Origin: Yinghuangia seranimata
Lineage (GTDB): Bacteria; Actinomycetota; Actinomycetes; Streptomycetales; Streptomycetaceae
Direction: 5' to 3'
Length of the DNA stretch: 64,000 bases
Assembly (NCBI RefSeq): GCF_029953285.1
Contig: NZ_JASAOI010000002.1
Location: 124,001-188,000, forward strand
Position numbers and translations under genes: made by a program. Each line of letters opens with the position of its first letter. The stretch's first letter is position 1. Below, one piece after another: positions 1 through 64,000 of this stretch. A model generated the notes under the pieces. The model saw nothing but the letters and a program-made list of their open reading frames with translations, was not told the DNA's origin and searched no databases.

Positions 1-258
1 GCGCAGCAGATCCATGTCCTCGGGCCAGCGGTGGAAGCTGTCGACCGCGTCGCCGCTCGGCTCGCGCAGGTGGCCGCCGAGTGCGCCGGAGCCGGCCAGG
101 CGCTCCAGGCCCCACCAGTCGCTGGAGACGTTGTTGCCCTCGGTCTGATGGGCGGACGTGGACGCGCCCATCAGGAAGTCCGCGGGCCAGCGGAAGCCCG
201 CCGGGAGGGAGGGCTTCGCGGCGCCGTCCGCGGGGGCGGGGCTGATGCCGTCGGTCAT
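1..258 (-). CDS. Glycoside hydrolase family 1 (beta-glucosidase type), N-terminal fragment
   Basis: From the ATG at 256-258 the minus strand is open for 86 residues and continues past the left edge. The segments FLMGASTSAHQTEGNN and GDAVDSFHRWPEDMDLLR match the N-terminal signature of GH1: the first barrel strand, the Gln-x-Glu-Gly pair lining the sugar site, and the helix with the conserved 'D-x-Y/F-H-R-x-x-E-D' pattern. The family hydrolyses terminal beta-linked glucose or related sugars. No signal peptide is visible, so it is probably cytosolic. Both catalytic glutamates lie outside the window, so activity cannot be judged. It is divergent from a TetR regulator, which may control it. Confidence 0.8.
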   Translation of the reverse strand, partial: MTDGISPAPADGAAKPSLPAGFRWPADFLMGASTSAHQTEGNNVSSDWWGLERLAGSGALGGHLREPSGDAVDSFHRWPEDMDLLR

Positions 259-330
259 GTGTGCCGTCCGTTCTCGAAGTGGCCGCGGACCGCGCCGGAC
301 GCACTGTCCGGGCGGGGCTCACGCCAATTG

Positions 331-344
331 TCTGCGGTCGCAGA
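331..344. promoter_or_regulatory. Palindromic operator candidate between GH1 gene and tetR
   Basis: TCTGCG-GT-CGCAGA is a perfect 6-2-6 palindrome in the divergent intergenic region. A weaker TTGTT/AACAA inverted pair follows at 351-373. The position suits autoregulation and control of the GH1 gene by the adjacent TetR protein. The sequence is seen directly; the binding protein is inferred. Confidence 0.4.
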
Positions 345-353
345 AATCTATTG

Positions 354-383
354 TTGACGCCCGCAGAAAACAAGATCTAGGGT
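354..383 (+). promoter_or_regulatory. Candidate sigma-70-type promoter of tetR
   Basis: TTGACG at 354-359 and TAGGGT at 378-383 are separated by 18 bases, close to the actinomycete housekeeping consensus. They lie 74 bases upstream of the chosen tetR start and inside the inverted-repeat region, so repression by steric block is plausible. Confidence 0.35.
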
Positions 384-456
384 GATCGGAGCGGCCCGGT
401 AGGCTGTGCGTCCGGCAGGCGCCTGCCGGCAAATGGGCGACCGGAGGAGACGGCGG

Positions 457-1128
457 ATGGGCGAGGTCAAGCGGCGACCGGGACGGCCGCCCCTGATCAA
501 CCGCCGCAAGATCATCAACGCGGCGCTCGAACTGGACGCGGCAGGCCGCGCGTTGAGCATGCAGGCCGTCGCGGACCGGCTCGGCGTACCCCGCGGCACC
601 CTGTACCACCACGTCGCCGACCGCGAGGAAATGGTCGCGCTGGTCGCGGTGGCCCGGCTCGAGGAGGCCTTCGACGAGGCGTGGATGCCGCCCCGCGACG
701 CCGACTGGCGCACCTGGGTGTCCGCCTTCGCGCACGTCATGCGGGACGCCCTCATCGCCCACGGAACCCCGGTCGACCACGTCCTCCTGGAAGGCGTCAC
801 CGGCGCCCGCCAACTCGCCCAGGTGGAACGGGTCCTCGAGGCCATGGTGCGCGACGGCTTCACCCCCGCGCCCGCGATGCAGGCCCTCGGCGTGATCGCC
901 GAAATCGTCACCGCCAACGCCCGTACGGTATTCGTCTTGCGCGCCCAGGGCACGGAGTCGCACGACGCCTTCCTGGCCCTGATCCGCGACAGCGCCGACC
1001 ACCCCATGCCCCTCCTCGCCGCAGGCGCGGTGGAACACCCCGACCAGGACGCCCAGTTCGCGGTGAGCCTGGAGGTCGCCCTGGCGGGCATCGCCGCCGT
1101 CCTCCTCGACGGGCGGCCGACGACCTGA
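457..1128 (+). CDS. TetR/AcrR family transcriptional regulator
   Basis: 223 residues. The N-terminal helix-turn-helix spans about residues 15-65, with LSMQAVADRLGVPRGTLYHH as the recognition part. The ligand-binding C-terminal half is of the TetR_C type and has no close functional hint. The start at ATG 457 is preferred over GTG 406 and ATG 433 because GGAGGAGA at 443-450 lies at normal ribosome-binding distance. It is transcribed away from the GH1 gene, and a palindrome lies between the two, so it probably represses itself and perhaps the glycosidase. The inducer is unknown. Confidence 0.85.
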   Translation: MGEVKRRPGRPPLINRRKIINAALELDAAGRALSMQAVADRLGVPRGTLYHHVADREEMVALVAVARLEEAFDEAWMPPRDADWRTWVSAFAHVMRDALIAHGTPVDHVLLEGVTGARQLAQVERVLEAMVRDGFTPAPAMQALGVIAEIVTANARTVFVLRAQGTESHDAFLALIRDSADHPMPLLAAGAVEHPDQDAQFAVSLEVALAGIAAVLLDGRPTT

Positions 1129-1245
1129 GGCCTGGCGGACGCCGGGGCGGGACGGCGCGGCGTCGGGGAGCCCGGTGCGGTCGGGGCGGGGGGCGACCGG
1201 CAGGATGGGGCGGAAATCGATCTTGCTCAGGGAGAGGGCCCGTTC

Positions 1246-1689
1246 ATGACGCAGCCGCCGTGGCCGCACGGACCGTACGACGTGCAGGAGATGGGCGCAG
1301 GGCCCGGCTATGAGGCGTCGTACGACGGGACGATGCCCCGGGAGGTACGCGTCGTCCGCTACCTGATGAGCGGGTCCGGCGTCGCGGCGGTCGTCGTCAC
1401 GGTGGTGGCGGGGATCCTCAACAGCGCGTTCGAGGCCGGTGTCGTGCTCGGCTCCGCCCTGCCGTACCTGGTGGCGCCGGTGCTGGGCGAACGCTTCGGC
1501 AAGGGCCGCAATGCGCTGCGCGTCGGCAGCATCGTCTGCGCGTCGTTCATGATCCTGTTCGGGCTGGGGCTGGCCGGACGGGGCTACCCGATCGGGCTCA
1601 TCGGCGTCGGGGTCAGCGTCACCGCGATCGTGTACCTGAGCCGTCCCACCGCGCGGATGTGGTTCTCGCGGCCGAAGACGGGCTTCTGA
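1246..1689 (+). CDS. Small membrane protein, unknown function
   Basis: 147 residues. The first 40 are Pro/Gly/Tyr-rich and soluble. After them come hydrophobic segments at about residues 44-62, 66-80, 95-112 and 113-130, suggesting three or four membrane helices with a short basic tail (RPTARMWFSRPKTGF). GGGAGAGG precedes the ATG. I do not recognise the family. It stands alone, ends at a strong bidirectional terminator, and shows no functional link to its neighbours. Confidence 0.7.
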   Translation: MTQPPWPHGPYDVQEMGAGPGYEASYDGTMPREVRVVRYLMSGSGVAAVVVTVVAGILNSAFEAGVVLGSALPYLVAPVLGERFGKGRNALRVGSIVCASFMILFGLGLAGRGYPIGLIGVGVSVTAIVYLSRPTARMWFSRPKTGF

Positions 1690-1707
1690 GCGGCGCAACC
1701 CACGTGG

Positions 1708-1742
1708 ACGGGCCCGGACACCGCTGGGGTGTCCGGGCCCGT
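1708..1742. terminator. Bidirectional intrinsic terminator
   Basis: A perfect 15-bp stem (ACGGGCCCGGACACC with its complement) closes a 5-base loop GCTGG. It lies between two convergent genes ending at 1689 (+) and 1765 (-). No T-tract follows, as is usual in high-GC actinomycetes. Confidence 0.8.
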
Positions 1743-1764
1743 CGTGGTCTCGCGGGACCGCCGG

Positions 1765-2211
1765 TCAGGCCTCGGTCTCCTCCGCCGGGACGGTGTGCAC
1801 CGCGGCCTCCTCCGCCGAGGCGGCCCCGCCGTCGATGCCGACGTCGCGTGCCGTCCCGCCGGTGTCCTCCGCGAGCAGCCGGCCCGAACGCCGGTGCCCG
1901 GCCTGCTTGTCGACCGGCTCGCCGGCGCCGCCGGGCTGGTCCCCGACACCGTCGTCGTCGACCGTTTCCGGCTCCGGGCGTTCGCGCGCCAGGCGGCGGT
2001 CCAGCGGCTCCCCGGCGCGTTGTTCGCTCTGCGTGGTGCCGTGGTCCTCGACCGCGTACGGCCGTTCCGGCGGCGAGTAGCCCTGGTCGAGCAGCTCGTC
2101 GAGGTCGGGCTCGTCGAGCGCGTTCTCCAGGTCGTACGCGTCGTCCGGCGCGTCGTTCCCGGTGCCGTCCGGCTGGTACACGTCGTCGCCCCGGGCCTCG
2201 TCGTCGGGCAT
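1765..2211 (-). CDS. Acidic DUF5709-like protein
   Basis: 148 residues, strongly acidic and predicted largely disordered. The pattern GDDVYQPDGTG, then LDEPDLDELLDQGYSPPERP, a central REL/RERPE stretch with DQP, and the C-terminal DVGIDGGAASAEEAAVH matches the actinobacterial DUF5709 family as I remember it. No biochemical function is known to me. The start is the ATG at 2209-2211, preceded by AAAGGGA. Translation from further upstream is unlikely because the region up to the next gene lacks coding character in this frame. Confidence 0.75.
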   Translation of the reverse strand: MPDDEARGDDVYQPDGTGNDAPDDAYDLENALDEPDLDELLDQGYSPPERPYAVEDHGTTQSEQRAGEPLDRRLARERPEPETVDDDGVGDQPGGAGEPVDKQAGHRRSGRLLAEDTGGTARDVGIDGGAASAEEAAVHTVPAEETEA

Positions 2212-2300
2212 TGCGGTCCCTTTCGCCGTTCGTGGCTCCGCGCAGGCGCCTACGCCTCCGCCCGACGCGGCTACCCCGTGAGCGCAACGGCAACCGCAGG

Positions 2301-3086
2301 TCAGACGGTCTTGAGCGTGCCGCCGTCGATGACGTGGTCGGCGCCGTGGATGTTGGCGGCCCGGTCGGAGAGCAGGAAGACGATCAGGTCCGCCACCTCC
2401 TGGGGCTCGGTGAGGCGACCCGAGGCGATGCGGAACTGCGTGGGCAGCCCCGCGAGCAGGTCGGCGTGCGCCACCCCGTGTGCGGCGGCCACACTGCCCC
2501 CGAAGTTGTCCGGGTCGGTCCACAGCCTGGTGGCCACCGGGCCGGGGGAGACGGTGTTCACGCGGACGCCGTGCGGGGCCAGGTCCTCGCTGAGCCGCTT
2601 CCCGAACTGGTTCAGCGCCGCCTTGGCCTCCGCGTAGCCGATGGGCGCGCCGGCGGGCATGCGGCCGTTGATCGAGGAGACGTTCACGATCGAGCCCCGG
2701 CGCTCCAGGATGCTCGGCAGTGCCGCCTTGGTCGTCCAGACGGCGCTGAACAGGTTGAGGTCGAAGACGGTCTGCCACTGCTCGTCGTCGACGTCCAGGA
2801 GTCCGCCGAGGGACATGCCCTGCGGGTCGCCGGCGCCGACGTTGTTGACGAGGAAGTCGATGCCGCCGAGCGTGTCGAGCGCCACCTCGACGACCGACCG
2901 CGCGCCGTCGCGCGTGCTCAGGTCGACGGACACCGCCGTCGCGACCTTCTCCAGCTCTGGCGTGACGTTGCGGGCGGCGCCGACGACGCGGACGCCCTCC
3001 GCGGCCAGGGTCTGGGCGACCGCGAGGCCGATGCCGCGGCTCGCGCCGGTGACCAGTGCGGTCTTGCCGCTGATGCCGAGGTCCAT
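2301..3086 (-). CDS. Short-chain dehydrogenase/reductase (SDR)
   Basis: 261 residues, the usual length for classical SDRs. The Rossmann nucleotide motif TGASRGIG is at 13-20, the NNVGA structural motif at 81-85, and the catalytic Ser138, Tyr151 and Lys155 are in SSIN...YAEAK. The C-terminal part (SPGPVATRLW) is typical. It should oxidise or reduce a hydroxyl/carbonyl with NAD(P)(H); the substrate cannot be told. It lies directly downstream of a TetR gene on the same strand, and both carry the same near-palindromic operator. It is therefore likely derepressed by a small, possibly electrophilic or quinone-like, ligand, but that is inference. Confidence 0.88.
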   Translation of the reverse strand: MDLGISGKTALVTGASRGIGLAVAQTLAAEGVRVVGAARNVTPELEKVATAVSVDLSTRDGARSVVEVALDTLGGIDFLVNNVGAGDPQGMSLGGLLDVDDEQWQTVFDLNLFSAVWTTKAALPSILERRGSIVNVSSINGRMPAGAPIGYAEAKAALNQFGKRLSEDLAPHGVRVNTVSPGPVATRLWTDPDNFGGSVAAAHGVAHADLLAGLPTQFRIASGRLTEPQEVADLIVFLLSDRAANIHGADHVIDGGTLKTV

Positions 3087-3144
3087 GAAGTCCCCTATTT
3101 GTGCGTTGTTCGTGTGGTGGATTCGTGCGGTCGACCGCGAGTTC

Positions 3145-3160
3145 TTGAACCCGAGGTCAA
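3145..3160 (-). promoter_or_regulatory. TetR-type operator upstream of SDR gene
   Basis: TTGAACCCGAGGTCAA, 59 bases before the SDR start, is nearly palindromic with one mismatch. Read on the minus strand with flanks it is TTTTTGACCTcggGtTCAAG, nearly the same as the site at 3799-3814 in front of the tetR gene. Shared sequence plus shared palindromy supports one regulator binding both. Confidence 0.6.
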
Positions 3161-3202
3161 AAATCAGGGCGTAAAAAAGGCGCGCCGTCCGGACGCCGTG
3201 TC

Positions 3203-3778
3203 TCAGAGGCCCGCCAGGGCGGTGTCGATGACCCCGTACAGGGTCTTCCGGTCGAACGTCTTGGCCATGACCCGCAGCCCCGTGAGGGTCGTCTGCAGGA
3301 ACAGGGCCTGCGCCTTGGCGTCGAGGTCCTTCGCCACGTCGCCGTCCCGCTGCCCACGCTCGATGCGGGCGGTGAACAGCTCGATCATGCGCTGCTCCAT
3401 GCGGTGCACCGCGCGGGTGGCCTCCTCGTCCCGCCCGCCCAGCTCCGAGACGGTGTTCTGCGCCAGGCAGCCGCGCTGGACCGGGCCGTCGAGGTCCATG
3501 TCCATGAGCAGCACGAGGTAGGCGCGGATGCCGTCCTTGGCCGTTCCGGGCCGCGCCAGGAACTCCTCGGTCACCTCCGACGCGGTCCGGCCGTAGAGCT
3601 CCAGCGCCTTGGCGAACAGCTCGCGCTTGGAGCCGAAGCAGTGGTACAGGCTGCCCTTGGCGACGCCGGTCGCCTCCGCGAGGTCCGCGGGGGAGGTGTC
3701 GGCGTAGCCCTTCGTCCAGAACGTCTGCATCGCCTGAGCGACGACGACGTCCGGTTCGAAGTTCTTCGGCCTGCCCAT
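3203..3778 (-). CDS. TetR/AcrR family regulator (likely controls the adjacent SDR)
   Basis: 191 residues from MGRPKNFEPD, a typical start for this subgroup. The helix-turn-helix covers about residues 8-55 (TSPADLAEATGVAKGSLYHC). The C-terminal half has the RGCLAQNTVSEL segment common in regulators of oxidoreductases. An upstream in-frame start at 3814 would run through the operator, so the ATG at 3776-3778 is preferred. It is cotranscribed with or adjacent to the SDR gene (117 bases downstream), and the palindrome TTGACC-TGAA-GGTCAA sits just upstream of its own start, indicating autorepression. Confidence 0.85.
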   Translation of the reverse strand: MGRPKNFEPDVVVAQAMQTFWTKGYADTSPADLAEATGVAKGSLYHCFGSKRELFAKALELYGRTASEVTEEFLARPGTAKDGIRAYLVLLMDMDLDGPVQRGCLAQNTVSELGGRDEEATRAVHRMEQRMIELFTARIERGQRDGDVAKDLDAKAQALFLQTTLTGLRVMAKTFDRKTLYGVIDTALAGL

Positions 3779-3798
3779 GGCGCCACCGTAGTCAGTTT

Positions 3799-3814
3799 TT
3801 GACCTGAAGGTCAA
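3799..3814 (-). promoter_or_regulatory. TetR operator overlapping its own promoter
   Basis: TTGACCTGAAGGTCAA is a perfect 6-4-6 palindrome ending 21 bases upstream of the tetR ATG. On the minus strand its TTGACC can serve as a -35 box with TACGGT 18 bases later, so bound repressor would cover the promoter. A second copy precedes the SDR gene. Confidence 0.6.
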
Positions 3815-3817
3815 GTA

Positions 3818-4726
3818 CTACCCGGCGAGGGCGTCCAGGGCGCGTCGCGCGCGGGTCAGGGAGCGGCCGCGGCTCAACACGTCGCCCCACGGGTTCGCGT
3901 CCAGCCGCTCGCCGACGGTGTGCAGCGTCCACCTTCGGGCGTCGAACCCGGGCTCGTCGATCTCGGTCCAGTCGACCGGCGCGGCGACCGGCGCGCCCGG
4001 CAACGGGCGGACGGCGTACGGGGCGACGGCGGTCTGGCCGTACGCGTTGCGCTGGACGTCCAGGTAGAGCCGCCCGCGCCGGGCCGCCTTGCGCGGCTCG
4101 GTGGTCAGCGCGTCCGGGTGCCCGGCGGCCAGCACGTCCGCGACGTCGCGGGCGAACGTACGGACCTCGTCGAAGTCGGCGCGCCGGTCGAGCGGCACGA
4201 TCACGTGCAGGCCGCGCGAGCCCGTGGTCATCACGGCCGAGGGCAGGCCGAGGTCGTCGAGCAGCGGCCGCAGCCACCGCGCGGCCCGGAGCACCGGCGC
4301 GAAGTCCGTGCCGGGCGGGTCGAGGTCGAAGACGAGCCGGTCGGGGTGCCGGGGCCGGTCGACGCGGGACAGGAACCGGTGCGGCGTGATGCACGCCTGG
4401 CCCGCGAGGTAGACCAGCGTCGCGGTGTCCTCGCACAGGACGTAGGTCACCGTCCCGCCGGCCTTGGGCAGTTCGGCGCGGCGGATCCAGTCCGGGAAGT
4501 AGTCCGGGACGTCCTTGTGCATGAACGACGGGCCCTCGATGCCGTCCGGAAAGCGCTGCATCGTCAGCGGCCGTCCGCGTAGCTGGGGGAGCATGCGTCG
4601 CGCGACGGTGCGGTAGTAGTCGGCGAGGTCGGCCTTGGTGATGCCGTCCTTGGGGAACAGCGGCTTGTCGGGGCGGTTCAGGTGGACGGTCCGGCGTCCG
4701 ACGGGGATGTCCAACACGGCGGTCAT
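3818..4726 (-). CDS. LigD-type DNA polymerase/primase domain protein (NHEJ)
   Basis: 302 residues forming a stand-alone archaeo-eukaryotic-primase-like polymerase domain of LigD. The metal-binding acidic pair is in LVFDLDPPG (Asp134, Asp136), followed by TTGSRGLHVIVPL, the nucleotide-contacting Ser/His region, and the late YAVRPLPGAPVAAP motif. The family fills gaps and adds ribonucleotides during Ku-dependent end joining. AAGGAGAG lies just upstream of the ATG. It is the last gene of a minus-strand operon with an HhH-GPD protein and an ATP-dependent ligase, so LigD functions are split into separate genes here. No nuclease domain is present. Confidence 0.9.
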   Translation of the reverse strand: MTAVLDIPVGRRTVHLNRPDKPLFPKDGITKADLADYYRTVARRMLPQLRGRPLTMQRFPDGIEGPSFMHKDVPDYFPDWIRRAELPKAGGTVTYVLCEDTATLVYLAGQACITPHRFLSRVDRPRHPDRLVFDLDPPGTDFAPVLRAARWLRPLLDDLGLPSAVMTTGSRGLHVIVPLDRRADFDEVRTFARDVADVLAAGHPDALTTEPRKAARRGRLYLDVQRNAYGQTAVAPYAVRPLPGAPVAAPVDWTEIDEPGFDARRWTLHTVGERLDANPWGDVLSRGRSLTRARRALDALAG

Positions 4727-4770
4727 GCGGTGCTCTCCTTGCCTGGCGGACGGTTTGCCTGACGGGCGGG

Positions 4771-5427
4771 TTACGGCGTCGCCTCCGCGACCCGGTCGGC
4801 CAGCGCCTTGTCGAGCGCGACCCGCACCAGCGCCGCGGCCAGCACCGCGAGCCGGTCGTCGTCGACGAGGGCGGCGAGCGCCTTGGCGGAACCCGGGAGC
4901 CCGACGCGCCGGGCGCCCTCGAGGGCCTTCTCGTCGAGGACCGGGCGCAGGAACGGCCACACCGCCTGCGCCTCGCGGCAGAAGATCCGCGCCCCGGCCG
5001 GGCCGATCCCCGGGAACTCGCACAGCAGTTCCTCCACGCGCGCCTGTTGTTCGCCCGCCTCGCGGGCCAGGCGGCGCAGGTCGCCGCCGTAGCGTTCGCG
5101 CACCAGTTCGGCGCACGCGCCCAAACGGGTGGAGGTGCCTTCGTCATATCGGACGTAGTGCGCGCGACCCAGCGCGTCCACGCGCTGCTGCCACGTGAGT
5201 TCCGCCATCCCGGCCGGTGTGCGCCCGCCCGCCGCGAACAGCTCGCGGGCCGCGTGCACGGCGATCGACGCCTTGATGCGCGTGGACACGACGTTGGCCA
5301 GCACCAGCAGCTGCCACAGCGGCGCGGGCGTGTCGGCCAGTCGGATGCCGGCCTCTTCGGCGTACGTCGTCCCCGCCTCGGCGAGCAGCGCCTCGACGCG
5401 GGTGCGGCGGGCAGTGGGTGCGGTCAT
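4771..5427 (-). CDS. HhH-GPD (endonuclease III-like) DNA repair protein
   Basis: 218 residues. A helix-hairpin-helix FPGIGPAG (138-145) is followed by PVLDEKAL, with Asp165 where the HhH-GPD catalytic aspartate is expected. The catalytic lysine of bifunctional endonuclease III (in LPGVGxKTA) is absent, and no C-terminal iron-sulfur cysteine cluster is seen. It could be a monofunctional glycosylase or a DNA-binding relative. It sits between the two LigD-type genes and its start overlaps the ligase stop by four bases (ATGA), so it is translationally coupled to end joining. Confidence 0.75.
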   Translation of the reverse strand: MTAPTARRTRVEALLAEAGTTYAEEAGIRLADTPAPLWQLLVLANVVSTRIKASIAVHAARELFAAGGRTPAGMAELTWQQRVDALGRAHYVRYDEGTSTRLGACAELVRERYGGDLRRLAREAGEQQARVEELLCEFPGIGPAGARIFCREAQAVWPFLRPVLDEKALEGARRVGLPGSAKALAALVDDDRLAVLAAALVRVALDKALADRVAEATP

Positions 5428-6368
5428 GGCGTCCCTCCGGGAACGGGCTCTTCGCGGACCACGCGGCTCGGGTCCTTGTCATCGCGCAGGCCGAGGAACC
5501 GCGGATGGCGCAGCCGCCCCGCACGCGTCCACTCGCTGAAGCCGACCTGCGCGACCAGCTCCGGGCGCACCCAGCGCGCCTGGCGCTCCTGGATCCGGTC
5601 GGCGAACGGGGAGTCGTCCTGGCGCAGGGCGTCCAGCCGCGCGCGCAGTTCGGTGAGGGTGCGGCCGTCGTATCCGGTGCCGACCTTGCCGGCGTACCGC
5701 AGCCGGCCGTCCTGGTAGTGGCCGACCAGCAGCGCGCCGAACCCGGCGCGCGAGCCCGCCGGCTCGGTGAAGCCGCCCACCACGAACTCCTGACCGCTCG
5801 AACACTTGAGCTTCAGCCAGTCGGTGGAACGCCCGTGCGCGTAGCGCGAGTCGGCCCGCTTGGCGATCAGGCCCTCCCACCCCTTGCCGCACGCCTCCTC
5901 GAGCAGCTCCTGCCCGCCGCGGTTGCGGTGTGCGGTGTAGCGCAGCGGCCCGTGGAAGTCGATCGCCTCCCGCAGCAGGGCCTTGCGGTCGCGCAGCGGC
6001 AGCCCGGTGGTGTCGCGCCCGTCGAGGCTGAGCAGGTCGAACAGGTAGTACGTGACGGCCACGCCGGTCGCGAGGGCCGCGACCGGATCGGACAGCCCCA
6101 GGCGCTGCTGCAACAGCTCGAAACTCGTCCGGCCGTGCTCCAGCGCGACGACCTCGCCGTCGACCGTGAACTCCAGACCGGACTGCTGTTCGAGCGCGGC
6201 CACCACCTCGGGGTACGTCCCGTTCAGGGCGCGCCCGGTGCGCGAGGTCAGCCGTACTCCGGCATCGGGGTCGAACGCGGCGAGCACGCGCACGCCGTCG
6301 AGCTTGCGTTCGAAGACCCACCGGTCGTCGAACACACGTCGGGACGTCAGGGTCGCGAGCATGGGCAA
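5424..6368 (-). CDS. ATP-dependent DNA ligase (LigD ligase-domain type)
   Basis: 314 residues, covering the adenylation and OB-fold domains only. Adenylation motif I is ERKLDGVR with Lys22. Later motifs are FTVDGEVVAL (III), YYLFDLL (IIIa), EGLIAKR (IV) and DWLKLKC (V). A compact ligase of this size matches the ligase module of LigD and is not a replicative enzyme. It seals double-strand breaks after processing. It is the first gene of a three-gene operon with the HhH protein and the LigD polymerase. No ku gene is in the window. Confidence 0.92.
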   Translation of the reverse strand: MPMLATLTSRRVFDDRWVFERKLDGVRVLAAFDPDAGVRLTSRTGRALNGTYPEVVAALEQQSGLEFTVDGEVVALEHGRTSFELLQQRLGLSDPVAALATGVAVTYYLFDLLSLDGRDTTGLPLRDRKALLREAIDFHGPLRYTAHRNRGGQELLEEACGKGWEGLIAKRADSRYAHGRSTDWLKLKCSSGQEFVVGGFTEPAGSRAGFGALLVGHYQDGRLRYAGKVGTGYDGRTLTELRARLDALRQDDSPFADRIQERQARWVRPELVAQVGFSEWTRAGRLRHPRFLGLRDDKDPSRVVREEPVPGGTP

Positions 6369-6480
6369 CAGACGCGCTCCTCGAACACCGTGGGCGATAC
6401 AGCGGCGGCGTGCGGCGCCGCGCGGCGTTGCCGCGCGGACGGCGCACCGCCTCAGGTGCGCGGCTACCCGCCCACGGTGA

Positions 6481-7614
6481 TCACAACCGCGGCCCGGGCC
6501 CGTCCTCGGCGACGGCCTCGTCGAGCTCGTCCCGGTACTTGCGCGCCGCGCTCCGCTCGGCGGAACCGGCGTGGGTGGCGTCCAGGAACACCTGGTCCAC
6601 GTGCGGCCACGACGCCGCGACCGACTCGCGCAGCCGCTGCGACATCGCCTCGACGTCGTCGCTGTCCAGGCCGTCGACGAGGTCGACGCGCGCCGCCAGC
6701 AGCGTCGAGTGCAACCCGAGGCGCATGGTGAGCAACTGCGTCACCACGTCGATCTCGGGCTGCTCCTCCAGACGCCGCAGCAACTCCCGCTGCAGACCGG
6801 GGTCGACGGCCTCGCCCAGGAGCTGGTCGCGCGCCGCCTTGCCGAGCCGGTACGCGGTGAACACCAGCAGCACGCCGATGCAGGCGGACGCCGCGGCCTC
6901 CCACACGGCGCTGCCCGTCGCCATGTGCAGCCCCAGCCCGGCGGCCGCCAACACGACGCCCAGCACGGCCGTACCGTCCTCCGCCAGCACGGTCCGCAGC
7001 GCCGGGTCGCCGAGCGTGCGGGCCTGCCGCCACACGGAGACCCCCGCGCGCCGGGCCTGGCCGCGCAGTTGCACCACGGCCCGCACCAGCGAAGCGCCTT
7101 CGGCGAGCAGGGCCACGCCCAGCACGGCGAGACCCGCGACGTATCCGGCGGTGTCCGGCTCGCCCGTCGTATGCAGCGCCTCGAACGCCTGGACGAACGA
7201 GAAGCAGCCGCCGACCACGAAGATCCCGACGGCCGCGAGCAGCGACCAGAAGTAGCGGTCCTTGCCGTACCCGAACGGGTGTTCGGCATCAGGTGTGCGG
7301 CGGCTGCGGGACAGCGAGGTGAGCAGGAAGCCCTCGTTGATCGAGTCGGCGACCGAGTGCGCGGCCTCCGACAACAGCGCGGGGGCGCCGGCCGCGATGC
7401 CGGCGACCGCCTTCGCGGCGGCGATCAGCATGTTGGCGGCCAGCGCCACCCACACGGTCAGGCGGGTCCCCGAGTCGTCGGAGGCGGAACCGCCGGCCGG
7501 GCGGCCTCGGGACCCGCCCTCGGCATGTACGGGCCGACGGGTCCCGGAGCCGTCCGGGGCGCCGTCGCGTGCGACGTCGCGCCGGCTCTCCCGGTCCTCT
7601 CGCGTCTCGGCCAC
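6481..7614 (-). CDS. Cation diffusion facilitator (CDF) transporter
   Basis: 377 residues. After about 50 low-complexity residues come transmembrane helices beginning near LTVWVALAANMLIAAAKAV. The helix-II metal motif is HSVADSINE (His and Asp pairs) and the loop HPFGYGKDRYFWSL is typical of the SLC30A9-like CDF branch. A cytoplasmic domain of about 90 residues follows. The family exports Zn2+, Fe2+ or similar ions by proton antiport at the cell membrane; the ion cannot be decided here. The start (GTG 7614) has no clear ribosome-binding site, so the N-terminus is uncertain. Confidence 0.85.
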   Translation of the reverse strand: MAETREDRESRRDVARDGAPDGSGTRRPVHAEGGSRGRPAGGSASDDSGTRLTVWVALAANMLIAAAKAVAGIAAGAPALLSEAAHSVADSINEGFLLTSLSRSRRTPDAEHPFGYGKDRYFWSLLAAVGIFVVGGCFSFVQAFEALHTTGEPDTAGYVAGLAVLGVALLAEGASLVRAVVQLRGQARRAGVSVWRQARTLGDPALRTVLAEDGTAVLGVVLAAAGLGLHMATGSAVWEAAASACIGVLLVFTAYRLGKAARDQLLGEAVDPGLQRELLRRLEEQPEIDVVTQLLTMRLGLHSTLLAARVDLVDGLDSDDVEAMSQRLRESVAASWPHVDQVFLDATHAGSAERSAARKYRDELDEAVAEDGPGPRL

Positions 7615-7682
7615 GACGGGCCGCTACCCGGCTACCGGGGACGCATGCGGCTGCATGCGCCCGGGCCGCGTCACTCGGCGTG

Positions 7683-8099
7683 TCACGTGTTGAGCAGGCG
7701 GTTGAAGAACGAGCGGTACTGCTGCAAGGCGACCCGCAGGTCCTCCGTGTCGGCCTCCTCGCCCTTCGCCCACTGGTTCTCGAGATTCTCCTTGTGCGCG
7801 GCGAACGACTCCGCCAGCATCCGCATCACGTCGGCCACCAGGGTGTCGGCCGCGCGCACGGACTGCTCGGGCTGGTCGACGAACTCCGACTGGACCGCCC
7901 GCCACGCGGCACGGAACTCCTCCGTCTCGCGCGTCGGCAGCAGCGGCTCGCCTGCGTCGTGGCCTCGGTCCGCCGTCGACGGGGCCGGCATGCCGCGCGC
8001 CTGGCCCGCCCGGTCGCCGCCGACCGCGGCGGCCGCCTCGGTGCGTCCGTCCACCGCCTCGACGCCCGACCGCTCGCGCCCGGTGTCGTCGTCCTGCAT
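7683..8099 (-). CDS. Small soluble paralogue of the upstream membrane-anchored protein
   Basis: 138 residues. The first 60 are disordered and Asp/Arg/Gly-rich. The folded C-terminal part, with FRAAWRAVQSEFVDQPE, TLVADVMRML and TEDLRVALQQYRSFFNRLL, matches the C-terminal part of the gene just upstream (8111-8674), so the pair arose by duplication. The ATG at 8097-8099 is chosen because AGGAGG lies six bases before it; an alternative ATG at 8112-8114 overlaps the upstream stop as ATGA. The family is common in actinomycetes but I know no function. Predicted mostly alpha-helical. Confidence 0.7.
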   Translation of the reverse strand: MQDDDTGRERSGVEAVDGRTEAAAAVGGDRAGQARGMPAPSTADRGHDAGEPLLPTRETEEFRAAWRAVQSEFVDQPEQSVRAADTLVADVMRMLAESFAAHKENLENQWAKGEEADTEDLRVALQQYRSFFNRLLNT

Positions 8100-8110
8100 C
8101 CTCGGCCTCC

Positions 8111-8674
8111 TCATGACGTCGTCCGTGCCTTCTCGCCGCCGTCGCCGCTGTTCGCGAGCAAGTCGTCGAACACCGCGCGGTATTCGACCAGCGCGCCGCG
8201 CAGGTCCTCGGTGCTGGCCTCGTCGGCGGCCGAACGCACCTGCACCGCATGCGCGTTGCGGTAGTGCTCCAACATGCGGCCGTGCTCCACCGACAGGACC
8301 GACATCTGCTCCTCGTAGCCCTCGGTGGGGTAACCGCGTTCGTTCATCAGACGGGTCAGCAGGCTGTCCGCCTCGTCGACGGCGTCGCCGGGCGTGTCGA
8401 CGAAGTGCTCCTGCACCGCCCGCCATTCACGTACGTACTGCTCACGTGCGCCAGGCTCCAGCATTCTCAGCTCGTACGACTCGTGCCGCTTCTCCCGTGC
8501 GCGCAGCTCCCGTTCGGCCTCGATCCGGCCGCGGTCCTCGACCAGGCGGTCGTACTCGGGCCCGAAACGCTCCCGCAGCCGCCGGCTCTGCACGACCAAC
8601 CACGCGGCGGCCGCCGCGACGAGCACCACGACCACCGCGCCGATGATGACGGCGATGAGCGCTCCTGTGGACAT
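8111..8674 (-). CDS. Membrane-anchored helical protein, paralogue of the downstream gene
   Basis: 187 residues with one N-terminal membrane helix (LIAVIIGAVVVVLVAAAAAW, about residues 6-25). A charged, probably coiled-coil stretch follows (about 30-70), then a helical domain ending in STEDLRGALVEYRAVFDDLL. The motif WRAVQEHFVDTP...ADSLL is shared with the next gene. The coiled coil faces the cytoplasm if the short N-terminus is outside. The two genes form an operon. The function is unknown; the anchored plus soluble pairing suggests they could form a complex. Confidence 0.72.
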   Translation of the reverse strand: MSTGALIAVIIGAVVVVLVAAAAAWLVVQSRRLRERFGPEYDRLVEDRGRIEAERELRAREKRHESYELRMLEPGAREQYVREWRAVQEHFVDTPGDAVDEADSLLTRLMNERGYPTEGYEEQMSVLSVEHGRMLEHYRNAHAVQVRSAADEASTEDLRGALVEYRAVFDDLLANSGDGGEKARTTS

Positions 8675-8851
8675 CACAACTCCCAGGTGTGGCAGGACCC
8701 CCCATGTGCACGGCGCTGCCCCGTCCCCGACGTCCGAAACGACACCCACCGCACGGCCCGTCCCCGCGAACCCGGGCATCGGCACGCCGAAACGGGGCAG
8801 CCGCCAGGTGACGGGAGCGCGGCGGACGGTGTCCTGAGGGAGTGGGCGGCC

Positions 8852-9457
8852 ATGAGCGAGCTGTGGGTGGTCTGCGAATGGGAAGACGGCGACGGCCGCC
8901 GCCGCTGCGCGGTACGCAGCCGCGAGGTCGACGAGACGCCCCCGGGCACGTTGCCCGAGCCTGATGCGCGTGACGCGCCCGACGCGCCCGACGCGCCTGA
9001 TGGTTTCGACGTGCCCGACGTGCCCGACGTGCCCGACGTGCCCGACGTGCCCGACGTGCCTGATGGGCGGGACGCGCCCGACGCGCCCGACGCGCCTGAT
9101 GGGCCCGACGGACCTGACGCGTTCGACGTGCCCGACGCCGAGACCGTCGAGATCCTCGACCGCCTCGACGACGCCGTGCCGCCGGGATCGCTCTCCGAGT
9201 TGCTCACCACCAACGCGAACGCCTTCGCCATGGAACGCGCCTGCGGCCTCGCCGAACCCGGCCTCCGGATAGGCCTGGCCGACATCTCGGGCGGCCGCGT
9301 CCACGCCGAGGACGCCCTCCTGAGCTCGGCCGCCGACCAGGTCATCGAAGACGCGATCGCCGAGGTGGCCGAACGCTCCCGACGCGGCGGCTTCGCCCGC
9401 CTGCGCGTCTTCACCGTCACCGACGACGGAACCCTCGACCACCCGGGCGACGACTGA
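8852..9457 (+). CDS. Unknown protein with tandem Pro-Asp tripeptide repeats
   Basis: 201 residues in three parts. An N-terminal domain (1-35) begins MSELWVVCEWEDGDGRRR. A low-complexity region (about 38-96) is built of PDA, PDV and PDG triplets. A C-terminal domain of about 105 residues has the pattern TVEILDRLDDAVPPGSLSEL and VIEDAIAEVAERSRRGGF. The start ATG is preceded by GAGGGAG. I do not recognise either end domain. The repeat region is a coding minisatellite of near-identical 9-base units, so length variation between strains is expected. Confidence 0.65.
   Translation: MSELWVVCEWEDGDGRRRCAVRSREVDETPPGTLPEPDARDAPDAPDAPDGFDVPDVPDVPDVPDVPDVPDGRDAPDAPDAPDGPDGPDAFDVPDAETVEILDRLDDAVPPGSLSELLTTNANAFAMERACGLAEPGLRIGLADISGGRVHAEDALLSSAADQVIEDAIAEVAERSRRGGFARLRVFTVTDDGTLDHPGDD
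8961..9139 (+). repeat. Coding 9-bp minisatellite
   Basis: Tandem 9-base units GACGCGCCC and GACGTGCCC encode APD/VPD triplets, including five consecutive GTGCCCGAC units at 9011-9055. A larger block encoding RDAPDAPDAPDG occurs twice (about 8970-9003 and 9069-9102), so there is a second level of duplication. All units keep frame. Confidence 0.85.
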
Positions 9458-9473
9458 CGACGAGCGACGGCAG

Positions 9474-9502
9474 CGCCCACGACGGCTTCCGCGCCGTGGG
9501 CG
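9474..9502 (+). terminator. Intrinsic terminator
   Basis: CGCCCACG and CGTGGGCG form a perfect 8-bp stem with additional pairing inside the loop, 17 bases after the stop codon at 9457. The rest of the gap to 9755 holds no recognisable feature. Confidence 0.6.
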
Positions 9503-9754
9503 TCTTCGGCTTCAGCGCCGCGATGCTCCACTCCGCCCGCGAACGCCTCGCGGCTCACGAGCACCCGGCGCGCTCGGCCATGGCCCATAGCCGCCGACTT
9601 CCGCTGCCGACGGGCTGCGGGCCCGACCAGGCCCGCAGACCCGACCGCGGGCCGCTGCGCCTCCGCGTCGTCGCCCGTCCAGCCGGTCCAATGCCCGCGC
9701 GGGCGACGTCTGGGCGGTGTGCCAGGGTGGCCGCCGGATCAGGGGAGGTCATGG

Positions 9755-10477
9755 GTGGGTGTTGGTCTTGCGCTGGAGGACAGGCTCCGGGACCGCAGTA
9801 CAGACGTGTTCGAACAGGCCGTTCGTGACGCCGTCCTGGAGGGCCCGAGCGGTGAGGCGGCACTGGCGGCGGTCTTCGGTGACCTCCGGAAGGACCGGCG
9901 GCTCGACGTCGTGGTCGCGCTCGGCGACGCCCAAGGCACCGCGGGGCCCGGGGTGTTGCGGGCGGTGCTCGCGTCCGCGGATGCGTCCCGCGACATGCGC
10001 TGCGCAGCTGTGTCGGCCTTGGCGAAGCGCTGCGGCGTGCACGCGTCCGCGGACCTCGCCACCGCGTTGGCGAGCCGCGATCCGGCGGTGAAGCAGTGCG
10101 CGATGCTGGGCCTGGCCTACGCCGGAGACGACCGTGCGGTCGATGCCGCCTTCGCCCGGTTCCGGCAGCTGACCCGGGGTTCGCAGACCAGGTACGGCTT
10201 CGAGGCACCGCACCTGTCGGTGCAGTCGCCAACCGTGGTCGCGGTGTTCTACCTGGCCCGTCACCTGGACGGCACGGGCGGCGTCCGCACCGTCCGGCTC
10301 GTCACCGCGCTGCGTGACCACTGGGACCGGCTGCCGGGCCGCGACCGCTCGTGGTTGGCCGAGACCTGGCCCGACGCCGACCCCCTCGGTCCCGAGCCGT
10401 CCCTCGTTCCCCCGCCGGACGAAGACCGCCTGGACCACTGGATAGCCCGCGACCCGCTCTTCGGCCCGGCGCACTGA
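9755..10477 (+). CDS. Small HEAT/PBS-lyase-like repeat protein
   Basis: 240 residues. Repeated helical pairs such as DMRCAAVSALAKRCGVHASADLATAL and PAVKQCAMLGLAYAGDDRAV resemble HEAT or PBS-lyase repeats, which act as protein-binding scaffolds. The GTG at 9755 is chosen because GGGGAGG at 9742-9748 lies six bases before it; the open frame extends to 9719 but without such a site. No catalytic motif and no signal peptide are visible. The function is unknown, and it is transcribed alone toward a convergent MFS gene. Confidence 0.6.
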   Translation: MGVGLALEDRLRDRSTDVFEQAVRDAVLEGPSGEAALAAVFGDLRKDRRLDVVVALGDAQGTAGPGVLRAVLASADASRDMRCAAVSALAKRCGVHASADLATALASRDPAVKQCAMLGLAYAGDDRAVDAAFARFRQLTRGSQTRYGFEAPHLSVQSPTVVAVFYLARHLDGTGGVRTVRLVTALRDHWDRLPGRDRSWLAETWPDADPLGPEPSLVPPPDEDRLDHWIARDPLFGPAH

Positions 10478-10504
10478 GCGCGCGACGTCCCTGAACCTCA
10501 ACGG

Positions 10505-12019
10505 TCAGGACACCGCGCTCACCGTGGGGCGTTCCGCTGTCGCGCCCTGGTTCGCTTCGGCGAGGGCGTCGCGGGGCTTGGCGTCGACCTTTTGGAGGAG
10601 GGGGAGGACCAGCACTGCGGCGACGACCAGGACGGCGGCGGCGATGTGTAGGGCTAGGGCGTAGCCGTCGGTCTGGGCGGTCTGGGGGAGGGTGCCGTCT
10701 TCGACGTGGTGGCGGACGTACCGCAGGGCGAAGGGCACCAACGTGGCCAGCCCGAGTGACGCGCCGACCTGCTGCATGGCGGTCTGGACGCCCGAGGCGA
10801 GACCCGCGTCCTGGCCGGTGACCTGGTGGAGGGCGCCGTTGGTGAGGGCCGGGTAGGCGATGGCGTTGAAGAACCCGTACACGAGCAGGCCCGGCATGAT
10901 GCCGCCCACGAACGACGCGTCGGTGGCCAGGCCGTCCGCCGCGACGACGAGCCCGACCGCGCTGCCGAGGAACGCGACGACGAGGGTCGCCTTCACGCCG
11001 GCGATGCGCGGCATCAGCGCCGTGGACACGCCCATGCCGAGCCCGATCGCGATGGTGAACGGCACGTACGACAGGCCGGTCTCCAGCGGCGAGTAGTCCA
11101 GCACCTCCTGCAGGTAGAGCGTCAGCAGGAACGCGTACGTGTAGAACGCCGCCAGCGACAGCATGCTCACGCCGTTGGACGTCAGGCGCGTGCGGTTGGT
11201 GAAGAACCGCAGCGGGAGCATCGGGTCCGGGACGCGGGTCTCCCACCACGCCGTGAACGCCAGCAGCACCAGCCCGCCCGCGAGCGGCGCCAAAACCCTC
11301 GCCGAACCCCACGGCTCGTCGGCGGCCTCCAGCAGGCCGTAGACGACCGACACCAGACCGCCGGTCGCGGCGATCGCCCCGACCACGTCGACCCGCTGCC
11401 CGGCGCGCGCCATCCTGCTCTCCGGGAGCACCCGCGGGACCATGAGCAGCGCGAACACCGCGACCGGCAGGTTGACGAAGAAGATCCACCGCCAGCTCAC
11501 CAGGTCGGTCAGCGACCCGCCGACGACCGAGCCGACCGCGCCGCCGAGCGCGGCAACGCCGCCCCACAGTCCGAGCGCCCTCGTACGCTCTGCCGGGTCC
11601 GTGAACAGGACGGGGATCAGCCCGAGCGCCGCCGGGCCCGCCAGCGCCTCGCCGAAGCCCTGGACGAAGCGTCCCGCGACCAGCATCCCGGAGTTCGCCG
11701 CCGCCCCGCACACGGCCGAGGACACGCCGAAGACCAGCACGCCGGCGACGAAGCCCCTGCGGCGGCCGTACATGTCGGCGAGTCGGCCGCCCAGGAGCAG
11801 GAACCCGCCGGCGGTGAGCACATATGCGTTGACGACCCAGGCGAGGCCGCCGACGGAGAAGTCGAGGTCGTCCTGGATGTGGGGGAGGGCGATGTTCACG
11901 ACGGTGACATCCATCATCAGCATGAACTGCACTGCGGCCAGGACGGCCAGCGCCGTCCAGCGCCGGGGGTCGGCCGTGGTGTCCGTCCGTGCGGATGTGT
12001 CCTGTGCTGCGCTGCGCAT
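10505..12019 (-). CDS. MFS drug exporter of the DHA2 (14-helix) family
   Basis: 504 residues from MRSAAQDTS. The pattern QFMLMMDVTVVNIALPHIQ in helix 1, GGRLADMYGRRR in the 2-3 loop and the TM5 antiporter-type motif region GGAVGSVVGGSLTD are those of EmrB/QacA-type proton antiporters with 14 helices. It probably exports an amphipathic or electrophilic compound across the cytoplasmic membrane. It is divergent from an epimerase-sigma factor-reductase operon. An ECF41-type promoter motif lies about 60-90 bases upstream of it, which suggests control by that sigma factor. Confidence 0.9.
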   Translation of the reverse strand: MRSAAQDTSARTDTTADPRRWTALAVLAAVQFMLMMDVTVVNIALPHIQDDLDFSVGGLAWVVNAYVLTAGGFLLLGGRLADMYGRRRGFVAGVLVFGVSSAVCGAAANSGMLVAGRFVQGFGEALAGPAALGLIPVLFTDPAERTRALGLWGGVAALGGAVGSVVGGSLTDLVSWRWIFFVNLPVAVFALLMVPRVLPESRMARAGQRVDVVGAIAATGGLVSVVYGLLEAADEPWGSARVLAPLAGGLVLLAFTAWWETRVPDPMLPLRFFTNRTRLTSNGVSMLSLAAFYTYAFLLTLYLQEVLDYSPLETGLSYVPFTIAIGLGMGVSTALMPRIAGVKATLVVAFLGSAVGLVVAADGLATDASFVGGIMPGLLVYGFFNAIAYPALTNGALHQVTGQDAGLASGVQTAMQQVGASLGLATLVPFALRYVRHHVEDGTLPQTAQTDGYALALHIAAAVLVVAAVLVLPLLQKVDAKPRDALAEANQGATAERPTVSAVS

Positions 12020-12081
12020 GTGCGACCCGTTCCTTCGTCCTGCCTCGCATGGTCTGGGGGCGACGCGGCCCCGCCGCCCGA

Positions 12082-12109
12082 GACGAGGTGGACCCCGCCG
12101 GGTGTGACA
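12082..12109 (-). promoter_or_regulatory. ECF41-type promoter motif facing the MFS gene
   Basis: On the minus strand TGTCACA (12109-12103) is followed after 17 bases by CGTC (12085-12082). The published ECF41 consensus is TGTCACA-N16-CGTC. The bases after CGTC (TCGGG) match the opposite promoter. Spacing is one base longer than consensus. Confidence 0.55.
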
Positions 12110-12142
12110 TCGCCGCGCCGCGGATCTCCCGACCTTCCCCCG

Positions 12143-12169
12143 TGTCACAGATCGCGGGGCTGTCTCGTC
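12143..12169 (+). promoter_or_regulatory. ECF41-type promoter of the epimerase-sigma operon
   Basis: TGTCACA (12143-12149), exactly 16 bases, then CGTC (12166-12169) match the known ECF41 target promoter without mismatch. It lies 54 bases upstream of the epimerase start. The sigma factor encoded two genes on is an ECF41 member, so this is a self-consistent autoregulatory circuit. Confidence 0.75.
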
Positions 12170-12223
12170 TCGGGTCGCAGAGAGCGGAGATCACGCGGAA
12201 CACGCACCGAGCAGGAGACGGAG

Positions 12224-13150
12224 ATGGCCATGCGAGTGTTCGTGGCAGGCGGGACCGGGGTGTTGGGGCGGCGGCTCGTGCCGCAGCTCGTCGCCCGCGG
12301 GCACCAGGTGACGGCGACGACGACCTCCGCCGCCAAACTGGGGCAGCTGCAGCGGATGGGCGCGGAAGGCGTCGTCATGGACGGCCTGGACGCGGCGTCC
12401 GTGCGCGACGCGGTCGAGCAGGCCCGGCCGGACACGATCGTCCACCAGATGACGTCGATCGCCGGCAAGCCCGACATCAAGCACATGGACCGGTGGTTCG
12501 CCGCCACCAACCGGCTGCGCACCGAGGGCACCGACCACCTGCTGGCCGCCGCCGCGGCGACCGGCGTACGGCACTTCGTGGCGCAGGGCTACGCGGGCTG
12601 GAACGGCCTGCGCGAAGGCGGCTGGGTCAAGACCGAGGAGGACCCGCTCGACCCGATGACGGGCACCACCGCCGCGCCCGGGATGGCGGCCATCGCCCAC
12701 GTCGAGCGGACCGTCCTCGAAGCCGGCGGCGCGGTACTGCGCTACGGCGCCTTCTACGGGCCGGACGCCAGCGACGACCAGGTCCAGATGGTCCGCAAGC
12801 GGCAGTTCCCGCTGGTCGGCAGCGGCGCCGGATACAGCTCGTGGATCCACCTCGACGACGCGGCGGCCGCGACCGTCCTCGCCGTCGAGCAGAAGGCCAC
12901 CGGGGTGTTCAACATCGTCGACGACGAGCCCGCCCCCGCCGCCGAGTGGCTCCCGTATCTGGCCGAATGCGCGGGCGCCAAGCGCCCGATGCGGGTTCCG
13001 GTGTGGCTTGCCCGGCTGCTCGCCGGCCAGGTCGCGGTGGTCATGATGACCGAGGGACGCGGCTTCTCCAACACCAAGGCCAAACGCGAACTCGGCTGGG
13101 AGCCGCGCTACTCAACGTGGCGTCAGGGATTCAAGGAGGGCGTCGCGTGA
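12224..13150 (+). CDS. NAD(P)-dependent epimerase/dehydratase (atypical SDR)
   Basis: 308 residues. The extended-SDR dinucleotide motif is GGTGVLG (9-15). The family features are weaker further on: no clear YxxxK is present, but AHVERTVL and the RYGAFYGPDAS segment follow the pattern of NAD-dependent epimerase relatives that partner ECF41 sigma factors. AGGAG precedes the ATG; a second ATG six bases on is possible. Its stop overlaps the sigma-factor start by four bases (GTGA). ECF41 factors typically control one adjacent carboxymuconolactone decarboxylase, oxidoreductase or epimerase gene. The substrate is unknown. Confidence 0.82.
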   Translation: MAMRVFVAGGTGVLGRRLVPQLVARGHQVTATTTSAAKLGQLQRMGAEGVVMDGLDAASVRDAVEQARPDTIVHQMTSIAGKPDIKHMDRWFAATNRLRTEGTDHLLAAAAATGVRHFVAQGYAGWNGLREGGWVKTEEDPLDPMTGTTAAPGMAAIAHVERTVLEAGGAVLRYGAFYGPDASDDQVQMVRKRQFPLVGSGAGYSSWIHLDDAAAATVLAVEQKATGVFNIVDDEPAPAAEWLPYLAECAGAKRPMRVPVWLARLLAGQVAVVMMTEGRGFSNTKAKRELGWEPRYSTWRQGFKEGVA

Positions 13151-14094
13151 CGCCGGCCGAGGAGTTCGAGGAGCTGCGGCCCCTGCTGTTCTCGATCGCG
13201 TACCGGATCCTCGGCAGCGTGAGCGAGGCCGAGGACGCGGTGCAGGAGACCTGGCTGCGGTACGAGGCGGTGGTGGACCGGCCGGCGTCGGCCAAGGCGT
13301 ATCTGTCCGCGGTCGTCACCCGCCTCTCCATCGACGTGCTGCGCTCGGCACGGGCGCGGCGCGAGGAGTACGTCGGGGCGTGGTTCCCCGAACCGTTGCT
13401 GAGCGACCCGTACGACGACCCGGAACGCTCCGCCGAACTGGCCGACTCCGTCTCGATGGCCGCCCTGCTGCTGCTCGAACGGCTCAGCCCGCTCGAGCGC
13501 GCGGTGTTCGTGCTGCGGGAGGTCTTCGGGTTCACCTTCGGGGACATCGCCACCGCGGTGGGGCGCTCGGAGGTCGCGTGCCGTCAACTGGCCGTACGCG
13601 CCCGCCGCCACATGGACGCCGGGCGGCCCCGGTTCGAGGCCGACCGGCACGAACACGAGGAACTCGCCGAGCGGTTCTTCGACGCCTTCCGCGAAGGCGA
13701 CGTCGACGCGTTGCGCGAACTGCTGGCCGCCGACGTGCAGATGGTCGGCGACGGCGGCGGCAAGGCCCCGCTCTGGTCCAAGGGCGGCGCGTTCGGCTTC
13801 GACAAGGTCGCGGCGATGCTCATCGCCTTCGCCCCGCCGTTCCTGTTCATCGGCGGCACCGTCGAAGCGCGCGAGATCAACGGCCAGCCCGGCGCGATCT
13901 TCCGCGACCGCGACGGCAAGGTTTTCAGCGCCTGGGTGCTCGACATCCTCGAGGGGCGGATCCAGGCGATCCGGACCGTCCTCAACCCCGACAAGCTCGG
14001 CCACGTGGGGCCGGTGGCCGACGCCTGGGCGGCCGTACGCGCGGCCCGGAACACGCACGGTTTCCCGGTCGACGCGGACCCCACGCAGCCGTGA
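13147..14094 (+). CDS. sigJ: ECF41-group RNA polymerase sigma factor with SnoaL-like C-terminal domain
   Basis: 315 residues. Sigma region 2 (AEDAVQETWLRYE, about 15-85) and region 4 (LSPLERAVFVLREVFGFTFGDIATAVG, about 113-160) are followed by a domain of about 140 residues of the SnoaL/NTF2 fold. Two ECF41 hallmarks are visible: WFPEP at 79-83 in the linker and DGGGK at 202-206 in the extension. In this group the extension replaces a separate anti-sigma factor and tunes activity, and none is encoded nearby. The GTG start overlaps the epimerase stop, so the two are translationally coupled. The symbol follows the mycobacterial SigJ relatives; the group assignment is firmer than the name. Confidence 0.9.
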   Translation: MTPAEEFEELRPLLFSIAYRILGSVSEAEDAVQETWLRYEAVVDRPASAKAYLSAVVTRLSIDVLRSARARREEYVGAWFPEPLLSDPYDDPERSAELADSVSMAALLLLERLSPLERAVFVLREVFGFTFGDIATAVGRSEVACRQLAVRARRHMDAGRPRFEADRHEHEELAERFFDAFREGDVDALRELLAADVQMVGDGGGKAPLWSKGGAFGFDKVAAMLIAFAPPFLFIGGTVEAREINGQPGAIFRDRDGKVFSAWVLDILEGRIQAIRTVLNPDKLGHVGPVADAWAAVRAARNTHGFPVDADPTQP

Positions 14095-14132
14095 CCGCAC
14101 CGGGGTTCCCGCCACCTGATCTGAGAGGCACT

Positions 14133-14714
14133 ATGACCAAGATCGGCGTCATCATCGGCAGCACCCGCCCCGGGCGCGCGGGCGACCAGGTCGCCCGCTG
14201 GGTCCGCGGGCGCGCCGCCGAACACGCGGGCGACGCGGCCGAGTTCGAGCTCATCGACCTGCTGGACCACGCGCTCCCACTGCTGGACGAGCCCGTCCCG
14301 CCGGCCAGAACCCCGGGCGAGAACCCGCACACCGTCCGCTGGGCCGAACGGATCGGCGCCTGCGACGCGTTCATCATCGTCACCCCCGAGTACAACACCG
14401 CTCCGCCCGCGTCCCTCACCAACGCCATCGACTACCTGCACCGGGAGTGGGGCGGCAAGCCGGTCGCGTACGTCGGCTACGGCCGCTACGGCGCGCTCAT
14501 GGCCGTCCAGAAGCTCCGCGCCCAGGCGGGGGCGCTGCGCATGGCCGACATCGGGCCGCAGCTGGTCCTGTCGCTCATCGACGACTTCGTGGACCTGACC
14601 GACTTCCAGCCGCAGGCGACACGCACCGCCGAGCTGCACCGGCTCCTGGACGAACTCCTGGCCTGGTCCCGGGCGCTCGGCACCCTGCGGGCGGTGCCGC
14701 AGGCCGCCGCCTGA
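14133..14714 (+). CDS. NADPH-dependent FMN reductase (flavodoxin-like)
   Basis: 193 residues. The phosphate-binding loop GSTRPGR (9-15), the TPEYN motif and the flavin-contact region GYGRYGALMAVQKLR are those of the NADPH-dependent FMN reductase family. Members transfer hydride to FMN, azo dyes or quinones. It is 38 bases downstream of the ECF41 sigma factor on the same strand, so it probably shares the promoter at 12143 and belongs to the same stress response. Confidence 0.88.
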   Translation: MTKIGVIIGSTRPGRAGDQVARWVRGRAAEHAGDAAEFELIDLLDHALPLLDEPVPPARTPGENPHTVRWAERIGACDAFIIVTPEYNTAPPASLTNAIDYLHREWGGKPVAYVGYGRYGALMAVQKLRAQAGALRMADIGPQLVLSLIDDFVDLTDFQPQATRTAELHRLLDELLAWSRALGTLRAVPQAAA

Positions 14715-14761
14715 GGCCACTCGTACGCCGGTGGCGGCGACCTCGGCCGGCACCGAGGCGC

Positions 14762-14819
14762 CGACCACCGGTCCCGCCGGTCAGGTCGGTCGACCACCGG
14801 CCGTGCGGGTCAGGTCAGC
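14762..14819. repeat. Imperfect 29-bp tandem duplication
   Basis: Two consecutive 29-base units both begin CGACCACCGG and both contain GTCAGGTC. The second overlaps the 3' end of the UbiA gene (stop at 14810-14812). It lies between the convergent reductase and prenyltransferase genes. Confidence 0.6.
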
Positions 14820-15715
14820 CGTCCGCCGCGGGCGACCAGCAGGAAGACCGTGAGCCCCGCCACCGCGACGGCCGCGAGGAACGGCGTGTTCGAACGCTCG
14901 TCGGCCGGCCAGGCCGCCCCTGCCGCGGCGACCGGGGCCGCGGCGGCCAACGTCGCCCAGCCCAGCGGTCCCGCGCCGCCCGACGGCCCGCACGCCACCA
15001 CGGCGACAGCCGTGAGCAGCACCGGCGGGGCCAGCCGGCGAACCCACCGCGGACCGAGGCGCTGCGGCAGGCCGCGTACGCCGCCCGCCCGGTCGTCGGC
15101 GATGTCCGGCAGCACGTTGAGCAGATGCGCCCCCACACCGAGCAGCGCCGCGCCGGTGACCGCCCACCACGCCGGCCACGGATGCCCGGGCAGGCCGAGC
15201 GTGACGAACGCGGGCAGCGAGCCCAAGCCGACGGCGTAGGGCAGCGGCGACAACGGCGTGCGCTTGAGGGCGACGTCGTACGCCCACCCGCCCGCAAGCA
15301 CGCCGACCAGGTGCGCCGCACCCGCGGGCCACCCGCTGAGCAGCGACAACGGCACGCACGCCGCGAGCGACAGACCCGACGCGACGCCGATCGCCCGCGG
15401 CGAGAGCTCACCGGACGCTGCGGGTTTGTCGGTCCGCCCGGCCGCCGCGTCCCGCCGCGCGTCGAGCGCGTCGTTGCACCACCCGATGGACGCCTGCCCC
15501 GCCAACACCGCCGCACCGACCGCCGCCGACCCGGCCACCCCCCGCCCCGCGGCCGCCGCGACCGCCGTGACGAACGCCGTGACCGCCACGGTCGGGAGCG
15601 GATGACACGCACGCGCGAGCGCCGACAGACACCGCACCGTGCGGGCGGCACGCCGCGGGCCCGGTTCGACGGGGACTGACAGGCGTCGGACGGCGAGGGA
15701 CGGGTAGTCGCTCAT
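14810..15715 (-). CDS. UbiA-family prenyltransferase
   Basis: 301 residues with about eight or nine predicted membrane helices. Two Asp-rich motifs that bind Mg-diphosphate are present: NDALDARRD and PDIADDRAG. The family transfers an isoprenoid chain to an aromatic or polar acceptor within the membrane. It starts at ATG 15713-15715, only 61 bases from the divergent type III polyketide synthase, so the aromatic product of that cluster is a plausible acceptor. A menaquinone or haem-pathway role is less likely from the context. The ribosome-binding site is weak. Confidence 0.85.
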   Translation of the reverse strand: MSDYPSLAVRRLSVPVEPGPRRAARTVRCLSALARACHPLPTVAVTAFVTAVAAAAGRGVAGSAAVGAAVLAGQASIGWCNDALDARRDAAAGRTDKPAASGELSPRAIGVASGLSLAACVPLSLLSGWPAGAAHLVGVLAGGWAYDVALKRTPLSPLPYAVGLGSLPAFVTLGLPGHPWPAWWAVTGAALLGVGAHLLNVLPDIADDRAGGVRGLPQRLGPRWVRRLAPPVLLTAVAVVACGPSGGAGPLGWATLAAAAPVAAAGAAWPADERSNTPFLAAVAVAGLTVFLLVARGGRLT

Positions 15716-15776
15716 GACCGCAAAGCTAGAGCAACCGCCACCAAACCGGCGGTAGGCAACGGGAAGGACTCCTCGG

Positions 15777-16916
15777 ATGCCGCATCCCCGCCAGAAACAC
15801 CCGACCAGGCGGGCCGCTCCCGCCGCCGAGACCGCCGAGACCGCCGCGGCCGGCGCCGTCATCGCCGCGGTGGACGTCGCCCTGCCGCCGCACCGCTACC
15901 CGCAGGAGGCGATCACCGAGATGGTCGGCGACGTCTGCCTCCCCGCCGGCGCCGACCGGGGTCTGCTTCAACGGGTGCACGCGTCCGCCGGGGTGCGGAC
16001 GCGGCACCTTGCGCTGCCGATCGAACAGTACGCGGGGCTCGGGGACTTCGGCCGCGCCAATGACGCCTGGATCGCCACGGCGCTCGACCTCGGCGAGGAG
16101 GCGGTCGGCGGCGCGCTCAAACAGGCCGGGCTCGAACCGGGCGACGTCGACCTGATCGCCTGCGCGTCCGTCACCGGCCTCGCGGTGCCGTCGCTGGACG
16201 CCCGGCTCGCGGGACGGCTCGGCATGCGGCCCGACGTCAAGCGCTTACCCCTGTTCGGCCTCGGCTGTGTCGCGGGCGCCGCCGGGATCGCACGCCTGCA
16301 CGACTACCTGCGCGGGCACCCCGGCGACGTCGCCGTGCTGCTCTGCGCCGAACTGTGCTCGTTGACCGTGCAACGCGGCGACGACTCGCCCGCCAACCTC
16401 GTCGCGGGCGCGCTGTTCGGCGACGGCGCCGCCGCTGTCGTCGCCGTCGGGAACGCGCATCCGCTGGCGGCCCGCGCCGAAGGGCCCCGCGTGCTCGCCA
16501 CGCGCAGTGAGCTGTACCCCGAGACCGAGCACGTCATGGGCTGGGAGATCGGCTCCTCCGGCTTCAAGGTCGTGCTCAGCGCCGACGTGCCGGCCTTCGT
16601 CCGCGCGGACCTACGGCGCGGCGTCGAGGAGTTCCTCGCCGACCACGGCCTCGGCATCGGCGACATCACCACCTGGGTGTCCCACCCCGGCGGCCCCAAG
16701 GTCCTCGACGCGGTCGCCGAGAGCCTCGGCCTGGGTGCCGACGCCCTTGCGGTGACCTGGAGTTCGCTGGCCTCCGTCGGGAACATGTCGTCGGCGTCGG
16801 TGCTGCACGTCCTCCAGCAGACCCGCGAGGCACACCGGCCGCCGCCGGGCTCGTGGGGACTGCTGCTCGCCCTCGGCCCGGGGTTCTGCTCCGAGCTGGT
16901 CCTGCTGCGCTGGTGA
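15777..16916 (+). CDS. srsA: Type III polyketide synthase (alkylresorcinol/alkylpyrone synthase type)
   Basis: 379 residues, normal for chalcone-synthase-like enzymes. The catalytic triad is Cys164 in GLGCVAGAAG, His303 in SHPGGPK and Asn336 in SVGNMSSAS. These enzymes extend an acyl starter with malonyl-CoA units and cyclise the chain. The order synthase - isoprenylcysteine-type methyltransferase - flavin monooxygenase is that of srsABC of Streptomyces griseus, which makes methylated phenolic lipids and alkylquinones. The symbol rests on that gene order plus family membership. ATG 15777 opens a 25-residue unstructured N-terminus. Confidence 0.88.
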   Translation: MPHPRQKHPTRRAAPAAETAETAAAGAVIAAVDVALPPHRYPQEAITEMVGDVCLPAGADRGLLQRVHASAGVRTRHLALPIEQYAGLGDFGRANDAWIATALDLGEEAVGGALKQAGLEPGDVDLIACASVTGLAVPSLDARLAGRLGMRPDVKRLPLFGLGCVAGAAGIARLHDYLRGHPGDVAVLLCAELCSLTVQRGDDSPANLVAGALFGDGAAAVVAVGNAHPLAARAEGPRVLATRSELYPETEHVMGWEIGSSGFKVVLSADVPAFVRADLRRGVEEFLADHGLGIGDITTWVSHPGGPKVLDAVAESLGLGADALAVTWSSLASVGNMSSASVLHVLQQTREAHRPPPGSWGLLLALGPGFCSELVLLRW

Positions 16917-16927
16917 AGGAGCCCGCC

Positions 16928-17443
16928 ATGGACTGGTACACGCTGCTGGTCGCCGCCGTCGCGGCCGAACGCCTCGCGGAACTCGTCGTCGGCAAGCGCA
17001 ATTCCGCGTGGACGCTCGCCCGCGGCGGTGTCGAGTACGGGCGCGGCCACTATCCCTGGATGGTCGCCCTGCACACCGGGCTCCTGCTCGGCTGCCTCGT
17101 CGAACCCGCGGTCGCGGACCGGCCGTTCCTGCCCTGGCTGGGCTGGCCGATGCTCGCGCTCGTCGTCCTGGCGCAGGGGCTGCGGTGGTGGTGCATCCTG
17201 GCGCTCGGCCCGTACTGGAACACCCGGGTCATCGTGGTGCCCGGCGCGCGGCTGGTCCGGCGCGGCCCGTACCGGTTCGCGCTGCGCCACCCGAACTACG
17301 TCGCGGTCGCCGTCGAGGGCTTCGCACTACCGCTGGTGCACAGCGCGTGGGTCACCGCACTGCTGCTCACGGTCGGCAACACGCTGCTGATGCGCGTGCG
17401 GATCCCGTGCGAGGACGCGGCGTTGCGGGCGGCGGTGGCGTGA
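16928..17443 (+). CDS. srsB: Membrane methyltransferase, isoprenylcysteine carboxyl methyltransferase family (SrsB-like)
   Basis: 171 residues, about four or five membrane helices. The C-terminal signature VRRGPYRFALRHPNYVAVAVEG contains the Pro-Tyr and His-Pro-Asn-Tyr elements that bind S-adenosylmethionine in ICMT proteins. In the srs pathway the enzyme O-methylates the alkylresorcinol ring. AAGGAG overlaps the stop of the synthase gene, and its own stop overlaps the next start (GTGA), so the three genes form one operon. Confidence 0.85.
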   Translation: MDWYTLLVAAVAAERLAELVVGKRNSAWTLARGGVEYGRGHYPWMVALHTGLLLGCLVEPAVADRPFLPWLGWPMLALVVLAQGLRWWCILALGPYWNTRVIVVPGARLVRRGPYRFALRHPNYVAVAVEGFALPLVHSAWVTALLLTVGNTLLMRVRIPCEDAALRAAVA

Positions 17444-18507
17444 CCGGCTTCGACGTGGACGTGGTGGTCGCGGGCGGAGGACCCGCGGGGCTCGCGACCG
17501 CCCTGCACGCCGCGCGCGCCGGATTCACGGTCGCCGTCGCCGAACCGCGCGGCGCCCCGGTCGACAAGGCCTGCGGCGAGGGCCTGATGCCCGGCGGGGT
17601 GAGCGCGCTCAGGGCGCTCGGCGTCGAGCCGCCGGGCCACCCCTTCGCCGGCATCCGCTACCAGCGAGGCGACCGGTGCGCCGACGCGCTGTTCCGGAAC
17701 GGCACCGGGCTGGGGGTACGGCGCACCGACCTCAGCGACGCGCTGCACAAGGCGGTCGCGGACGCGGGCGTGCCCGTACTGCCGGTCAAGGTGACCGCCG
17801 CCGCGCAGGACCGCACCGGCGTGACCGCGTACGGGCCCGACCTGCGCGCCCGATGGCTCGTCGCCGCCGACGGCCTGCACTCCCCGCTGCGCCGTGCGCT
17901 CGGCCTGGACCGGCCGAGCCCCGGACCGGCACGGTACGGCCTGCGCCGCCACTTCGCCGCCGCGCCCGCGAGCCGCTTCGTCGAAGTCCACTGGGGCGCA
18001 CGGTCGGAGGTCTACATCACCCCGCTGTCGCCCGAGCTCGTCGGCGTCGCGGTACTCACCTGCGTCCGCGCGCCGTTCGAGGAGCAGCTTGCCGAATTCC
18101 CCCACCTCGCACGCCGCTTCGCCGACACCCGCGCGGTGACAGCCGTACGCGGAGCCGGCCCGCTGCGCCGTACTGCGGCCCGCAGGGTGTGCGGACGCGT
18201 GCTGCTCGCCGGCGACGCCGCGGGCTACGTCGACGCCCTCACCGGCGAAGGCGTCGCCCTGGCCCTCACCGGCGCCGAGGCCCTGGTCGCATGCCTCGCC
18301 CGCGGCCGCCCGGACGCCTACGAGGCCGCCTGGCGCCGCGTGACCCGCCACTACCGCCTCCTGACCGCCGCCCTCCTCGCAGCCCGCCGCCACCCGCCCC
18401 TGGCCCGCACCATCGTCCCGGCAGCGGCACGCCTGCCCTTCGTCTTCGACGCCGCCGTCGACGCGATGGCGCACTGCCCCGCACCCGAGCGCGGCGGCCG
18501 CCGGTAA
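17440..18507 (+). CDS. srsC: FAD-dependent monooxygenase (SrsC-like)
   Basis: 355 residues. The FAD-binding GGGPAG is at 12-17, and the second FAD motif GRVLLAGDAAGYVDALTGEG is typical of geranylgeranyl-reductase and aromatic-hydroxylase flavoproteins. CGEGLMPGG after the first motif is also characteristic. In the S. griseus srs pathway the equivalent enzyme hydroxylates the resorcinol ring, leading to alkylquinones. The GTG start overlaps the methyltransferase stop by four bases. The C-terminus is Pro/Arg-rich. Confidence 0.85.
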   Translation: MTGFDVDVVVAGGGPAGLATALHAARAGFTVAVAEPRGAPVDKACGEGLMPGGVSALRALGVEPPGHPFAGIRYQRGDRCADALFRNGTGLGVRRTDLSDALHKAVADAGVPVLPVKVTAAAQDRTGVTAYGPDLRARWLVAADGLHSPLRRALGLDRPSPGPARYGLRRHFAAAPASRFVEVHWGARSEVYITPLSPELVGVAVLTCVRAPFEEQLAEFPHLARRFADTRAVTAVRGAGPLRRTAARRVCGRVLLAGDAAGYVDALTGEGVALALTGAEALVACLARGRPDAYEAAWRRVTRHYRLLTAALLAARRHPPLARTIVPAAARLPFVFDAAVDAMAHCPAPERGGRR

Positions 18508-18583
18508 ATCGGGCGACAGCGCGGCCCGTTTTGTGGATCATGACGGCCGACCATGGCCAACGCCGATCCGCCGGGGGAACGCG

Positions 18584-20581
18584 ATGACGGCACAACCACT
18601 CGCCTCGCTCGACAGCGTGGCGTGGGACCGGCTGGAGACGGCGTACCCGGGCGACCGCGCCGGGGAGATCCCGCGGGCCCTTCGGCGGATCGCCGAGGCC
18701 GGGGCGGAGGCGACCGAAGCCGACTGCGAGCCGCTGTGGGTCCTGGTCGCGCGGGACGGCCGGATGTGCGCGGCGGCCGTGGCCGCTCTCCCGTTCGTCA
18801 CGGCACTCGCCGCCGACCCGGGCGTCGGCGCGCGGTTCGAGCTCGTGCAGCTGTTGGCGTACATGCAGGGCGAGGGGGCCGCCGACGAGGACTGGGCCGC
18901 GGCACGTGCGCTGCTCGCGGACCCCGATCCCGCCGTGCGGCGTGCGGCGATCCAGCTCGCGGACGGCGTGGGCCGGCTCATCGAGCAGTGGCGGATCGAG
19001 ACGGACCCGACGGTCCGCGTGCCGTTGCTCATGGCGCTCGGTTCGGAGGCGGCCGCGAGCACGGAGCCCGGGCCCGTCGCCGAGGCCCGCGCCGTTCTGG
19101 CCCAGGTGCTGGAGGGCGACGACCCTGTGCTCGAGGTCGCGGCGGTCTACGCGTCCGCGAGCCTGGACCGGGAGGTGCCTCGCCGTCGGCTGGGCCGAGT
19201 CGTGGAAGTGTTCAGCGACGCCCGGCAGCGGCCGCGGTTCCCGGAGATGTGGTGGTCGACCGCGGACGAGGAGATCGGCTTCGAGCGCGAGGACGTCGTC
19301 CGCTGGGGGGCCGAGCTGTTCAGGCACCACGACCCCGACGTCGAGCTCGACTTCTGCACGCGGTTGGCGGACGCGGCCTACGCGGGCGGGGACTCCGTGC
19401 TCAGCCGGCTCGCCCTGGAGCTGGCCTGGGACCTGCTGACGCGGCGGCGGTCCGTGGCCGCCGCGCTGCCGCAGCCGGCGGGCCGGCTGCTGACCGATCG
19501 GGACGCGGAGCTGCGGCTGCGCGCGGCGCACCTGCTCGCGATGCTGGGTCGGGCGTCCGCGCCGTACGCCGACCGGCTCGCGGCGCTGCTCGACGACACC
19601 GCCGGCGCAGGGGGCCTGGACGGCCGCGTGTGCGACTTCGCGCGCTGGGCCCTGGCCCGGATCGGCGACCCGCGCGCCCTTCCCGGCCTGGTCGAGCAGT
19701 TGTGCGCGCAGTGCGACGAAGAAGGGCGCGGCTACGTCGTCTACGAGCCGCACCGCCCGGAACCCGAGGACGTCCTGGTGCCGTTGCGGGCGCACGCCGA
19801 CGTGCTGCTTCCGGCGATCCGCGACGCGTTGCGGCGGGCCGGCTCGGCCGTCGACGATCCGACCCCCGCACTGGTCAACGGGCCCGCGCGCCCGTTCCTC
19901 CGGGTCCTGGCGGCCTGGGGTGAGGACGCGCTGCCGGCGCTGCCCGAGGTCGTCCCGTTCCTCCGCCACACGTTCACCGGGCTCGACGCGGCCTTGGCAC
20001 TAGGGGCCATGGGCCCGGGGGCGGCCGCGGCCGCAGAGGCCGTGCGCGCATGCTCGGCGCTGGACTACCCCGGCAACCACATGACCGTCGCCTACATCGC
20101 CGCGCGCATCGCCGGAGACGACACGGCGGAGCTGGCGTTCGTCGGAGACAAGCTGCTGGCGGACGACGAGTGGTCGCCCGGGGCGGCGTGCCGCCTCGCC
20201 CGCTTCGGCGCCACCGCCGCGCCGTACGCCGACGCGGTCCGGCGGATCATGGACAGCACCGACCCGTGGTCGACGATAGGCGCGGCGGCCACGCTGTGGT
20301 CGATCACGGGCCGGCCCGAACCCTCGGCGTCGGTGTTGGAGGAGTACGTGCTGCCCGTCGCCGACGGCGGCGACCTCTTCGGGCTGTTCCGTGAGGCTTT
20401 GCGCGCGCTGATCCCGATCGGCCGCATCAGCCCGACGGCGCGTGCCGCGCTGCGGGCGATCCGCGACGCCGACCGCCGGCTCTCGCACGAGCGGGACCAT
20501 ACGGCGGTCCTCCGCGACGAGGAGTTGTGCGCGCTGATCGACGCCGCCCTCGCCGGCGGCGGTCCGGAGGTCCCGCGCTGA
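18584..20581 (+). CDS. Large HEAT-repeat protein
   Basis: 665 residues composed almost wholly of alpha-helical repeats of about 30-40 residues. Examples are DPDPAVRRAAIQLADGVGRL, DAELRLRAAHLLAMLGRASAPYADRL and DARWAL-type segments followed by GDPRALPGLVEQL. This is a HEAT/armadillo-like solenoid with no catalytic motif or signal peptide, so a protein-interaction scaffold is likely. A smaller relative is at 9755-10477. The start is ATG 18584 after GGGGGAAC. There is no obvious partner nearby. Confidence 0.75.
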   Translation: MTAQPLASLDSVAWDRLETAYPGDRAGEIPRALRRIAEAGAEATEADCEPLWVLVARDGRMCAAAVAALPFVTALAADPGVGARFELVQLLAYMQGEGAADEDWAAARALLADPDPAVRRAAIQLADGVGRLIEQWRIETDPTVRVPLLMALGSEAAASTEPGPVAEARAVLAQVLEGDDPVLEVAAVYASASLDREVPRRRLGRVVEVFSDARQRPRFPEMWWSTADEEIGFEREDVVRWGAELFRHHDPDVELDFCTRLADAAYAGGDSVLSRLALELAWDLLTRRRSVAAALPQPAGRLLTDRDAELRLRAAHLLAMLGRASAPYADRLAALLDDTAGAGGLDGRVCDFARWALARIGDPRALPGLVEQLCAQCDEEGRGYVVYEPHRPEPEDVLVPLRAHADVLLPAIRDALRRAGSAVDDPTPALVNGPARPFLRVLAAWGEDALPALPEVVPFLRHTFTGLDAALALGAMGPGAAAAAEAVRACSALDYPGNHMTVAYIAARIAGDDTAELAFVGDKLLADDEWSPGAACRLARFGATAAPYADAVRRIMDSTDPWSTIGAAATLWSITGRPEPSASVLEEYVLPVADGGDLFGLFREALRALIPIGRISPTARAALRAIRDADRRLSHERDHTAVLRDEELCALIDAALAGGGPEVPR

Positions 20582-20715
20582 TCCGCCGCCGCGGCACGGC
20601 TGTTACGCCGCCCGGGTGGGGATGCCGCCCCGTTCGGCGCAAGCAGGGGTGCGTCGGGTTCCGCGCCGCGCCAAGACTGGAGGTTCAGCCGTTCCCCACC
20701 GAAAGGGACCTCGTC

Positions 20716-21012
20716 ATGGCCATTGCCGCCGTCTTCCAGATTCCGGGCATGACCCAGGAGCAGTACGACAAGAGCGCCGACGCGGTGACCGGCGGGCGCG
20801 GGGCCGTCAAGAACCCCTCGGACTGGCCCGTGCCCGGCCTGATCTCGCACACCGCCGGACCCACCCCCGACGGGTGGTTCGTGGTGGACGTGTGGGAGTC
20901 GGAGGAGGCGTTCCGGCGGTTCGGCGAGATCATCGTCCCGATCCTCAACAACCTCGGCGTGCCGAACGCCGAGCCGAAGGTGTACCCGGTGCACGCGATG
21001 GTGAAGGGCTGA
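20716..21012 (+). CDS. Small dimeric alpha/beta-barrel (ABM-like) protein
   Basis: 98 residues. The pattern of one strand (AIAAVFQIPGMTQEQYDKS), helix, strand (PGLISHTAGPTPDGWFVVDVWES) and helix EEAFRRFGEIIVPIL is that of small ferredoxin-like-fold dimers including antibiotic-biosynthesis monooxygenases. The conserved WFVVDVWES segment suggests the same subgroup found often in actinomycetes. No catalytic role can be assigned. AAAGGGAC precedes the ATG. Confidence 0.7.
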   Translation: MAIAAVFQIPGMTQEQYDKSADAVTGGRGAVKNPSDWPVPGLISHTAGPTPDGWFVVDVWESEEAFRRFGEIIVPILNNLGVPNAEPKVYPVHAMVKG

Positions 21013-21031
21013 CGCCACCGAAGGCACTGCG

Positions 21032-21415
21032 TCAGACGGGCTCGATCCGGCGGTTCAGGAGGCAGAACACGTTGCCTTCCGGGTCGGCCAGGACGTGCCA
21101 GCTCTCGGTGCCGGTCTGCCCGACGTCGGCGGGCCGGGCACCGAGGGCGAGCAGCCGCTCAAGCTCCGCGTCCTGGTCGCGGTCGGTGGGGTTGACGTCG
21201 AGGTGCAGGGGGAGCTTCCAGGGCCGCGGGTCGTTGCTCGGGCTGAGGATGAGCGTCGGCAGCGGGCCGCCGAAGCCGACGCCGGGCGGCCCGATCTCGA
21301 TGCTGCCGTCGTCGTCCCGGTCGAGCTCGACGTAGCCGAGGACCTCGCACCAGAACGCGGAGAGCTTCTCGGGGTCGGTGCAGTCGAGGACGAACTCACT
21401 GATGCGGCATGCCAT
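21032..21415 (-). CDS. VOC-superfamily (glyoxalase-like) protein
   Basis: 127 residues. Two beta-alpha-beta-beta-beta modules are visible, beginning ISEFVLDCTDPEKLSAFWCEVLGY and PLHLDVNPTDRDQDAELERLLALG and ending WHVLADPEGNVFCLLN. This matches the glyoxalase-like VOC subgroup that is widespread in actinomycetes. The canonical metal ligands are only partly conserved, so the function could be ligand binding. It is convergent with the gene at 20716-21012. Confidence 0.85.
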   Translation of the reverse strand: MACRISEFVLDCTDPEKLSAFWCEVLGYVELDRDDDGSIEIGPPGVGFGGPLPTLILSPSNDPRPWKLPLHLDVNPTDRDQDAELERLLALGARPADVGQTGTESWHVLADPEGNVFCLLNRRIEPV

Positions 21416-21618
21416 GTCCGTCAGTCTAGGCAGCAGGCCGCGCGGTAGGTCACTTCACGCGGCCGTGAGGGGTTTACCTCATTTACCTCCGCAAGCCCAT
21501 ACCGCGCCGTGCCCATGATTGATCGATTACCGGCCTTCCCGGAAGGATTCAGCGCGCACCGTGCCAAGAGCGCGGTCACGTAAGCCACTTGCATCATCCA
21601 CGGGGGAGGAACACGCGC

Positions 21619-22347
21619 ATGCGCATCATGCGGACGCGTAAGTCGGTTGCGGGCATGGCGGGACTGGTGGTGGCCGGGGCCCTGGTCATGACCGGCTGCA
21701 ACGGCGACAAGAAGGACGACAAGGCGGACAAGTCCGGAGCGTCGTCGGCGCCGGCCGCCGCGAGCCCCGGCGCGGCCTCCTCGTCGGCGGGTTCGACCCC
21801 GTCCGCGACCGGTGCGCCGGCCGGCAGCTCCGCGCCGGGCGGCGACGCGTCGGGATCGTCCGGGGCGGGCGGCACGGCCAAGGGCGGCCAGGTGTTCAAG
21901 ATCGGCGAGGCGGCGACGATCGACTTCCGCAGCGGGTCGACGACGGGCACCGTCGCGATGACGGTGACGTCGATCGACATGGGCGCGTCCGCCGACCTCG
22001 ACGCCCTCAAGCTCACCGGCGACAGCGCCAAGGGCAAGGTGCCGTACTACGTGAAGTACACGCTGACCAACACCGGCACGACCGACCTGTCGTACACCTC
22101 GGCGGGCATGATGCACGGCCTGATGGCGGACGGCCGGATGGCCCAGCCGCTGATCGTGATGGGCGGCAACTTCCCCAAGTGCCCCAACCCCAGCGCGCCG
22201 AAGGGCTTCACCAAGGGCCAGTCGTACCAGACCTGCGTCGTCGCGCTGGTCCCGGAGGGCATGAAGGTCGCCGGTGCCGAGTGGTCGGGCGAGCCGTACA
22301 GCGGCGGCCCGGGCAAGGGTGTCGACTGGGGCGTCGCCGCCCGCTGA
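21619..22347 (+). CDS. Lipoprotein with a DUF4352-like beta domain
   Basis: 242 residues. A basic N-terminus and hydrophobic core lead to the lipobox VMTGC with Cys27 as the lipidation site. A Ser/Ala/Gly/Pro linker (28-90) spans the wall. The C-terminal domain (about 95-242) contains YYVKYTLTNTGTTDLSYTS and CPNPSAPKGFTKGQSYQTC, resembling the immunoglobulin-like DUF4352 fold, with two cysteines that may form a disulfide. GGGGGAGG lies upstream of the ATG. It sits outside the membrane; its ligand is unknown. It ends at tandem terminators. Confidence 0.8.
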   Translation: MRIMRTRKSVAGMAGLVVAGALVMTGCNGDKKDDKADKSGASSAPAAASPGAASSSAGSTPSATGAPAGSSAPGGDASGSSGAGGTAKGGQVFKIGEAATIDFRSGSTTGTVAMTVTSIDMGASADLDALKLTGDSAKGKVPYYVKYTLTNTGTTDLSYTSAGMMHGLMADGRMAQPLIVMGGNFPKCPNPSAPKGFTKGQSYQTCVVALVPEGMKVAGAEWSGEPYSGGPGKGVDWGVAAR

Positions 22348-22362
22348 GCGGGCTCCCCGTCC

Positions 22363-22397
22363 CCCGCACGGCGGTGACCAGAGCACCGCCGTGCGGG
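22363..22397. terminator. Intrinsic terminator (first of a tandem pair)
   Basis: A perfect 14-bp stem, CCCGCACGGCGGTG with its complement, closes a 7-base loop. It lies 15 bases after the lipoprotein stop and between convergent genes. Confidence 0.8.
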
Positions 22398-22409
22398 TGT
22401 ACGTGCCGG

Positions 22410-22435
22410 GCCCGCGCCCTACACGGGGCGCGGGC
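22410..22435. terminator. Intrinsic terminator (second of a tandem pair)
   Basis: GCCCGCGCCC and GGGCGCGGGC form a 10-bp stem with a 6-base loop. It ends directly at the stop codon of the convergent serine-hydrolase homologue (22436), so it can serve the minus strand too. Confidence 0.65.
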
Positions 22436-23671
22436 TCAGCCGAAGTCGGGGACGGGATGCCCCGGCGCGAGCGCGGCGGCGATGCGCTGGGCGATCGTGT
22501 GGGCGGTGTGCCCGCCCGGCGCGTCGGGGCCCGGGGTGGTCGAGACGGCGATCGCCAGGCGGGCGCAGGGCAGGTAGTCCTGCGAGGCCGAGTAGCCGAA
22601 GAACAGCGGGTGCTGGGAGATCCAGTCGCCCAGGACCAGCACACCCAGGCCGTAGTGCGTGGCCTCGGTCTGCGCGATGCAGAGCGCCGCCGGGCACGTG
22701 CGGGTCTCGTGGCCGAGGCCGACCGTCCCCGGGTTCAGCAGCTCGCGGTACGAGGCGGGGGACAGCAGTTCGCCCGAGCCGACGGCCGACGCCGACCGGG
22801 CCAGGTCGCAGATGTCGGTGGTCTCCACCGCTCCGGGCGCCGTGGTCCACGACGGGTTCCAGAACGTCGTCTCCTCGTACGTCCCGCGGTCCGCCGTGAA
22901 CGAGTGCAGGACGGGCGTCGGGATGTCGGGCGTGAAGCTGTTGGCGGTCTCGCGCAGTTCGAGCGGGTCCAGGATCTCCCGCTCCAGCAGGACGTCCAGG
23001 CGGGTGCCGGTGATCCTCTCGAGCGCGGCGCCGAGCAGCACGAAGTTGGCGTGCGAGTAGCTCCAGTTGGTGCCCGGCTCGTACAGCAGGTCCTTGTCCG
23101 TCGAGATGCCGACCAGCTCGTCCGCCGTCCACTGCCGGAACGGGTTCGCGCCGACGGCCGACTGGAAGTCCGGGTCCTTCACGTAGTCGACCAGCCCGGT
23201 CGTGGACGCCGCGAGCTGGCGCAGCGTCATCGCGTGCGCCTTGGGCGGCAGGTCGGGCAGCCAGCGCACGACGGGGTCGTCGAGGTCGACCACGCCCTGG
23301 TCGACCAGCCGCAGGAGCAGCACCCCCATGTAGCTGATCGCGATGTTGCCGTTGCGGAAGTGCATGTCCGGCGCGGCCGGGACACCGGTCATCGACTCGC
23401 CGAGCGCGGTGGTGACGAGCTCGCGGCCGTCGACGGTGACGCGCAGGATCACGGACTTGAGGTCCAGCTCCGCCTTCGCCTGCTCGGCGATGCGGACGGC
23501 CTCGCGGGCCGGGCCGCCGGCGGGCACCTCGGACGCGGCGCAGTGCCGGTGCCGGCCGGCGTCGCCCGGGGCACCGGCGGCGGTGCCGGCCGGGGCGCCG
23601 ACGGCGAGGGACGCGATGAGCGCTGTGGCCGCGGCGAGGCGCGGCAGCGACGAAGCGCGGGCGGTTCTCAT
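22436..23671 (-). CDS. Secreted beta-lactamase-fold (serine hydrolase) homologue lacking the SxxK motif
   Basis: 411 residues with an export signal (about 1-33, ending AAGAPG). The overall fold matches class C beta-lactamases and DD-peptidases: VDLDDPVVRWLPDLP, LRQLAASTTGLVDY and the Tyr motif NWSYSHANFVLLG are all recognisable. At the place of the catalytic SxxK tetrad the sequence reads FRNGNIAI (105-112), with Asn109 and Ile112 instead of Ser and Lys. Either it is a non-catalytic binder or chemistry differs. Related actinobacterial proteins with a similar FRNG motif exist to my recollection. It is probably cell-wall associated. Confidence 0.82.
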   Translation of the reverse strand: MRTARASSLPRLAAATALIASLAVGAPAGTAAGAPGDAGRHRHCAASEVPAGGPAREAVRIAEQAKAELDLKSVILRVTVDGRELVTTALGESMTGVPAAPDMHFRNGNIAISYMGVLLLRLVDQGVVDLDDPVVRWLPDLPPKAHAMTLRQLAASTTGLVDYVKDPDFQSAVGANPFRQWTADELVGISTDKDLLYEPGTNWSYSHANFVLLGAALERITGTRLDVLLEREILDPLELRETANSFTPDIPTPVLHSFTADRGTYEETTFWNPSWTTAPGAVETTDICDLARSASAVGSGELLSPASYRELLNPGTVGLGHETRTCPAALCIAQTEATHYGLGVLVLGDWISQHPLFFGYSASQDYLPCARLAIAVSTTPGPDAPGGHTAHTIAQRIAAALAPGHPVPDFG

Positions 23672-23720
23672 GCGCGCAGTATCGGCCGGGGCCGCCCGGT
23701 CCCCGGGGAGCGTCCGGCCG

Positions 23721-24254
23721 TCAGGAGCCGGTTCCCCCCAATTGGTCCAGCCCGCGCGCCGCGTCCGTCGCCGGGGCGTCCAGGAGCGACGACTCGACCC
23801 CGCCGACGCCCCAGCCGTAGGCGAGTTTGTGGACCTCCAGCACGAAGAACGAGTCCGTGGACACCACGCCGTCGATCAGGTGCATGCGGCGGTTCATGAG
23901 GTCGGTGAAGTGGTCGGTGTCGCGGCAGATGACCTCCACCATGACGTCGTAGTGCCCGGCCGTCATGACGACATAGGACGTCTCGGGCAGTTCGCGCAGC
24001 GCCCGGCACACGTCGTGCGCCGTGCCGGGACGCACACGCATGCCGATCATCGCGAGCCGGTCGAACCCGATGGTCAGCGGGTTCGCGATCCCGACGATCT
24101 GCAGGACCCCGTTGTCCTCCATCCGCTGCACCCGGTACCGCACGGACGAGGCGGGAATCCCGAGGTCCTCGGAGATCTGGCTGTACGCGCGCCGGCCGTC
24201 CGCCTGGAGGATGGCGATGATCCGCCGGTCGATGTCGTCCAGTCCGCTGTTCAT
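23721..24254 (-). CDS. Lrp/AsnC-family transcriptional regulator
   Basis: 177 residues from MNSGLDDID. The start at 24254 is preferred because GGAG lies seven bases before it; an ATG at 24305 would add 17 residues. The DNA-binding domain (about 5-60: DRRIIAILQADGRRAYSQISEDLGIPASSVRYRVQRM) is followed by a RAM ligand domain and an extra C-terminal tail of about 30 residues. It lies next to an amine oxidase and an aldehyde dehydrogenase on the same strand and most likely controls them in response to an amine, amino acid or polyamine. Confidence 0.88.
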   Translation of the reverse strand: MNSGLDDIDRRIIAILQADGRRAYSQISEDLGIPASSVRYRVQRMEDNGVLQIVGIANPLTIGFDRLAMIGMRVRPGTAHDVCRALRELPETSYVVMTAGHYDVMVEVICRDTDHFTDLMNRRMHLIDGVVSTDSFFVLEVHKLAYGWGVGGVESSLLDAPATDAARGLDQLGGTGS

Positions 24255-24319
24255 GCGGCCGCTCCGTGCTTCCTTGGGTGCCTGCGCAGAATCCACGCGA
24301 GTCATGATCCCGTGCCCGG

Positions 24320-24351
24320 GCGCCGGTGCGGTACCTGTACCGCACCGGCGC
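24320..24351. terminator. Perfect 32-base palindrome: terminator or AsnC operator
   Basis: GCGCCGGTGCGGTAC is followed by CT and its exact complement (15-bp arms). It lies seven bases after the FAD-oxidase stop and 66 bases before the asnC start on the same strand. It can end oxidase transcription; a regulatory role at asnC is also possible. Confidence 0.6.
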
Positions 24352-24357
24352 GGCCGG

Positions 24358-25752
24358 TCAGGAGTCGAAGCCCAGGCCCAGGCGGTCCAGGGAGCGCAGC
24401 CACAGGTTGCGCTTGCCGTGGGCGTCCTCGCGCGCCATCGACCAGCGGGTCGCCTGGATTCCGAGGTAGCGCACGGGTTCCGGCGGGAAGGGCACCGGCT
24501 TGCGGCGGATCATGTCGAGTTCGGTGCGTTCGGTGCTGCGGCCCTCGAGCAGGTCGAGCATCACCTCGGCGCCGAACCGGGTCGCGCCGACGCCGAGGCC
24601 GGTGAAGCCCAGCGCGTAGCCGACGCGGCCCGCGGACGCGGTGCCGGCGAACATGCAGAACCGGGTCGTCGAGTCGATGACGCCGCCCCAGGCGTGCGAG
24701 AACGGGACGTCCGCCAGCGCGGGGAAGGTCTCGGCGAACTGCGCGGCCAGCGTGTCGAAGGTGGCCGGGCGCTGGGTGAGCGCCTCGTCGACGCGGCCGC
24801 CGAACGGGTAGATCGCGTCGTAGCCGCCCCACAGGATGCGCTGGTCGGCGGTCTTGCGCAGGTAGTGGAACTGGTTGCCCGCGTCGGTGATGCCGTGCGG
24901 CCCGGTCCAGCCGATCGCGGCGAGCTGATCGTCCGTCAGCGGCGCGGTGGTCAGCGCGTAGTCGTAGACCGGGACCATGCTGAGCCCGAGGCGCTTGAGC
25001 AGCGGCGGGTAGATGTTGGTCGCCAGCGCCACCCGGCGGGCGGCGACCTGGGCGTACGGCGTGGTCAGCCGCACCCGGTCGGCGTGCTTCGCGTCCAGCG
25101 CGGTGACCTCGGTGCGCTCGGCGATCCGGACGCCGGCGGACAGGCACGCCGCGCGCAGCCCCCACACCAGCCGCGCGGGGTCGAGCAGCGCGTAGTCCGG
25201 CAGCCAGAGCCCGGACGTCCAGACGGGGGAGTCGACGTACTCGCGCAGTTCGTCGCGGTCCAGGAGCACGGCCTTCTCACCGTGCCGCTCGTTGAGCCTT
25301 TGGGCGCCGCGCAGTTCCTCGGCCTGCCAGGCGGTGGCGGCGACTGAGACCTTGCCGGTGCGCGCGAAGCCGCAGTCGATGCCGTAGGTGTCCAGGTCGC
25401 GTTCGAACGCGTCGAGGTTGGCGTGCCCGAGCCGCTGGAGCGTGGCGATCTCGTCGGGCCAGCGGGACGCGCCGTTGCCGAGGCCGTGGGTGAGGCTCGG
25501 CGAGCAGAACCCGCCGTTGCGCCCGCTGGCGGCGTGGCCGCAGGTGCCGGCCTCGAGCACGAGCACGTCGCGGCCGGGGTCGCGCTGCTTGGCGAGCAGC
25601 GCGGTCCACAGGCCGGTGTAGCCGCCGCCGACGACGACCAGGTCGGCGGTGGTGTCCTCGGTCAGGCGGGGGAGCGGTTCGGGGTGTTCGGGGCGGTCGA
25701 GCCAGTACGGCGCGGCGGCGGTGCCGGCGAGCGCGGCCCGGTGGGAGGTCAT
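24358..25752 (-). CDS. FAD-dependent amine oxidase (DAO family, PuuB-like)
   Basis: 464 residues. FAD motif DLVVVGGGYTGLWTALLA is at about 38-55 and AASGRNGGFCSPSL follows, the signature of the gamma-glutamylputrescine oxidase branch. The C-terminal GFTGLGVGATRFGAE is the third FAD contact. These enzymes oxidise a secondary or primary amine to an imine with release of ammonia or an aldehyde and H2O2. The aldehyde dehydrogenase immediately upstream (70 bases) would take the aldehyde on. With the AsnC gene this forms an amine/polyamine catabolic set. Confidence 0.87.
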   Translation of the reverse strand: MTSHRAALAGTAAAPYWLDRPEHPEPLPRLTEDTTADLVVVGGGYTGLWTALLAKQRDPGRDVLVLEAGTCGHAASGRNGGFCSPSLTHGLGNGASRWPDEIATLQRLGHANLDAFERDLDTYGIDCGFARTGKVSVAATAWQAEELRGAQRLNERHGEKAVLLDRDELREYVDSPVWTSGLWLPDYALLDPARLVWGLRAACLSAGVRIAERTEVTALDAKHADRVRLTTPYAQVAARRVALATNIYPPLLKRLGLSMVPVYDYALTTAPLTDDQLAAIGWTGPHGITDAGNQFHYLRKTADQRILWGGYDAIYPFGGRVDEALTQRPATFDTLAAQFAETFPALADVPFSHAWGGVIDSTTRFCMFAGTASAGRVGYALGFTGLGVGATRFGAEVMLDLLEGRSTERTELDMIRRKPVPFPPEPVRYLGIQATRWSMAREDAHGKRNLWLRSLDRLGLGFDS

Positions 25753-25822
25753 GCGGATGGTCCTCGGAGTGCTGGGTGCGGGCGGGCGGGGTGGCAGCCC
25801 CGCCCGCCCGGGATCGACGGGG

Positions 25823-27256
25823 TCAGAGGCTGAAGACGCCGGTCCGGACGTCCGACATCGCCTGGAGCGTGAGCTTGCTGCCCATCCGGCCCCAGCCGGT
25901 GCGGCGGCCGCCCGCCCCGCCGAACGGCATGTTGGCGTCCCAGAAGCACGTCGAGTCGTTGACGATGACCTGGCCCACCGCCATCTCCTCGACGAAGCGG
26001 AACGCCTTGCCCATGTCCTTGGTGAACACCGCGCCCTGGAGGCCGAGTTCGTCGTCGTTGGCGATGCGCAGCAGGTCGTCGTCGTCCACGCCGGTGATGA
26101 TCGGCACGACCGGGCCGAACGACTCCTCGCGCGACACGAGGCTGTCGACGGGGACCTGGTCGATCACCGTGAACTCGTAGTACAGGTCGGTCGGCATGCC
26201 CGGGCGCCGGCCGCCGCCGAGGAGGACCTTCGCGCCGCGCGCGCGGGCGTCGGCGACATGGCGGTCCATCTTCGCCGCCACGCCCTCGTTGTTGAGCGGG
26301 CCCATCGTGGTGGCGGGGTCGAACGGGTCGCCGAGCACGACGGCTTCGGCGGCGCGCAGCACCGCGTCCACGAACTCGTCGTGCACGTCCTGGTGGACGA
26401 TCACGCGCTCGGTCGCGCAGCAGACCTGGCCGGCCAGGAACGAGGCGCCGTACACCGCGGCCCGCGCCGCCGCCTCGACGTCCGCGTCGGCGAGCACGAC
26501 CACCGGACCGTTGCCCGAGCACTCCATGATGGAGCGCTTGAGCCCGGCGGTGGACAGGATCCGCTCGGCCGTCGCCGAGGACCCGATGAAGCCGATGGCG
26601 TCGATGCCGCGGTGGCTCACGAGCGCCTCGCCGACGGTGCCGTCGCCGGGCAGGACGCTGACGAGACCGTCCGGCAGGCCGGCGGCGGCGAACGCCTCCA
26701 TGGCCTTGAGCACGCTCAGCGGCGTGTTGGCCGGCGGCTTCACGACGAGCGCGTTGCCCATCGCCAGACCGGGGCCGACGAACTCGGCGACCGAGTGGAA
26801 CGGGAAGTTCCAGGGCGTGACGATGCCCCACGTGCCGACGGGGCGGTATGTGGTGAACATGCGCTTGTTCGGGTACAGCGACGGCATCGTGTCGCCGTGC
26901 AGGCGGGTGGCGTCCTCCGCCTGGAACCGCATGAGCATCGCGGACTCGTGGATGTCGGTGACCGCCTCGGCCAGCGGCTTGCCCTGCTCGAGCACCGTCA
27001 GCCGGGCCAGCTCGTCGACGCGCTTGTCGATCTCGTCGGCGATGCGGACGCAGATCGCGGCCCGCTCCCAGACGGTGCGGCGGCCCCACTCGCGCTGCGC
27101 GGCGTTGGCGGCGGCGACGGCGGCGTCGACGTCCGCGGTGGTGGGGACGGGCGTCGTCCCGACGAGCTCGCCGGTGGCGGGGCTGCGCACCTCGTAGACC
27201 TCGGAACCCGCGCCGTCCACGAAGGCGCCGTTGATGAAGAGCTGGTAGTGGGTCAT
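25823..27256 (-). CDS. NAD(P)-dependent aldehyde dehydrogenase
   Basis: 477 residues. The ALDH landmarks are present: TPWNFPFHSVAEFVGPGLAMGNALVVKPP, the general-base Glu in MECSGNGP, and the nucleophilic Cys in GQVCCATERV. The glutamate motif is CSGN instead of the common LGGN, and the cysteine is doubled. GAGAGGGATCC precedes the ATG. As the first gene of the operon with an amine oxidase it probably oxidises the resulting amino- or acylamino-aldehyde to the acid. Its promoter region carries AGCAA/TTGCT palindromes likely bound by the AsnC protein. Confidence 0.9.
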   Translation of the reverse strand: MTHYQLFINGAFVDGAGSEVYEVRSPATGELVGTTPVPTTADVDAAVAAANAAQREWGRRTVWERAAICVRIADEIDKRVDELARLTVLEQGKPLAEAVTDIHESAMLMRFQAEDATRLHGDTMPSLYPNKRMFTTYRPVGTWGIVTPWNFPFHSVAEFVGPGLAMGNALVVKPPANTPLSVLKAMEAFAAAGLPDGLVSVLPGDGTVGEALVSHRGIDAIGFIGSSATAERILSTAGLKRSIMECSGNGPVVVLADADVEAAARAAVYGASFLAGQVCCATERVIVHQDVHDEFVDAVLRAAEAVVLGDPFDPATTMGPLNNEGVAAKMDRHVADARARGAKVLLGGGRRPGMPTDLYYEFTVIDQVPVDSLVSREESFGPVVPIITGVDDDDLLRIANDDELGLQGAVFTKDMGKAFRFVEEMAVGQVIVNDSTCFWDANMPFGGAGGRRTGWGRMGSKLTLQAMSDVRTGVFSL

Positions 27257-27334
27257 GGATCCCTCTCAGTGCGGCCGCAGGTCGAGCCTCCTCAGCGTGC
27301 TCTGAGCAATATTGTGCTGTCAATAGTTCGGATC

Positions 27335-27375
27335 CAGCAAGATCAATGACCTTGAATTGCTGAATCAGCAAGATC
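27335..27375. promoter_or_regulatory. Operator candidate between ALDH and HAD genes
   Basis: A perfect palindrome TTGCTGA-A-TCAGCAA lies at 27357-27371. CAGCAAGATC occurs twice (27335-27344 and 27366-27375), 31 bases apart, about three helical turns. AGCAATATTGTGCT at 27305-27318 has matching AGCA/TGCT ends. Spaced half-sites of this kind suit an octameric Lrp/AsnC regulator; the binder is inferred. Confidence 0.5.
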
Positions 27376-27410
27376 GAGGATCGAGTGGTCTCCGGGCGTA
27401 CCGTCGGAAC

Positions 27411-28193
27411 ATGGACGGAGTCCGCGCGGTGCTGCTGGATGTCGACGGCGTGCTGGCCGTCTCCTGGCAGGCCCTCCCCGGGGCGTCGGAGGCGCTGGAG
27501 CGGCTGCGCGCGGCGGGGTTCGGCGTGCGGATGGTGACGAACACGACCGTGGGGACGCGCGCCCTGGTCGCCGACAACCTGCGGGCCGCGGGCTTCGCGG
27601 TGGCGCCGGAGGACATCCTCACGGCGCCCACCGCGACGGCCGCGTACCTGCGCGAGACCTACCCCGGCGCCCGCTGCGCACTGCTGAGCGAGGGCGACGT
27701 CCGCGAGGACCTCGACGGCGTCACCCTCGTCGACGACGACCCCGAGGTCGTCGTGCTCGGCGGCGCGGGCCCGGCGTTCGACTACGAGACCCTCAACCGC
27801 GCCTTCCGGTGGCTGCGCGACGGCGCGCGGCTGGTCGCGATGCAGCGCGGACTGTACTGGCGCACCAGCGAGGGCCTGCGGCTCGACGTCGGCGCGTTCC
27901 TGCCCGGGCTGGAAGCGGCCTCGGGCGTGCGGGCCGAGGTGGTCGGCAAGCCCGCACGGGCGTTCTTCACGGCCGCCCTGCGCGCGGTGGGCGCGGAACC
28001 CGGCGAGGCCGTGATGGTCGGCGACGACGTCGAGACCGACGTGCTCGCCGCCCAGGCGCTCGGCCTCACCGGCGTCCTGGTGCGCACGGGCAAGTACCTG
28101 CCCGAGACGCACCGCGCCGCCTCGGGGACGCCGGACCACGTCGTCGACTCGGTGGCGGACGTGCCCGACCTCCTCGGCACACCGGCACCCTGA
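27411..28193 (+). CDS. HAD-superfamily IIA phosphatase (NagD/LHPP-like)
   Basis: 260 residues. The nucleophile motif is LLDVDGVLAVSW (Asp9, Asp11), followed by motif II VTNTT and the C-terminal motif VMVGDDVETDVLAAQALGLTGVLVRTGKY. The cap position between motifs II and III marks subclass IIA. Members dephosphorylate sugar or nucleoside monophosphates, or phospholysine/phosphohistidine analogues; the substrate is not clear. It is divergent from the aldehyde dehydrogenase and ends 11 bases before a convergent VOC gene. No strong ribosome-binding site precedes the ATG. Confidence 0.88.
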   Translation: MDGVRAVLLDVDGVLAVSWQALPGASEALERLRAAGFGVRMVTNTTVGTRALVADNLRAAGFAVAPEDILTAPTATAAYLRETYPGARCALLSEGDVREDLDGVTLVDDDPEVVVLGGAGPAFDYETLNRAFRWLRDGARLVAMQRGLYWRTSEGLRLDVGAFLPGLEAASGVRAEVVGKPARAFFTAALRAVGAEPGEAVMVGDDVETDVLAAQALGLTGVLVRTGKYLPETHRAASGTPDHVVDSVADVPDLLGTPAP

Positions 28194-28204
28194 GCCCTAC
28201 GGGG

Positions 28205-28642
28205 TCAGCGGAGCTCCTCGGCCAGCCCGACCACGATCCCCTCGGGGCCGCGGACGTAGCAGAGCAGGTACAGGTCCTCGAACCGCACGATCTCACCCAC
28301 GAGTTCGGCACCGTGACCGCGCAGCCGCGCCACCGTGTCCTCGATGTCGTCGACCGCGAACATGACGCGCCGGAGCCCCGGCGTGTTCACGGGCGTGTCC
28401 TTCTCCGGGGCGGCCCCCTTCGGCGTGTGGAACATCGCCAGCTCGATGCGGCCGGGCCCGTCCGGGACCCGCAGCATCGCGATCTCCTGCCGCGCGCCGT
28501 CGATCCCGATGATCCGCTCCACCCACGGCCCCTCGACCGGCATCCTGCCCTCGAGCTCCATGCCGAGCTCGACGAAGAACGCGATGACGGTGTCGAGGTC
28601 CTCGACAACGATGAGCACGTTGTCCATCCGCTGGATCGCCAT
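28205..28642 (-). CDS. VOC-superfamily (glyoxalase/dioxygenase-like) protein
   Basis: 145 residues. Two VOC modules start with RMDNVLIVVEDLDTVIAFFVELGMELEGR and LRRVMFAVDDIEDTVARLRGHGAEL, and it ends GPEGIVVGLAEEL. Glu and His positions at the metal site are partly kept. The ATG at 28640-28642 is chosen for the GAGAGGGGA before it. It may be a lyase or a resistance-type binding protein; context gives no substrate. Confidence 0.85.
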   Translation of the reverse strand: MAIQRMDNVLIVVEDLDTVIAFFVELGMELEGRMPVEGPWVERIIGIDGARQEIAMLRVPDGPGRIELAMFHTPKGAAPEKDTPVNTPGLRRVMFAVDDIEDTVARLRGHGAELVGEIVRFEDLYLLCYVRGPEGIVVGLAEELR

Positions 28643-28803
28643 ACCGGATCCCCTCTCGGTGTCGTACGGCCATCGTGGCCGCCTCCACCTCCGGGACGGA
28701 GCCCCCACGCCGTACTCGACATCCCCGCCGGCCTTCCGCGAAAAAAATGTCCGCCGCCGTGGGCTGGGACGCGCACGCCCGGTCGCGGAGTCGGACAGGT
28801 CGG

Positions 28804-28822
28804 GGAACGGACCGTCCGTTCC
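28804..28822. promoter_or_regulatory. Palindrome upstream of the beta-propeller gene
   Basis: GGAACGGAC-C-GTCCGTTCC is a perfect 9-1-9 palindrome ending 17 bases before the ATG at 28840. It could be an operator or a leader hairpin next to the ribosome-binding region (GGAG at 28829-28832). Confidence 0.4.
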
Positions 28823-28839
28823 GGAACCGGAGACGATTC

Positions 28840-29961
28840 ATGCGCCTGCACGCACGCGCGGTCGGCTTGGCCGCCGCCGCGACGCTGCTCACCCTGGGCT
28901 CGGCCCTGCCCGCCGAGGCCGCCCCGGGGCCCCACTGGTCGGAGGCGCCGTTCGTGCCCGCGGGCCAGGTGTTCCTGCCGTACGGCGGGACGGCCCACCC
29001 GACGCCGTTCACCACGTGGGTGGCCGGCTCGAAGATGACCGACAACCAAATGAGCCCCCAGCTCCTCGCCCGCGACCCCTACCCGGGTGCCGCCTGGCAC
29101 GAGGTGCCGCTGCCCGCGCTGCCCGCGGGAGCGAGCGCGCAGATCAACGACCTCGACACGCTCGGCCCCGCGAGCGCGTTCATGGTCGGCGAATACAGCG
29201 GGCCCGTGGGCGGGTTCGTCACCGAGCGGTGGGACGGCCGGGCCTGGCGGATCATCCCCGCCCCCGCGTCGCCGGACTCCAGCTTCGGATCCCTGCTCGA
29301 CGTCGAGGAGCTGACACCGAACGACGCGTGGGCCGTCGGGTTCGAACAGCACGGCGACGAGGGCGCGCTGGACAGCGTGATCCGGCACTGGGACGGCACC
29401 GCCTGGCGGGTCGCCGAGGTCCCGCAGGTCCCCGGCGGCACCGCGCTGTTCTCCATGAGCGCCGTGTCCGACCACGAGATCTACGCGGTCGGCCGCGCGT
29501 GGCAGGACTTCCGCCCGGTCATGATGCGCTACGACGGCACCGCGTGGCGCCTGGTCGACCTGCCGCCGATCGACGCCGAGGCGAGCGAACTGCGCTCGGT
29601 CGTCGCACGCGGCCCGAACGACGTCTGGGCCGTCGGCGGCGCCCGCGACCCGAAGGGCACCACGCGCGGCCTCGTGCTGCACAACGACGGCACGGGCTGG
29701 CGCGAGGTGCCGCTGCCCGCCGGAACCGACGTCCTCGACAAGGTCGCCGCCACCCCCGACGGCGTGGCCGTCGTCGGCAACGGCGACAACGCCCCCTTCG
29801 GCCTCTACCTCCGCGCCGGCGCCTGGCGCTCGCTCAACCTCCCCGCCGAACCCGGCCTGACCGTCCACGACCTCGACGTGGCCTTCGGCACCGTCACCGT
29901 CGCGGCCTTCCGCTACACCGAAACCTCCTCCGCCAGCCTGGCCCTCACCGCCCGCTTCTGA
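28840..29961 (+). CDS. Secreted beta-propeller protein
   Basis: 373 residues with a signal peptide (about 1-27, cleavage after PAEA). The mature part contains repeats of about 50 residues built around the phrase D-x-W/Y-A-V-G (NDAWAVGFEQ, HEIYAVGRAW, NDVWAVGGAR) followed by WDGTAWR or YDGTAWR turns. This is a kelch/YCF48-like propeller of six or seven blades. Such proteins are frequent secreted proteins of actinomycetes and bind ligands or wall components; no catalytic residues are evident. A terminator follows. Confidence 0.82.
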   Translation: MRLHARAVGLAAAATLLTLGSALPAEAAPGPHWSEAPFVPAGQVFLPYGGTAHPTPFTTWVAGSKMTDNQMSPQLLARDPYPGAAWHEVPLPALPAGASAQINDLDTLGPASAFMVGEYSGPVGGFVTERWDGRAWRIIPAPASPDSSFGSLLDVEELTPNDAWAVGFEQHGDEGALDSVIRHWDGTAWRVAEVPQVPGGTALFSMSAVSDHEIYAVGRAWQDFRPVMMRYDGTAWRLVDLPPIDAEASELRSVVARGPNDVWAVGGARDPKGTTRGLVLHNDGTGWREVPLPAGTDVLDKVAATPDGVAVVGNGDNAPFGLYLRAGAWRSLNLPAEPGLTVHDLDVAFGTVTVAAFRYTETSSASLALTARF

Positions 29962-29968
29962 CCCCGCC

Positions 29969-30001
29969 CCGGGTGGGCCGACCGACCGTCGGCCCACCCG
30001 G
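29969..30001. terminator. Intrinsic terminator
   Basis: CCGGGTGGGCCGAC and its exact complement form a 14-bp stem around a 5-base loop, eight bases after the propeller stop. The convergent gene ends at 30130. Confidence 0.8.
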
Positions 30002-30129
30002 CACGGTTGCGGCCGCAGGGGTGGGCGCGGCTTTGACGTGACCCGACAGGCGTGCCGGGGGACGTGCGCTCCGTTCCTTCTCCAGGTCAGGCGCCGTCTT
30101 CAAGGGGCCGGGATTGTCCGTCGCCTGCC

Positions 30130-31323
30130 TCACTGGAGCACGACGGTGACGCCGTACTTGCGTAGGAGGTTCACGGTCACCTCGAAGTAGGACAGGCCAT
30201 CGAGGTGGCCCAGGACGTCGTCGGCGAGGGCGTGGCGCGCGATGTCGGCGTGGTGCCAGACGAGGGTGAACGGGGGGACGACAGAGGGGCCGCCGCACAA
30301 GCTGTCCGCCACCCAGTCCAGGTCTCTGCCGTAGCCGGCGCCGGGGCCGAGCAGGGCTTCGCCGAGTGCCAGCAGCAAGCCGGCCCTCTCGGTGACGTGC
30401 TGTCCGTCCAGGTGGTACGTCCCGCCGGAGAGGCCCTCCGGCCCGTACGGGCCGACGCGGGTGAGGTCCAGCCACTCGGACCGGCCTTTGGCGTCGAACC
30501 GTGCCCACTGGTTGGGCCGCGTGGGAACACCGTCGGACCAGATCTCCCAGACCCCGCGGGCGGCCAGGGTGGGGCGGTCGTCGCCGGGGTCGGTGACGGT
30601 GACGTCGATCAGGGTTCCGCCGAGGACGGACGGGCGTGCCTCGACGGTGTCCAGGTCGAGGCGGTACCCGGTCATCGTCCGGCCGTGGCGATCGAGGCAC
30701 CAGAGCGTGATCGGGTCCTCCTCCTGCGGAAGGGGACGGCGCAGCAGGGCCAGAAGCGGTGCGGCGGGTTCGCAGCCGATCAGGTGCACGGGCGGGGTGG
30801 GTCGGTGCGGGCGCGGGGTGAGCAGGCCGTCGATGGAACGGCAACCGCCCGATGGGCTGTTCCCCCGGATCGAGGGGAACCACAGGTCGAACCGCGGACG
30901 CGAAGGCAGCCGCCTGCTGCCCGGATAGTCGTCCTCCCTGACGCCGGTGCCCACGACGATGTCCACGCGCCCGGGATCGCCCGGGGTGGGCCACTGGGCC
31001 AGGACAGCCGTGTCCTCCAGGTCCCAGAAGCGGGCCGGCCCGTCGTTCGAGGGATCCACAGGCTCGATCGAGAGCAGTCCGTCCCCCAGCAGCCGCAACG
31101 GTTCGGCGCTGTCCGCCACGGCCTGGACCAGTCGGCTCTCGCGCGGGCAGCCGCGCAGTGTCAGGACCTCTCGCGGCAGCGGAGGCGGGTCCATGAACAG
31201 GCCCTCGACCTCCGCGCACCGCCCCCACAACACGCCTTCCTCCTCACCGTCGACGTCCTCCCGCACCAGGAGGTACCGGACCGGGAAGTCCCACTCCCAC
31301 CCCGCATGTTCCTCGGACCGCAC
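30130..31323 (-). CDS. Protein with C-terminal barstar-like domain
   Basis: 397 residues. The C-terminal 115 (about 283-397) read TYHLDGQHVTERAGLLLALG, then DLDWVADSLCGG, FTLVWHHADIAR and YFEVTVNLLRKYGVTVVLQ. This is the order of elements of barstar, the intracellular inhibitor of barnase-type ribonucleases. The N-terminal 280 residues are Trp/Pro/Asp-rich and unrecognised; they repeat WDLED/WEIWSD-like strands. GGGGAG precedes the GTG start. No ribonuclease toxin lies in the window, so it may be an orphan immunity protein or a regulator. Confidence 0.7.
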   Translation of the reverse strand: MRSEEHAGWEWDFPVRYLLVREDVDGEEEGVLWGRCAEVEGLFMDPPPLPREVLTLRGCPRESRLVQAVADSAEPLRLLGDGLLSIEPVDPSNDGPARFWDLEDTAVLAQWPTPGDPGRVDIVVGTGVREDDYPGSRRLPSRPRFDLWFPSIRGNSPSGGCRSIDGLLTPRPHRPTPPVHLIGCEPAAPLLALLRRPLPQEEDPITLWCLDRHGRTMTGYRLDLDTVEARPSVLGGTLIDVTVTDPGDDRPTLAARGVWEIWSDGVPTRPNQWARFDAKGRSEWLDLTRVGPYGPEGLSGGTYHLDGQHVTERAGLLLALGEALLGPGAGYGRDLDWVADSLCGGPSVVPPFTLVWHHADIARHALADDVLGHLDGLSYFEVTVNLLRKYGVTVVLQ

Positions 31324-31533
31324 GCTTCTCCCCTGCTACCAGGCTGTCTTGGCGCGCTCACCCTACGGTTGGCTGACGTCGACGCCCTCCGAAGATCGCG
31401 TGCTTGGGCCTTGTCGGACGTGCCGGCCGGGTCCTGGCCGGACGCCATGACCACCAGCCGCCGAGGTCACATAGAAAACGGCCGAGCTCGATCAAATCCG
31501 GTCAGTTCTGGCAGGCTGTCGTTCGTACGATGG

Positions 31534-31576
31534 GCTGAGTTCGCTGAGTTCCTCCGGGAGGAACCCACACCGGAGG
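31534..31576 (+). promoter_or_regulatory. Leader of the LAL gene: tandem repeat and alternative hairpins over the ribosome-binding site
   Basis: GCTGAGTTC is repeated in tandem (31534-31551). GTTCCTCC-G-GGAGGAAC (31548-31564) is a perfect hairpin. CCTCCGG (31551-31557) can instead pair with CCGGAGG (31570-31576), which contains the true ribosome-binding site. The two foldings exclude each other. Confidence 0.5.
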
Positions 31577-31580
31577 TGAC

Positions 31581-34301
31581 ATGCGGCGCGACGCGCACCA
31601 CCCGTTGCTCGGGCGGTACCGGGAGCTGGAGGCGCTGGACCGCCTGCTGCGCGAGGTACGCGACGGACACAGCCGGGTGCTGGTGCTGCGCGGCGAGGCC
31701 GGCGTCGGCAAGTCGGCGCTGCTCGACCGTCTGGCGGAGCAGGCGGCGCGGCTGCAGACCCTGCGCACGGCCGGTGTCGAAGCCGAGTCCGATTTCGCGT
31801 ATTCGGCCCTGCAACGCCTCTGCGTTCCCCTGCTGTCGCACCTCGACCGACTGCCTCCGGTGCAACAGGACGCGCTTCGGGTCGCGTTCGGACTGAGCGC
31901 GGGAAATCCGCCCGAGATGCTGCTGGTCGGCATGGCCGTGCTCGGTCTGTTCGCCGAAGCGGCGGCGGGGTCCCCGCTGGTCTGCCTGATCGACGACGCG
32001 CAGTGGCTGGACCTCATGTCCCAGCGGATCCTGGCGTTCGTCGGGCGTCGGCTGGACGCGGAGTCGGTGGCACTGGTCTTCGCCGAGCGCGTCACCGGCG
32101 AGACGCACGAGGAGGGCTTCGCCGGTCTGCCGGACCTCGCCGTGCACGGGCTCGCCGACGCGGACGCCCGCGCGCTGCTCGACAGCGTGCTGCCGGGGCC
32201 GGTCGACGCGCGCGTGCGGGACAGGATCGTCGCCGAGACCGGCGGGAACCCGCTCGCTCTGCTGGAACTTCCCCGGGGCCTGTCGCCGACGGAGTTGGCC
32301 TTCGGCTTCGGCGGCCCCGGCGCCGGCCCGCTGGCGACCCGGGTCGAGGACGGCTTCCGTCGGCGCGTGGACGCGCTGCCGGACGACACCCGAACGCTGT
32401 TGCTGGTCGCCGCGGTCGAACCCGTCGGCGACGGACCGCTGCTGTGGCGTGCCCTGAGTCTGCTGGGTATCGGCCTCGAGGCCGCCGCGGCGGCCGAGGC
32501 CGCCGACCTGATCACCCTCGGAGCCTCGGTGCGTTTCCGGCACCCGCTGGTCCGCTCGGCCGTCTGGCGCGGCGCCGACGCCGGCACGCTGCGCGCGGCG
32601 CACCACGCACTCGCCGAGGCCACCGACGCCGGGCGCGACCCCGACCGGCGGGCCTGGCACCAGGCGCATGCCGCGGTCGGCCCGGACGAGCAGGTCGCCG
32701 TCGCGCTGGAGCATTCCGCCGACCGGGCCCTGGCGCGCGGCGGCCGAGCGGCCGCCGCCTCCTTCCTCGAACGCGCCGCCGCGCTCAGCCCCGACCCGGA
32801 GGAGCGGGCCCGGCGGTCGTTGGCCGCGGCGGGGGCCCACCTCGCCGCGGGCGCACCGACCCGCGTTCCCGACCTGCTGGCCGCCGCCGAACTGGGGCCG
32901 CTGGACCGGGTCCAGCAGGCCAACGCCGGCCGGCTGCGGGCCAGGGCGTCGTCGATGACCAGCCCCGGTCTCGGTGCGGTGCAACCACTGCTCGACGCGG
33001 CGGCTCGGCTCAGGGACCTCGACCCGGCCGCCGCGCGGGAGACCTACCTCGCGGCGTTCGGCGCGGCCGTCTGGGCCGGTCGGCTCGACGAGGGCGGGCT
33101 GCGGCGGGTCGCCGAGGCCGCCCGAGACCTGCCGCCCGGCGACGAGACGGCGGGCGTCTTCCTCCGCGCCCTGGTCACGTGGACCGTCGAGGGGCAGGCC
33201 GCGGCCTTCCCGCTGCTGGCGCAGGCGTTGCGATCCCTCACCGACGACGAGGACCTGGCCGTCATGTGGCCGGCGGCGAGCGCCGCGGTGGAGCTGGGTG
33301 ACCTGGAGGCGTGGCTGAGCGTCACCGACCGGGCGGTCCACTTCGCGCGGACGACGGGCACGCTGTCGATCCTCTCGACGGCGCTGCCCTACCGGGCGGC
33401 CTCGCTGGGCTTCGCGGGGCGGTTCGCCGAGGCGTCGGATCTGCTGGCCGAGGCCGCGCCCGTCGCGGAGGCGGCGGGCGTGGCCACGCGCATGGTCTCG
33501 ACGGCCCTCATCAGCGCGTACCGCGGACAGGAGCGACCGGCCCTGGACCTGATCGAGGCGATGGAACGGGAAGGCGGGCGGCGCGGCCTGGGCCGACTCG
33601 TCGCCATGGCGGCGTGTGCGCGGGCCGTGCTCCACAACGGCCTGGGCAACTATCCGCTCGCGCTGGAAGCGGCGCTCCGGGGCGCGGAGTACCAGGACCT
33701 CGTGGTGCACCACTGGACGTGCAGCGAACTGGTCGAGGCGGCGGTCCGGGCCGGCGACCCAGCCGCCGCGGCCCAGGCACGTGAGCGGCTCACGACCTGG
33801 GGCCGGGCCGGTACGCCCTGGGCGCTGGGCGCGGAGGCGGTCGCCGACGCCCTGGCCGGGCAACCGGAGAAGGCCGAGGACCGCTACCGCGAGGCCGTCG
33901 ACCACTTCGGCCGGGGCGGGCTCCGCGTGTTCGAGGCCCGCACCCGGCTGCTGTTCGGAGAGTGGCTGCGCCGCCAGAACCGGCGGGCGCAGGCCCGCGA
34001 CGAACTGCGGGCGGCGCACGAGGCGTCCGCGGACATGGGCATGGAAGCGTTCGCGGAACGGGCCCGGCGCGAGTTGCTCGCCACGGGGGAGACCGTCCGC
34101 AGGCGGACCGTCGACGCGCCGGTCCTGACGCCCCAAGAGGCGCAGATCGCCCGGCTCGCGGCCACCGGACACCCGAACGCGGAGATCGGCGCGCAGTTGT
34201 TCCTCAGCCCTCGCACGGTCGAGTGGCACCTGCGCAAGGTCTTCGCCAAGTTGGGCGTCTCGTCCCGCCGCGAGATCGAGGGTGCCCTGTCCGACCGTTG
34301 A
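31581..34301 (+). CDS. LAL-type (large ATP-binding LuxR) transcriptional regulator
   Basis: 906 residues. Walker A GEAGVGKS (38-45) and Walker B LVCLIDDAQWLD (about 133-144) form an AAA-type ATPase domain. A long tetratricopeptide-like helical region follows. A LuxR helix-turn-helix closes the protein (LTPQEAQIARLAATGHPNAEIGAQLFLSPRTVEWHLRKVF, about 850-905). LAL proteins are ATP-dependent activators of catabolic or antibiotic genes. GGAGG at 31572-31576 sets the start. It flanks a group of hydrolase genes; a second LAL flanks the other side. Confidence 0.92.
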   Translation: MRRDAHHPLLGRYRELEALDRLLREVRDGHSRVLVLRGEAGVGKSALLDRLAEQAARLQTLRTAGVEAESDFAYSALQRLCVPLLSHLDRLPPVQQDALRVAFGLSAGNPPEMLLVGMAVLGLFAEAAAGSPLVCLIDDAQWLDLMSQRILAFVGRRLDAESVALVFAERVTGETHEEGFAGLPDLAVHGLADADARALLDSVLPGPVDARVRDRIVAETGGNPLALLELPRGLSPTELAFGFGGPGAGPLATRVEDGFRRRVDALPDDTRTLLLVAAVEPVGDGPLLWRALSLLGIGLEAAAAAEAADLITLGASVRFRHPLVRSAVWRGADAGTLRAAHHALAEATDAGRDPDRRAWHQAHAAVGPDEQVAVALEHSADRALARGGRAAAASFLERAAALSPDPEERARRSLAAAGAHLAAGAPTRVPDLLAAAELGPLDRVQQANAGRLRARASSMTSPGLGAVQPLLDAAARLRDLDPAAARETYLAAFGAAVWAGRLDEGGLRRVAEAARDLPPGDETAGVFLRALVTWTVEGQAAAFPLLAQALRSLTDDEDLAVMWPAASAAVELGDLEAWLSVTDRAVHFARTTGTLSILSTALPYRAASLGFAGRFAEASDLLAEAAPVAEAAGVATRMVSTALISAYRGQERPALDLIEAMEREGGRRGLGRLVAMAACARAVLHNGLGNYPLALEAALRGAEYQDLVVHHWTCSELVEAAVRAGDPAAAAQARERLTTWGRAGTPWALGAEAVADALAGQPEKAEDRYREAVDHFGRGGLRVFEARTRLLFGEWLRRQNRRAQARDELRAAHEASADMGMEAFAERARRELLATGETVRRRTVDAPVLTPQEAQIARLAATGHPNAEIGAQLFLSPRTVEWHLRKVFAKLGVSSRREIEGALSDR

Positions 34302-34434
34302 GGGTCTCCCGTGGGGTCCTGGGCGGACGAGCCGAGAGGGCGGAGGGGATGGGCACGCCGCCCTCCCGGCGTCCGGGGCCGCTGACCGACGGCCGGGGTC
34401 GGCCGCCGGACAGCGGGTTTCGCGTGTGCGCGGA

Positions 34435-35286
34435 TCAGCGGGTGGCGCGTGCGGCCTTCTCGATGACGCCGGCCACCACGTCCGGGTGCGACACGGCGAC
34501 GGAATGCGACGCGGCGACCTCGGTGGTGTGGGCGTGGGCGCGGTCGGCCATGAACTTCTGGGCCGTCGGAGGGATGTTCAGGTCCTGAGTGGTCACGATG
34601 TCCCAGCTGGGGACGGCCTCCCAGGCGGCCGCGGTGGTCTTCTCCGTCAGCGCGGTCTGCGCGATCGGGCGCTGGGCGGCGGCCATCAGCGCTGCCTGGT
34701 CGGCCGGGACGTCGGCCGCGAACTGGTGCCGGAACTTGTCCTGTTGGATGTAGAGGTCGGTTCCGGTCGTGCCGTCGGCGTTGGTGAACGGCACCGGGTC
34801 CAGCGTGTCCGGCAGCGTCGAACCGGGGAACTGACCGGTCAGCTGTAGCGCCGTCTCACCGGGGGCCGGCAGGAACGCGGCCACGTAGACCAGGGCCTTG
34901 ACCCGCGGCTGGTCGACGGCGGCTTCGCTGATGACCGAGCCGCCGTAGGAGTGCCCCACGAGGACGACCGGGCCCTTGATGTGGTCGACGACGCTGCGCA
35001 AAGCGGCGGCGTCCGAGGCCGGGCCGCGTAGCGGGTTGGCGGCGGCGACCACCGGATAGCCGTCACGGCGCAGTCGGGCGACGACGCCGTCCCAGCTGGA
35101 GCCGTCGGCAAACGCGCCGTGCTCCAGGACGATGGTCGGCTTCGGGGCGCGGTCGGCCGCCGAGGCGTCGGGCGCCGCGTTCGCGGTGCCGGCGATCGCG
35201 AATGCTCCGAGGGCCGCGACCGTGCCGGCCGCCGCGGCGGCACCCGCGACGAACCGCCGTTTGCGGCCGTTCTCAGTGTTGGACAT
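34435..35286 (-). CDS. Exported alpha/beta-hydrolase
   Basis: 283 residues. The N-terminus GRKRRFVAGAAAAAGTVAALGAFA is a Tat-like signal (twin Arg followed by a hydrophobic run), with cleavage expected near ANAAP. The nucleophile elbow is GHSYGG with Ser113, preceded by the oxyanion segment LEHGAFADGSSW. The catalytic His is probably in AASHSVAVSHP. It resembles salicylate-esterase-like secreted hydrolases that act on small esters. It is divergent from a tannase-type gene, and a shared 20-bp motif faces each gene. Confidence 0.87.
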   Translation of the reverse strand: MSNTENGRKRRFVAGAAAAAGTVAALGAFAIAGTANAAPDASAADRAPKPTIVLEHGAFADGSSWDGVVARLRRDGYPVVAAANPLRGPASDAAALRSVVDHIKGPVVLVGHSYGGSVISEAAVDQPRVKALVYVAAFLPAPGETALQLTGQFPGSTLPDTLDPVPFTNADGTTGTDLYIQQDKFRHQFAADVPADQAALMAAAQRPIAQTALTEKTTAAAWEAVPSWDIVTTQDLNIPPTAQKFMADRAHAHTTEVAASHSVAVSHPDVVAGVIEKAARATR

Positions 35287-35359
35287 GGGACTTCACGCTC
35301 CAGGGATTCCGATCAGGCGTTGGGCTCTGCGGTGCCAACTCTCAGCCGCGACCCGGCTC

Positions 35360-35379
35360 CGGCACATCGGTCATGTGAC
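35360..35379 (-). promoter_or_regulatory. Shared motif site A (upstream of alpha/beta-hydrolase)
   Basis: On the minus strand this reads GTCACATGACCGATGTGCCG, 73 bases before the ATG at 35286. It contains the palindrome GTCA-NN-TGAC plus the fixed extension GATGTGCCG, also found at 35429-35448 and 37482-37501. Confidence 0.65.
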
Positions 35380-35428
35380 TCCGACTCCGGGACGCGCGGC
35401 CCAGGTCGGATGCCGTGGCCGACTGCGC

Positions 35429-35448
35429 GTCAGGTGACTGATGTGCCG
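35429..35448 (+). promoter_or_regulatory. Shared motif site C (upstream of tannase-type gene)
   Basis: GTCAGGTGACTGATGTGCCG on the plus strand, 53 bases before the ATG at 35502. It differs from sites A and B only at the three N positions of GTCANNTGACNGATGTGCCG. Confidence 0.65.
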
Positions 35449-35501
35449 GCGCCCGTGCGCCGACCACAGTGACGGCGCAGTCCCCGAACCGAGGAGAGAT
35501 C

Positions 35502-37142
35502 ATGAAACGACGGCTTCTGACCCTGGCGGCGGTCGCTGTTCCGCTGGTCGCCGCAGGCGCTGTCTACGCGCCGGTGAGCGCTTCCCCCGGTCCCGCGACC
35601 GGCACGGCCGCCGCCTCCGGCCCGGTGTCGTTCACGTGCACCCCGTTCCAACTGCCGGGCCCCGACGGCGCCGCAGTGGAGTCGGTGACCGCGACCAGCG
35701 TCCCGGCGGGCACGTTCCAGGTGCCCGGGGTCCCGCCGCTCGGCGGCTTCCCGGTGCCCGACGTCCCGGCGCACTGCGCGGTGACGGTCACCCTGACCCA
35801 TCCCGGCGCCGGGGACCACGCCACGGTGCGGGTGTGGTTGCCGCAGTCCGGCTGGAACGGCCGCTTCCAGGCGGTCGGCGGCGTCGCCTACGCGGCCGGT
35901 GACAACGGTGCCGGCCTGGCCGCGGCGGTCAAGCAGGGCTATGCGGCGGCGACCACCGACGCCGGCGTGGGCGGCGCGCTGGACACCGGCTGGGCGCTGG
36001 ACTCCAGCGGCCGGATCAACACGACATCGCTGAACAATTTCGCCTCCCGGTCCGCGCACGAGATGGCACTCGTCGGCAAGCAGGTGGTCGCCGACGTCTA
36101 CGGCCGCGCCGCGTCCTACTCCTACTGGAACGGCTGTTCCACCGGCGGACGCCAGGGCTACATGGAGGCCCAGAAGTACCCGACCGACTTCAACGGCGTC
36201 AACGCCGCCGCGCCGGCGATCAACTGGAACCAGTTCGAAGTCGCCACGCTGTGGCCGCAGGTGGTGATGAACGAGGAGCACACCTACCCCACGCCCTGCG
36301 AGTTCGACGCCTTCAACCGAGCGGCGCTCAACGCCTGCGACACACTCGACGGCGTCGCCGACGGCCTGGTCAGCGACCCGGGCGCGTGCGACGTCGACCC
36401 GCGGCGCCTGGTCGGCACCACGGTCGAGTGCGACGGCAAGCAGGTCACCATCACCGCCGCCGACGCCGAGGTGGTCCGCAAGATCTGGGACGGTCCGCGC
36501 GACGCGAACGGCAAGCGGCTCTGGTACGGCCTGCCTGTCGGCGCCGACTTCCGCTACCTGGCGGCCACCACGACCGACGCGAACGGCGCCACCACGGGCG
36601 CGCCGTTCTTCGTCCCGGCGGCCTGGGCCGCCACGTTCGTGGAGAAGCGGCCCGCGCTCGGCAACGCGGACCTCACCTACGCGAAGTTCGACGAGATCTT
36701 CCGGAAGGCCCGCGCCGAGTACGACGACGTCATCGGCACCCGCGACGCGGACCTGTCGGCGTTCCGGGCCGCCGGCGGCAAGCTGCTCACCTGGCACGGC
36801 GACGCCGACCAACTGATCCCCACCGCGGGCACGGTCGACTACCGCGAGCGCGTCGACGCCCGGATGGGCGGCACCAGGAAGGTCGACGACTTCTACCGCG
36901 TGTTCCTGGCCCCCGGCGTGGCGCACTGCGGACTGGGCGGGAACGTCGACGACCTGGCGGCGCTGACCGCGTGGGTCGAGCAGGGCAAGGCCCCGGCCGT
37001 ACTGCACGCCTCCCTGACCACCGCCACCGGCCAGACGGTCGTCCGCGACGTGTGCCGCTACCCGATGGTGTCCCGGTACACCGGCCACGGCGACCCCGCG
37101 GCCGCGAGCAGCTTCCGCTGCGCGCCGGCGTCGCGCGGCTGA
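35502..37142 (+). CDS. Secreted tannase/feruloyl-esterase-family enzyme
   Basis: 546 residues with a signal peptide (MKRRLLTLAAVAVPLVAAGAVYAP; cleavage near SAS). The nucleophile motif is GCSTGG with Cys212-Ser213, the acid is in WHGDADQLIP, and the base is in GVAHCGLGG. The Cys next to Ser and the Cys next to His form the CS-D-HC arrangement of the tannase/feruloyl esterase family, where a disulfide ties the triad together. It should cleave esters of aromatic acids outside the cell. GAGGAGAG precedes the ATG, and a strong terminator follows. Confidence 0.9.
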   Translation: MKRRLLTLAAVAVPLVAAGAVYAPVSASPGPATGTAAASGPVSFTCTPFQLPGPDGAAVESVTATSVPAGTFQVPGVPPLGGFPVPDVPAHCAVTVTLTHPGAGDHATVRVWLPQSGWNGRFQAVGGVAYAAGDNGAGLAAAVKQGYAAATTDAGVGGALDTGWALDSSGRINTTSLNNFASRSAHEMALVGKQVVADVYGRAASYSYWNGCSTGGRQGYMEAQKYPTDFNGVNAAAPAINWNQFEVATLWPQVVMNEEHTYPTPCEFDAFNRAALNACDTLDGVADGLVSDPGACDVDPRRLVGTTVECDGKQVTITAADAEVVRKIWDGPRDANGKRLWYGLPVGADFRYLAATTTDANGATTGAPFFVPAAWAATFVEKRPALGNADLTYAKFDEIFRKARAEYDDVIGTRDADLSAFRAAGGKLLTWHGDADQLIPTAGTVDYRERVDARMGGTRKVDDFYRVFLAPGVAHCGLGGNVDDLAALTAWVEQGKAPAVLHASLTTATGQTVVRDVCRYPMVSRYTGHGDPAAASSFRCAPASRG

Positions 37143-37159
37143 CCCGGGCGCGTACGGAA

Positions 37160-37198
37160 ACGTGCGGACCCGCCCCGAGGAGGGGCGGGTCCGCACGT
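37160..37198. terminator. Strong bidirectional terminator
   Basis: ACGTGCGGACCCGCCCC and its exact complement make a 17-bp stem with loop GAGGA, between the convergent stops at 37142 (+) and 37216 (-). Confidence 0.88.
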
Positions 37199-37215
37199 GT
37201 TCGCGTGCCGGGGCG

Positions 37216-37422
37216 TCAGAGCCCCAGGTCGGCCGCCAGGCAGGAGAACCTGAGCCCCAGCCCGTCGGGGTCGTAGTCGCTCATCGCCGCGCGCACGGGC
37301 GACGCGGGCTTCTCCTCGACGAGGTCCGCAGGGGCGACGCGCGGCGGGAGCGCGCCGAACCGGGCCTTGCGGGCGTCCGCCGCGATGTCGTTCGTGCTGG
37401 AACCGGTCGCTTCCCTGTTCAT
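37216..37422 (-). CDS. Small conserved-looking protein, unknown function
   Basis: 68 residues from MNREATGSS. The body reads RKARFGALPPRVAPADLVEEKP and then SDYDPDGLGLRFSCLAADLGL. No membrane segment or known motif is present. AGGGAAGGA precedes the ATG, and a perfect terminator lies at its end. The 20-bp motif shared with two neighbouring hydrolase genes lies 59 bases upstream in the same orientation. Those signals, and its own promoter, argue that this short frame is real. A similar short protein may accompany other actinomycete hydrolase loci, but I cannot verify that. Confidence 0.6.
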   Translation of the reverse strand: MNREATGSSTNDIAADARKARFGALPPRVAPADLVEEKPASPVRAAMSDYDPDGLGLRFSCLAADLGL

Positions 37423-37481
37423 CAACTCTGGTCCTTCCCTGTGGTTTTGCGGGCACTGCCACTCTTCGTCGCCTACCGCTT

Positions 37482-37501
37482 CGGCACATCCGTCAGATGA
37501 C
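37482..37501 (-). promoter_or_regulatory. Shared motif site B (upstream of the 68-residue protein gene)
   Basis: On the minus strand GTCATCTGACGGATGTGCCG lies 59 bases before the ATG at 37422. It is the third copy of the motif in this locus. It also lies in the region upstream of the divergent alpha/beta-hydrolase at 37637. Confidence 0.65.
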
Positions 37502-37636
37502 GCCGGGACCCTCGAGGGGGCCGCCGCGTCATCACCTGCAGTCATCCGACTGTTTCCGCCGCGCCGACAAGTGCTGATCCTTGAAGGAGCGCCGCCGAGC
37601 AGGCGGCGGGTCGTTGTGCAATCGGAAGGTCAGGCC

Positions 37637-38452
37637 GTGAAGCGAACTCCCGTCGTCTTCATCCACGGTGCGTGGTTTCACATGTCCTCCTGGGAGGGTT
37701 GGGCGGAGAGGTTCACCGCGTACGGGTTCGCGGTGTGCGTCCCGGGTTGGCCCGGCGAAGCCGCCACCGCGGCGGAGGTCCGCCGCGATCCCGGCCCGCT
37801 GCGCGACGTCGGGCTCGCCGCACTCACCGCCCACTACGAGGCGATCGTGCGTTCGTTCGACGACCCGCCGGTCCTCGTCGGGCATTCGGCCGGTGGTCTC
37901 GTCGCCCAACACCTCCTTGGCGGCGGCCTCGGCCGTGCGGCGGTGGCGCTCGCACCGCTGCCGGCCAACGGTGTGTGGCCGGACGGCGCCGGGCCCCGGC
38001 CGTGGTCGCCGCCATCGGCCGCCTCGACCCGGTACCCGGGCTCCGAACCGCTGCCCCGGGCCCAGTTCCGGCACGTCGTGGCCAACACGGTCGGCGAGGA
38101 GGAGGCCGCGAAGCTCTTCGAGCGGTACGCCGTCCCGGGCCCGCACCGGCTGCTCGAGGAGCTGGGTCTGCACCGCACCGCCGCCGGTGTGGCCGACACC
38201 GTCGTCGACACGGCCGACCCGGAGCGCGGACCGCTGCTGCTCGTCTCCGGGCAGGAGGACCGGATGGTCCCGGACGCCGTCACCCGCGCGGTGTACAAGC
38301 TGTACGGCGACTCGCCCGCCGTGACCGACCTGAAGCAGTTCGCCGACCGAGGGCATTCACTGGTGTTCGACAGCGACTGGCGCGCGGTCGCCGACCACGT
38401 CCTCGCCTGGCTGGCCGCCAACGGCGTCGAGGCCACGGCCGCACGGGGCTGA
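37637..38452 (+). CDS. Cytosolic alpha/beta-hydrolase
   Basis: 271 residues, no signal peptide. The oxyanion motif VFIHGAWFHMSSW, nucleophile GHSAGG (Ser84), acid in SGQEDRMVP and base in DRGHSLVFD form a full hydrolase set. It resembles esterase/haloperoxidase-like members. The GTG start at 37637 is chosen because GGAAGG lies seven bases before it. It is convergent with the second LAL gene and divergent from the 68-residue protein gene. With the two secreted hydrolases it could process products of ester cleavage. Confidence 0.85.
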   Translation: MKRTPVVFIHGAWFHMSSWEGWAERFTAYGFAVCVPGWPGEAATAAEVRRDPGPLRDVGLAALTAHYEAIVRSFDDPPVLVGHSAGGLVAQHLLGGGLGRAAVALAPLPANGVWPDGAGPRPWSPPSAASTRYPGSEPLPRAQFRHVVANTVGEEEAAKLFERYAVPGPHRLLEELGLHRTAAGVADTVVDTADPERGPLLLVSGQEDRMVPDAVTRAVYKLYGDSPAVTDLKQFADRGHSLVFDSDWRAVADHVLAWLAANGVEATAARG

Positions 38453-38461
38453 ACGCGCACG

Positions 38462-41212
38462 TCAGTCCACCTCGGTCCGGCTCAGCGCGTCGCGCAGCGC
38501 CGCCCGGGTCGTGATGCCCAGCTTCGGGAAGACGCGGTACAGGTGCGAGCTGACGGTACGCGGCGACAGGCGCATCCGCTCGCCGATCTCCTTGTTGGTC
38601 AGGCCGCCGGCGGCCAGGTCGGCGATGCGGCGCTCCTGCCAGGTCAACGACGCCAGGTTCAGCGTCGACGCACGCGGTACCGCACCGGTGGCCCGCAGTT
38701 CGGCGTGCGCCCGCTCGGCCCAGCCGGCCGCGCCGAGCCGCTCGAACGCCTCGACCGCCGGAACCAGGAACGCCCGGGCTGCCGCCCGGCCTTGCACGTG
38801 GCGCACCCGGATGCCGTGCGCCAACCGGATCCGGGCCAGTTCGAACGGGAAGCCGGCGGCGTCCGGGTGGGCTTCGGCCCGCGCGAACATCTCGGCGGCC
38901 TCCCGCTCGTCTTCGGCGGTCATCGCCAGCGCACCATAGGTGACCAGCGCCAGGCGCGGTGACGTGTGCGGCAGCCCGGCGTCCCGCGCGGCCAGCGCGT
39001 GCGCCCGGGCGTGTTCGGCGCGTCCGGTGTGCCGGGCGGCCTCGACGAGGTCGAGCAGGGTGCGCGAGGCCTGATGCACGTAGGGCTGGAACACGCCCGG
39101 AGGCGTGATGCCGATCGCGTAGAGATATGCGGCCTCGTAGTCGCCGGCGCTCAACGCGGCGGCCGCGCCGGCGGCGTCGGCCACCTGGGTCAGGAACCCC
39201 AGTCCACGCGGCCGGGCCCAGGCGTCCACCTCGGCCTGCAGGTCCCGCGACCGCCCGACCTGTCCGCGCAGCGCGGCGAGTTGGGCCAGGTAGGCACGGC
39301 TCTGGACGGCGAACAACGCGTGCCCGTGCTCGGTCGCCAGGTCCAGTACCCGCCGCCCCACGTCCTCGGCCGCGTCCCACTCGCCGACCGCCATCTGGTC
39401 GAGCATGATCAGGTGCAGCATGACCATGCCGCTGGACACGGCCCCGGTCTCCAGCTCGCGGTCCACGACGCGCTGCAGATGCGGGCGGTACCCGCTCAGG
39501 ACGTCGAGGTGGTAGGCGGACACGGCCAGGCGCGAGACGTCCCAGGGTTCCATGTCCGGCAGGTTCGTGGCGGCCTGTTCCACCTGCCCGGCCCAGCCGG
39601 CGCCGTGCCGCGTCACATCACTCCACACGTCGCCGTACAGCCGCGAGCGTTCGGTGACCACGTCGTTGAGGGACGCGAGGAGTCCGCGCGTGTCCTCCCA
39701 CGCCGCACGGTCCCCGGCGTACTGGCTGATCGCCAAGAGCAGGTTCACCAGCCGGGTGCGCTCCTCGTCGGAACCGACCGTCCCGCCGTCGCGCAGCCTC
39801 TCGATCGCGGCGGCGACCTGCCGCCGGGTGGAACGGACGTCGCCGTCCTGGTAGAGCGCCTGGTAGGCGTGGACCAGAACCGAGGCCGGCGAATCCGTCG
39901 AGCCCGGTGCGAGGTCGGACCGGACGAGCCGGTCGGCCTGGCCGAGCCGGGCGGCGTGCCCGGCGACGAACGCCGCGTCGGCCAGCCGCCGCGACCGGTC
40001 GGTGGGGTTCTCGCTGAGCTCGGCGGCGCGGGTCAGCCAGGTCACGGCCGCCAGAGCACCGCCCCGCCGGGTCGCCGACTCGGCCGCCGCTTCCAGGACG
40101 TCGGCCACCTCCTCGTCGGGATCGACGGTGGCCGCCGCCAGGTGCGTCGCCCGCCGTTCGAGACGCTCGCGGTGGACCTGGGCGAGTGCCGCGTGCGCGG
40201 CGCGCCGCTGGTTGGGGGTGGCCATCTGTACGACGGTGGAGCGCACGAGCGGGTGCCGGAAGACGAAGTCCCCGGTGACGGGCTCGATGTCCACCAACCC
40301 GGCGGCGACCGCCTCGTCGGCGTCGCGCATGCGGTAACGCGTTCCGGGGACGGTGTCGGACCGGGTCCCGGCACCGTCGAGCGCGCCCATCAGCAGTTCG
40401 GCCCGCACCCGCTCGCCGAGGGCGGCGACGCGGGCACCGAACAGCCGTTGCAGCCGCCAGGGCAACGGCACGCCGTGCTGACCGACGGGGTCCTCCCGCG
40501 CGGCCCCGCCCGACCGGCCCGCGAGGTGGACGGGCAACTCCAGTAGGGCCAGCGGGTTGCCCTGCGCCTGCTCCAGAACGGTCCGGCGGACCTGCCGGCC
40601 CAGGTTCGGGTACCGGCCGTCGAGCAGGCGTGCCGCGTCCTCGTCGGCGAGGGCGGCGACGGGCAGCTCGGGCAGCGCCGCGGTGTCGAAGCGCGACGCG
40701 ATGTCGGCGCGGACCGCGAGCAGCAGCTTCACCGGGCCGCCGGCCAGGCGCCGCCCCACGAAGCCGCACAGGTCCGCGCTGACGTCGTCCAGCCACTGGC
40801 CGTCGTCGAGGACCAGCAGCAGCGGCCGCTCCACGGCGGCGTGTGACAGCAGGCCGAGAACGGCGATGCCGAGCGTCATGACCGACGGCGGATCGCCCCG
40901 CACTCCGCCGAACACAGCGTCGAACACCGCCCGGCTGCCGGCGTCCAGCCGCGCGACGTCCGCGAGCAGCGGATGGAGGAGCTGATGGAGCCCGGCATAG
41001 GGCAGCTCCGATTCCGCTTCGACGCCCGCGGCCCGGACGACCACGTGTCCTTCCCGCTCCCCGATCGCCGCGGCGCGGCTCAACAGCGAGCTCTTGCCGA
41101 CCCCCGTCTCCCCGCGCAGGACGAGTGCCCGGCCCGAGGCGGACGTGACGAACGCCAAGAGCTCCGCCTGCTCGCCGTCCCGGCCCACCATCGCCGTGCT
41201 GATGGATTCCAT
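38462..41212 (-). CDS. LAL-type (large ATP-binding LuxR) transcriptional regulator
   Basis: 916 residues from MESISTAMVG. Walker A is GETGVGKS (34-41), Walker B is LLLVLDDGQWLD, and the C-terminal LuxR helix-turn-helix is LTWQERRIADLAAGGLTNKEIGERMRLSPRTVSSHLYRVF. The middle is a long helical repeat. It is not a recent copy of the LAL at 31581 but has the same layout. It ends nine bases from the convergent alpha/beta-hydrolase gene. One of the two LALs is the most likely reader of the GTCANNTGAC motif. Confidence 0.9.
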   Translation of the reverse strand: MESISTAMVGRDGEQAELLAFVTSASGRALVLRGETGVGKSSLLSRAAAIGEREGHVVVRAAGVEAESELPYAGLHQLLHPLLADVARLDAGSRAVFDAVFGGVRGDPPSVMTLGIAVLGLLSHAAVERPLLLVLDDGQWLDDVSADLCGFVGRRLAGGPVKLLLAVRADIASRFDTAALPELPVAALADEDAARLLDGRYPNLGRQVRRTVLEQAQGNPLALLELPVHLAGRSGGAAREDPVGQHGVPLPWRLQRLFGARVAALGERVRAELLMGALDGAGTRSDTVPGTRYRMRDADEAVAAGLVDIEPVTGDFVFRHPLVRSTVVQMATPNQRRAAHAALAQVHRERLERRATHLAAATVDPDEEVADVLEAAAESATRRGGALAAVTWLTRAAELSENPTDRSRRLADAAFVAGHAARLGQADRLVRSDLAPGSTDSPASVLVHAYQALYQDGDVRSTRRQVAAAIERLRDGGTVGSDEERTRLVNLLLAISQYAGDRAAWEDTRGLLASLNDVVTERSRLYGDVWSDVTRHGAGWAGQVEQAATNLPDMEPWDVSRLAVSAYHLDVLSGYRPHLQRVVDRELETGAVSSGMVMLHLIMLDQMAVGEWDAAEDVGRRVLDLATEHGHALFAVQSRAYLAQLAALRGQVGRSRDLQAEVDAWARPRGLGFLTQVADAAGAAAALSAGDYEAAYLYAIGITPPGVFQPYVHQASRTLLDLVEAARHTGRAEHARAHALAARDAGLPHTSPRLALVTYGALAMTAEDEREAAEMFARAEAHPDAAGFPFELARIRLAHGIRVRHVQGRAAARAFLVPAVEAFERLGAAGWAERAHAELRATGAVPRASTLNLASLTWQERRIADLAAGGLTNKEIGERMRLSPRTVSSHLYRVFPKLGITTRAALRDALSRTEVD

Positions 41213-41263
41213 GCCCCGCCGTCCCTCGTCCTCGTACCACCGCGACCGTGCCGGTCCACTGGT

Positions 41264-41281
41264 CCGCCTGCGATCAGGCGG
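41264..41281 (-). terminator. Hairpin terminator after the VOC gene
   Basis: CCGCCTG and CAGGCGG form a 7-bp stem with loop CGAT between the VOC stop (41295) and the LAL start (41212) on the same strand. Confidence 0.5.
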
Positions 41282-41294
41282 CGCCAACGCTTGT

Positions 41295-41897
41295 TCAGCC
41301 GCCGAGCCCGGCCGCGCGCGCCATGTGGGCGGCGTACCAGGTCGGCCAGTCCGCGTCCTCGTGGCCGAGTTCGCTTTCGTACTCGCCGTGGGCGAGCGCC
41401 GCGTCGCGCAGCGCCGACTCGAGCTCGGCGACCGAGCGGTAGACCACGTGGCTGATCCGGCCGGGGCGCCGCGTGGTGACCTCCTGCAGCACGAAGGTGT
41501 TGCCGTCCGGGTCGGCGAACGCCGCGAACGAGCCGTACGACTGCCGGGCGGGGTGCGGGCCGGCGACCCGGTCGGCGGTGCCGGCGTGGTGGAAGACCCC
41601 GCCGGCGTCGTGGAAGACCTCGCCGACCTCGGCCCCGGCGGCCGCCAACGCGGCGCGGGCCGCGACGACGTCGTCGACGACCAGGTGCACGCCGTGCCCG
41701 GAGCCGGGTGCCGCGTCCGTCACGCCGCTGCCGATGATGATCGACGCCGCCGAACCGGGCGGGGTCAGGTGCACGACCCGGAAGCCGCCGGGGCCGGAGA
41801 AGTCGACGTCCTCGCGGAACCCGATCCGCGTGTAGAACTCCTTGGCCCGGTCCACGTCCGAGACCGGGACGACCACGAGTTCGATCTTGAAGTCCAC
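41295..41897 (-). CDS. VOC-superfamily protein with C-terminal extension
   Basis: 200 residues from the GTG at 41895-41897 (VDFKIELVVVPVSDVDRAKEFY). Two VOC modules run to about residue 130, ending DPDGNTFVLQEV. A 60-residue helical tail follows, with VYRSVAELESALRDAALAHGEYESELG and WPTWYAAHMARAAG, which is common in a glyoxalase-like actinomycete subgroup. A fully unlinked function is possible. The start is not certain: a TTG six bases earlier and an ATG at 41948 are in frame. It is divergent from the SRPBCC gene across a long inverted repeat. Confidence 0.8.
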   Translation of the reverse strand: MDFKIELVVVPVSDVDRAKEFYTRIGFREDVDFSGPGGFRVVHLTPPGSAASIIIGSGVTDAAPGSGHGVHLVVDDVVAARAALAAAGAEVGEVFHDAGGVFHHAGTADRVAGPHPARQSYGSFAAFADPDGNTFVLQEVTTRRPGRISHVVYRSVAELESALRDAALAHGEYESELGHEDADWPTWYAAHMARAAGLGG

Positions 41898-41969
41898 CCT
41901 CGTCAACCCCTTCGTCGCCACGGACGCCGGTCGGCGCCCACCGACCACGATCGCCGGGTCGCGGGCCTG

Positions 41970-42068
41970 TCGAGCCCGTGCCGGACCCTGGCCCGTACCC
42001 GGGCCCGGGGTCCCGTGCCGTGGCCAGGGTCACGGCCCGGGGGTGACCAGGGTTCGGCACGGGCTCGA
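41970..42068. repeat. Long inverted repeat in a divergent promoter region
   Basis: Arms of 22 bases (41970-41991 and 42047-42068) are complementary with one mismatch; each arm contains TCGAGCCCGTGCCG or its complement. Inside lie GGTCAC/GTGACC and CCAGGG repeats. It lies between the divergent VOC (41897) and SRPBCC (42141) starts, so an operator or cruciform is more likely than a terminator. Confidence 0.7.
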
Positions 42069-42140
42069 CGGGACGCCGCCGCGGGGGAGTCTGAGGACCG
42101 CCGATCAGGACACCGACGCGAGGAGCGCAGGGAGCACACC

Positions 42141-42596
42141 ATGGCAACCATCCACTTCACCGAGCGGACGCTGGCGACCCCGGAGCAGTTCGTGGCGAGC
42201 CTCACCGATTTCGGGCCGGGGCGCCGGGAGCTGTTCCCCAACAGCGCCGACGAGTACCTGCGGGTCCACGCACAAGGTGCCGACCGCGCCGACGTCACCG
42301 AGGGGTCGCGCGGCGTGTGGGAACGGCTGCACTACGACTGGTCCGACGCGAACCGCGTGGTCATGACCACGATCGACTCCAACCTCTGGGGCGGCGCGTC
42401 GGGGCACACCTACACCTTCACGCCGCTCCCCGACGGGTCGACACAACTGGACGTCGTGGTGGTGCGCGAAGGCAAGAACCTCAAGGGCCGCGTCACCGGG
42501 CTGCTGCTGGGCACCGTCGGCAAGGGCGCGCTGAAGAAGGCGCTGCGGCACACGATCACGTCCGTCGAGACCCGCAACAGGCTGTCCCACGGGTGA
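42141..42596 (+). CDS. SRPBCC-fold protein
   Basis: 151 residues. The order beta strand, helix, then antiparallel strands (DRADVTEGSRGVWERLHYDW, NRVVMTTIDSNLWGGASGHTYTF, TQLDVVVVREGKN) and a long C-terminal helix (LKKALRHTITSVETRNRL) is typical of the START-like hydrophobic-cavity fold. GGGAG precedes the ATG. It is 58 bases upstream of the Ohr gene on the same strand. Its ligand is unknown; a link to lipid or peroxide stress is inferred from the neighbour. Confidence 0.75.
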   Translation: MATIHFTERTLATPEQFVASLTDFGPGRRELFPNSADEYLRVHAQGADRADVTEGSRGVWERLHYDWSDANRVVMTTIDSNLWGGASGHTYTFTPLPDGSTQLDVVVVREGKNLKGRVTGLLLGTVGKGALKKALRHTITSVETRNRLSHG

Positions 42597-42654
42597 CCCG
42601 CCCCCACCGCTCACATCCGCAGATCCGCAGATCCGCACGAAGGGAAGTCCCATC

Positions 42655-43080
42655 ATGGCCGCCACCTACACCGCCACGGTCGACGTCACCGGCGAGGGCC
42701 GCAACGGCGGTACCGCCCGGTCCACCGACGGTCTGCTCGAACACCGCCTGTCCATCCCCAAGGAACTGGGCGGAGCCGGTGACGCCACCAACCCGGAACA
42801 GCTCCTCGCCGCGGGTTGGGCGGCCTGTTTCCTCGGCGCCCTGCGCCACGCCGCCGCCCAGCGCAGGATCCGGCTCACCAGCACCGAGATCACCGCCGAA
42901 GTCACCCTCCACCACGGCGGCGACGGCGAGTTCTCGCTCCTGGCCACACTGAGCCCGCGCCTCGGCGGCGTCGACCAGCACACCGCTGAAGTGCTCGCCG
43001 ACGCCGCGCACCAGATCTGCCCCTACTCCAAGGCGACCCGGGGCAACATCCCCGTCACCATCAACGCCACCGCCGTCTGA
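42655..43080 (+). CDS. ohr: Organic hydroperoxide resistance protein Ohr
   Basis: 141 residues, full length. The two catalytic cysteines are Cys58 in GWAACFLGAL and Cys122 in CPYSKATRG, both in the Ohr-specific contexts of the OsmC superfamily. The enzyme reduces organic and fatty-acid hydroperoxides in the cytosol through a thiol cycle with lipoyl or other partners. No OhrR-type MarR regulator is adjacent. A strong terminator follows at 43130-43161. Confidence 0.93.
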   Translation: MAATYTATVDVTGEGRNGGTARSTDGLLEHRLSIPKELGGAGDATNPEQLLAAGWAACFLGALRHAAAQRRIRLTSTEITAEVTLHHGGDGEFSLLATLSPRLGGVDQHTAEVLADAAHQICPYSKATRGNIPVTINATAV

Positions 43081-43129
43081 GCGGCGGGCCCACCGAACGG
43101 TCCTGCGTATTCGAGACCGCGACGTCGCC

Positions 43130-43161
43130 CACCCGCGCCCGGCCGAAGCCGGGCGCGGGTG
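43130..43161. terminator. Bidirectional intrinsic terminator
   Basis: CACCCGCGCCCGGC and its exact complement form a 14-bp stem with tetraloop CGAA between the convergent ohr and MMPL genes. Confidence 0.85.
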
Positions 43162-43194
43162 GTGGTTCCCCTCAAATCCCTTACGGCACGGGGG

Positions 43195-45423
43195 TCATCG
43201 GACCATCGCCTTGGGCTGGTCGGACGGGTGGTCGTCCGCGAGTACCGGGGTGACCGGGCGGTCCGGGGGGTCGACGGCCAGGTGGGGGAGGAGTTTGTCG
43301 AGCCAGGCGGGGAGCCACCAGTTGGCGCGGCCGAGGAGGTGCATGGTGGCGGGGACGAGGAGCATGCGCAGGATGAAGGCGTCCAGGGCGACCGCGCCGG
43401 CGAGGCCGATGCCCGCCATCATGCCCTCGCGGTCGCCCGTCAGGATGAACGAGCTGAACACGAAGATCATGATGAGGGCCGCGGAATTGATGACGCGGCC
43501 GGTGCCGGCCTGGCCCATGCGTACCGCGCGGGCGTTGTCCCGTGTGTGCAGCCACTCCTCGTGCATGCGGCTGACCAGGAACACCTGGTAGTCCATGGAC
43601 AGTCCGAACAGCAGCGGCAGCATGATCACCGGGAGGAAGGACACGATCGGCCCCTCCTTGCCGAGGCCCAGCAGGTCCATGCCCCAGCCCCACTGGAAGA
43701 TCGCCACCAGCACGCCGAACGACGCGGCCGCCGCGATCAGGTTCATCACCGCCGCGGTCAGCGGCACCAGGACGCTGCGGAACGCGAGCAGCATCAGCAG
43801 CGCGCCCAGTCCCACGATCAGCGCGACGAACCCGGGCAGCCGGTCGCCGACGACCGCGGCGAAGTCCTTCTGCATAGCGGTCTCGCCGCCGATGTGGACC
43901 TTGAGCGTGGTGCCGCGCGCCGCGTCCGGAACAGTCCTGTCGCGGAGCCGGTCGATCAGGTCGTCCGTGGCCTCCGCCTGCGGCGAGGTGGTCGGCACCA
44001 CCTGGACGACGCGCGTCGCCGCGGCCAGGCCGCCTTCGGCGGGCAGCGGCAGGACGTCCGCGCGCACCACGCCCGGGGTGTGCCGCACGTGGTCGACGAG
44101 GGTGTCGAACGCCTGGGCGTCTTGCGGGCCGTTCAGCTCCGCGACCATCATCAGAGGCCCGTTGAAGCCGGGCCCGAAGCCTTCCGCGAGCAGGTCGTAC
44201 GCCTGCCGCACGGTCTGCGAGGTGCGCTGGTTGCCCTGGTCGTTGGCCCCGAGCCGGAGCGAGAACACCGGGATCGCGAGCGCCGCCATCACCGCGAGCG
44301 CGACGGCGCCCAGCGCACGCGGGTGGCGTTCGACGAACGCGGCGTAGCGGATCGCGCCTCGGCCGGCGTCCGACGTGCCGCCGCTCTGCGGGCCGGAGTC
44401 GGCGAGCGCGCGGCGTTCGCGGCGGCTGAGCGTGCGTGTGCCGAGGAACCCGAGCAGTGCGGGCAGCAGTGTGGACGCCGCGAGCACGCTCAGCACCACG
44501 ACGAGCGTGGTGGCGATGGCGATGCCGTCCAGCAGCGAGATGTCGACGGTGAACAGCGTGAGCAGGGCGGCGCACACGGTGCCGCCCGCGAAGAGGACCG
44601 CGCGGCCCGACGTGTCCAGGGCCCGTACGGCCGCTTCTTCGGGTGTGAGCCCGGCCTTCAGGCCGTTGCGGTGCCGGGTCACGATGAACAGCGCGTAGTC
44701 GATGCCGACGCCGAGCCCGATCAGGCTGCCGAGCAGCGTGGCCACTTCCGGGATGCCGGTGACATGGCTGAGCAGCACCGCGGTGGCGAGTCCCGTGCCG
44801 ACCGCGAAGATGCCGCTCACCAACGGGAGAAGCATCGCGAACAGGGACCCGAACGCGAAGAACAGGATCACGCCCGCGGCCACGATGCCCACGGTCTCGG
44901 CAAGCCCGGCGGGCGGGTTCTGCGCGTCGGCGATCGCCGGACCGCCCAACTCGACGCGCAGGCCCGGCGCCCGGGCCTTCTCGGCCCGGTCGATCAGCCG
45001 CTTCGTGTTGGCCTTGTCCAGCTCGAACTGCTGCTTCACGAAGGTGATCTGGGCGTACGCGATGCGGTGGTTGTCACTGATCTGTGTGGCGCCCGCCGGG
45101 TCGTACGGGCTCACCACCTTGCCGACGTCGGGCATCCGCGCGACGTCCGCGAGCAGCGCCGTGATGCGCTCGCGGACCGCCGGGTCGCGCACGTCCCCGC
45201 GCTCGTTCTCCCAGACGATGGTGTCGACGTCGCCGGCCTGGTCGGGGAAGGCCTTCTCCATGCGCTCGAACGCCGCCGACGACCCCGTGCCGGGGATCTT
45301 GAAGACGTTGGAGTACGCCGTGCCCGCCGTCACCGCCGCCGCGACCGTTCCGAACAGCGCGGCCAGCCACAGCAGGAGCACCGCGATCCGATGTTTGAGG
45401 CACCATCGCGCCCAGGCCGCCAT
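43195..45423 (-). CDS. MMPL-family transporter (RND superfamily)
   Basis: 742 residues. An N-terminal helix (HRIAVLLLWLAALFGTVAAAV), a periplasmic domain, a block of helices with the motif IGLGVGIDYALFIVTRH, a second extracytoplasmic domain and a second block with LFGLSMDYQVFLVSRM give the duplicated 12-helix layout. The two DYALF/DYQVF tyrosine-aspartate motifs couple proton flow. Such proteins export lipids, siderophores or drugs. It is divergent from a two-component system that is likely to control it. Confidence 0.92.
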   Translation of the reverse strand: MAAWARWCLKHRIAVLLLWLAALFGTVAAAVTAGTAYSNVFKIPGTGSSAAFERMEKAFPDQAGDVDTIVWENERGDVRDPAVRERITALLADVARMPDVGKVVSPYDPAGATQISDNHRIAYAQITFVKQQFELDKANTKRLIDRAEKARAPGLRVELGGPAIADAQNPPAGLAETVGIVAAGVILFFAFGSLFAMLLPLVSGIFAVGTGLATAVLLSHVTGIPEVATLLGSLIGLGVGIDYALFIVTRHRNGLKAGLTPEEAAVRALDTSGRAVLFAGGTVCAALLTLFTVDISLLDGIAIATTLVVVLSVLAASTLLPALLGFLGTRTLSRRERRALADSGPQSGGTSDAGRGAIRYAAFVERHPRALGAVALAVMAALAIPVFSLRLGANDQGNQRTSQTVRQAYDLLAEGFGPGFNGPLMMVAELNGPQDAQAFDTLVDHVRHTPGVVRADVLPLPAEGGLAAATRVVQVVPTTSPQAEATDDLIDRLRDRTVPDAARGTTLKVHIGGETAMQKDFAAVVGDRLPGFVALIVGLGALLMLLAFRSVLVPLTAAVMNLIAAAASFGVLVAIFQWGWGMDLLGLGKEGPIVSFLPVIMLPLLFGLSMDYQVFLVSRMHEEWLHTRDNARAVRMGQAGTGRVINSAALIMIFVFSSFILTGDREGMMAGIGLAGAVALDAFILRMLLVPATMHLLGRANWWLPAWLDKLLPHLAVDPPDRPVTPVLADDHPSDQPKAMVR

Positions 45424-45519
45424 AGTCCGCTTCCTTTCGCCGTCCGGGCCCTCGCCCGGTGTCCGCTTCTGCGTCAGACTCGGTCGGCGGCGGCGCGCGG
45501 ACGACGGGGCGGTGGCGGA

Positions 45520-45538
45520 CTCACAAGAAGCTCACAAG
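45520..45538 (+). promoter_or_regulatory. Direct repeat CTCACAAG x2 (OmpR-type regulator site)
   Basis: CTCACAAG at 45520-45527 and 45531-45538 repeat with an 11-base period, one helical turn, as expected for an OmpR/PhoB-class dimer. They lie between the MMPL and response-regulator genes. Confidence 0.6.
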
Positions 45539-45569
45539 CTGTCCCCCGGAGTTCCGCAAACTCGGGGCC

Positions 45570-45575
45570 GATAAT
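45570..45575 (+). promoter_or_regulatory. -10 box GATAAT of the response-regulator promoter
   Basis: GATAAT lies six bases before the ATG at 45582, so transcription should start at or next to the start codon. No ribosome-binding site is present, which fits a leaderless mRNA. Confidence 0.45.
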
Positions 45576-45581
45576 CGGGAC

Positions 45582-46328
45582 ATGAGCACCAGTCAGGCAC
45601 GCGCGGGCGCAACGGTCCTGGTCGTCGAGGACGAGCCGAGCATCGCGGACGTCCTCGCCATCACCCTGCGGTTCCACGGCTTCGAGGTGGTCACCGCGGA
45701 CGGCGTGCAGACGGCGCTCGCGGTGGCGCGCGGCGTGCGGCCGGACGCCGTCCTGCTGGACATCTCCCTCCCCGACGGCGACGGCAGGCAGGTGTGCCGC
45801 GTCCTCCGCGCCGAACGCCCAGAGCTCGCCGTCGTCTTCCTGACCGCGCGCGACGCCCCGGCCGACGTGGTGAAGGGCCTCACGCTCGGCGGCGACGACT
45901 ACATCACCAAGCCCTTCAACGTGGACGAACTGGTCGCGCGGACCCGCGCGGTGCTGCGCCGCACCCGCCCCGCGGCGGCCGAGACCACGCCGCCGGCGCC
46001 GCGTCCCCCCGTCCTGCGGCACGGCGACCTGGAACTGGACGAGGCCACGTACACCGCCCGGCGCGGCGACCGCAGCGCCGAGCTCACCCCGACCGAGTTC
46101 GCGCTGCTGCGGCACCTGATGCGGCACGCCGACCGCATCGTGCCCAAGGAGCAACTGCTACGCAGCGTCTGGAAGTACGAGCACGCCGTGGAGTCCACGG
46201 TGGTCGAGACGTACATCAGCTACCTGCGCCGCAAGCTCGATCCGCTTGCGCCGGACGGGCCGCCGCTGATCACCACGCGGCGCGGCGTCGGGTACGGGCT
46301 CAGCCCCGCATGGGGCGAACGCACGTGA
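45582..46328 (+). CDS. OmpR-family response regulator
   Basis: 248 residues. Receiver domain: acidic pocket VVEDEPS, phospho-acceptor Asp60 in LLDISLPDG, Thr88 and Lys110 in ITKPF. A 25-residue linker leads to a winged helix (LTPTEFALLRHLMRHADRIVPKEQLL; VETYISYLRRKLD; TRRGVGYGL). The family binds direct repeats in promoters. A CTCACAAG direct repeat sits just upstream. The stop overlaps the histidine-kinase start (GTGA). Confidence 0.93.
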   Translation: MSTSQARAGATVLVVEDEPSIADVLAITLRFHGFEVVTADGVQTALAVARGVRPDAVLLDISLPDGDGRQVCRVLRAERPELAVVFLTARDAPADVVKGLTLGGDDYITKPFNVDELVARTRAVLRRTRPAAAETTPPAPRPPVLRHGDLELDEATYTARRGDRSAELTPTEFALLRHLMRHADRIVPKEQLLRSVWKYEHAVESTVVETYISYLRRKLDPLAPDGPPLITTRRGVGYGLSPAWGERT

Positions 46329-47875
46329 GACGGCGGCGTATCCGGCGCTCGGGAGAACGCAGCCCGCACATGATCGCGCTGCGGGCGAAGCTGGCGGTCA
46401 GCAGCATCGTCGTGCTCGCCGCCGGGCTGGCCCTGCTGATCTGGTTCAGCATGATGGGCATCCAGCACTACCTGATGTCGGGCATCGACAACGACCTGAA
46501 CTCCGGCCGCGAGAGCATCGAGCGGACGGGGATGACCCGTGCGCAGTTGTCGGCCATCGGCACGCTGGTGAAACTCCCCGAGGTGCTGGAGGCCGCCGGG
46601 TTCCACGGCAACACGTTCGCCATGCTCGACGCCGAGGGCAACGCGCTGCCGCTGTCCGACCAGCCCCCGGACGCCCTCCAGCGCGCGCTGGCGGCGGCCG
46701 CACGCGAACCGGGCGGTATCGCCGCCCACCGCGCCCCCTTCGACATCTCGGTCGGCGGCGAGGACTACCGGGCCGCCGTGGCACGGCTCGCGGACGGCGA
46801 ATACGTGCTGTTGGCCCGGAGCACCCGCGACGCGGGCGCTGTGGTGAGCAAGGTCGTGCACCTCGAACTGACGGTCGGCGGCGTTCTCGTGGTGCTGCTC
46901 GGCGCCTTCATCTACTTCGGTGCGCGCTGGCGGCTGCAACCGCTGGAGGACATGGTCGAGACGGCGTCCGGCATCGCGGAGGGCGGCCCGGACCGGCCCG
47001 ACCTGTCCGCGCGGGTGGCACCGCGCAAGAGCTCGTTCCGCGAGGTCGAGCAACTGCGCACCGCGCTCAACGCGATGCTCCAGCAGGTCGAGTCGGCGTT
47101 CGAGACGCGCGAGCACGCGGCCGCGCACCTCAAGCGGTTCGTCGCCGACGCGTCGCACGAGCTGCGCACCCCGCTCGCGGCGATCCGCGGATACCTGCAG
47201 CTGTACGAGAAGGGCATGTTGACCACCGAGGAGGAGGAACGCCGCGCCCTCGCACGCATGAATGCCGAGGCCGAGCGGATGGCCCGGCTCGTGGACGAAC
47301 TGCTGGCCCTCGCCCGGCTCGACCAGCGCCCGCGGTTGCAGCCGCGCCCCGTGGACCTGGCCCGCGTGGTGCGTGGGGCCGCCGCCGACCTCAGCGCGCA
47401 ACAGCCCGACCGGCGGCTGCACTTGGACCTGCCGGACGCGTTCCTGGTACTGGCCGACGAGGCGACGCTGTGCCAGATCGTCGCCAACCTGCTGGCCAAC
47501 GTCCGCGCGCACACACCCGTTTCGGCGGACGTCCACGTTTCGGTGTCCGGCGACGCTGACTCGGGCGTCGTCCAGGTCCGCGACGAAGGACCCGGCATGC
47601 GCCCCCAGGACGCCGACCGCATCTTCGACCGCTTCTTCCGCGCGGCGCGTGACGGCGGCGGACCCGCGAACGCAGGCGCCTCGGACGCCGGAAGCGGGCT
47701 GGGCATGGCCGTGGTCCACGCCGCCACGGCGGCGAACGGCGGGACGGTACGCGTCGACACCGCACCGGGGCAGGGCCTGACGGTCACCGTGGAACTGCCC
47801 GCCGCGACGGACGCCGCCACGCTGGCACACAGGCCGCCGAAGGCGGTCCTGCCTCCGCGTTCTCCCACGGTCTGA
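46325..47875 (+). CDS. Sensor histidine kinase
   Basis: 516 residues from the GTG at 46325, which overlaps the regulator stop; an ATG at 46370 is possible. Two membrane helices (about 24-48 and 178-198) bracket an extracytoplasmic sensor domain of about 130 residues. A HAMP linker, HisKA domain with the phospho-acceptor His in FVADASHELRTPLAAIRGYL, and an HATPase_c domain (DEGPGM, GLGMAVVH) follow. The signal is unknown. Together with the upstream regulator it faces the MMPL exporter gene, suggesting membrane- or lipid-related control. Confidence 0.93.
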   Translation: MRRRRIRRSGERSPHMIALRAKLAVSSIVVLAAGLALLIWFSMMGIQHYLMSGIDNDLNSGRESIERTGMTRAQLSAIGTLVKLPEVLEAAGFHGNTFAMLDAEGNALPLSDQPPDALQRALAAAAREPGGIAAHRAPFDISVGGEDYRAAVARLADGEYVLLARSTRDAGAVVSKVVHLELTVGGVLVVLLGAFIYFGARWRLQPLEDMVETASGIAEGGPDRPDLSARVAPRKSSFREVEQLRTALNAMLQQVESAFETREHAAAHLKRFVADASHELRTPLAAIRGYLQLYEKGMLTTEEEERRALARMNAEAERMARLVDELLALARLDQRPRLQPRPVDLARVVRGAAADLSAQQPDRRLHLDLPDAFLVLADEATLCQIVANLLANVRAHTPVSADVHVSVSGDADSGVVQVRDEGPGMRPQDADRIFDRFFRAARDGGGPANAGASDAGSGLGMAVVHAATAANGGTVRVDTAPGQGLTVTVELPAATDAATLAHRPPKAVLPPRSPTV

Positions 47876-47890
47876 ACCACAGGCATGCCG

Positions 47891-47928
47891 AGGGGCCCTG
47901 ACGGCGTCCGGCGGCCGGCAGGGCCCCT
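47891..47928. terminator. Intrinsic terminator
   Basis: AGGGGCCCTG and CAGGGCCCCT form a 10-bp stem with a G/C-rich inner loop, between convergent stops at 47875 (+) and 47946 (-). Confidence 0.7.
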
Positions 47929-47945
47929 GGCGGGGGTGGTCGGCG

Positions 47946-49052
47946 TCAGCCCGCGTCGACGATCGCCGCCACCGGGCCGCCGCCGGACGGGCCCTGGTGC
48001 ACCGCGGCGACCGAGACGAACACCGCCGGGTCGCCCGTGACGGCCGCGGTCACGCCGCCGACGCAGGCCTTGATCTGGCGGTGCCAGTGCACGTCGGAGT
48101 CGTCGAGCATGATGTTGCGGCGCCCGCGCACGCTGCCCGTGGGGTCGGCCTCGCACTTGAGGAAGACGTTGACCAGCCGGCCGTCCAGGTCGCCGGTGCG
48201 CGGGCGTTCCGGCAGGTCCAGGCCGGCCGAGCGGATCGCCTCCCAGATGCCGTCCTGGTCGAGCGCGTCGCGCATGACGCTGTGGCCGACGCGGAACCGG
48301 CCGCCCACGCCGCGGGCGTTGCCGACGACGACGATCTGGGCGCGGTCCAGCTCCACGCCGGACGAGCACGACGCGACCGAAGAGTAGAGCGACAGGTCGC
48401 GGTGGATCTGCTCGGCGCCCGGCATCTCGATCTCGCCGAGCGCGACCGCGATGCCCAGCGCCGTCGTCGAGTTGGACACGTCCATGGACTTGAGCGTGTC
48501 CTCGGTCCACACGTCGAAGCCGCGGGCCTTCGCGTCGTTGATGGTCTCCAGGACCAGCAGCGGCGTCTTCGTCTGGACGTAGTGCACGTCGGCCGGGTCC
48601 GTGATGCCCGCGACCTTCATCGCCTCGCGCACGCCCTCGGCGACCTTCGCGACCATCGCCGGGCGGCCGATGTCCTCGGGGAGGATCACGTCGCTCATGG
48701 CGACGCCGACGGTCACGCGCGGCTCGTCGCTCGGCGCGTAGCGGCCCTCCGGCGCGTACGCGAACACCGTGGCGTGCGGGGAGATCACGCCGTCGGTGCC
48801 GCCGGACCACACCAGCGGCACCTCCTTGGCCTCGTCCGGCGTCCGGGTGCCGCGCGCGACCAGGACCTCGCGGAAGGCGCGGTCGGCGAGGATGCGCGTG
48901 TAGTCGTTGACGCCGCCGTTGCCCTCGGTCTTGCCGATGACCGCGAGCACGTCGTCCGCCGCGAACACGCCGTCGTCGATGAGCTGGGCCAGTCCCGAGG
49001 CGTCGGTGACGCTCTCGATGGCTACCTTGTGGACCTCGATCGGCCTGGGCAT
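47946..49052 (-). CDS. Ring-opening amidohydrolase (barbiturase / cyanuric acid hydrolase family)
   Basis: 368 residues, the usual length for the AtzD/TrzD/barbiturase family. Three internally homologous domains each carry an active-site serine region: [23 protein letters not shown] and [12 protein letters not shown], each with an accompanying lysine ([22 protein letters not shown]). The family opens cyclic imides: barbiturate to ureidomalonate, or cyanuric acid to carboxybiuret. The surrounding UraA-type permease, molybdenum hydroxylase and CoA genes point to barbiturate. It is the last gene of the minus-strand island, 79 bases after carbamate kinase. Confidence 0.9.
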
Positions 49053-49090
49053 GTTCCACCTCGTTCAATGGGTCGGGTACAGGTGTGTCC

Positions 49091-49122
49091 GGGATGTGGC
49101 GGGTACGGGATGTGGCGGGTAC
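49091..49122. repeat. 16-bp tandem repeat between arcC and the amidohydrolase
   Basis: GGGATGTGGCGGGTAC occurs twice in exact tandem, with a partial third copy (CGGGTAC) just before. It lies in the 79-base gap between the carbamate-kinase stop and the amidohydrolase start. Confidence 0.8.
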
Positions 49123-49131
49123 CGGGGCGGG

Positions 49132-50175
49132 TCAGACCTCGACGACCGTGCCGGCACGGCCTTCGACGGCGTCCGCGATGCGTTCCAGGGAGGTGACGAC
49201 CGCGCGCCGGCCCCCGGCTTCGACGAAACGCGCCGCGGCCTCGATCTTCGGTCCCATGCTGCCGCCGGCGAACTGCCCGTCCGCCGCGTACGCGCGCAGC
49301 TCCCGCGGCGTGACGCGTTCGATGGGACGTTCGTGCTCGGTGCCGAAGTCGACCATGGCGTACGGCACATCGGTGGCGATCACCAGCACGTCGGCGCCGA
49401 GCTCGGTGGCGAGCAGCGCCGCGGTGAGGTCCTTGTCCAGGACCGCCTCGACGCCGTGCACGGCCCCGGACTCCGTGCGCACCACGGGAATTCCGCCGCC
49501 GCCCGCGGCGACCGCGACGAACCCGGCGGCGAGCAGCGTGTGTACCGCCGGCGCGTCGAGGACGGACAGCGGCTCCGGCGACGGCACGACGCGCCGCCAG
49601 CCCTTGGCGCCGCGGTCCTCCCAGTGCTGCCCGAGCGCGACGAGCGCCTCGGCCTCGGCACGCGGGAGGAACCGCCCGACCGGCTTGGTGGGGTGCCCGA
49701 AGGCGGGGTCGGTCGCCGCGACGAGCGTGCGGGTCACCACGGCGGCGACCGGCACCCCGCAGTCCCGGCGCCGCAGCGCCGCCTCGAGCGCGGAGGTGAT
49801 GGTGAAGCCGAGCGTGCCCTGCGTCTGGGCGCCGCACCAGTCGAGCGGCACGGGCGGCAGGACGTGCGCGGCGAGTTCGTTCTTCGCCAGCAGGTTGCCC
49901 ACCTGCGGCCCGTTGCCGTGGGTGACGACCACCTGGAGCCCGGAGGCGACGACGCAGGCGACGGACTCCATGGCCACGGCTATGGCCGCCTGCTGCGCCT
50001 GGGGTGTGGCGCTGCCGTCCGGGCCGACCATGGCGTTGCCGCCGAGGGCGATGAGGATCGATCCGGTGCCGCGGGCGCGGGCACTCGGGTGGTGCGGCGC
50101 GTCGTCCGGCGCGTCGGCGTGGACGAGGGACGGCAGGCCGTAGGGTGGTGCGGGGCTCGGCTCCGGGGTCGGCAT
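49132..50175 (-). CDS. arcC: Carbamate kinase
   Basis: 347 residues. ILIALGGNAMVGPDG, THGNGPQVGN, DWCGAQTQGTLGF and AAGGGGIPVV are the carbamate-kinase motifs for phosphate and nucleotide binding. A 37-residue Pro-rich N-terminal extension is probably real, since AGGAGG lies nine bases before this ATG. The enzyme interconverts carbamoyl phosphate + ADP and ammonia + bicarbonate + ATP. In this cluster it probably salvages the carbamoyl group of a ureido intermediate as ATP. No arginine deiminase or ornithine transcarbamylase is present, so it is not an arc operon. Confidence 0.92.
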   Translation of the reverse strand: MPTPEPSPAPPYGLPSLVHADAPDDAPHHPSARARGTGSILIALGGNAMVGPDGSATPQAQQAAIAVAMESVACVVASGLQVVVTHGNGPQVGNLLAKNELAAHVLPPVPLDWCGAQTQGTLGFTITSALEAALRRRDCGVPVAAVVTRTLVAATDPAFGHPTKPVGRFLPRAEAEALVALGQHWEDRGAKGWRRVVPSPEPLSVLDAPAVHTLLAAGFVAVAAGGGGIPVVRTESGAVHGVEAVLDKDLTAALLATELGADVLVIATDVPYAMVDFGTEHERPIERVTPRELRAYAADGQFAGGSMGPKIEAAARFVEAGGRRAVVTSLERIADAVEGRAGTVVEV

Positions 50176-50274
50176 CGGCCGGATCCTCCTGGTCTGCGGG
50201 GATGTCAGGACTCTAGGGACGCGCCGCGCCCTCGCACTTGGGCAGGTATTGCCCGAGGTTTCCGGGGCGGTACG

Positions 50275-51792
50275 TCAGGAATTGCCAAGGCGGGCATAGC
50301 GGCCGAGCCGTGCGGCCCGGCGTTCGGCCGCGGGGCGGCGCAGCAGCTCGGCCAGTTCGCTCTCGAGCGCCTGACCGAGCCGGGTGATGAACTCCGCGGG
50401 CTCGTCCGCGGCGTCCGGGCGTTCCGCGACGATCCGGTCGACGACGCCGTCGCGCAGCAGGTCGAGGGAGCGGACGCCCTGGGCCGCGGCCAGCTCGGCG
50501 GCCCGCCCGGTGGTCCGGTACCGGATCACGGACGCCCCTTCGGGCGGCAGCGGCGCCAGCCACGCGTGCTGCGCGCACAGCACCCGGTCGGCGGGAAGCA
50601 GTGCCAGCGCGCCTCCTCCCGCGCCCTGCCCGAGCAGCAGGCACAGCGTCGGCGCGGGCAGCGCCACCAGGTCCGCGAGACAGCGCGCTATCTCCCCGGC
50701 GAGCCCGCCCTCCTCGGCCTCCGGGCTCAACGCGGCGCCTGCGGTGTCGATGACGCTGACCAGGGGCAGGCCCAGCTCGGCGGCCAGGCGCATGCCGCGG
50801 CGGGCGACCCGGAGCCCCGCGGGTCCGAAAGGCCCGTGCTTCGACTGGTGCCGCCGGTCCTGGCCGAGGAGCACGCACGGCGCGGCGCCGAACCGTGCGA
50901 GCGCGAGCAGGAGGCCCGGGTCGCTCTCGCCCTCGCCGGTGCCGTGCAGCGGCACGACGTCGGCAGCCGCCAAGCGCAGCAGCGCCCGGACGCCCGGGCG
51001 GTCGCCGCGCCGCGAGCGGACCACGGAGTCCCACGCGGGCACGTCCGACAGCGCCTCCTTGGGCAGCGCCGGCACGTCCGCCACGGCGGCGCGCGGCGCG
51101 GTCACGACGCCGAGCACCCGCGACGCGACGCGGCGCAGCTCGCGGGGTGGCACGACCGCGTCGACCAAGCCGTGCGCGTACAGGTTCTCGGCCGTCTGGA
51201 CGCCGGTCGGGAACGGCTCGCCGTGCAGCGCCTCGTACACGCGCGGGCCGAGGAACCCGATCAGCGCGCCCGGTTCGGCGGCGGTGACATGGCCGAGCGA
51301 TCCCCACGACGCGAGGACCCCGCCGGTCGTCGGGCCGCGCAGGTACACCAGGTACGCCAGCCCCGCGGCGCGGTGCGCGGACACGGCCGCGGTGATGCGC
51401 ACCATCTGCAGGAAGGCGACGACCCCTTCCTGCATGCGCGTGCCGCCCGACGTCGGCGAGGCGACCAGCGGCAGCCGCTCGGCCGTGGCCCGCTCGATCG
51501 CGGCCACGAGCCGGTCGGCCGCGGCGACCCCGATCGACCCGGCGAGGAACGCGAACTCGCAGGCGACGACCGCGACCCGGCGCCCGTGGATACGGCCCTC
51601 GCCGGTGCGGACCGCCTCGTCGGCGCCGCTGCGCTCGGCCGCCGCGCGCAGTTCCGCCGCGTAGCCCGGCTCGACGGCCGCGGGCCGGGTCGGCGGGGCG
51701 TCCCACGACAGCCACGTGCCGGGGTCCAGGACGTGGTCGATGAGCTCGCGCGCCGACGTCCTCCCGGACCGCGGCGGCGCCGGGGTGGTCAT
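50275..51792 (-). CDS. Fused beta-alpha carboxyltransferase (AccDA/MdcDE type)
   Basis: 505 residues with two crotonase-fold halves. The first half (about 80-250) contains FAFLAGSIGVAAADRLVAAIE and ASPTSGGTRMQEG. The second (about 260-500) contains ASKHGPFGPAG-like QSKHGPFGPAGLRVARR, VIDTAGAALSPEAEEGG and GQGAGGGALAL. There is no N-terminal zinc finger and no biotin carboxylase or biotinyl gene nearby. This fits a decarboxylating carboxyltransferase like malonate decarboxylase beta/gamma better than fatty-acid acetyl-CoA carboxylase. The ATG overlaps the CoA-transferase stop by four bases (ATGA). Malonyl-CoA is the probable substrate, by inference. Confidence 0.82.
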   Translation of the reverse strand: MTTPAPPRSGRTSARELIDHVLDPGTWLSWDAPPTRPAAVEPGYAAELRAAAERSGADEAVRTGEGRIHGRRVAVVACEFAFLAGSIGVAAADRLVAAIERATAERLPLVASPTSGGTRMQEGVVAFLQMVRITAAVSAHRAAGLAYLVYLRGPTTGGVLASWGSLGHVTAAEPGALIGFLGPRVYEALHGEPFPTGVQTAENLYAHGLVDAVVPPRELRRVASRVLGVVTAPRAAVADVPALPKEALSDVPAWDSVVRSRRGDRPGVRALLRLAAADVVPLHGTGEGESDPGLLLALARFGAAPCVLLGQDRRHQSKHGPFGPAGLRVARRGMRLAAELGLPLVSVIDTAGAALSPEAEEGGLAGEIARCLADLVALPAPTLCLLLGQGAGGGALALLPADRVLCAQHAWLAPLPPEGASVIRYRTTGRAAELAAAQGVRSLDLLRDGVVDRIVAERPDAADEPAEFITRLGQALESELAELLRRPAAERRAARLGRYARLGNS

Positions 51793-52982
51793 GCCGACAG
51801 CCTCTGCGCCGCGTGCATTTCGCGCGCGTCCTCGGCGTCGAGCCAGTCCAGCACCTTGTCGGTGTGCTCGCCGAGCGTCGGCGGAGCCTCGTGCCGGCGG
51901 CGTCCGCCGCCGTCCAGCCGGACCGCGGGCCCGGGCACGCGGACCGGGCCGAGGGTGCTGTGCACGAGGTCGAGCAGCAGCCCCTGCGACTTGGTCTGCT
52001 CCCACTCGTACACCCGGTCCAGCGTGCGGACCTCGCCGGCGGGGATGCCCGCGGCGGAGAGTTCGGCGAGGAGTTCGTCGACGCCGCGGTCCGCGAACGC
52101 CGCGTTGATCGCGGCCGCGAGTTCGTCGCGGTGCACGACGCGGTCGGCGTTGACGGCGAACCTCGGGTCGTCGGCGGCGATCCCGACCAGCGGCGCGAAC
52201 CGCGCCCACAGGCCCTCGCTGCCCACGGCGACCTGGATGATCGCGTCGCGGCAGCGGTAGGAGCCGTACGGCTGGAGCGACGGGTGCAGGTTGCCCTGCG
52301 CGCGCCCGACCTGCCCGGCCACGGTGTAGTTCGTCCCCTGGAACGCGTGCACGCCCACGATCGCGGCGAGCAGCGAGGTCCGCACGACCCGGCCGAGCCC
52401 GGTCCTTTCCCGCTCGTGCAGCGCGGCGAGGACGCCGTACGCGCCGTACATCCCCGCGAGCAGGTCTCCGATCGGCACCCCGATCCGCGTGGGGGAGTCC
52501 GGGTCGGGCCCCGTGAGGCTCATCAGACCGGCCTCGCCCTGCGCTATCTGGTCGTAGCCGGGCCGGCCGCCCTCGGGCCCGTCGTGCCCGAAGCCGCTGA
52601 TCGACAGGACGACGAGCCGCGGGTTGAGCCGGTGCAGCTCCTCGGCCGGGAAGCCGAGGCGGTCCAGCACCCCGGGCCGGAAGTTCTCGACCAGGACGTC
52701 GCAGCGGCGTACGAGCCGGGCGAGGACGTCGCGGCCCTCCGCGGACTTGAGGTCCAGGACGACCGACTCCTTGTTGCGGTTGCAGGACAGGAAGTACGTG
52801 GACTCCCGGGCGTCCTCGGGACCGACGAACGGCGGCCCCCACCCGCGGGTGTCGTCCCCGCCCCCGGGGCTCTCCACCTTGATGACGCGGGCCCCCATGT
52901 CGCCGAGCATCATCGCGGCGTGGGGTCCGGCGAGCGCGCGGGACAGGTCGAGCACAATCAGGTCGCATAGAGGTCCGCTCAC
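51789..52982 (-). CDS. Class III CoA-transferase (CaiB/BaiF family)
   Basis: 397 residues. LIVLDLSRALAGPHAAMMLGDMGARVIKVESPGGGDDTR and the catalytic Asp region ISGFGHDGPEGGRPGYDQIAQGEAGLMSLTG are family hallmarks. These enzymes move CoA from one acyl-CoA to a carboxylic acid through an aspartyl anhydride. The GTG start at 52982 follows GAAAGGGA. Its stop overlaps the fused carboxyltransferase. Here it could activate malonate or a related diacid from pyrimidine ring breakdown. A large inverted repeat separates it from the hydantoinase genes upstream. Confidence 0.9.
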   Translation of the reverse strand: MSGPLCDLIVLDLSRALAGPHAAMMLGDMGARVIKVESPGGGDDTRGWGPPFVGPEDARESTYFLSCNRNKESVVLDLKSAEGRDVLARLVRRCDVLVENFRPGVLDRLGFPAEELHRLNPRLVVLSISGFGHDGPEGGRPGYDQIAQGEAGLMSLTGPDPDSPTRIGVPIGDLLAGMYGAYGVLAALHERERTGLGRVVRTSLLAAIVGVHAFQGTNYTVAGQVGRAQGNLHPSLQPYGSYRCRDAIIQVAVGSEGLWARFAPLVGIAADDPRFAVNADRVVHRDELAAAINAAFADRGVDELLAELSAAGIPAGEVRTLDRVYEWEQTKSQGLLLDLVHSTLGPVRVPGPAVRLDGGGRRRHEAPPTLGEHTDKVLDWLDAEDAREMHAAQRLSA

Positions 52983-53067
52983 GTGCGTTCCCTTTCGAGG
53001 CGGGGCCGCTCGCGGCCCGGCGAGGTCGAACCGGGGCCGTGAGCGTGGGCGATGCGCCGAGGCTAGG

Positions 53068-53152
53068 CGGGCACCCACCAGGCGCTCGTCGTCAACAAGC
53101 GCCCAATGGCGGTGTCTTTGTTGGCAATTGATGCGGTACTGGTGGGTGCCCG
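53068..53152. repeat. Nested inverted repeat between hyuB and the CoA-transferase gene
   Basis: Outer arms CGGGCACCCACCAG (53068-53081) and its exact complement (53139-53152) are 14 bases. Inner CAACAA (53093-53098) and TTGTTG (53118-53123) are nearly concentric. It begins 19 bases after the hyuB stop and ends 86 bases before the CoA-transferase start on the minus strand. It may terminate, attenuate, or mark a small mobile remnant. Confidence 0.75.
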
Positions 53153-53170
53153 GGAGCCTTCGCGGCGCGG

Positions 53171-55060
53171 CTAGAGCAGGTCGACGTCCGCGTACGACGC
53201 GCCGCCCGACAGCCGCGCGTAGCCGGGACCGCGGTCGAAGAAGGGCTCGACGTCGGGCCGTGCCGCGCGCAGCTCGGCCCGGAGCGCGGCCGTGGCCCCG
53301 TGGTCCGCGACGCCGTCGGCCAGCACGACGCCGTAGTCGTCGCGCGCTCCGGCCTCGGACACCTTGCCCCACAGCACGTCCCGCTCGACCAGCGCGATGT
53401 CGCGCTCCAGCGGGTCGCCCCAGCCGCCGCCCCCGGTGGTGCGGATCCGGATGACCTCCCCGGCGCGCACCGGCTCGTCGTCGACGAGCCCGTCCATCTC
53501 CCGCTCGTTGGGGCCGCCCGGGTCGATGACCACCTGGAACGGCCGGCCGGCCTTGCCGCCCTTGACGCCCCAGCACGCGAGGATCGAGCGGTCGGCGATC
53601 GACATGAACGACGCGTCGCGCAGCATGCGGATGTGCTTCTCGTAGCCCAGGCCGCCGCGGAACCGCCCGGGGCCGCCCGAGTCGACCGCCAGGCCGAGGC
53701 GTTCGACGAGGAACGGGAAGCGCGACTCGGTGAACTCGGTCGGCAGGTTCCGCGAGTCCGGAACGACGTGGATCGTGTCCTCGCCGTCGGCGTAGTAGCG
53801 CCCGCCCGACCCGCCGCCGAGCACCTCGCGCATGAGGTACGAGCGGCCGTCCTCGTCGTGCCCGTACACGCCCGTGTAGCGGATCGTCTCCTGGTCGGCC
53901 GGCATCCGCCCGTCCACGGCCTTGGCCAGCACGCCCGCGAGCACGCCCAGAAGGCGCAGGATGACGAACGTGCGGGCGTTGGTCGGCGCCGGGAAGATCG
54001 GCGTCAGCAGCGTGCCCTTCTCCGGGAACTTCATCTCGATCAGCGGCACGACGCCTTCGTTGACGTCGAGTTCGGCCATGCGCTCGGGGGTGTCCGCGAG
54101 GTTCCGCAGGATCGGCGCGAGCCACTTCTTGAGAAAGTTGCCGTCGGCGTAGTCGCCGCAGTGGTTGATCGGGCCCTTGGCCTGCGGCGAGGTGCCCGTG
54201 AAGTCGATGACGATCTTGTCGGGCGTCTTGGTGAGCGTGATGCGCTGCGTGTGCAGCCGGGGCTCGTCGACGCCGTCGTGCTCGGCGTAGTCCTCCCAGA
54301 CGTACTCCCCGTCGGGGATCTTCGACAGGATCTCGCGGCGGTACGTCTCGGTCGTCTTGTCCAGGATCGCGTCGAAGCACGCCTCGACGGTGGCCCGGCC
54401 GTACCGCTCGAACAGCTCGGTCAGCCGCCGCGACCCCATCAGGCACGCCGAGCACTCGGCGTCGAGGTCGGCGGCGAGCGAGTCGGGCATCCGCGAGTTG
54501 CGGGTCATGATGCGCAGCGCGGCCTGGTTGGGCACGCCCTGGTCCCACAGCTTGATCGGAGGGACCATCAGGCCCTCCTCGTACACGCTGGTCGCGCCGG
54601 ACGGCATCGAGCCGGGGCAGCAGCCGCCGATGTCGTCGTGGTGCCCGAACGCCTGGACGAACGCGACGACCTCGCCGTCCGCGAACACCGGCACCGTCAC
54701 GCACAGATCCGGGAGGTGGCCGATGCCGCCCTCCGACTCGTAGACGTCGTTGTGGAAGAACACGTCGCCGGGACGCATGGTCTCCAGCGGGAAGTCGCGC
54801 GCGACCGGGTGGACGAGCGCGGAGTACGAGCGCCCGGTGAGCTTGCGCAGCCGGCGGTCGTGGATGCCGGCGCGGAAGTCGTGGGCGTCGCGGATCATGG
54901 GCGAGCGCGAGGTGCGCGCGATGGCCGTCTCGACCTCCATCTCGACCGAGGCGAGCGTGCCTTCGACGATCTCGAGGACGACCGGGTCGACGTGGCCGAC
55001 GGAGGAGCGGGCGGCGCCGGGCAGGACCACGGGCGCGGAAGCAGGCGGGTTGGCTGGCAC
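53171..55060 (-). CDS. hyuB: Hydantoinase B / oxoprolinase subunit B
   Basis: 629 residues. DPVVLEIVEGTLASVEMEVETAIARTSRSP, the FFHNDVYESEGGIGHLPDLCVTVPVF block, HHDDIGGCCPGSMPSGATSVYEEG and the C-terminal TTGGGGWGDPLERD are diagnostic for HyuB. Together with HyuA it forms an ATP-dependent amidase that opens cyclic ureides such as hydantoins or 5-oxoproline. It starts three bases after the hyuA stop (GTG 55060 with GGAGGCC before it), so the two subunits are coupled. The exact cyclic substrate is not known. Confidence 0.93.
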   Translation of the reverse strand: MPANPPASAPVVLPGAARSSVGHVDPVVLEIVEGTLASVEMEVETAIARTSRSPMIRDAHDFRAGIHDRRLRKLTGRSYSALVHPVARDFPLETMRPGDVFFHNDVYESEGGIGHLPDLCVTVPVFADGEVVAFVQAFGHHDDIGGCCPGSMPSGATSVYEEGLMVPPIKLWDQGVPNQAALRIMTRNSRMPDSLAADLDAECSACLMGSRRLTELFERYGRATVEACFDAILDKTTETYRREILSKIPDGEYVWEDYAEHDGVDEPRLHTQRITLTKTPDKIVIDFTGTSPQAKGPINHCGDYADGNFLKKWLAPILRNLADTPERMAELDVNEGVVPLIEMKFPEKGTLLTPIFPAPTNARTFVILRLLGVLAGVLAKAVDGRMPADQETIRYTGVYGHDEDGRSYLMREVLGGGSGGRYYADGEDTIHVVPDSRNLPTEFTESRFPFLVERLGLAVDSGGPGRFRGGLGYEKHIRMLRDASFMSIADRSILACWGVKGGKAGRPFQVVIDPGGPNEREMDGLVDDEPVRAGEVIRIRTTGGGGWGDPLERDIALVERDVLWGKVSEAGARDDYGVVLADGVADHGATAALRAELRAARPDVEPFFDRGPGYARLSGGASYADVDLL

Positions 55061-55063
55061 TGG

Positions 55064-57163
55064 TCAGGCCTCCTTGGGAAGCGCGGCGACGGGGGTGACG
55101 ATGACGTTGCCGTACGCGTCGACGCGTGCGGTGAAGCCCGGGTGCACCGGGATGGTCGAGCCGAACTCCTCGATGACCACCGGGCCTTCGAGGACGTCCC
55201 CCGGAGCGAGCGCGGCGCGGTTGTAGATCGCGGTGTCGACGTAGCCGGCCGCGGCGTCGAAGCAGACGGGGCGTCGGCCGGTGCAGGCGCGGGCGGGATC
55301 GCCGTCGCCGGGCGGCAGTTCGCGCAGCTCGGGGCGGCGGATCGGTCCGACGCCCGTGACGCGCAGGTTGACCCACTCGACGGTCTGGTGCGGGTCGCCG
55401 CGGAAGTTGTAGCCGTACAGCCGCTCGTGGGCCTCGTGGAACGCGTCGGCGACGGCCTCGGTCAGCGCCTCGTCGACGTCGCCGTCCGGCACCGGGACCC
55501 GGACCTCGAAGGCCTGCCCGAAGTAGCGCAGGTCGGCGGTGCGCACGTACTTGTGGTCGGCGCGCGCGAACCCCTCCTTGTCGAGGGCCTCGGCGGCCTG
55601 CCCGGTGAGCTCCGCGAGGATCTCCGCGGTCCGCGCGTGGTCGAGCTCCGGCTGGCGGGCGACCGCGGTGCGCACGTAGTCGCAGCGGACGTCCACGGTC
55701 AGCAGCCCGAACGCGGACACGTTGCCGGGGTCGCGCGGCACGATCACGCCGGCCAGCCCGAGGATGTCGATCAGGCGGCACAGCAGCAGCGATCCGGACC
55801 CGCCGAACGTCGCCATGGTGAAGTCGCGGACGTCCAGGCCGCGCTTGACGGTGATCTGGCGCAGCGCGTTCGCCTGGTTCCAGGCGGAGATCTCCAGGAT
55901 CCCGGTGGCGCACTGCTCGAGCCCCAGACCGAGTTCACCGGCGATCTTGGCGAGGCCCTCGCGGGCGGCGTCGACGTTCAGCGGGATCTCGCCGCCCAGC
56001 AGGTGCGGGGGGATGCGGCCGAGCAGCACGTGCGCGTCGGTGATCGTCGGCTCGGTGCCGCCGCGGGCGTAGCAGAGCGGACCGGGGTCGGCGCCCGCCG
56101 AGCGCGGCCCGACCTTGAGGGTGCCCTCGGGCGAGATCCACGCCACCGAGCCGCCGCCCGCGCCGACCGTCACCACGTCGATCATCGGGATCTTGGACGG
56201 GAAACGGCCGACGCTGCCCTCGGTGGTCAGCGTCGGTTCGCCGCCGAGGACGACCGACACGTCCGTGGAGGTGCCGCCGCCGTCGCAGGTCAACACCTTG
56301 TCGAATCCCGCGCGTTCGGCGATGAGCGCGGCGCCGAGCGCGCCGGCCGCCGGGCCGGACAGGACCGTGGTGATCGGCTGGTGCACGACCTCCTCGGCGG
56401 ACAGCACGCCGCCGTTGGACTTCATGATGGAGAACGGCGTGGGCCGCCCGGTGAAGGCGTCCAGGCGCCGCTGGATGCCGGCGACGTAGCGGCCCACGCG
56501 CGGCTTCACCGCGGCGTCCACCAGAGTCGTCATCGAGCGCTCGTACTCCCGGTACTCGCGCAGGACTTCGGAGCTGATCGAGACGACCGCGTCCGGCTGC
56601 TCCGCCAAGAGGGCGTCCCGCATGCGCAGTTCGTGCTTGGGGTTGGCGTACGCGTGCAGCAGGCACACGCCGATCGTGCTGATGCCCTGCTCGCGGAACC
56701 AGCGGGCCGCCTCGCGGGCGCCCTCCTCGTCGAACGGGCGTATCTCGCGGCCGTGGAAGTCCATGCGGCCGCCGACGGCGCGGACCCGGTCGACGGGCAC
56801 GATGCGGTCGGGCTTGACCCAGAAGTACGAGTTGCCGTAGCCGTCCGGCACGGCCTGGCGGGCGATCTCCAGGATGAACTCGTAGCCCTCGGTGGTCACG
56901 AACCCGAGGCGGTCGATCTTGTCCTCGAGGAGCTGGTTCGTGGCGACCGTGGTGCCGTGCGCGACAGCGGTGATGTCCTCGCCGGTGCAGCCCAGCATGG
57001 CGAGGACCTTGTCGATGCCGTTCATGAAGCCGTCCGCCGGGTCGGAAGGCGTTGACGGGGTCTTGGTGGTGACCAGGTCGCCGCTGTCCTCGTCGAGCGC
57101 GACGACGTCGGTGAAGGTTCCGCCGGTGTCGATACCGATGCGGATGCGTCGGGCAGGCGTCAT
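55064..57163 (-). CDS. hyuA: Hydantoinase A / oxoprolinase subunit A
   Basis: 699 residues from MTPARRIRIGIDTGGTFTDVVA. The N-terminal IGIDTGGTFTD, the HGTTVATNQLLE block, GGGTSTDVSVVLGGEP and AWISPEGTLKVGPRSAGADPGP are typical of the ATP-binding HyuA subunit with an actin-like fold. GGGAGGAAC precedes the ATG; translation from further upstream is not supported. It phosphorylates the cyclic substrate to allow ring opening by HyuB. It is 265 bases from the preceding C-N hydrolase gene and may have its own promoter there. Confidence 0.93.
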   Translation of the reverse strand: MTPARRIRIGIDTGGTFTDVVALDEDSGDLVTTKTPSTPSDPADGFMNGIDKVLAMLGCTGEDITAVAHGTTVATNQLLEDKIDRLGFVTTEGYEFILEIARQAVPDGYGNSYFWVKPDRIVPVDRVRAVGGRMDFHGREIRPFDEEGAREAARWFREQGISTIGVCLLHAYANPKHELRMRDALLAEQPDAVVSISSEVLREYREYERSMTTLVDAAVKPRVGRYVAGIQRRLDAFTGRPTPFSIMKSNGGVLSAEEVVHQPITTVLSGPAAGALGAALIAERAGFDKVLTCDGGGTSTDVSVVLGGEPTLTTEGSVGRFPSKIPMIDVVTVGAGGGSVAWISPEGTLKVGPRSAGADPGPLCYARGGTEPTITDAHVLLGRIPPHLLGGEIPLNVDAAREGLAKIAGELGLGLEQCATGILEISAWNQANALRQITVKRGLDVRDFTMATFGGSGSLLLCRLIDILGLAGVIVPRDPGNVSAFGLLTVDVRCDYVRTAVARQPELDHARTAEILAELTGQAAEALDKEGFARADHKYVRTADLRYFGQAFEVRVPVPDGDVDEALTEAVADAFHEAHERLYGYNFRGDPHQTVEWVNLRVTGVGPIRRPELRELPPGDGDPARACTGRRPVCFDAAAGYVDTAIYNRAALAPGDVLEGPVVIEEFGSTIPVHPGFTARVDAYGNVIVTPVAALPKEA

Positions 57164-57427
57164 CAGCGTGTTCCTCCCGCGAAGGGTGCGTGGGTGCGTG
57201 TGAAGGGGTGATCGAGAGCGATTCAACTTCGGTGCGACGGACGAAGAATCGGCAACTTCTGCCAACACCGACGTCAGATTCTGATGAAGGAACGACGGCC
57301 TCAACCGGGACGATTTCGGTCCGTATGCGGTGGGCGTACGCGGGCAACGCGGACACCGCGCCCGGCGGTGCCGGACGCGGTGTCGTGTGGGGTCGTCGTG
57401 TGCGGTTGTGGCGCGCGGTACCGCGGT
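57164..57427. promoter_or_regulatory. Upstream region of hyuA with small palindromes
   Basis: This 264-base gap contains TCAGA-T-TCTGA (57274-57284) and a GGCA-ACTTC-TGCC hairpin (57251-57263). It is the longest non-coding gap in the island and probably holds an internal promoter for hyuAB and the downstream genes. Nothing more specific is visible. Confidence 0.35.
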
Positions 57428-58327
57428 TCAGCCGTGCGGGAACGCGGTCTTCGCGGGCCGGGCCAGGTCCTCGGCGTACCGGTGGATCAGGTCCAGGTTG
57501 CGGTCCGCGAGATGGTCGAAGCGCTGCGGCACACTCGACCCCGGGGTGAGGGAGCCGAGCGCGCGACGCGGATCGAGCCGCGCCGACACCCATCCCTCGT
57601 GCGACGAGCCCCACGCGAGCACCTCGGCGCCCGGCGAGACGATCATCGAGTTCCCGAAGTACAGCACCCCGGCGGGATCGGAGCCCGTCGCGTTGGCCCC
57701 GATCACGTACACGTGGTTGTCGTACGCGCGGGCGCGGCACGTCAGTTCCCACAGATCGGCGGAGCGCAGCAGCGCCGAGGGACGGCAGATGACCTCGGCG
57801 CCCCGCACCGCCTGCACGCGGCACAGCTCCGGGTAGTCGCCGTCGAAGCAGATGACCATGCCGATCCGGCCGAGCGCGGTGTCCGCGACCGTCACCGAGT
57901 CGCCGGGCGTGACCCAACCGCCGTGCTCGCGCTTCTCGCCCGCGAACGGGTGCGTCTTGCGGTAGACGCCGAGGATTTCGCCGTCCGGCCCGGCGAGCAC
58001 CGCGGAGTTGTAGACGGTGCCGCGCTCCTCACCGCGCTCGTACTGCCCCCACACGAGGTGGACGCCGAGTTCGCGGGCCCGTTCGCGGAAGGCGTCGCTC
58101 CGCCCGCCGGGGATCGCGTCGACGAGGTCCCACAGCTCCTCGGCGGACATCGCCGGGGTGAAGCCGGTGGTCACCGTCTCGGGCAGGACCACCAGTTCGG
58201 CCCCCGTCGACTCCACGCACCGGGTCGTCCACGCGAGCGCGTGGTCGGTGTTCTCCTTGATCGAGGCCGCGGACAACGGCCCGGGCCTGGGCGCGACCTG
58301 GACGGCGGCCGCGGTGAACTCTCGCAT
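57428..58327 (-). CDS. Carbon-nitrogen hydrolase (nitrilase superfamily)
   Basis: 299 residues. The catalytic triad is Glu50 in LPETVTTG, Lys124 in YRKTHPF and Cys160 in VICFDGDYPE, so the active site is complete. The family includes N-carbamoyl-amino-acid amidohydrolases, beta-ureidopropionase and amidases. In this cluster, cleaving the carbamoyl or ureido group of an open-chain intermediate such as ureidomalonate is the most economical role. It lies between coxG and hyuA on the same strand, 35 bases after coxG. Confidence 0.9.
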   Translation of the reverse strand: MREFTAAAVQVAPRPGPLSAASIKENTDHALAWTTRCVESTGAELVVLPETVTTGFTPAMSAEELWDLVDAIPGGRSDAFRERARELGVHLVWGQYERGEERGTVYNSAVLAGPDGEILGVYRKTHPFAGEKREHGGWVTPGDSVTVADTALGRIGMVICFDGDYPELCRVQAVRGAEVICRPSALLRSADLWELTCRARAYDNHVYVIGANATGSDPAGVLYFGNSMIVSPGAEVLAWGSSHEGWVSARLDPRRALGSLTPGSSVPQRFDHLADRNLDLIHRYAEDLARPAKTAFPHG

Positions 58328-58362
58328 GTCGTTCGGGTCCTCCGTTCGCTGTCGGCCGGCGG

Positions 58363-59025
58363 TCAGCGGCGCCGCGCGATCACGCCGCCCACGATGACGC
58401 CGGCCAGCGCGACGGCCGCGCCGAACGCCGCGCCCTTGACGAAGTCGCCGCCGAGGTCGCCGCCGAGGCCCGCACCGGACCCGGAGTCGGCGCGGGTGAA
58501 CACCGTCGGCGCGGCCGGGGTCGCGGTGTCGGCCGCGCCGACGGCGGCGCGCGGCGCCGGTACCGAGGCCTGCGGCTCGGGCAGGCCGCCCGCGAGCACC
58601 CGGTCGACGGACTTGAAGAACTCGCCGGCCGTCTTCTTGGCGACGCCGGTGAGCACGCGCTGGCCTACGCCGCCGATCATGCCGCCGACGATCGCGTCGG
58701 CGTCGTAGTCCAGGCGGGTGCGTCCGTCGCCCAGGTCGGCGAGCGTGACCTTGACGTCGGCGCTGACGGTGCCCGGGCCGCCGGAACCGGACGCGCGGAG
58801 CACGAACGAGCCGGGGTGCACCTGGTCGGTGATCTGCACGTTGCCCAGGTAGGTGCCCTTGATGGACGCGACGCCCATCGTCACCGTCATCCGGTAGGCG
58901 TCCGGGCCGGTCTCCTCCAGCTTCTCGCAGCCGGGGATCGTCCGGGTGAGTACCGCGGGGTCGTTGAGCGCCGCCCAGACCTTCTCCGAGGGGGCGTTGA
59001 GCGTGGCGTTTCCGGTGACCTTCAT
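58363..59025 (-). CDS. coxG: CoxG-like SRPBCC protein with membrane tail
   Basis: 220 residues. The SRPBCC domain (about 1-145) has the CoxG pattern NATLNAPSEKVWAALNDPAVLTRTIPGCEKLEE and GPGTVSADVKVTLADL. A Pro/Ala linker and a C-terminal hydrophobic segment (FVKGAAFGAAVALAGVIVGGVIARRR) anchor it in the membrane. CoxG proteins couple molybdenum hydroxylases to the respiratory quinone pool or the membrane. The ATG overlaps the coxL stop by four bases, so it is part of the coxMSL operon. Confidence 0.88.
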   Translation of the reverse strand: MKVTGNATLNAPSEKVWAALNDPAVLTRTIPGCEKLEETGPDAYRMTVTMGVASIKGTYLGNVQITDQVHPGSFVLRASGSGGPGTVSADVKVTLADLGDGRTRLDYDADAIVGGMIGGVGQRVLTGVAKKTAGEFFKSVDRVLAGGLPEPQASVPAPRAAVGAADTATPAAPTVFTRADSGSGAGLGGDLGGDFVKGAAFGAAVALAGVIVGGVIARRR

Positions 59026-61454
59026 GCTGTGGGGAACTCCTCGGGGGCGGTGCGGACGCGGCGCAGCGGCGGGATCTCCCCGGCCGCGTGGCGCCGGCGC
59101 AGGTGGAACAGCTCGGACGGTTGGATGGGCATGCGCGTGATCGGGAAGCCCTCGGCGTCCTCGATGGCGGAGGCGAGCACGGCCGCGCCGGGGATGACCC
59201 CGGCCTCGCCCGCGCCCTTGATGCCCAGCGGGTTGAGCGGCGAGGGGGTCTCCAGGTGGTCGATCTCCACGCTGGGGACCTCGCTCGCGTACGGCATGAG
59301 GAAGTCCATGAACGAGGCGTTGAGCAGCTGGCCGTTCTCGTCGTACTCCATGCGCTCGTACAGGGCGCCCGCGACGCCCTGCGCCACGCCGCCGTGCACC
59401 TGGCCCTCGACGATCAGGGGGTTGAGCAGGTGCCCGCAGTCGTGGATGACGCAGTAGCGCAGGACCCGGATCTCGGCGGTCTCGGGGTCGGTCTCGACGA
59501 TCGCGGCGTGCATGCCGTTCGCGAACGTGGCCCTCGGCGGGGAGTAGAAGTCCCGTCCCTCCAGGCCGGGTTCGTCGTCCTCCGCGACCGGCGGCCGGCT
59601 CGGATCGGCGTTGCCGCCGAACTGCGTCGCGGCCTTGGAGGCGTCGTCGAACGCGTACCGGAGCGGATTGGACAGCACCGCGACCGTGCCCAGCGGGATG
59701 GCCGAGGAGTGGTCGTCCTTCACACGGACGACGCCGTCGACGATCTCCAGGTCGCCCGGATCCGCGCCGAGCGCCTCACCGGCGATGCGCAGGGCCTTCT
59801 CGCGCACCTTGCGGGCGGCGAGCGCGATCGCGTTGCCGCTCATGACGGCCGCGCGCGACGCGAACGTGCCGACCGCGTAGCCGAAGCGCCGCGTGTCGCC
59901 GGTGGTGACGGAGACGTCCTCGAACGGCACGCCCAGCTCGTCGGCGACGACCTGCGCGAACGCCGTCTGGTGGCCCTGGCCCTGGCTGGTCAGGCCGGTG
60001 GCGACGTTCACCTTGCCGCTGGTCTCGACCTGCACGTGGCCGCCCTCGTAGGGGCCCACGCCGGTGCCCTCGACGTAGCAGCCGATCCCGATGCCGACCC
60101 GCCGCCCCTCGGCACGTGCCTGGGCGCGGAAGACCTCGAAGTCGTCCCATCCGACCAGCTTCTTGAGCTTGTCGAGCGAGGCCGGGAAGTCGCCGGAGTC
60201 GTAGATCAGCGGGCGGCCGTCCTGGAAGAGCAGGCCGTGGTCGTAGGGCATTTCGTGCGGCTGGATGAAGTTCGCCGCGCGCACGTCGGCCCGGTCGCGG
60301 CCCAGGTGGTCGGCGATGGCGTCCATCGTGCGCTCCATCGCGAAGACGCCCTGCGGACGTCCTGCGCCGCGGTACGGCGTGACGATGACCGTGTTCGTGT
60401 ACAGGCTGCGGAAGTCGACGCGGTACGCGCCCGGCTTGTACGGGCCCAGCAGCTGCGTCGAGGTGATGATCGGCACGATGATGCCGTAGGGCGTGTAGGC
60501 GCCGTTGTCGTGCAGGATCTCCACGTCGAGGCCCAGCACGCGCCCTTCGTCGTCGAAGCCGACGCGCACGGTCTGCAGCTGCCCGCGCTCGTGGGCGGAG
60601 GACACGAAGTGCTCGCGGCGGTCCTCGGTCCACTTGACCTCGTGCCCGAGCAGGCGCGCGGCCCACGGGACCAGCACCTCCTCGGGCCACGGGTGGACGA
60701 TCTTGACGCCGAAGCCGCCGCCGACGTCCGGCGTGATCACCTCGACGCGGTCCAGGGGGAGTTCGAGCTTCGCGGCGACGGCCGCGCGGACGCCGGTCGA
60801 GGTCTGGGTCGAGGTGTACACGCGCATGCTCGCGTCGGCCTCGTCCCATCGGGCGAGCACGCCGCGGCCTTCCATGGGCATGCAGGCGCTGCGCTCGATG
60901 TCCAGCTGGAGTTCGAGGCGGTTGGGGGCGGCGGCGATCGCCGCAGGCGCGTCGCCGACCTCCTGCACCATGTGCGCGGCGACGTTTCCGGGGACGTCGG
61001 CGTGCACGAGGTGTTCGCCGCCCGCCGCCTTGTCGATGCCGACGACCGGCGGGAGGAACTCGTACTCGACGGTGATGCGTTCGCACGCGTCCTCGGCGCG
61101 GTACCGGTCCGTCGCGACGACCATGACGATCGCCTCGCCGACGTGCCGCACGACGTCCTTCGCCAGTGGGTAGGCGGTACGGCCGTGGGTGAGCGCGGGA
61201 TGCGGGATGAGCAGCGGCAGCGGCTCGGCGACCTTCCCGGTCAGGTCCTCGTAGAGGTAGACCGCGACCAGGCCTTCGGTGTCGAGCGCCGCCTCGACGT
61301 CGATCGACGTGATGCGCGCGTGGGCGTGGGGGCTGCGGACGAAGGCCACTTCGTACGCGCCCGCGCCCAGGTCGTCGAGGTAGTGGCCGCGTCCGGTCAC
61401 CAGGCGGGCGTCCTCGGTGCGCGGGACCGGGGCGCCGATCATCCGCTCCGTCAT
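59022..61454 (-). CDS. Molybdenum hydroxylase large subunit, form II CoxL
   Basis: 810 residues. VTGRGHYLDDL at the start, GGGFGVKI, the motif PYRGAGRP at about 359-366 and the catalytic Glu in GIKGAGEAG near residue 749 define the xanthine-oxidase/CoxL family. The form I CO dehydrogenase motif AYXCSFR is absent; PYRGAGR belongs to form II proteins, so CO oxidation is not supported. It should hydroxylate an aromatic heterocycle or aldehyde using molybdenum cytosine dinucleotide. The start overlaps the coxS stop and its stop overlaps coxG (ATGA each). Confidence 0.9.
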   Translation of the reverse strand: MTERMIGAPVPRTEDARLVTGRGHYLDDLGAGAYEVAFVRSPHAHARITSIDVEAALDTEGLVAVYLYEDLTGKVAEPLPLLIPHPALTHGRTAYPLAKDVVRHVGEAIVMVVATDRYRAEDACERITVEYEFLPPVVGIDKAAGGEHLVHADVPGNVAAHMVQEVGDAPAAIAAAPNRLELQLDIERSACMPMEGRGVLARWDEADASMRVYTSTQTSTGVRAAVAAKLELPLDRVEVITPDVGGGFGVKIVHPWPEEVLVPWAARLLGHEVKWTEDRREHFVSSAHERGQLQTVRVGFDDEGRVLGLDVEILHDNGAYTPYGIIVPIITSTQLLGPYKPGAYRVDFRSLYTNTVIVTPYRGAGRPQGVFAMERTMDAIADHLGRDRADVRAANFIQPHEMPYDHGLLFQDGRPLIYDSGDFPASLDKLKKLVGWDDFEVFRAQARAEGRRVGIGIGCYVEGTGVGPYEGGHVQVETSGKVNVATGLTSQGQGHQTAFAQVVADELGVPFEDVSVTTGDTRRFGYAVGTFASRAAVMSGNAIALAARKVREKALRIAGEALGADPGDLEIVDGVVRVKDDHSSAIPLGTVAVLSNPLRYAFDDASKAATQFGGNADPSRPPVAEDDEPGLEGRDFYSPPRATFANGMHAAIVETDPETAEIRVLRYCVIHDCGHLLNPLIVEGQVHGGVAQGVAGALYERMEYDENGQLLNASFMDFLMPYASEVPSVEIDHLETPSPLNPLGIKGAGEAGVIPGAAVLASAIEDAEGFPITRMPIQPSELFHLRRRHAAGEIPPLRRVRTAPEEFPTA

Positions 61455-62020
61455 CGCGCCACCTCGTCCACCTCGACGGGGGCGTCCTCGTCGACCTGTT
61501 CCTCCAGGCGGAGCTCTGCCGCGCGCAGCACCGCCTTCACGATGTTCTGGTAGCCGGTGCACCGGCACAGGTTGCCGGCGACGGCGTCGCGCGCCTCCTC
61601 CTCGCTCGGCTTGGGGTTCTCCTCGAGGAACGCCGCGATGACATTGAGGAACCCGGGCGTGCAGAAACCGCACTGGAGGCCGTGGCACTCGCGGAAGGCC
61701 CGCTGCACCGCGTGCAGCGTGCCGTCCGGCCGCTCCAGCCCCTCGACGGTGGTGATCTCGTGGTCCTGCGCGCTGACCGCGAACATCAGGCACGAGCGCA
61801 TCGGCCGGCCGTCGACCTGGACGGTGCACGCGCCGCAGACGCCGTGCTCGCAGCCGACGTGGGTGCCGGTGAGTCCGAGGTCGTGGCGCAGGCAGTCGGA
61901 CAGCAGGCGGCGGGCGGGGACCTCGGCGGTCCGCAGGACGCCGTTGACGCGCAGCCTGATCGGGTGGAGCTCTTCTTCCTGCGCGCCGGTCGTGGTGGGC
62001 GGCGGGGCGGTGTCCGTCAT
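61451..62020 (-). CDS. Molybdenum hydroxylase small [2Fe-2S] subunit (CoxS)
   Basis: 189 residues. The plant-type cluster ligands are Cys57, Cys62, Cys65 and Cys77 (GCEHGVCGACTV...RSC). The second cluster uses Cys117, Cys120, Cys152 and Cys154 (QCGFC...LCRC). Both clusters are complete, so electrons can pass from the molybdenum site to FAD. The ATG overlaps the coxM stop by four bases. A 30-residue C-terminal tail rich in Glu and Val is longer than usual. Confidence 0.93.
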   Translation of the reverse strand: MTDTAPPPTTTGAQEEELHPIRLRVNGVLRTAEVPARRLLSDCLRHDLGLTGTHVGCEHGVCGACTVQVDGRPMRSCLMFAVSAQDHEITTVEGLERPDGTLHAVQRAFRECHGLQCGFCTPGFLNVIAAFLEENPKPSEEEARDAVAGNLCRCTGYQNIVKAVLRAAELRLEEQVDEDAPVEVDEVAR

Positions 62021-62907
62021 CGGCTGGTCCGTTCGACGTCGGTGCTGGTGGCGCGTTGGGCGGCGGCCCGCAGCGCGCGTTCGGTGAGCACCCGGGCGAG
62101 GTGCGCCCGGTACTCGGCGGTGGCGTGGATGTCCGGTTCGGGCTCGATGGACAACACGGCCAGGGCGGCCGCGTCGGCCCACCGCGCGGTGGCGGGGGTG
62201 GCCCCGTGGACCGCCTCGGTGAGGTCGAGCACCAGGGGCACCGGCGACACGGACAGGTAGGCGGCGCGGGCCCGCGTGACGCGGAGGTCGTCGTCGAGGG
62301 TGACCGCGGCGGCGACGCCGCACATCGCGTAGTCCCCGTGGCGGCGCGCGGCCTCGACGAACTCGGTGCCGGTGCGTCCCGCGAGCCGAGGGAAGTACGC
62401 GGACACCGCCATCTCCCCGGGCTCGATGCACGATTCGAGGGGGCCGGCGAAGAAGTCCTCGGCGCCGACGGTGCGGGATGCGCCCTTGCGGACGAGGTCG
62501 ACGCTGCCGCCGAGCAGGGCGAGGACCGCGGTCATCTCGCCCGACGGGTCGGCGTGCGCGAGGCTGCCGACGGTGGTCCCGCGGTTGCGGATGACCGGGT
62601 GGGCGACGAGCCGCAGCCCCTGTCGCAGCAGCGGTACGGCGGCGTACGCGTCCGCGTCCCGCTCGACGTCGGCGTGCCGGGCCAGCGCGCCGACCGTGAC
62701 GCCGCCCGGCTCGGTGCGCACGTACGCCAGTTCGGACAGCCGATTGATGTCGACGAGGTGGGCGGGGGCCGCGAGCCGCATGTTGAGGATCGGGATGAGG
62801 CTTTGGCCGCCCGCGAGGACCTTGCCGTCGTGCCCGACGGCGTCGAGCGCGTCGAGTGCTTCGGCGAGGCTCGCGGGAGCGTGGTACTTGAAGGCCGGCG
62901 GCTTCAC
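62017..62907 (-). CDS. Molybdenum hydroxylase FAD-binding subunit (CoxM)
   Basis: 296 residues from the GTG at 62907. The FAD motifs are LAGGQSLIPILNMRLAAP (about 32-49) and RNRGTTVGSLAHADPSGEM (about 107-125), and a CO-dehydrogenase flavoprotein C-terminal domain follows. AAGGAG lies 11 bases before the start. It passes electrons from the iron-sulfur subunit to an acceptor. It is the first gene of the coxMSL-coxG operon and follows a G-rich 205-base gap after the permease gene. Confidence 0.9.
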   Translation of the reverse strand: MKPPAFKYHAPASLAEALDALDAVGHDGKVLAGGQSLIPILNMRLAAPAHLVDINRLSELAYVRTEPGGVTVGALARHADVERDADAYAAVPLLRQGLRLVAHPVIRNRGTTVGSLAHADPSGEMTAVLALLGGSVDLVRKGASRTVGAEDFFAGPLESCIEPGEMAVSAYFPRLAGRTGTEFVEAARRHGDYAMCGVAAAVTLDDDLRVTRARAAYLSVSPVPLVLDLTEAVHGATPATARWADAAALAVLSIEPEPDIHATAEYRAHLARVLTERALRAAAQRATSTDVERTSR

Positions 62908-62949
62908 GGGGGCGCCATCTCCTTGCTGGTTCCGGTGAGTTGCTCTGTC

Positions 62950-63100
62950 CCGGGGGTCTGCGTGGGCGGTGGGGCGCGCGGGGGGGGCGCGGGGGGCCCC
63001 CCGCCGGGCCGCTGGGGCGCCGAGTGGGTCGGGTGGGTGGCGCGGGCCGGGGGGTGTGGGTGGGCGGGGCGCCGCGGGGGGGGCCCGGGGGCCCACCGCC
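62950..63100 (+). other. G-run-rich intergenic tract
   Basis: The plus strand carries repeated runs of 4-8 G, including the palindrome GGGGGGCCCCCC at 62991-63002 and GGGCCCGGGGGCCC near 63080-63095. Several G-runs lie within 30 bases of each other, so G-quadruplex folding on the plus strand is possible. The transcript of the island reads the C-rich strand. The hairpins could stop or slow transcription after the permease gene. Confidence 0.5.
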
Positions 63101-63112
63101 GCGTTCACGAGG

Positions 63113-64000
63113 TCACTCGACGAGGCTGGGCGCGGCCGTCGCGGGCCGCTCCGGCCCGTCGTCCGGCCCCTTGTCGGCCGCCTCGTCCCGCTTCTCGGCC
63201 GACGAGGTCTTCAGGTGCGCGGGGGCCAGGGCGTTCAGCGCGTGGTAGGCGACGAGCGTGACGATCGTGCCGAGGGCGATGCCCTCGATGGTGAAGTCGT
63301 CGGTGAACTTCAGCGCGACGCCGCCGATGCCGACGATGACGCCCGCGGCGGCCGGGACGAGGTTGACCGGGTTGGCGAAGTCGACCTTGTTCTCGATCCA
63401 GATCTTCGCGCCGAGCAGGCCGATCATGCCGTACAGGACCACGGTGATGCCGCCGAGCACGCCGCCGGGGGTGGCGGCGATGAGCGCGCCGAACTTGGGG
63501 CACAGGCCGAACACCACGGCGACCGCTGCCGCGACGTAATACGCCGCGGTGGAGTACACGCGGGTGGCCGCCATGACGCCGATGTTCTCCGCGTACGTCG
63601 TGGTGGGGGAGCCGCCGACACCGGAGGCGACGACCGTGCCGACGCCGTCCGCGAAGATCGCGCGGCCGAGGCTGTCGTCGAGGTTCGCGCCGGTCATCTC
63701 CGAGACCGCCTTGACGTGGCCCGCGTTCTCCGCGACCAGGGCGATGACCGCGGGGAGCGCGACGAGCACCGCGGACGTCTTGAAGTCGGGGGCGTGCGTG
63801 CTCGGGAGGCCGAACCAGTCGGCCGCCTTCACCCCGTCGAAGTTGACCCGGTAGTGCTCGAACGCCTTGCCGTCGGACGTCGGCGTGACCGAGCTGATCT
63901 TCCCGAAGACCTGGTCGAACACCCACGACATGACGTAGCCGAAGACCAGGCCGATGAACACCGCGATGCGCGACCAGAATCCGCGCAGCAGCACGGTCAT
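63113..64000 (-). CDS. UraA-type uracil:proton symporter (NCS2), C-terminal part
   Basis: 295 residues are visible; the frame reaches the right edge, and NCS2 proteins are about 430-480 residues, so the N-terminal third is missing and the Met at the edge is internal. AENAGHVKAV matches the EHIGHL substrate motif of E. coli UraA (Glu241, His245), and SPTTTYAENIGVMAATRVYS matches its TYGENIGVMAITRVYS segment with Glu290. These residues bind uracil. This resemblance to the uracil branch, not the xanthine branch, is the best hint to the island's substrate. Confidence 0.9.
   Translation of the reverse strand: MTVLLRGFWSRIAVFIGLVFGYVMSWVFDQVFGKISSVTPTSDGKAFEHYRVNFDGVKAADWFGLPSTHAPDFKTSAVLVALPAVIALVAENAGHVKAVSEMTGANLDDSLGRAIFADGVGTVVASGVGGSPTTTYAENIGVMAATRVYSTAAYYVAAAVAVVFGLCPKFGALIAATPGGVLGGITVVLYGMIGLLGAKIWIENKVDFANPVNLVPAAAGVIVGIGGVALKFTDDFTIEGIALGTIVTLVAYHALNALAPAHLKTSSAEKRDEAADKGPDDGPERPATAAPSLVE

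Follow-up and report, generated by a model that had tools for sequence, protein, structure and literature searches.

The cluster described here consists of four genes which, as judged from their sequences, combine a core of the srs type, coding for a type III polyketide synthase (PKS), an ICMT-type membrane methyltransferase and an FAD-dependent monooxygenase, with a UbiA-family prenyltransferase of the agq type. The cluster is ordinary for its family; the contribution of the survey is that, across the Streptomycetaceae, the prenyltransferase is firmly linked to the srs core and closely tracks the monooxygenase. UbiA is the usual neighbour of this core in the Streptomycetaceae and not an addition to srsABC, as had been proposed in the original prediction: it is found in 100 of the 106 PKS-bearing genomes among 200 sampled. 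Its likely membership in the pathway, also part of that prediction, is supported by its co-location with the PKS (100 of 100 genomes) and its co-inheritance with the monooxygenase (102 genomes).

Gene content and layout of the locus

The features of the cluster within the window (the whole stretch of 64,000 nucleotides of Yinghuangia seranimata DNA that was analysed) are listed in Table 1. The predicted coordinates of all four genes are exact, the 61-base divergent spacing is confirmed, and the proposed synthase-methyltransferase-monooxygenase order of srsABC is borne out by the gene families and by their order on one strand. The PKS and methyltransferase genes are separated by 11 bases, and the start codon of the FAD gene overlaps the methyltransferase stop codon by 4 bases. 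In the alignment with Yinghuangia soli, the start codons of the UbiA and PKS genes and the GGAAGGA sequence ahead of the PKS gene are conserved.

Table 1. Features of the cluster and of its divergent gap, in window coordinates.
Feature	Positions	Strand	Properties
UbiA-family membrane prenyltransferase	14810-15715	-	301 aa; Pfam UbiA 1.1e-24
Divergent gap UbiA/PKS, expected site of both promoters	15716-15776		61 bases; partly conserved in Y. soli
ACCGCC/GGCGGT inverted repeat	arms 15734-15739 / 15748-15753		right arm absent in Y. soli; probably not functional
Type III PKS, probably of the SrsA/Pks11 clade	15777-16916	+	379 aa; Pfam chalcone/stilbene synthase N and C domains
ICMT-family membrane methyltransferase, SrsB-like by position and family	16928-17443	+	171 aa; Pfam ICMT 7.3e-26
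FAD-dependent monooxygenase, SrsC-like by position	17440-18507	+	355 aa; Pfam FAD_binding_3 4e-17; GTG start

The cluster comprises these four genes only, and its neighbours do not recur. In 76 loci (L005-L080), which were picked for holding the PKS or UbiA so that these two counts arise partly by selection, the PKS is found 66 times, UbiA 57 times, the methyltransferase 51 times and the FAD gene 45 times. Among the flanking genes, an MFS gene is found in seven of the same loci and six others in none or one each, many of the loci being too short to span all flanking genes. An FMN reductase gene (14145-14714), considered as a fifth gene with a quinone-reductase function, was rejected, as it is present in none of the 76 loci.

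The inverted repeat to which the original prediction had drawn attention is present in the divergent gap, but its right arm sits within an 11-base stretch that is missing from the Y. soli gap, and such repeats are common by chance. The number of copies expected in the window is 0.04 for the exact repeat with its 8-base spacer, and 0.72 when the spacer may vary from 2 to 14 bases. Of 2000 61-base pieces taken at random from the window, 26% contain some perfect 6-base inverted repeat with a spacer of 3-14 bases, and so do 7% of 5000 shuffled versions of the gap. The repeat was therefore rejected as an operator. A search for sigma-70-like promoters between 14700 and 18700 found no site.

The protein sequences agree with these family assignments. 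Both Asp-rich motifs of UbiA, NDxxDxxxD (first) and PDxxxD (second), are intact, and the residues N53, D54, D57 and D61, as well as D176 and D180, are invariant in 20 relatives; the motifs presumably bind Mg and diphosphate. These two motifs and the all-helical membrane fold (from Pfam, the alignment and the predicted model) place the protein in the UbiA superfamily, and the best PDB match of the predicted model (pLDDT 95.6) is a UbiA homologue complexed with GPP and Mg (PDB entry: 4tq3; TM 0.74, 16% identity). In the PKS, the Cys of GLGC, the His of HPGGPK and the Asn of GN(M/L)SS, which we take to be the catalytic residues, are conserved, and the best solved relative is Pks11 of Mycobacterium tuberculosis (3.4e-123). 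The methyltransferase is 52-77% identical to 11 relatives, and its solved relatives are ICMTs. For the FAD enzyme, the predicted model (pLDDT 88.1) matches flavin hydroxylases, halogenases and, at rank 15, one geranylgeranyl-reductase-like protein in the PDB.

Co-occurrence of the prenyltransferase with the srs core

The linkage was quantified in the sample of 200 Streptomycetaceae genomes, using thresholds (PKS 1e-100, UbiA 1e-50, FAD 1e-55) that were set after seeing the score gap. The PKS is found in 106 of these genomes, UbiA in 102 and both in 100, and whenever both are found they are no more than 3 kb apart, with a median gap of 215 bases; 97 pairs are divergent, and in three UbiA lies upstream and co-directional. 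Two genomes have UbiA but no PKS match at the threshold, and in both of them a split PKS reading frame adjoins UbiA. In the UbiA tree, the gene of the window belongs to a supported clade with 24 members, all of which adjoin an SrsA-type PKS (two of these PKS genes being split). UbiA may be divergent from the PKS, co-directional and upstream of it, or as far as 5.5 kb away, and therefore the link between the two is more than inherited gene order.

UbiA is also co-inherited with the monooxygenase. Both genes are found in 102 of the 200 genomes and neither in 97, UbiA never occurs alone, and the monooxygenase occurs alone once, in a fragmented assembly (1650 contigs) where it lies at the beginning of a contig. 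The Fisher value of 1e-57 for this table is not a probability of independent events, as the genomes are related. In the six PKS genomes that lack UbiA (G416, G420, G426, G458, G535 and G539) the monooxygenase is absent from all, and the methyltransferase is kept in four of the six, as seen in the stretches examined. The co-inheritance links UbiA to the hydroxylated product, and the simplest reading is that UbiA needs the hydroxyl that the monooxygenase introduces. The UbiA reading frames are free of stops in 102 of 102 genomes. Five Streptomycetaceae genomes that have only a distant type III PKS (235-247 bits; G161, G171, G246, G334 and G369) have no such UbiA.

Outside the Streptomycetaceae the core is also seen without UbiA. 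Of 40 loci from named genomes found by their PKS, UbiA is present in 27, the methyltransferase in 39, and an FAD match in 36 (out of place in L022); the srsABC order is seen in 35 of the 40, and the full core in 11 of the 13 loci without UbiA. A1 and A2 derive from loci that were picked up via the PKS, which biases them towards linked UbiA. In the phylum sample of 396 genomes, an SrsA-type PKS (more than 450 bits) occurs in 20, with UbiA within 1.2 kb in 11, elsewhere in one and absent in eight, all eight belonging to one genus (g4, probably mycobacteria). The proposed survey of UbiA beside srsA homologues thus shows the linkage in the Streptomycetaceae, but not in these eight of the 20 PKS genomes of the phylum sample. 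In four more genomes of this sample, UbiA lies within 2.2 kb of a distant PKS, and in 27 of the 42 genomes with a UbiA-family gene no PKS is found within 5 kb. Thus, at lower similarity the UbiA family has other contexts too, and the core does not need UbiA everywhere; the occurrence of the core without UbiA outside the Streptomycetaceae implies that the three-gene product is useful in its unprenylated form.

In a sample of 150 Micromonosporaceae genomes, UbiA of the same family is present in 141, and in at least 108 of these a type III PKS of another, distant kind is encoded within 5 kb of it. Five of the 141 UbiA frames hold stops; four of them are from one genus (g290) without a PKS among the matches listed (E 1e-45), and the fifth is from a genome (G592) without an srsA-type PKS or a PKS adjoining UbiA. 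In 14 genomes an srsA-type PKS lies far from an intact UbiA, and the five of these that were examined (L081, L082, L085, L086 and L087) have the full three-gene core. These patterns can be considered natural experiments that are in favour of a shared function, without being proof of it.

Comparison with known systems

The agq cluster, a PKS-UbiA cluster for prenylated lipids, was published in 2011 (Awakawa et al.; cited in PMC3569393, PMC10896814 and PMC7692728). Its product in Actinoplanes missouriensis is described as 6-alkyl-4-O-dihydrogeranyl-2-methoxyhydroquinones (PMC3569393), and agqA-D of strain 431 are given as the genes for it (PMC7692728); according to the available part of the latter paper, the predicted agq lipids were undetected in four Phytohabitans strains. 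Masses of 486.41, 500.42, 556.49 and 570.50 are listed for agq lipids in that paper, and would shift with other chain lengths. The agq locus was assigned by inference to a genome (G726) whose only PKS match at E 1e-45 among the matches listed lies 1.9 kb from its only UbiA-family match. In this locus one strand encodes, in order, the PKS, an acyl-CoA-dehydrogenase-like protein and a Methyltransf_11 protein, and the other strand UbiA; the same families are listed in order, beside radA and disA, in the loseolamycin gene table as far as available (PMC7587189).

Both the agq cluster and the window cluster have a type III PKS, a methyltransferase, a flavoenzyme and UbiA, and the window UbiA has a homologue in the inferred agq locus (51% over 195 residues), so that in the window, too, an AgqD-family UbiA adjoins a type III PKS. 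The PKS of the inferred locus, however, is merely 39% identical to the window PKS, and its Methyltransf_11 and acyl-CoA-dehydrogenase-like enzymes are unrelated to the two tailoring enzymes of the window (by Pfam, and with no BLASTP similarity). Judged by these comparisons, the window cluster would work like agq, yet it is not an agq cluster by all its genes. The use of one UbiA family with two unrelated tailoring sets, srs-type and agq-type, suggests that selection has acted on the prenylated methoxyhydroquinone as the product.

Streptomyces fimicarius, which we take to be a close relative of S. griseus, has the same three core genes and a divergent UbiA that is 56% identical over 214 residues to the window UbiA; its PKS, taken as belonging to the srs locus of an S. 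griseus relative, is 65% identical to the window PKS. The srsABC cluster of S. griseus itself, compared by description, has the same families and the same order of PKS, methyltransferase and FAD hydroxylase, and is presented in the available descriptions as three genes, without UbiA (PMC4573997, PMC9927152, PMC10896814). The same three-gene order is described for the 'srs operon' sco7669-sco7671 of S. coelicolor (PMC4573997). A test primer upstream of sco7671 from that paper has an exact match in the Y. soli UbiA gene (L005 and L046), and in the reverse direction it codes for IGWCN from the first UbiA motif; from this primer match, sco7671 almost certainly has a divergent UbiA upstream of it. 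The host M1317, from which sco7669-sco7671 are missing, would for the same reason probably still have the UbiA gene. In the available text of the paper the product is left unidentified, UbiA is unmentioned and 'prenyl' occurs 0 times.

The pkqABC genes of mycobacteria and of Streptomyces sp. MNU77 code for a PKS, a methyltransferase and an oxidoreductase, and the quinone is described as an electron carrier; the difference from the window is that no prenyltransferase is described in the available text, where the polyketide quinones of strain MNU77 have no prenyl group and 'prenyl' and 'ubia' occur 0 times (PMC9927152). In Gephyromycinifex aptenodytis, a T3PKS region with adjoining UbiA, stilbene-synthase-type PKS, ICMT and FAD oxygenase genes is said to share 100% similarity with the alkylresorcinol cluster of S. 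griseus and is proposed for angucycline formation (PMC8779670), which the gene families do not suggest. The linkage has also been partially sighted in S. pratensis (T3PKS, 'lycopene cyclase' and UbiA; PMC4239341) and in two Streptomyces strains with agq-like matches (PMC7093587). A literature search that covered few subscription journals found no report of a general srs-UbiA linkage or of UbiA-monooxygenase co-inheritance, and the family-wide regularity is apparently new to the literature; the agq paper may mention streptomycete homologues.

Proposed pathway and alternative readings

From these data we infer the reactions, their order, the acceptor, the donor and the role of a four-gene pathway that probably leads to a prenylated phenolic lipid. 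From a fatty acyl starter and extender units, the type III PKS would form an alkylresorcinol (or resorcylic acid), the ICMT-type enzyme would O-methylate this product, and the FAD monooxygenase would hydroxylate the ring, giving an alkyl-methoxyhydroquinone that can be oxidised to the quinone. UbiA would then transfer the prenyl group, most likely onto the hydroxyl introduced by the monooxygenase; this would be an O-prenylation, in keeping with the name of the agq product. The basis for the first three steps is the literature on srs and pkq, as far as available, and for the UbiA step it is agq and the co-inheritance. The predicted product class is retained as the likely one, and the acceptor is most likely the methoxyhydroquinone formed after the monooxygenase step, rather than the bare alkylresorcinol.

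It is unlikely that the cluster makes alkylpyrones, like Pks11, or unprenylated polyketide quinones, with a minor or conditional UbiA step. Among the solved relatives of the PKS the best match is Pks11, which carries the name alpha-pyrone synthase in its deposition, and prenyl-free polyketide quinones are reported from Streptomyces spores (PMC9927152), which would agree with this; however, the methyltransferase-monooxygenase pair is the reported quinone-forming set of the srs and pkq operons as described. The Trp that the same paper names as a resorcinol marker is not decisive between resorcinol and pyrone formation, as the GW of the window PKS is also present in Pks11 in the alignment.

Even less likely is an earlier action of UbiA, or an action at carbon, in which the alkylresorcinol or quinol ring is C-prenylated to a ubiquinone-like hybrid. 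Most UbiA enzymes acting on phenols are C-prenyltransferases, and relatives of the window UbiA adjoin agq/los-type PKS genes with quite different tailoring genes. Against C-prenylation, in the 200 Streptomycetaceae genomes UbiA is lost together with the monooxygenase while the PKS, and in four of six genomes the methyltransferase, stays, in line with an acceptor that the monooxygenase provides. The name given to the agq product, moreover, is that of an O-dihydrogeranyl ether (PMC3569393).

A role of UbiA as a mere neighbour serving another pathway (menaquinone, haem O or other) could agree with the 27 phylum-sample genomes without a nearby PKS and with the 14 Micromonosporaceae genomes in which PKS and UbiA are far apart, but it is highly improbable given the complete co-location with the PKS, the co-inheritance with the monooxygenase (102 of 103), the five Streptomycetaceae genomes with only a distant PKS and no such UbiA, and three further UbiA-family genes in the host genome, two of which score much higher against their family models (231 and 186 bits). 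Identities as MenA or CtaB were rejected, as the scores against the curated equivalog models are far under the cut-offs (cyoE_ctaB, 24.6 bits, cut-off 210.3; PRK06080.1-3, 18.2, cut-off 264).

If UbiA acts on the quinol, as in the preferred O-prenylation pathway, then the end product and the proposed respiratory quinone role of a very common actinomycete pathway need re-examining. It is conceivable, though rather doubtful, that the 'srsABC / polyketide quinone' system of streptomycetes in fact consists of four genes, with UbiA capping the quinol at oxygen and so making a redox-silent ether lipid out of a redox carrier. In that case the three-gene srs and polyketide-quinone studies would have missed the end product, and the divergent promoter pair could balance a spore-stage respiratory quinone pool against a structural membrane meroterpenoid.

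A geranylgeranyl reductase identity of the FAD enzyme is not supported, as its score against GG-red-SF (TIGR02032) is 109.3 bits, under the cut-off of 158.8; a role as the reductase that makes a dihydrogeranyl group is thus not supported by the score, and the fold is compatible with it. The cluster has no prenyl diphosphate synthase, and therefore the prenyl donor must be supplied by genes outside it; three polyprenyl synthases are encoded elsewhere in the genome.

UbiA frames at agq-type loci

Among the matches listed, the UbiA of the agq-type locus (the Micromonosporaceae locus pairing UbiA with a distantly related type III PKS) is intact in genus g267 (locus L071), and there is no PKS at that locus; a srsA-type PKS, a relative of the window PKS, is present elsewhere in the genome, the genus contributing 11 genomes of the sample among these matches. 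No PKS was found in the fetched stretches of L047 and L049–L051, which hold UbiA relatives from other actinomycete families. In-frame stops occur in the agq-type-locus UbiA of loci L075 and L080 and of genomes G622, G644 and G677, and no agqA-type or srsA-type PKS match is among those listed for the genomes of these stop-bearing frames.

Split frames in Streptomycetaceae

The PKS frame is split at L061 and L062, from two Streptomycetaceae genomes, with the adjoining UbiA intact; L062 has a split FAD gene as well. In Yinghuangia soli the FAD monooxygenase reads as two overlapping frames, each giving its own match in the monooxygenase search of the Streptomycetaceae sample. This two-frame reading is taken to be a frameshift or a sequencing error.

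Coordinates of the split monooxygenase and of the genes near the window cluster
Feature	Source	Positions
FAD monooxygenase, two overlapping frames	Y. soli, L046 (locus in G412)	3634-4744
FAD monooxygenase, two overlapping frames	Y. soli, L005	9483-10544
FAD monooxygenase, two matches	G412, C7	111133-111873 + 111716-112243
NAD-epimerase-like gene	window	
Putative ECF sigma factor, following the NAD-epimerase-like gene	window	13147-14094

Putative sigma factor gene

Judged by eye, the sequence of this gene product appears ECF sigma factor-like with a C-terminal extension. A relative occurs in L035, one of the loci around PKS or UbiA relatives (39% over 293 aa).
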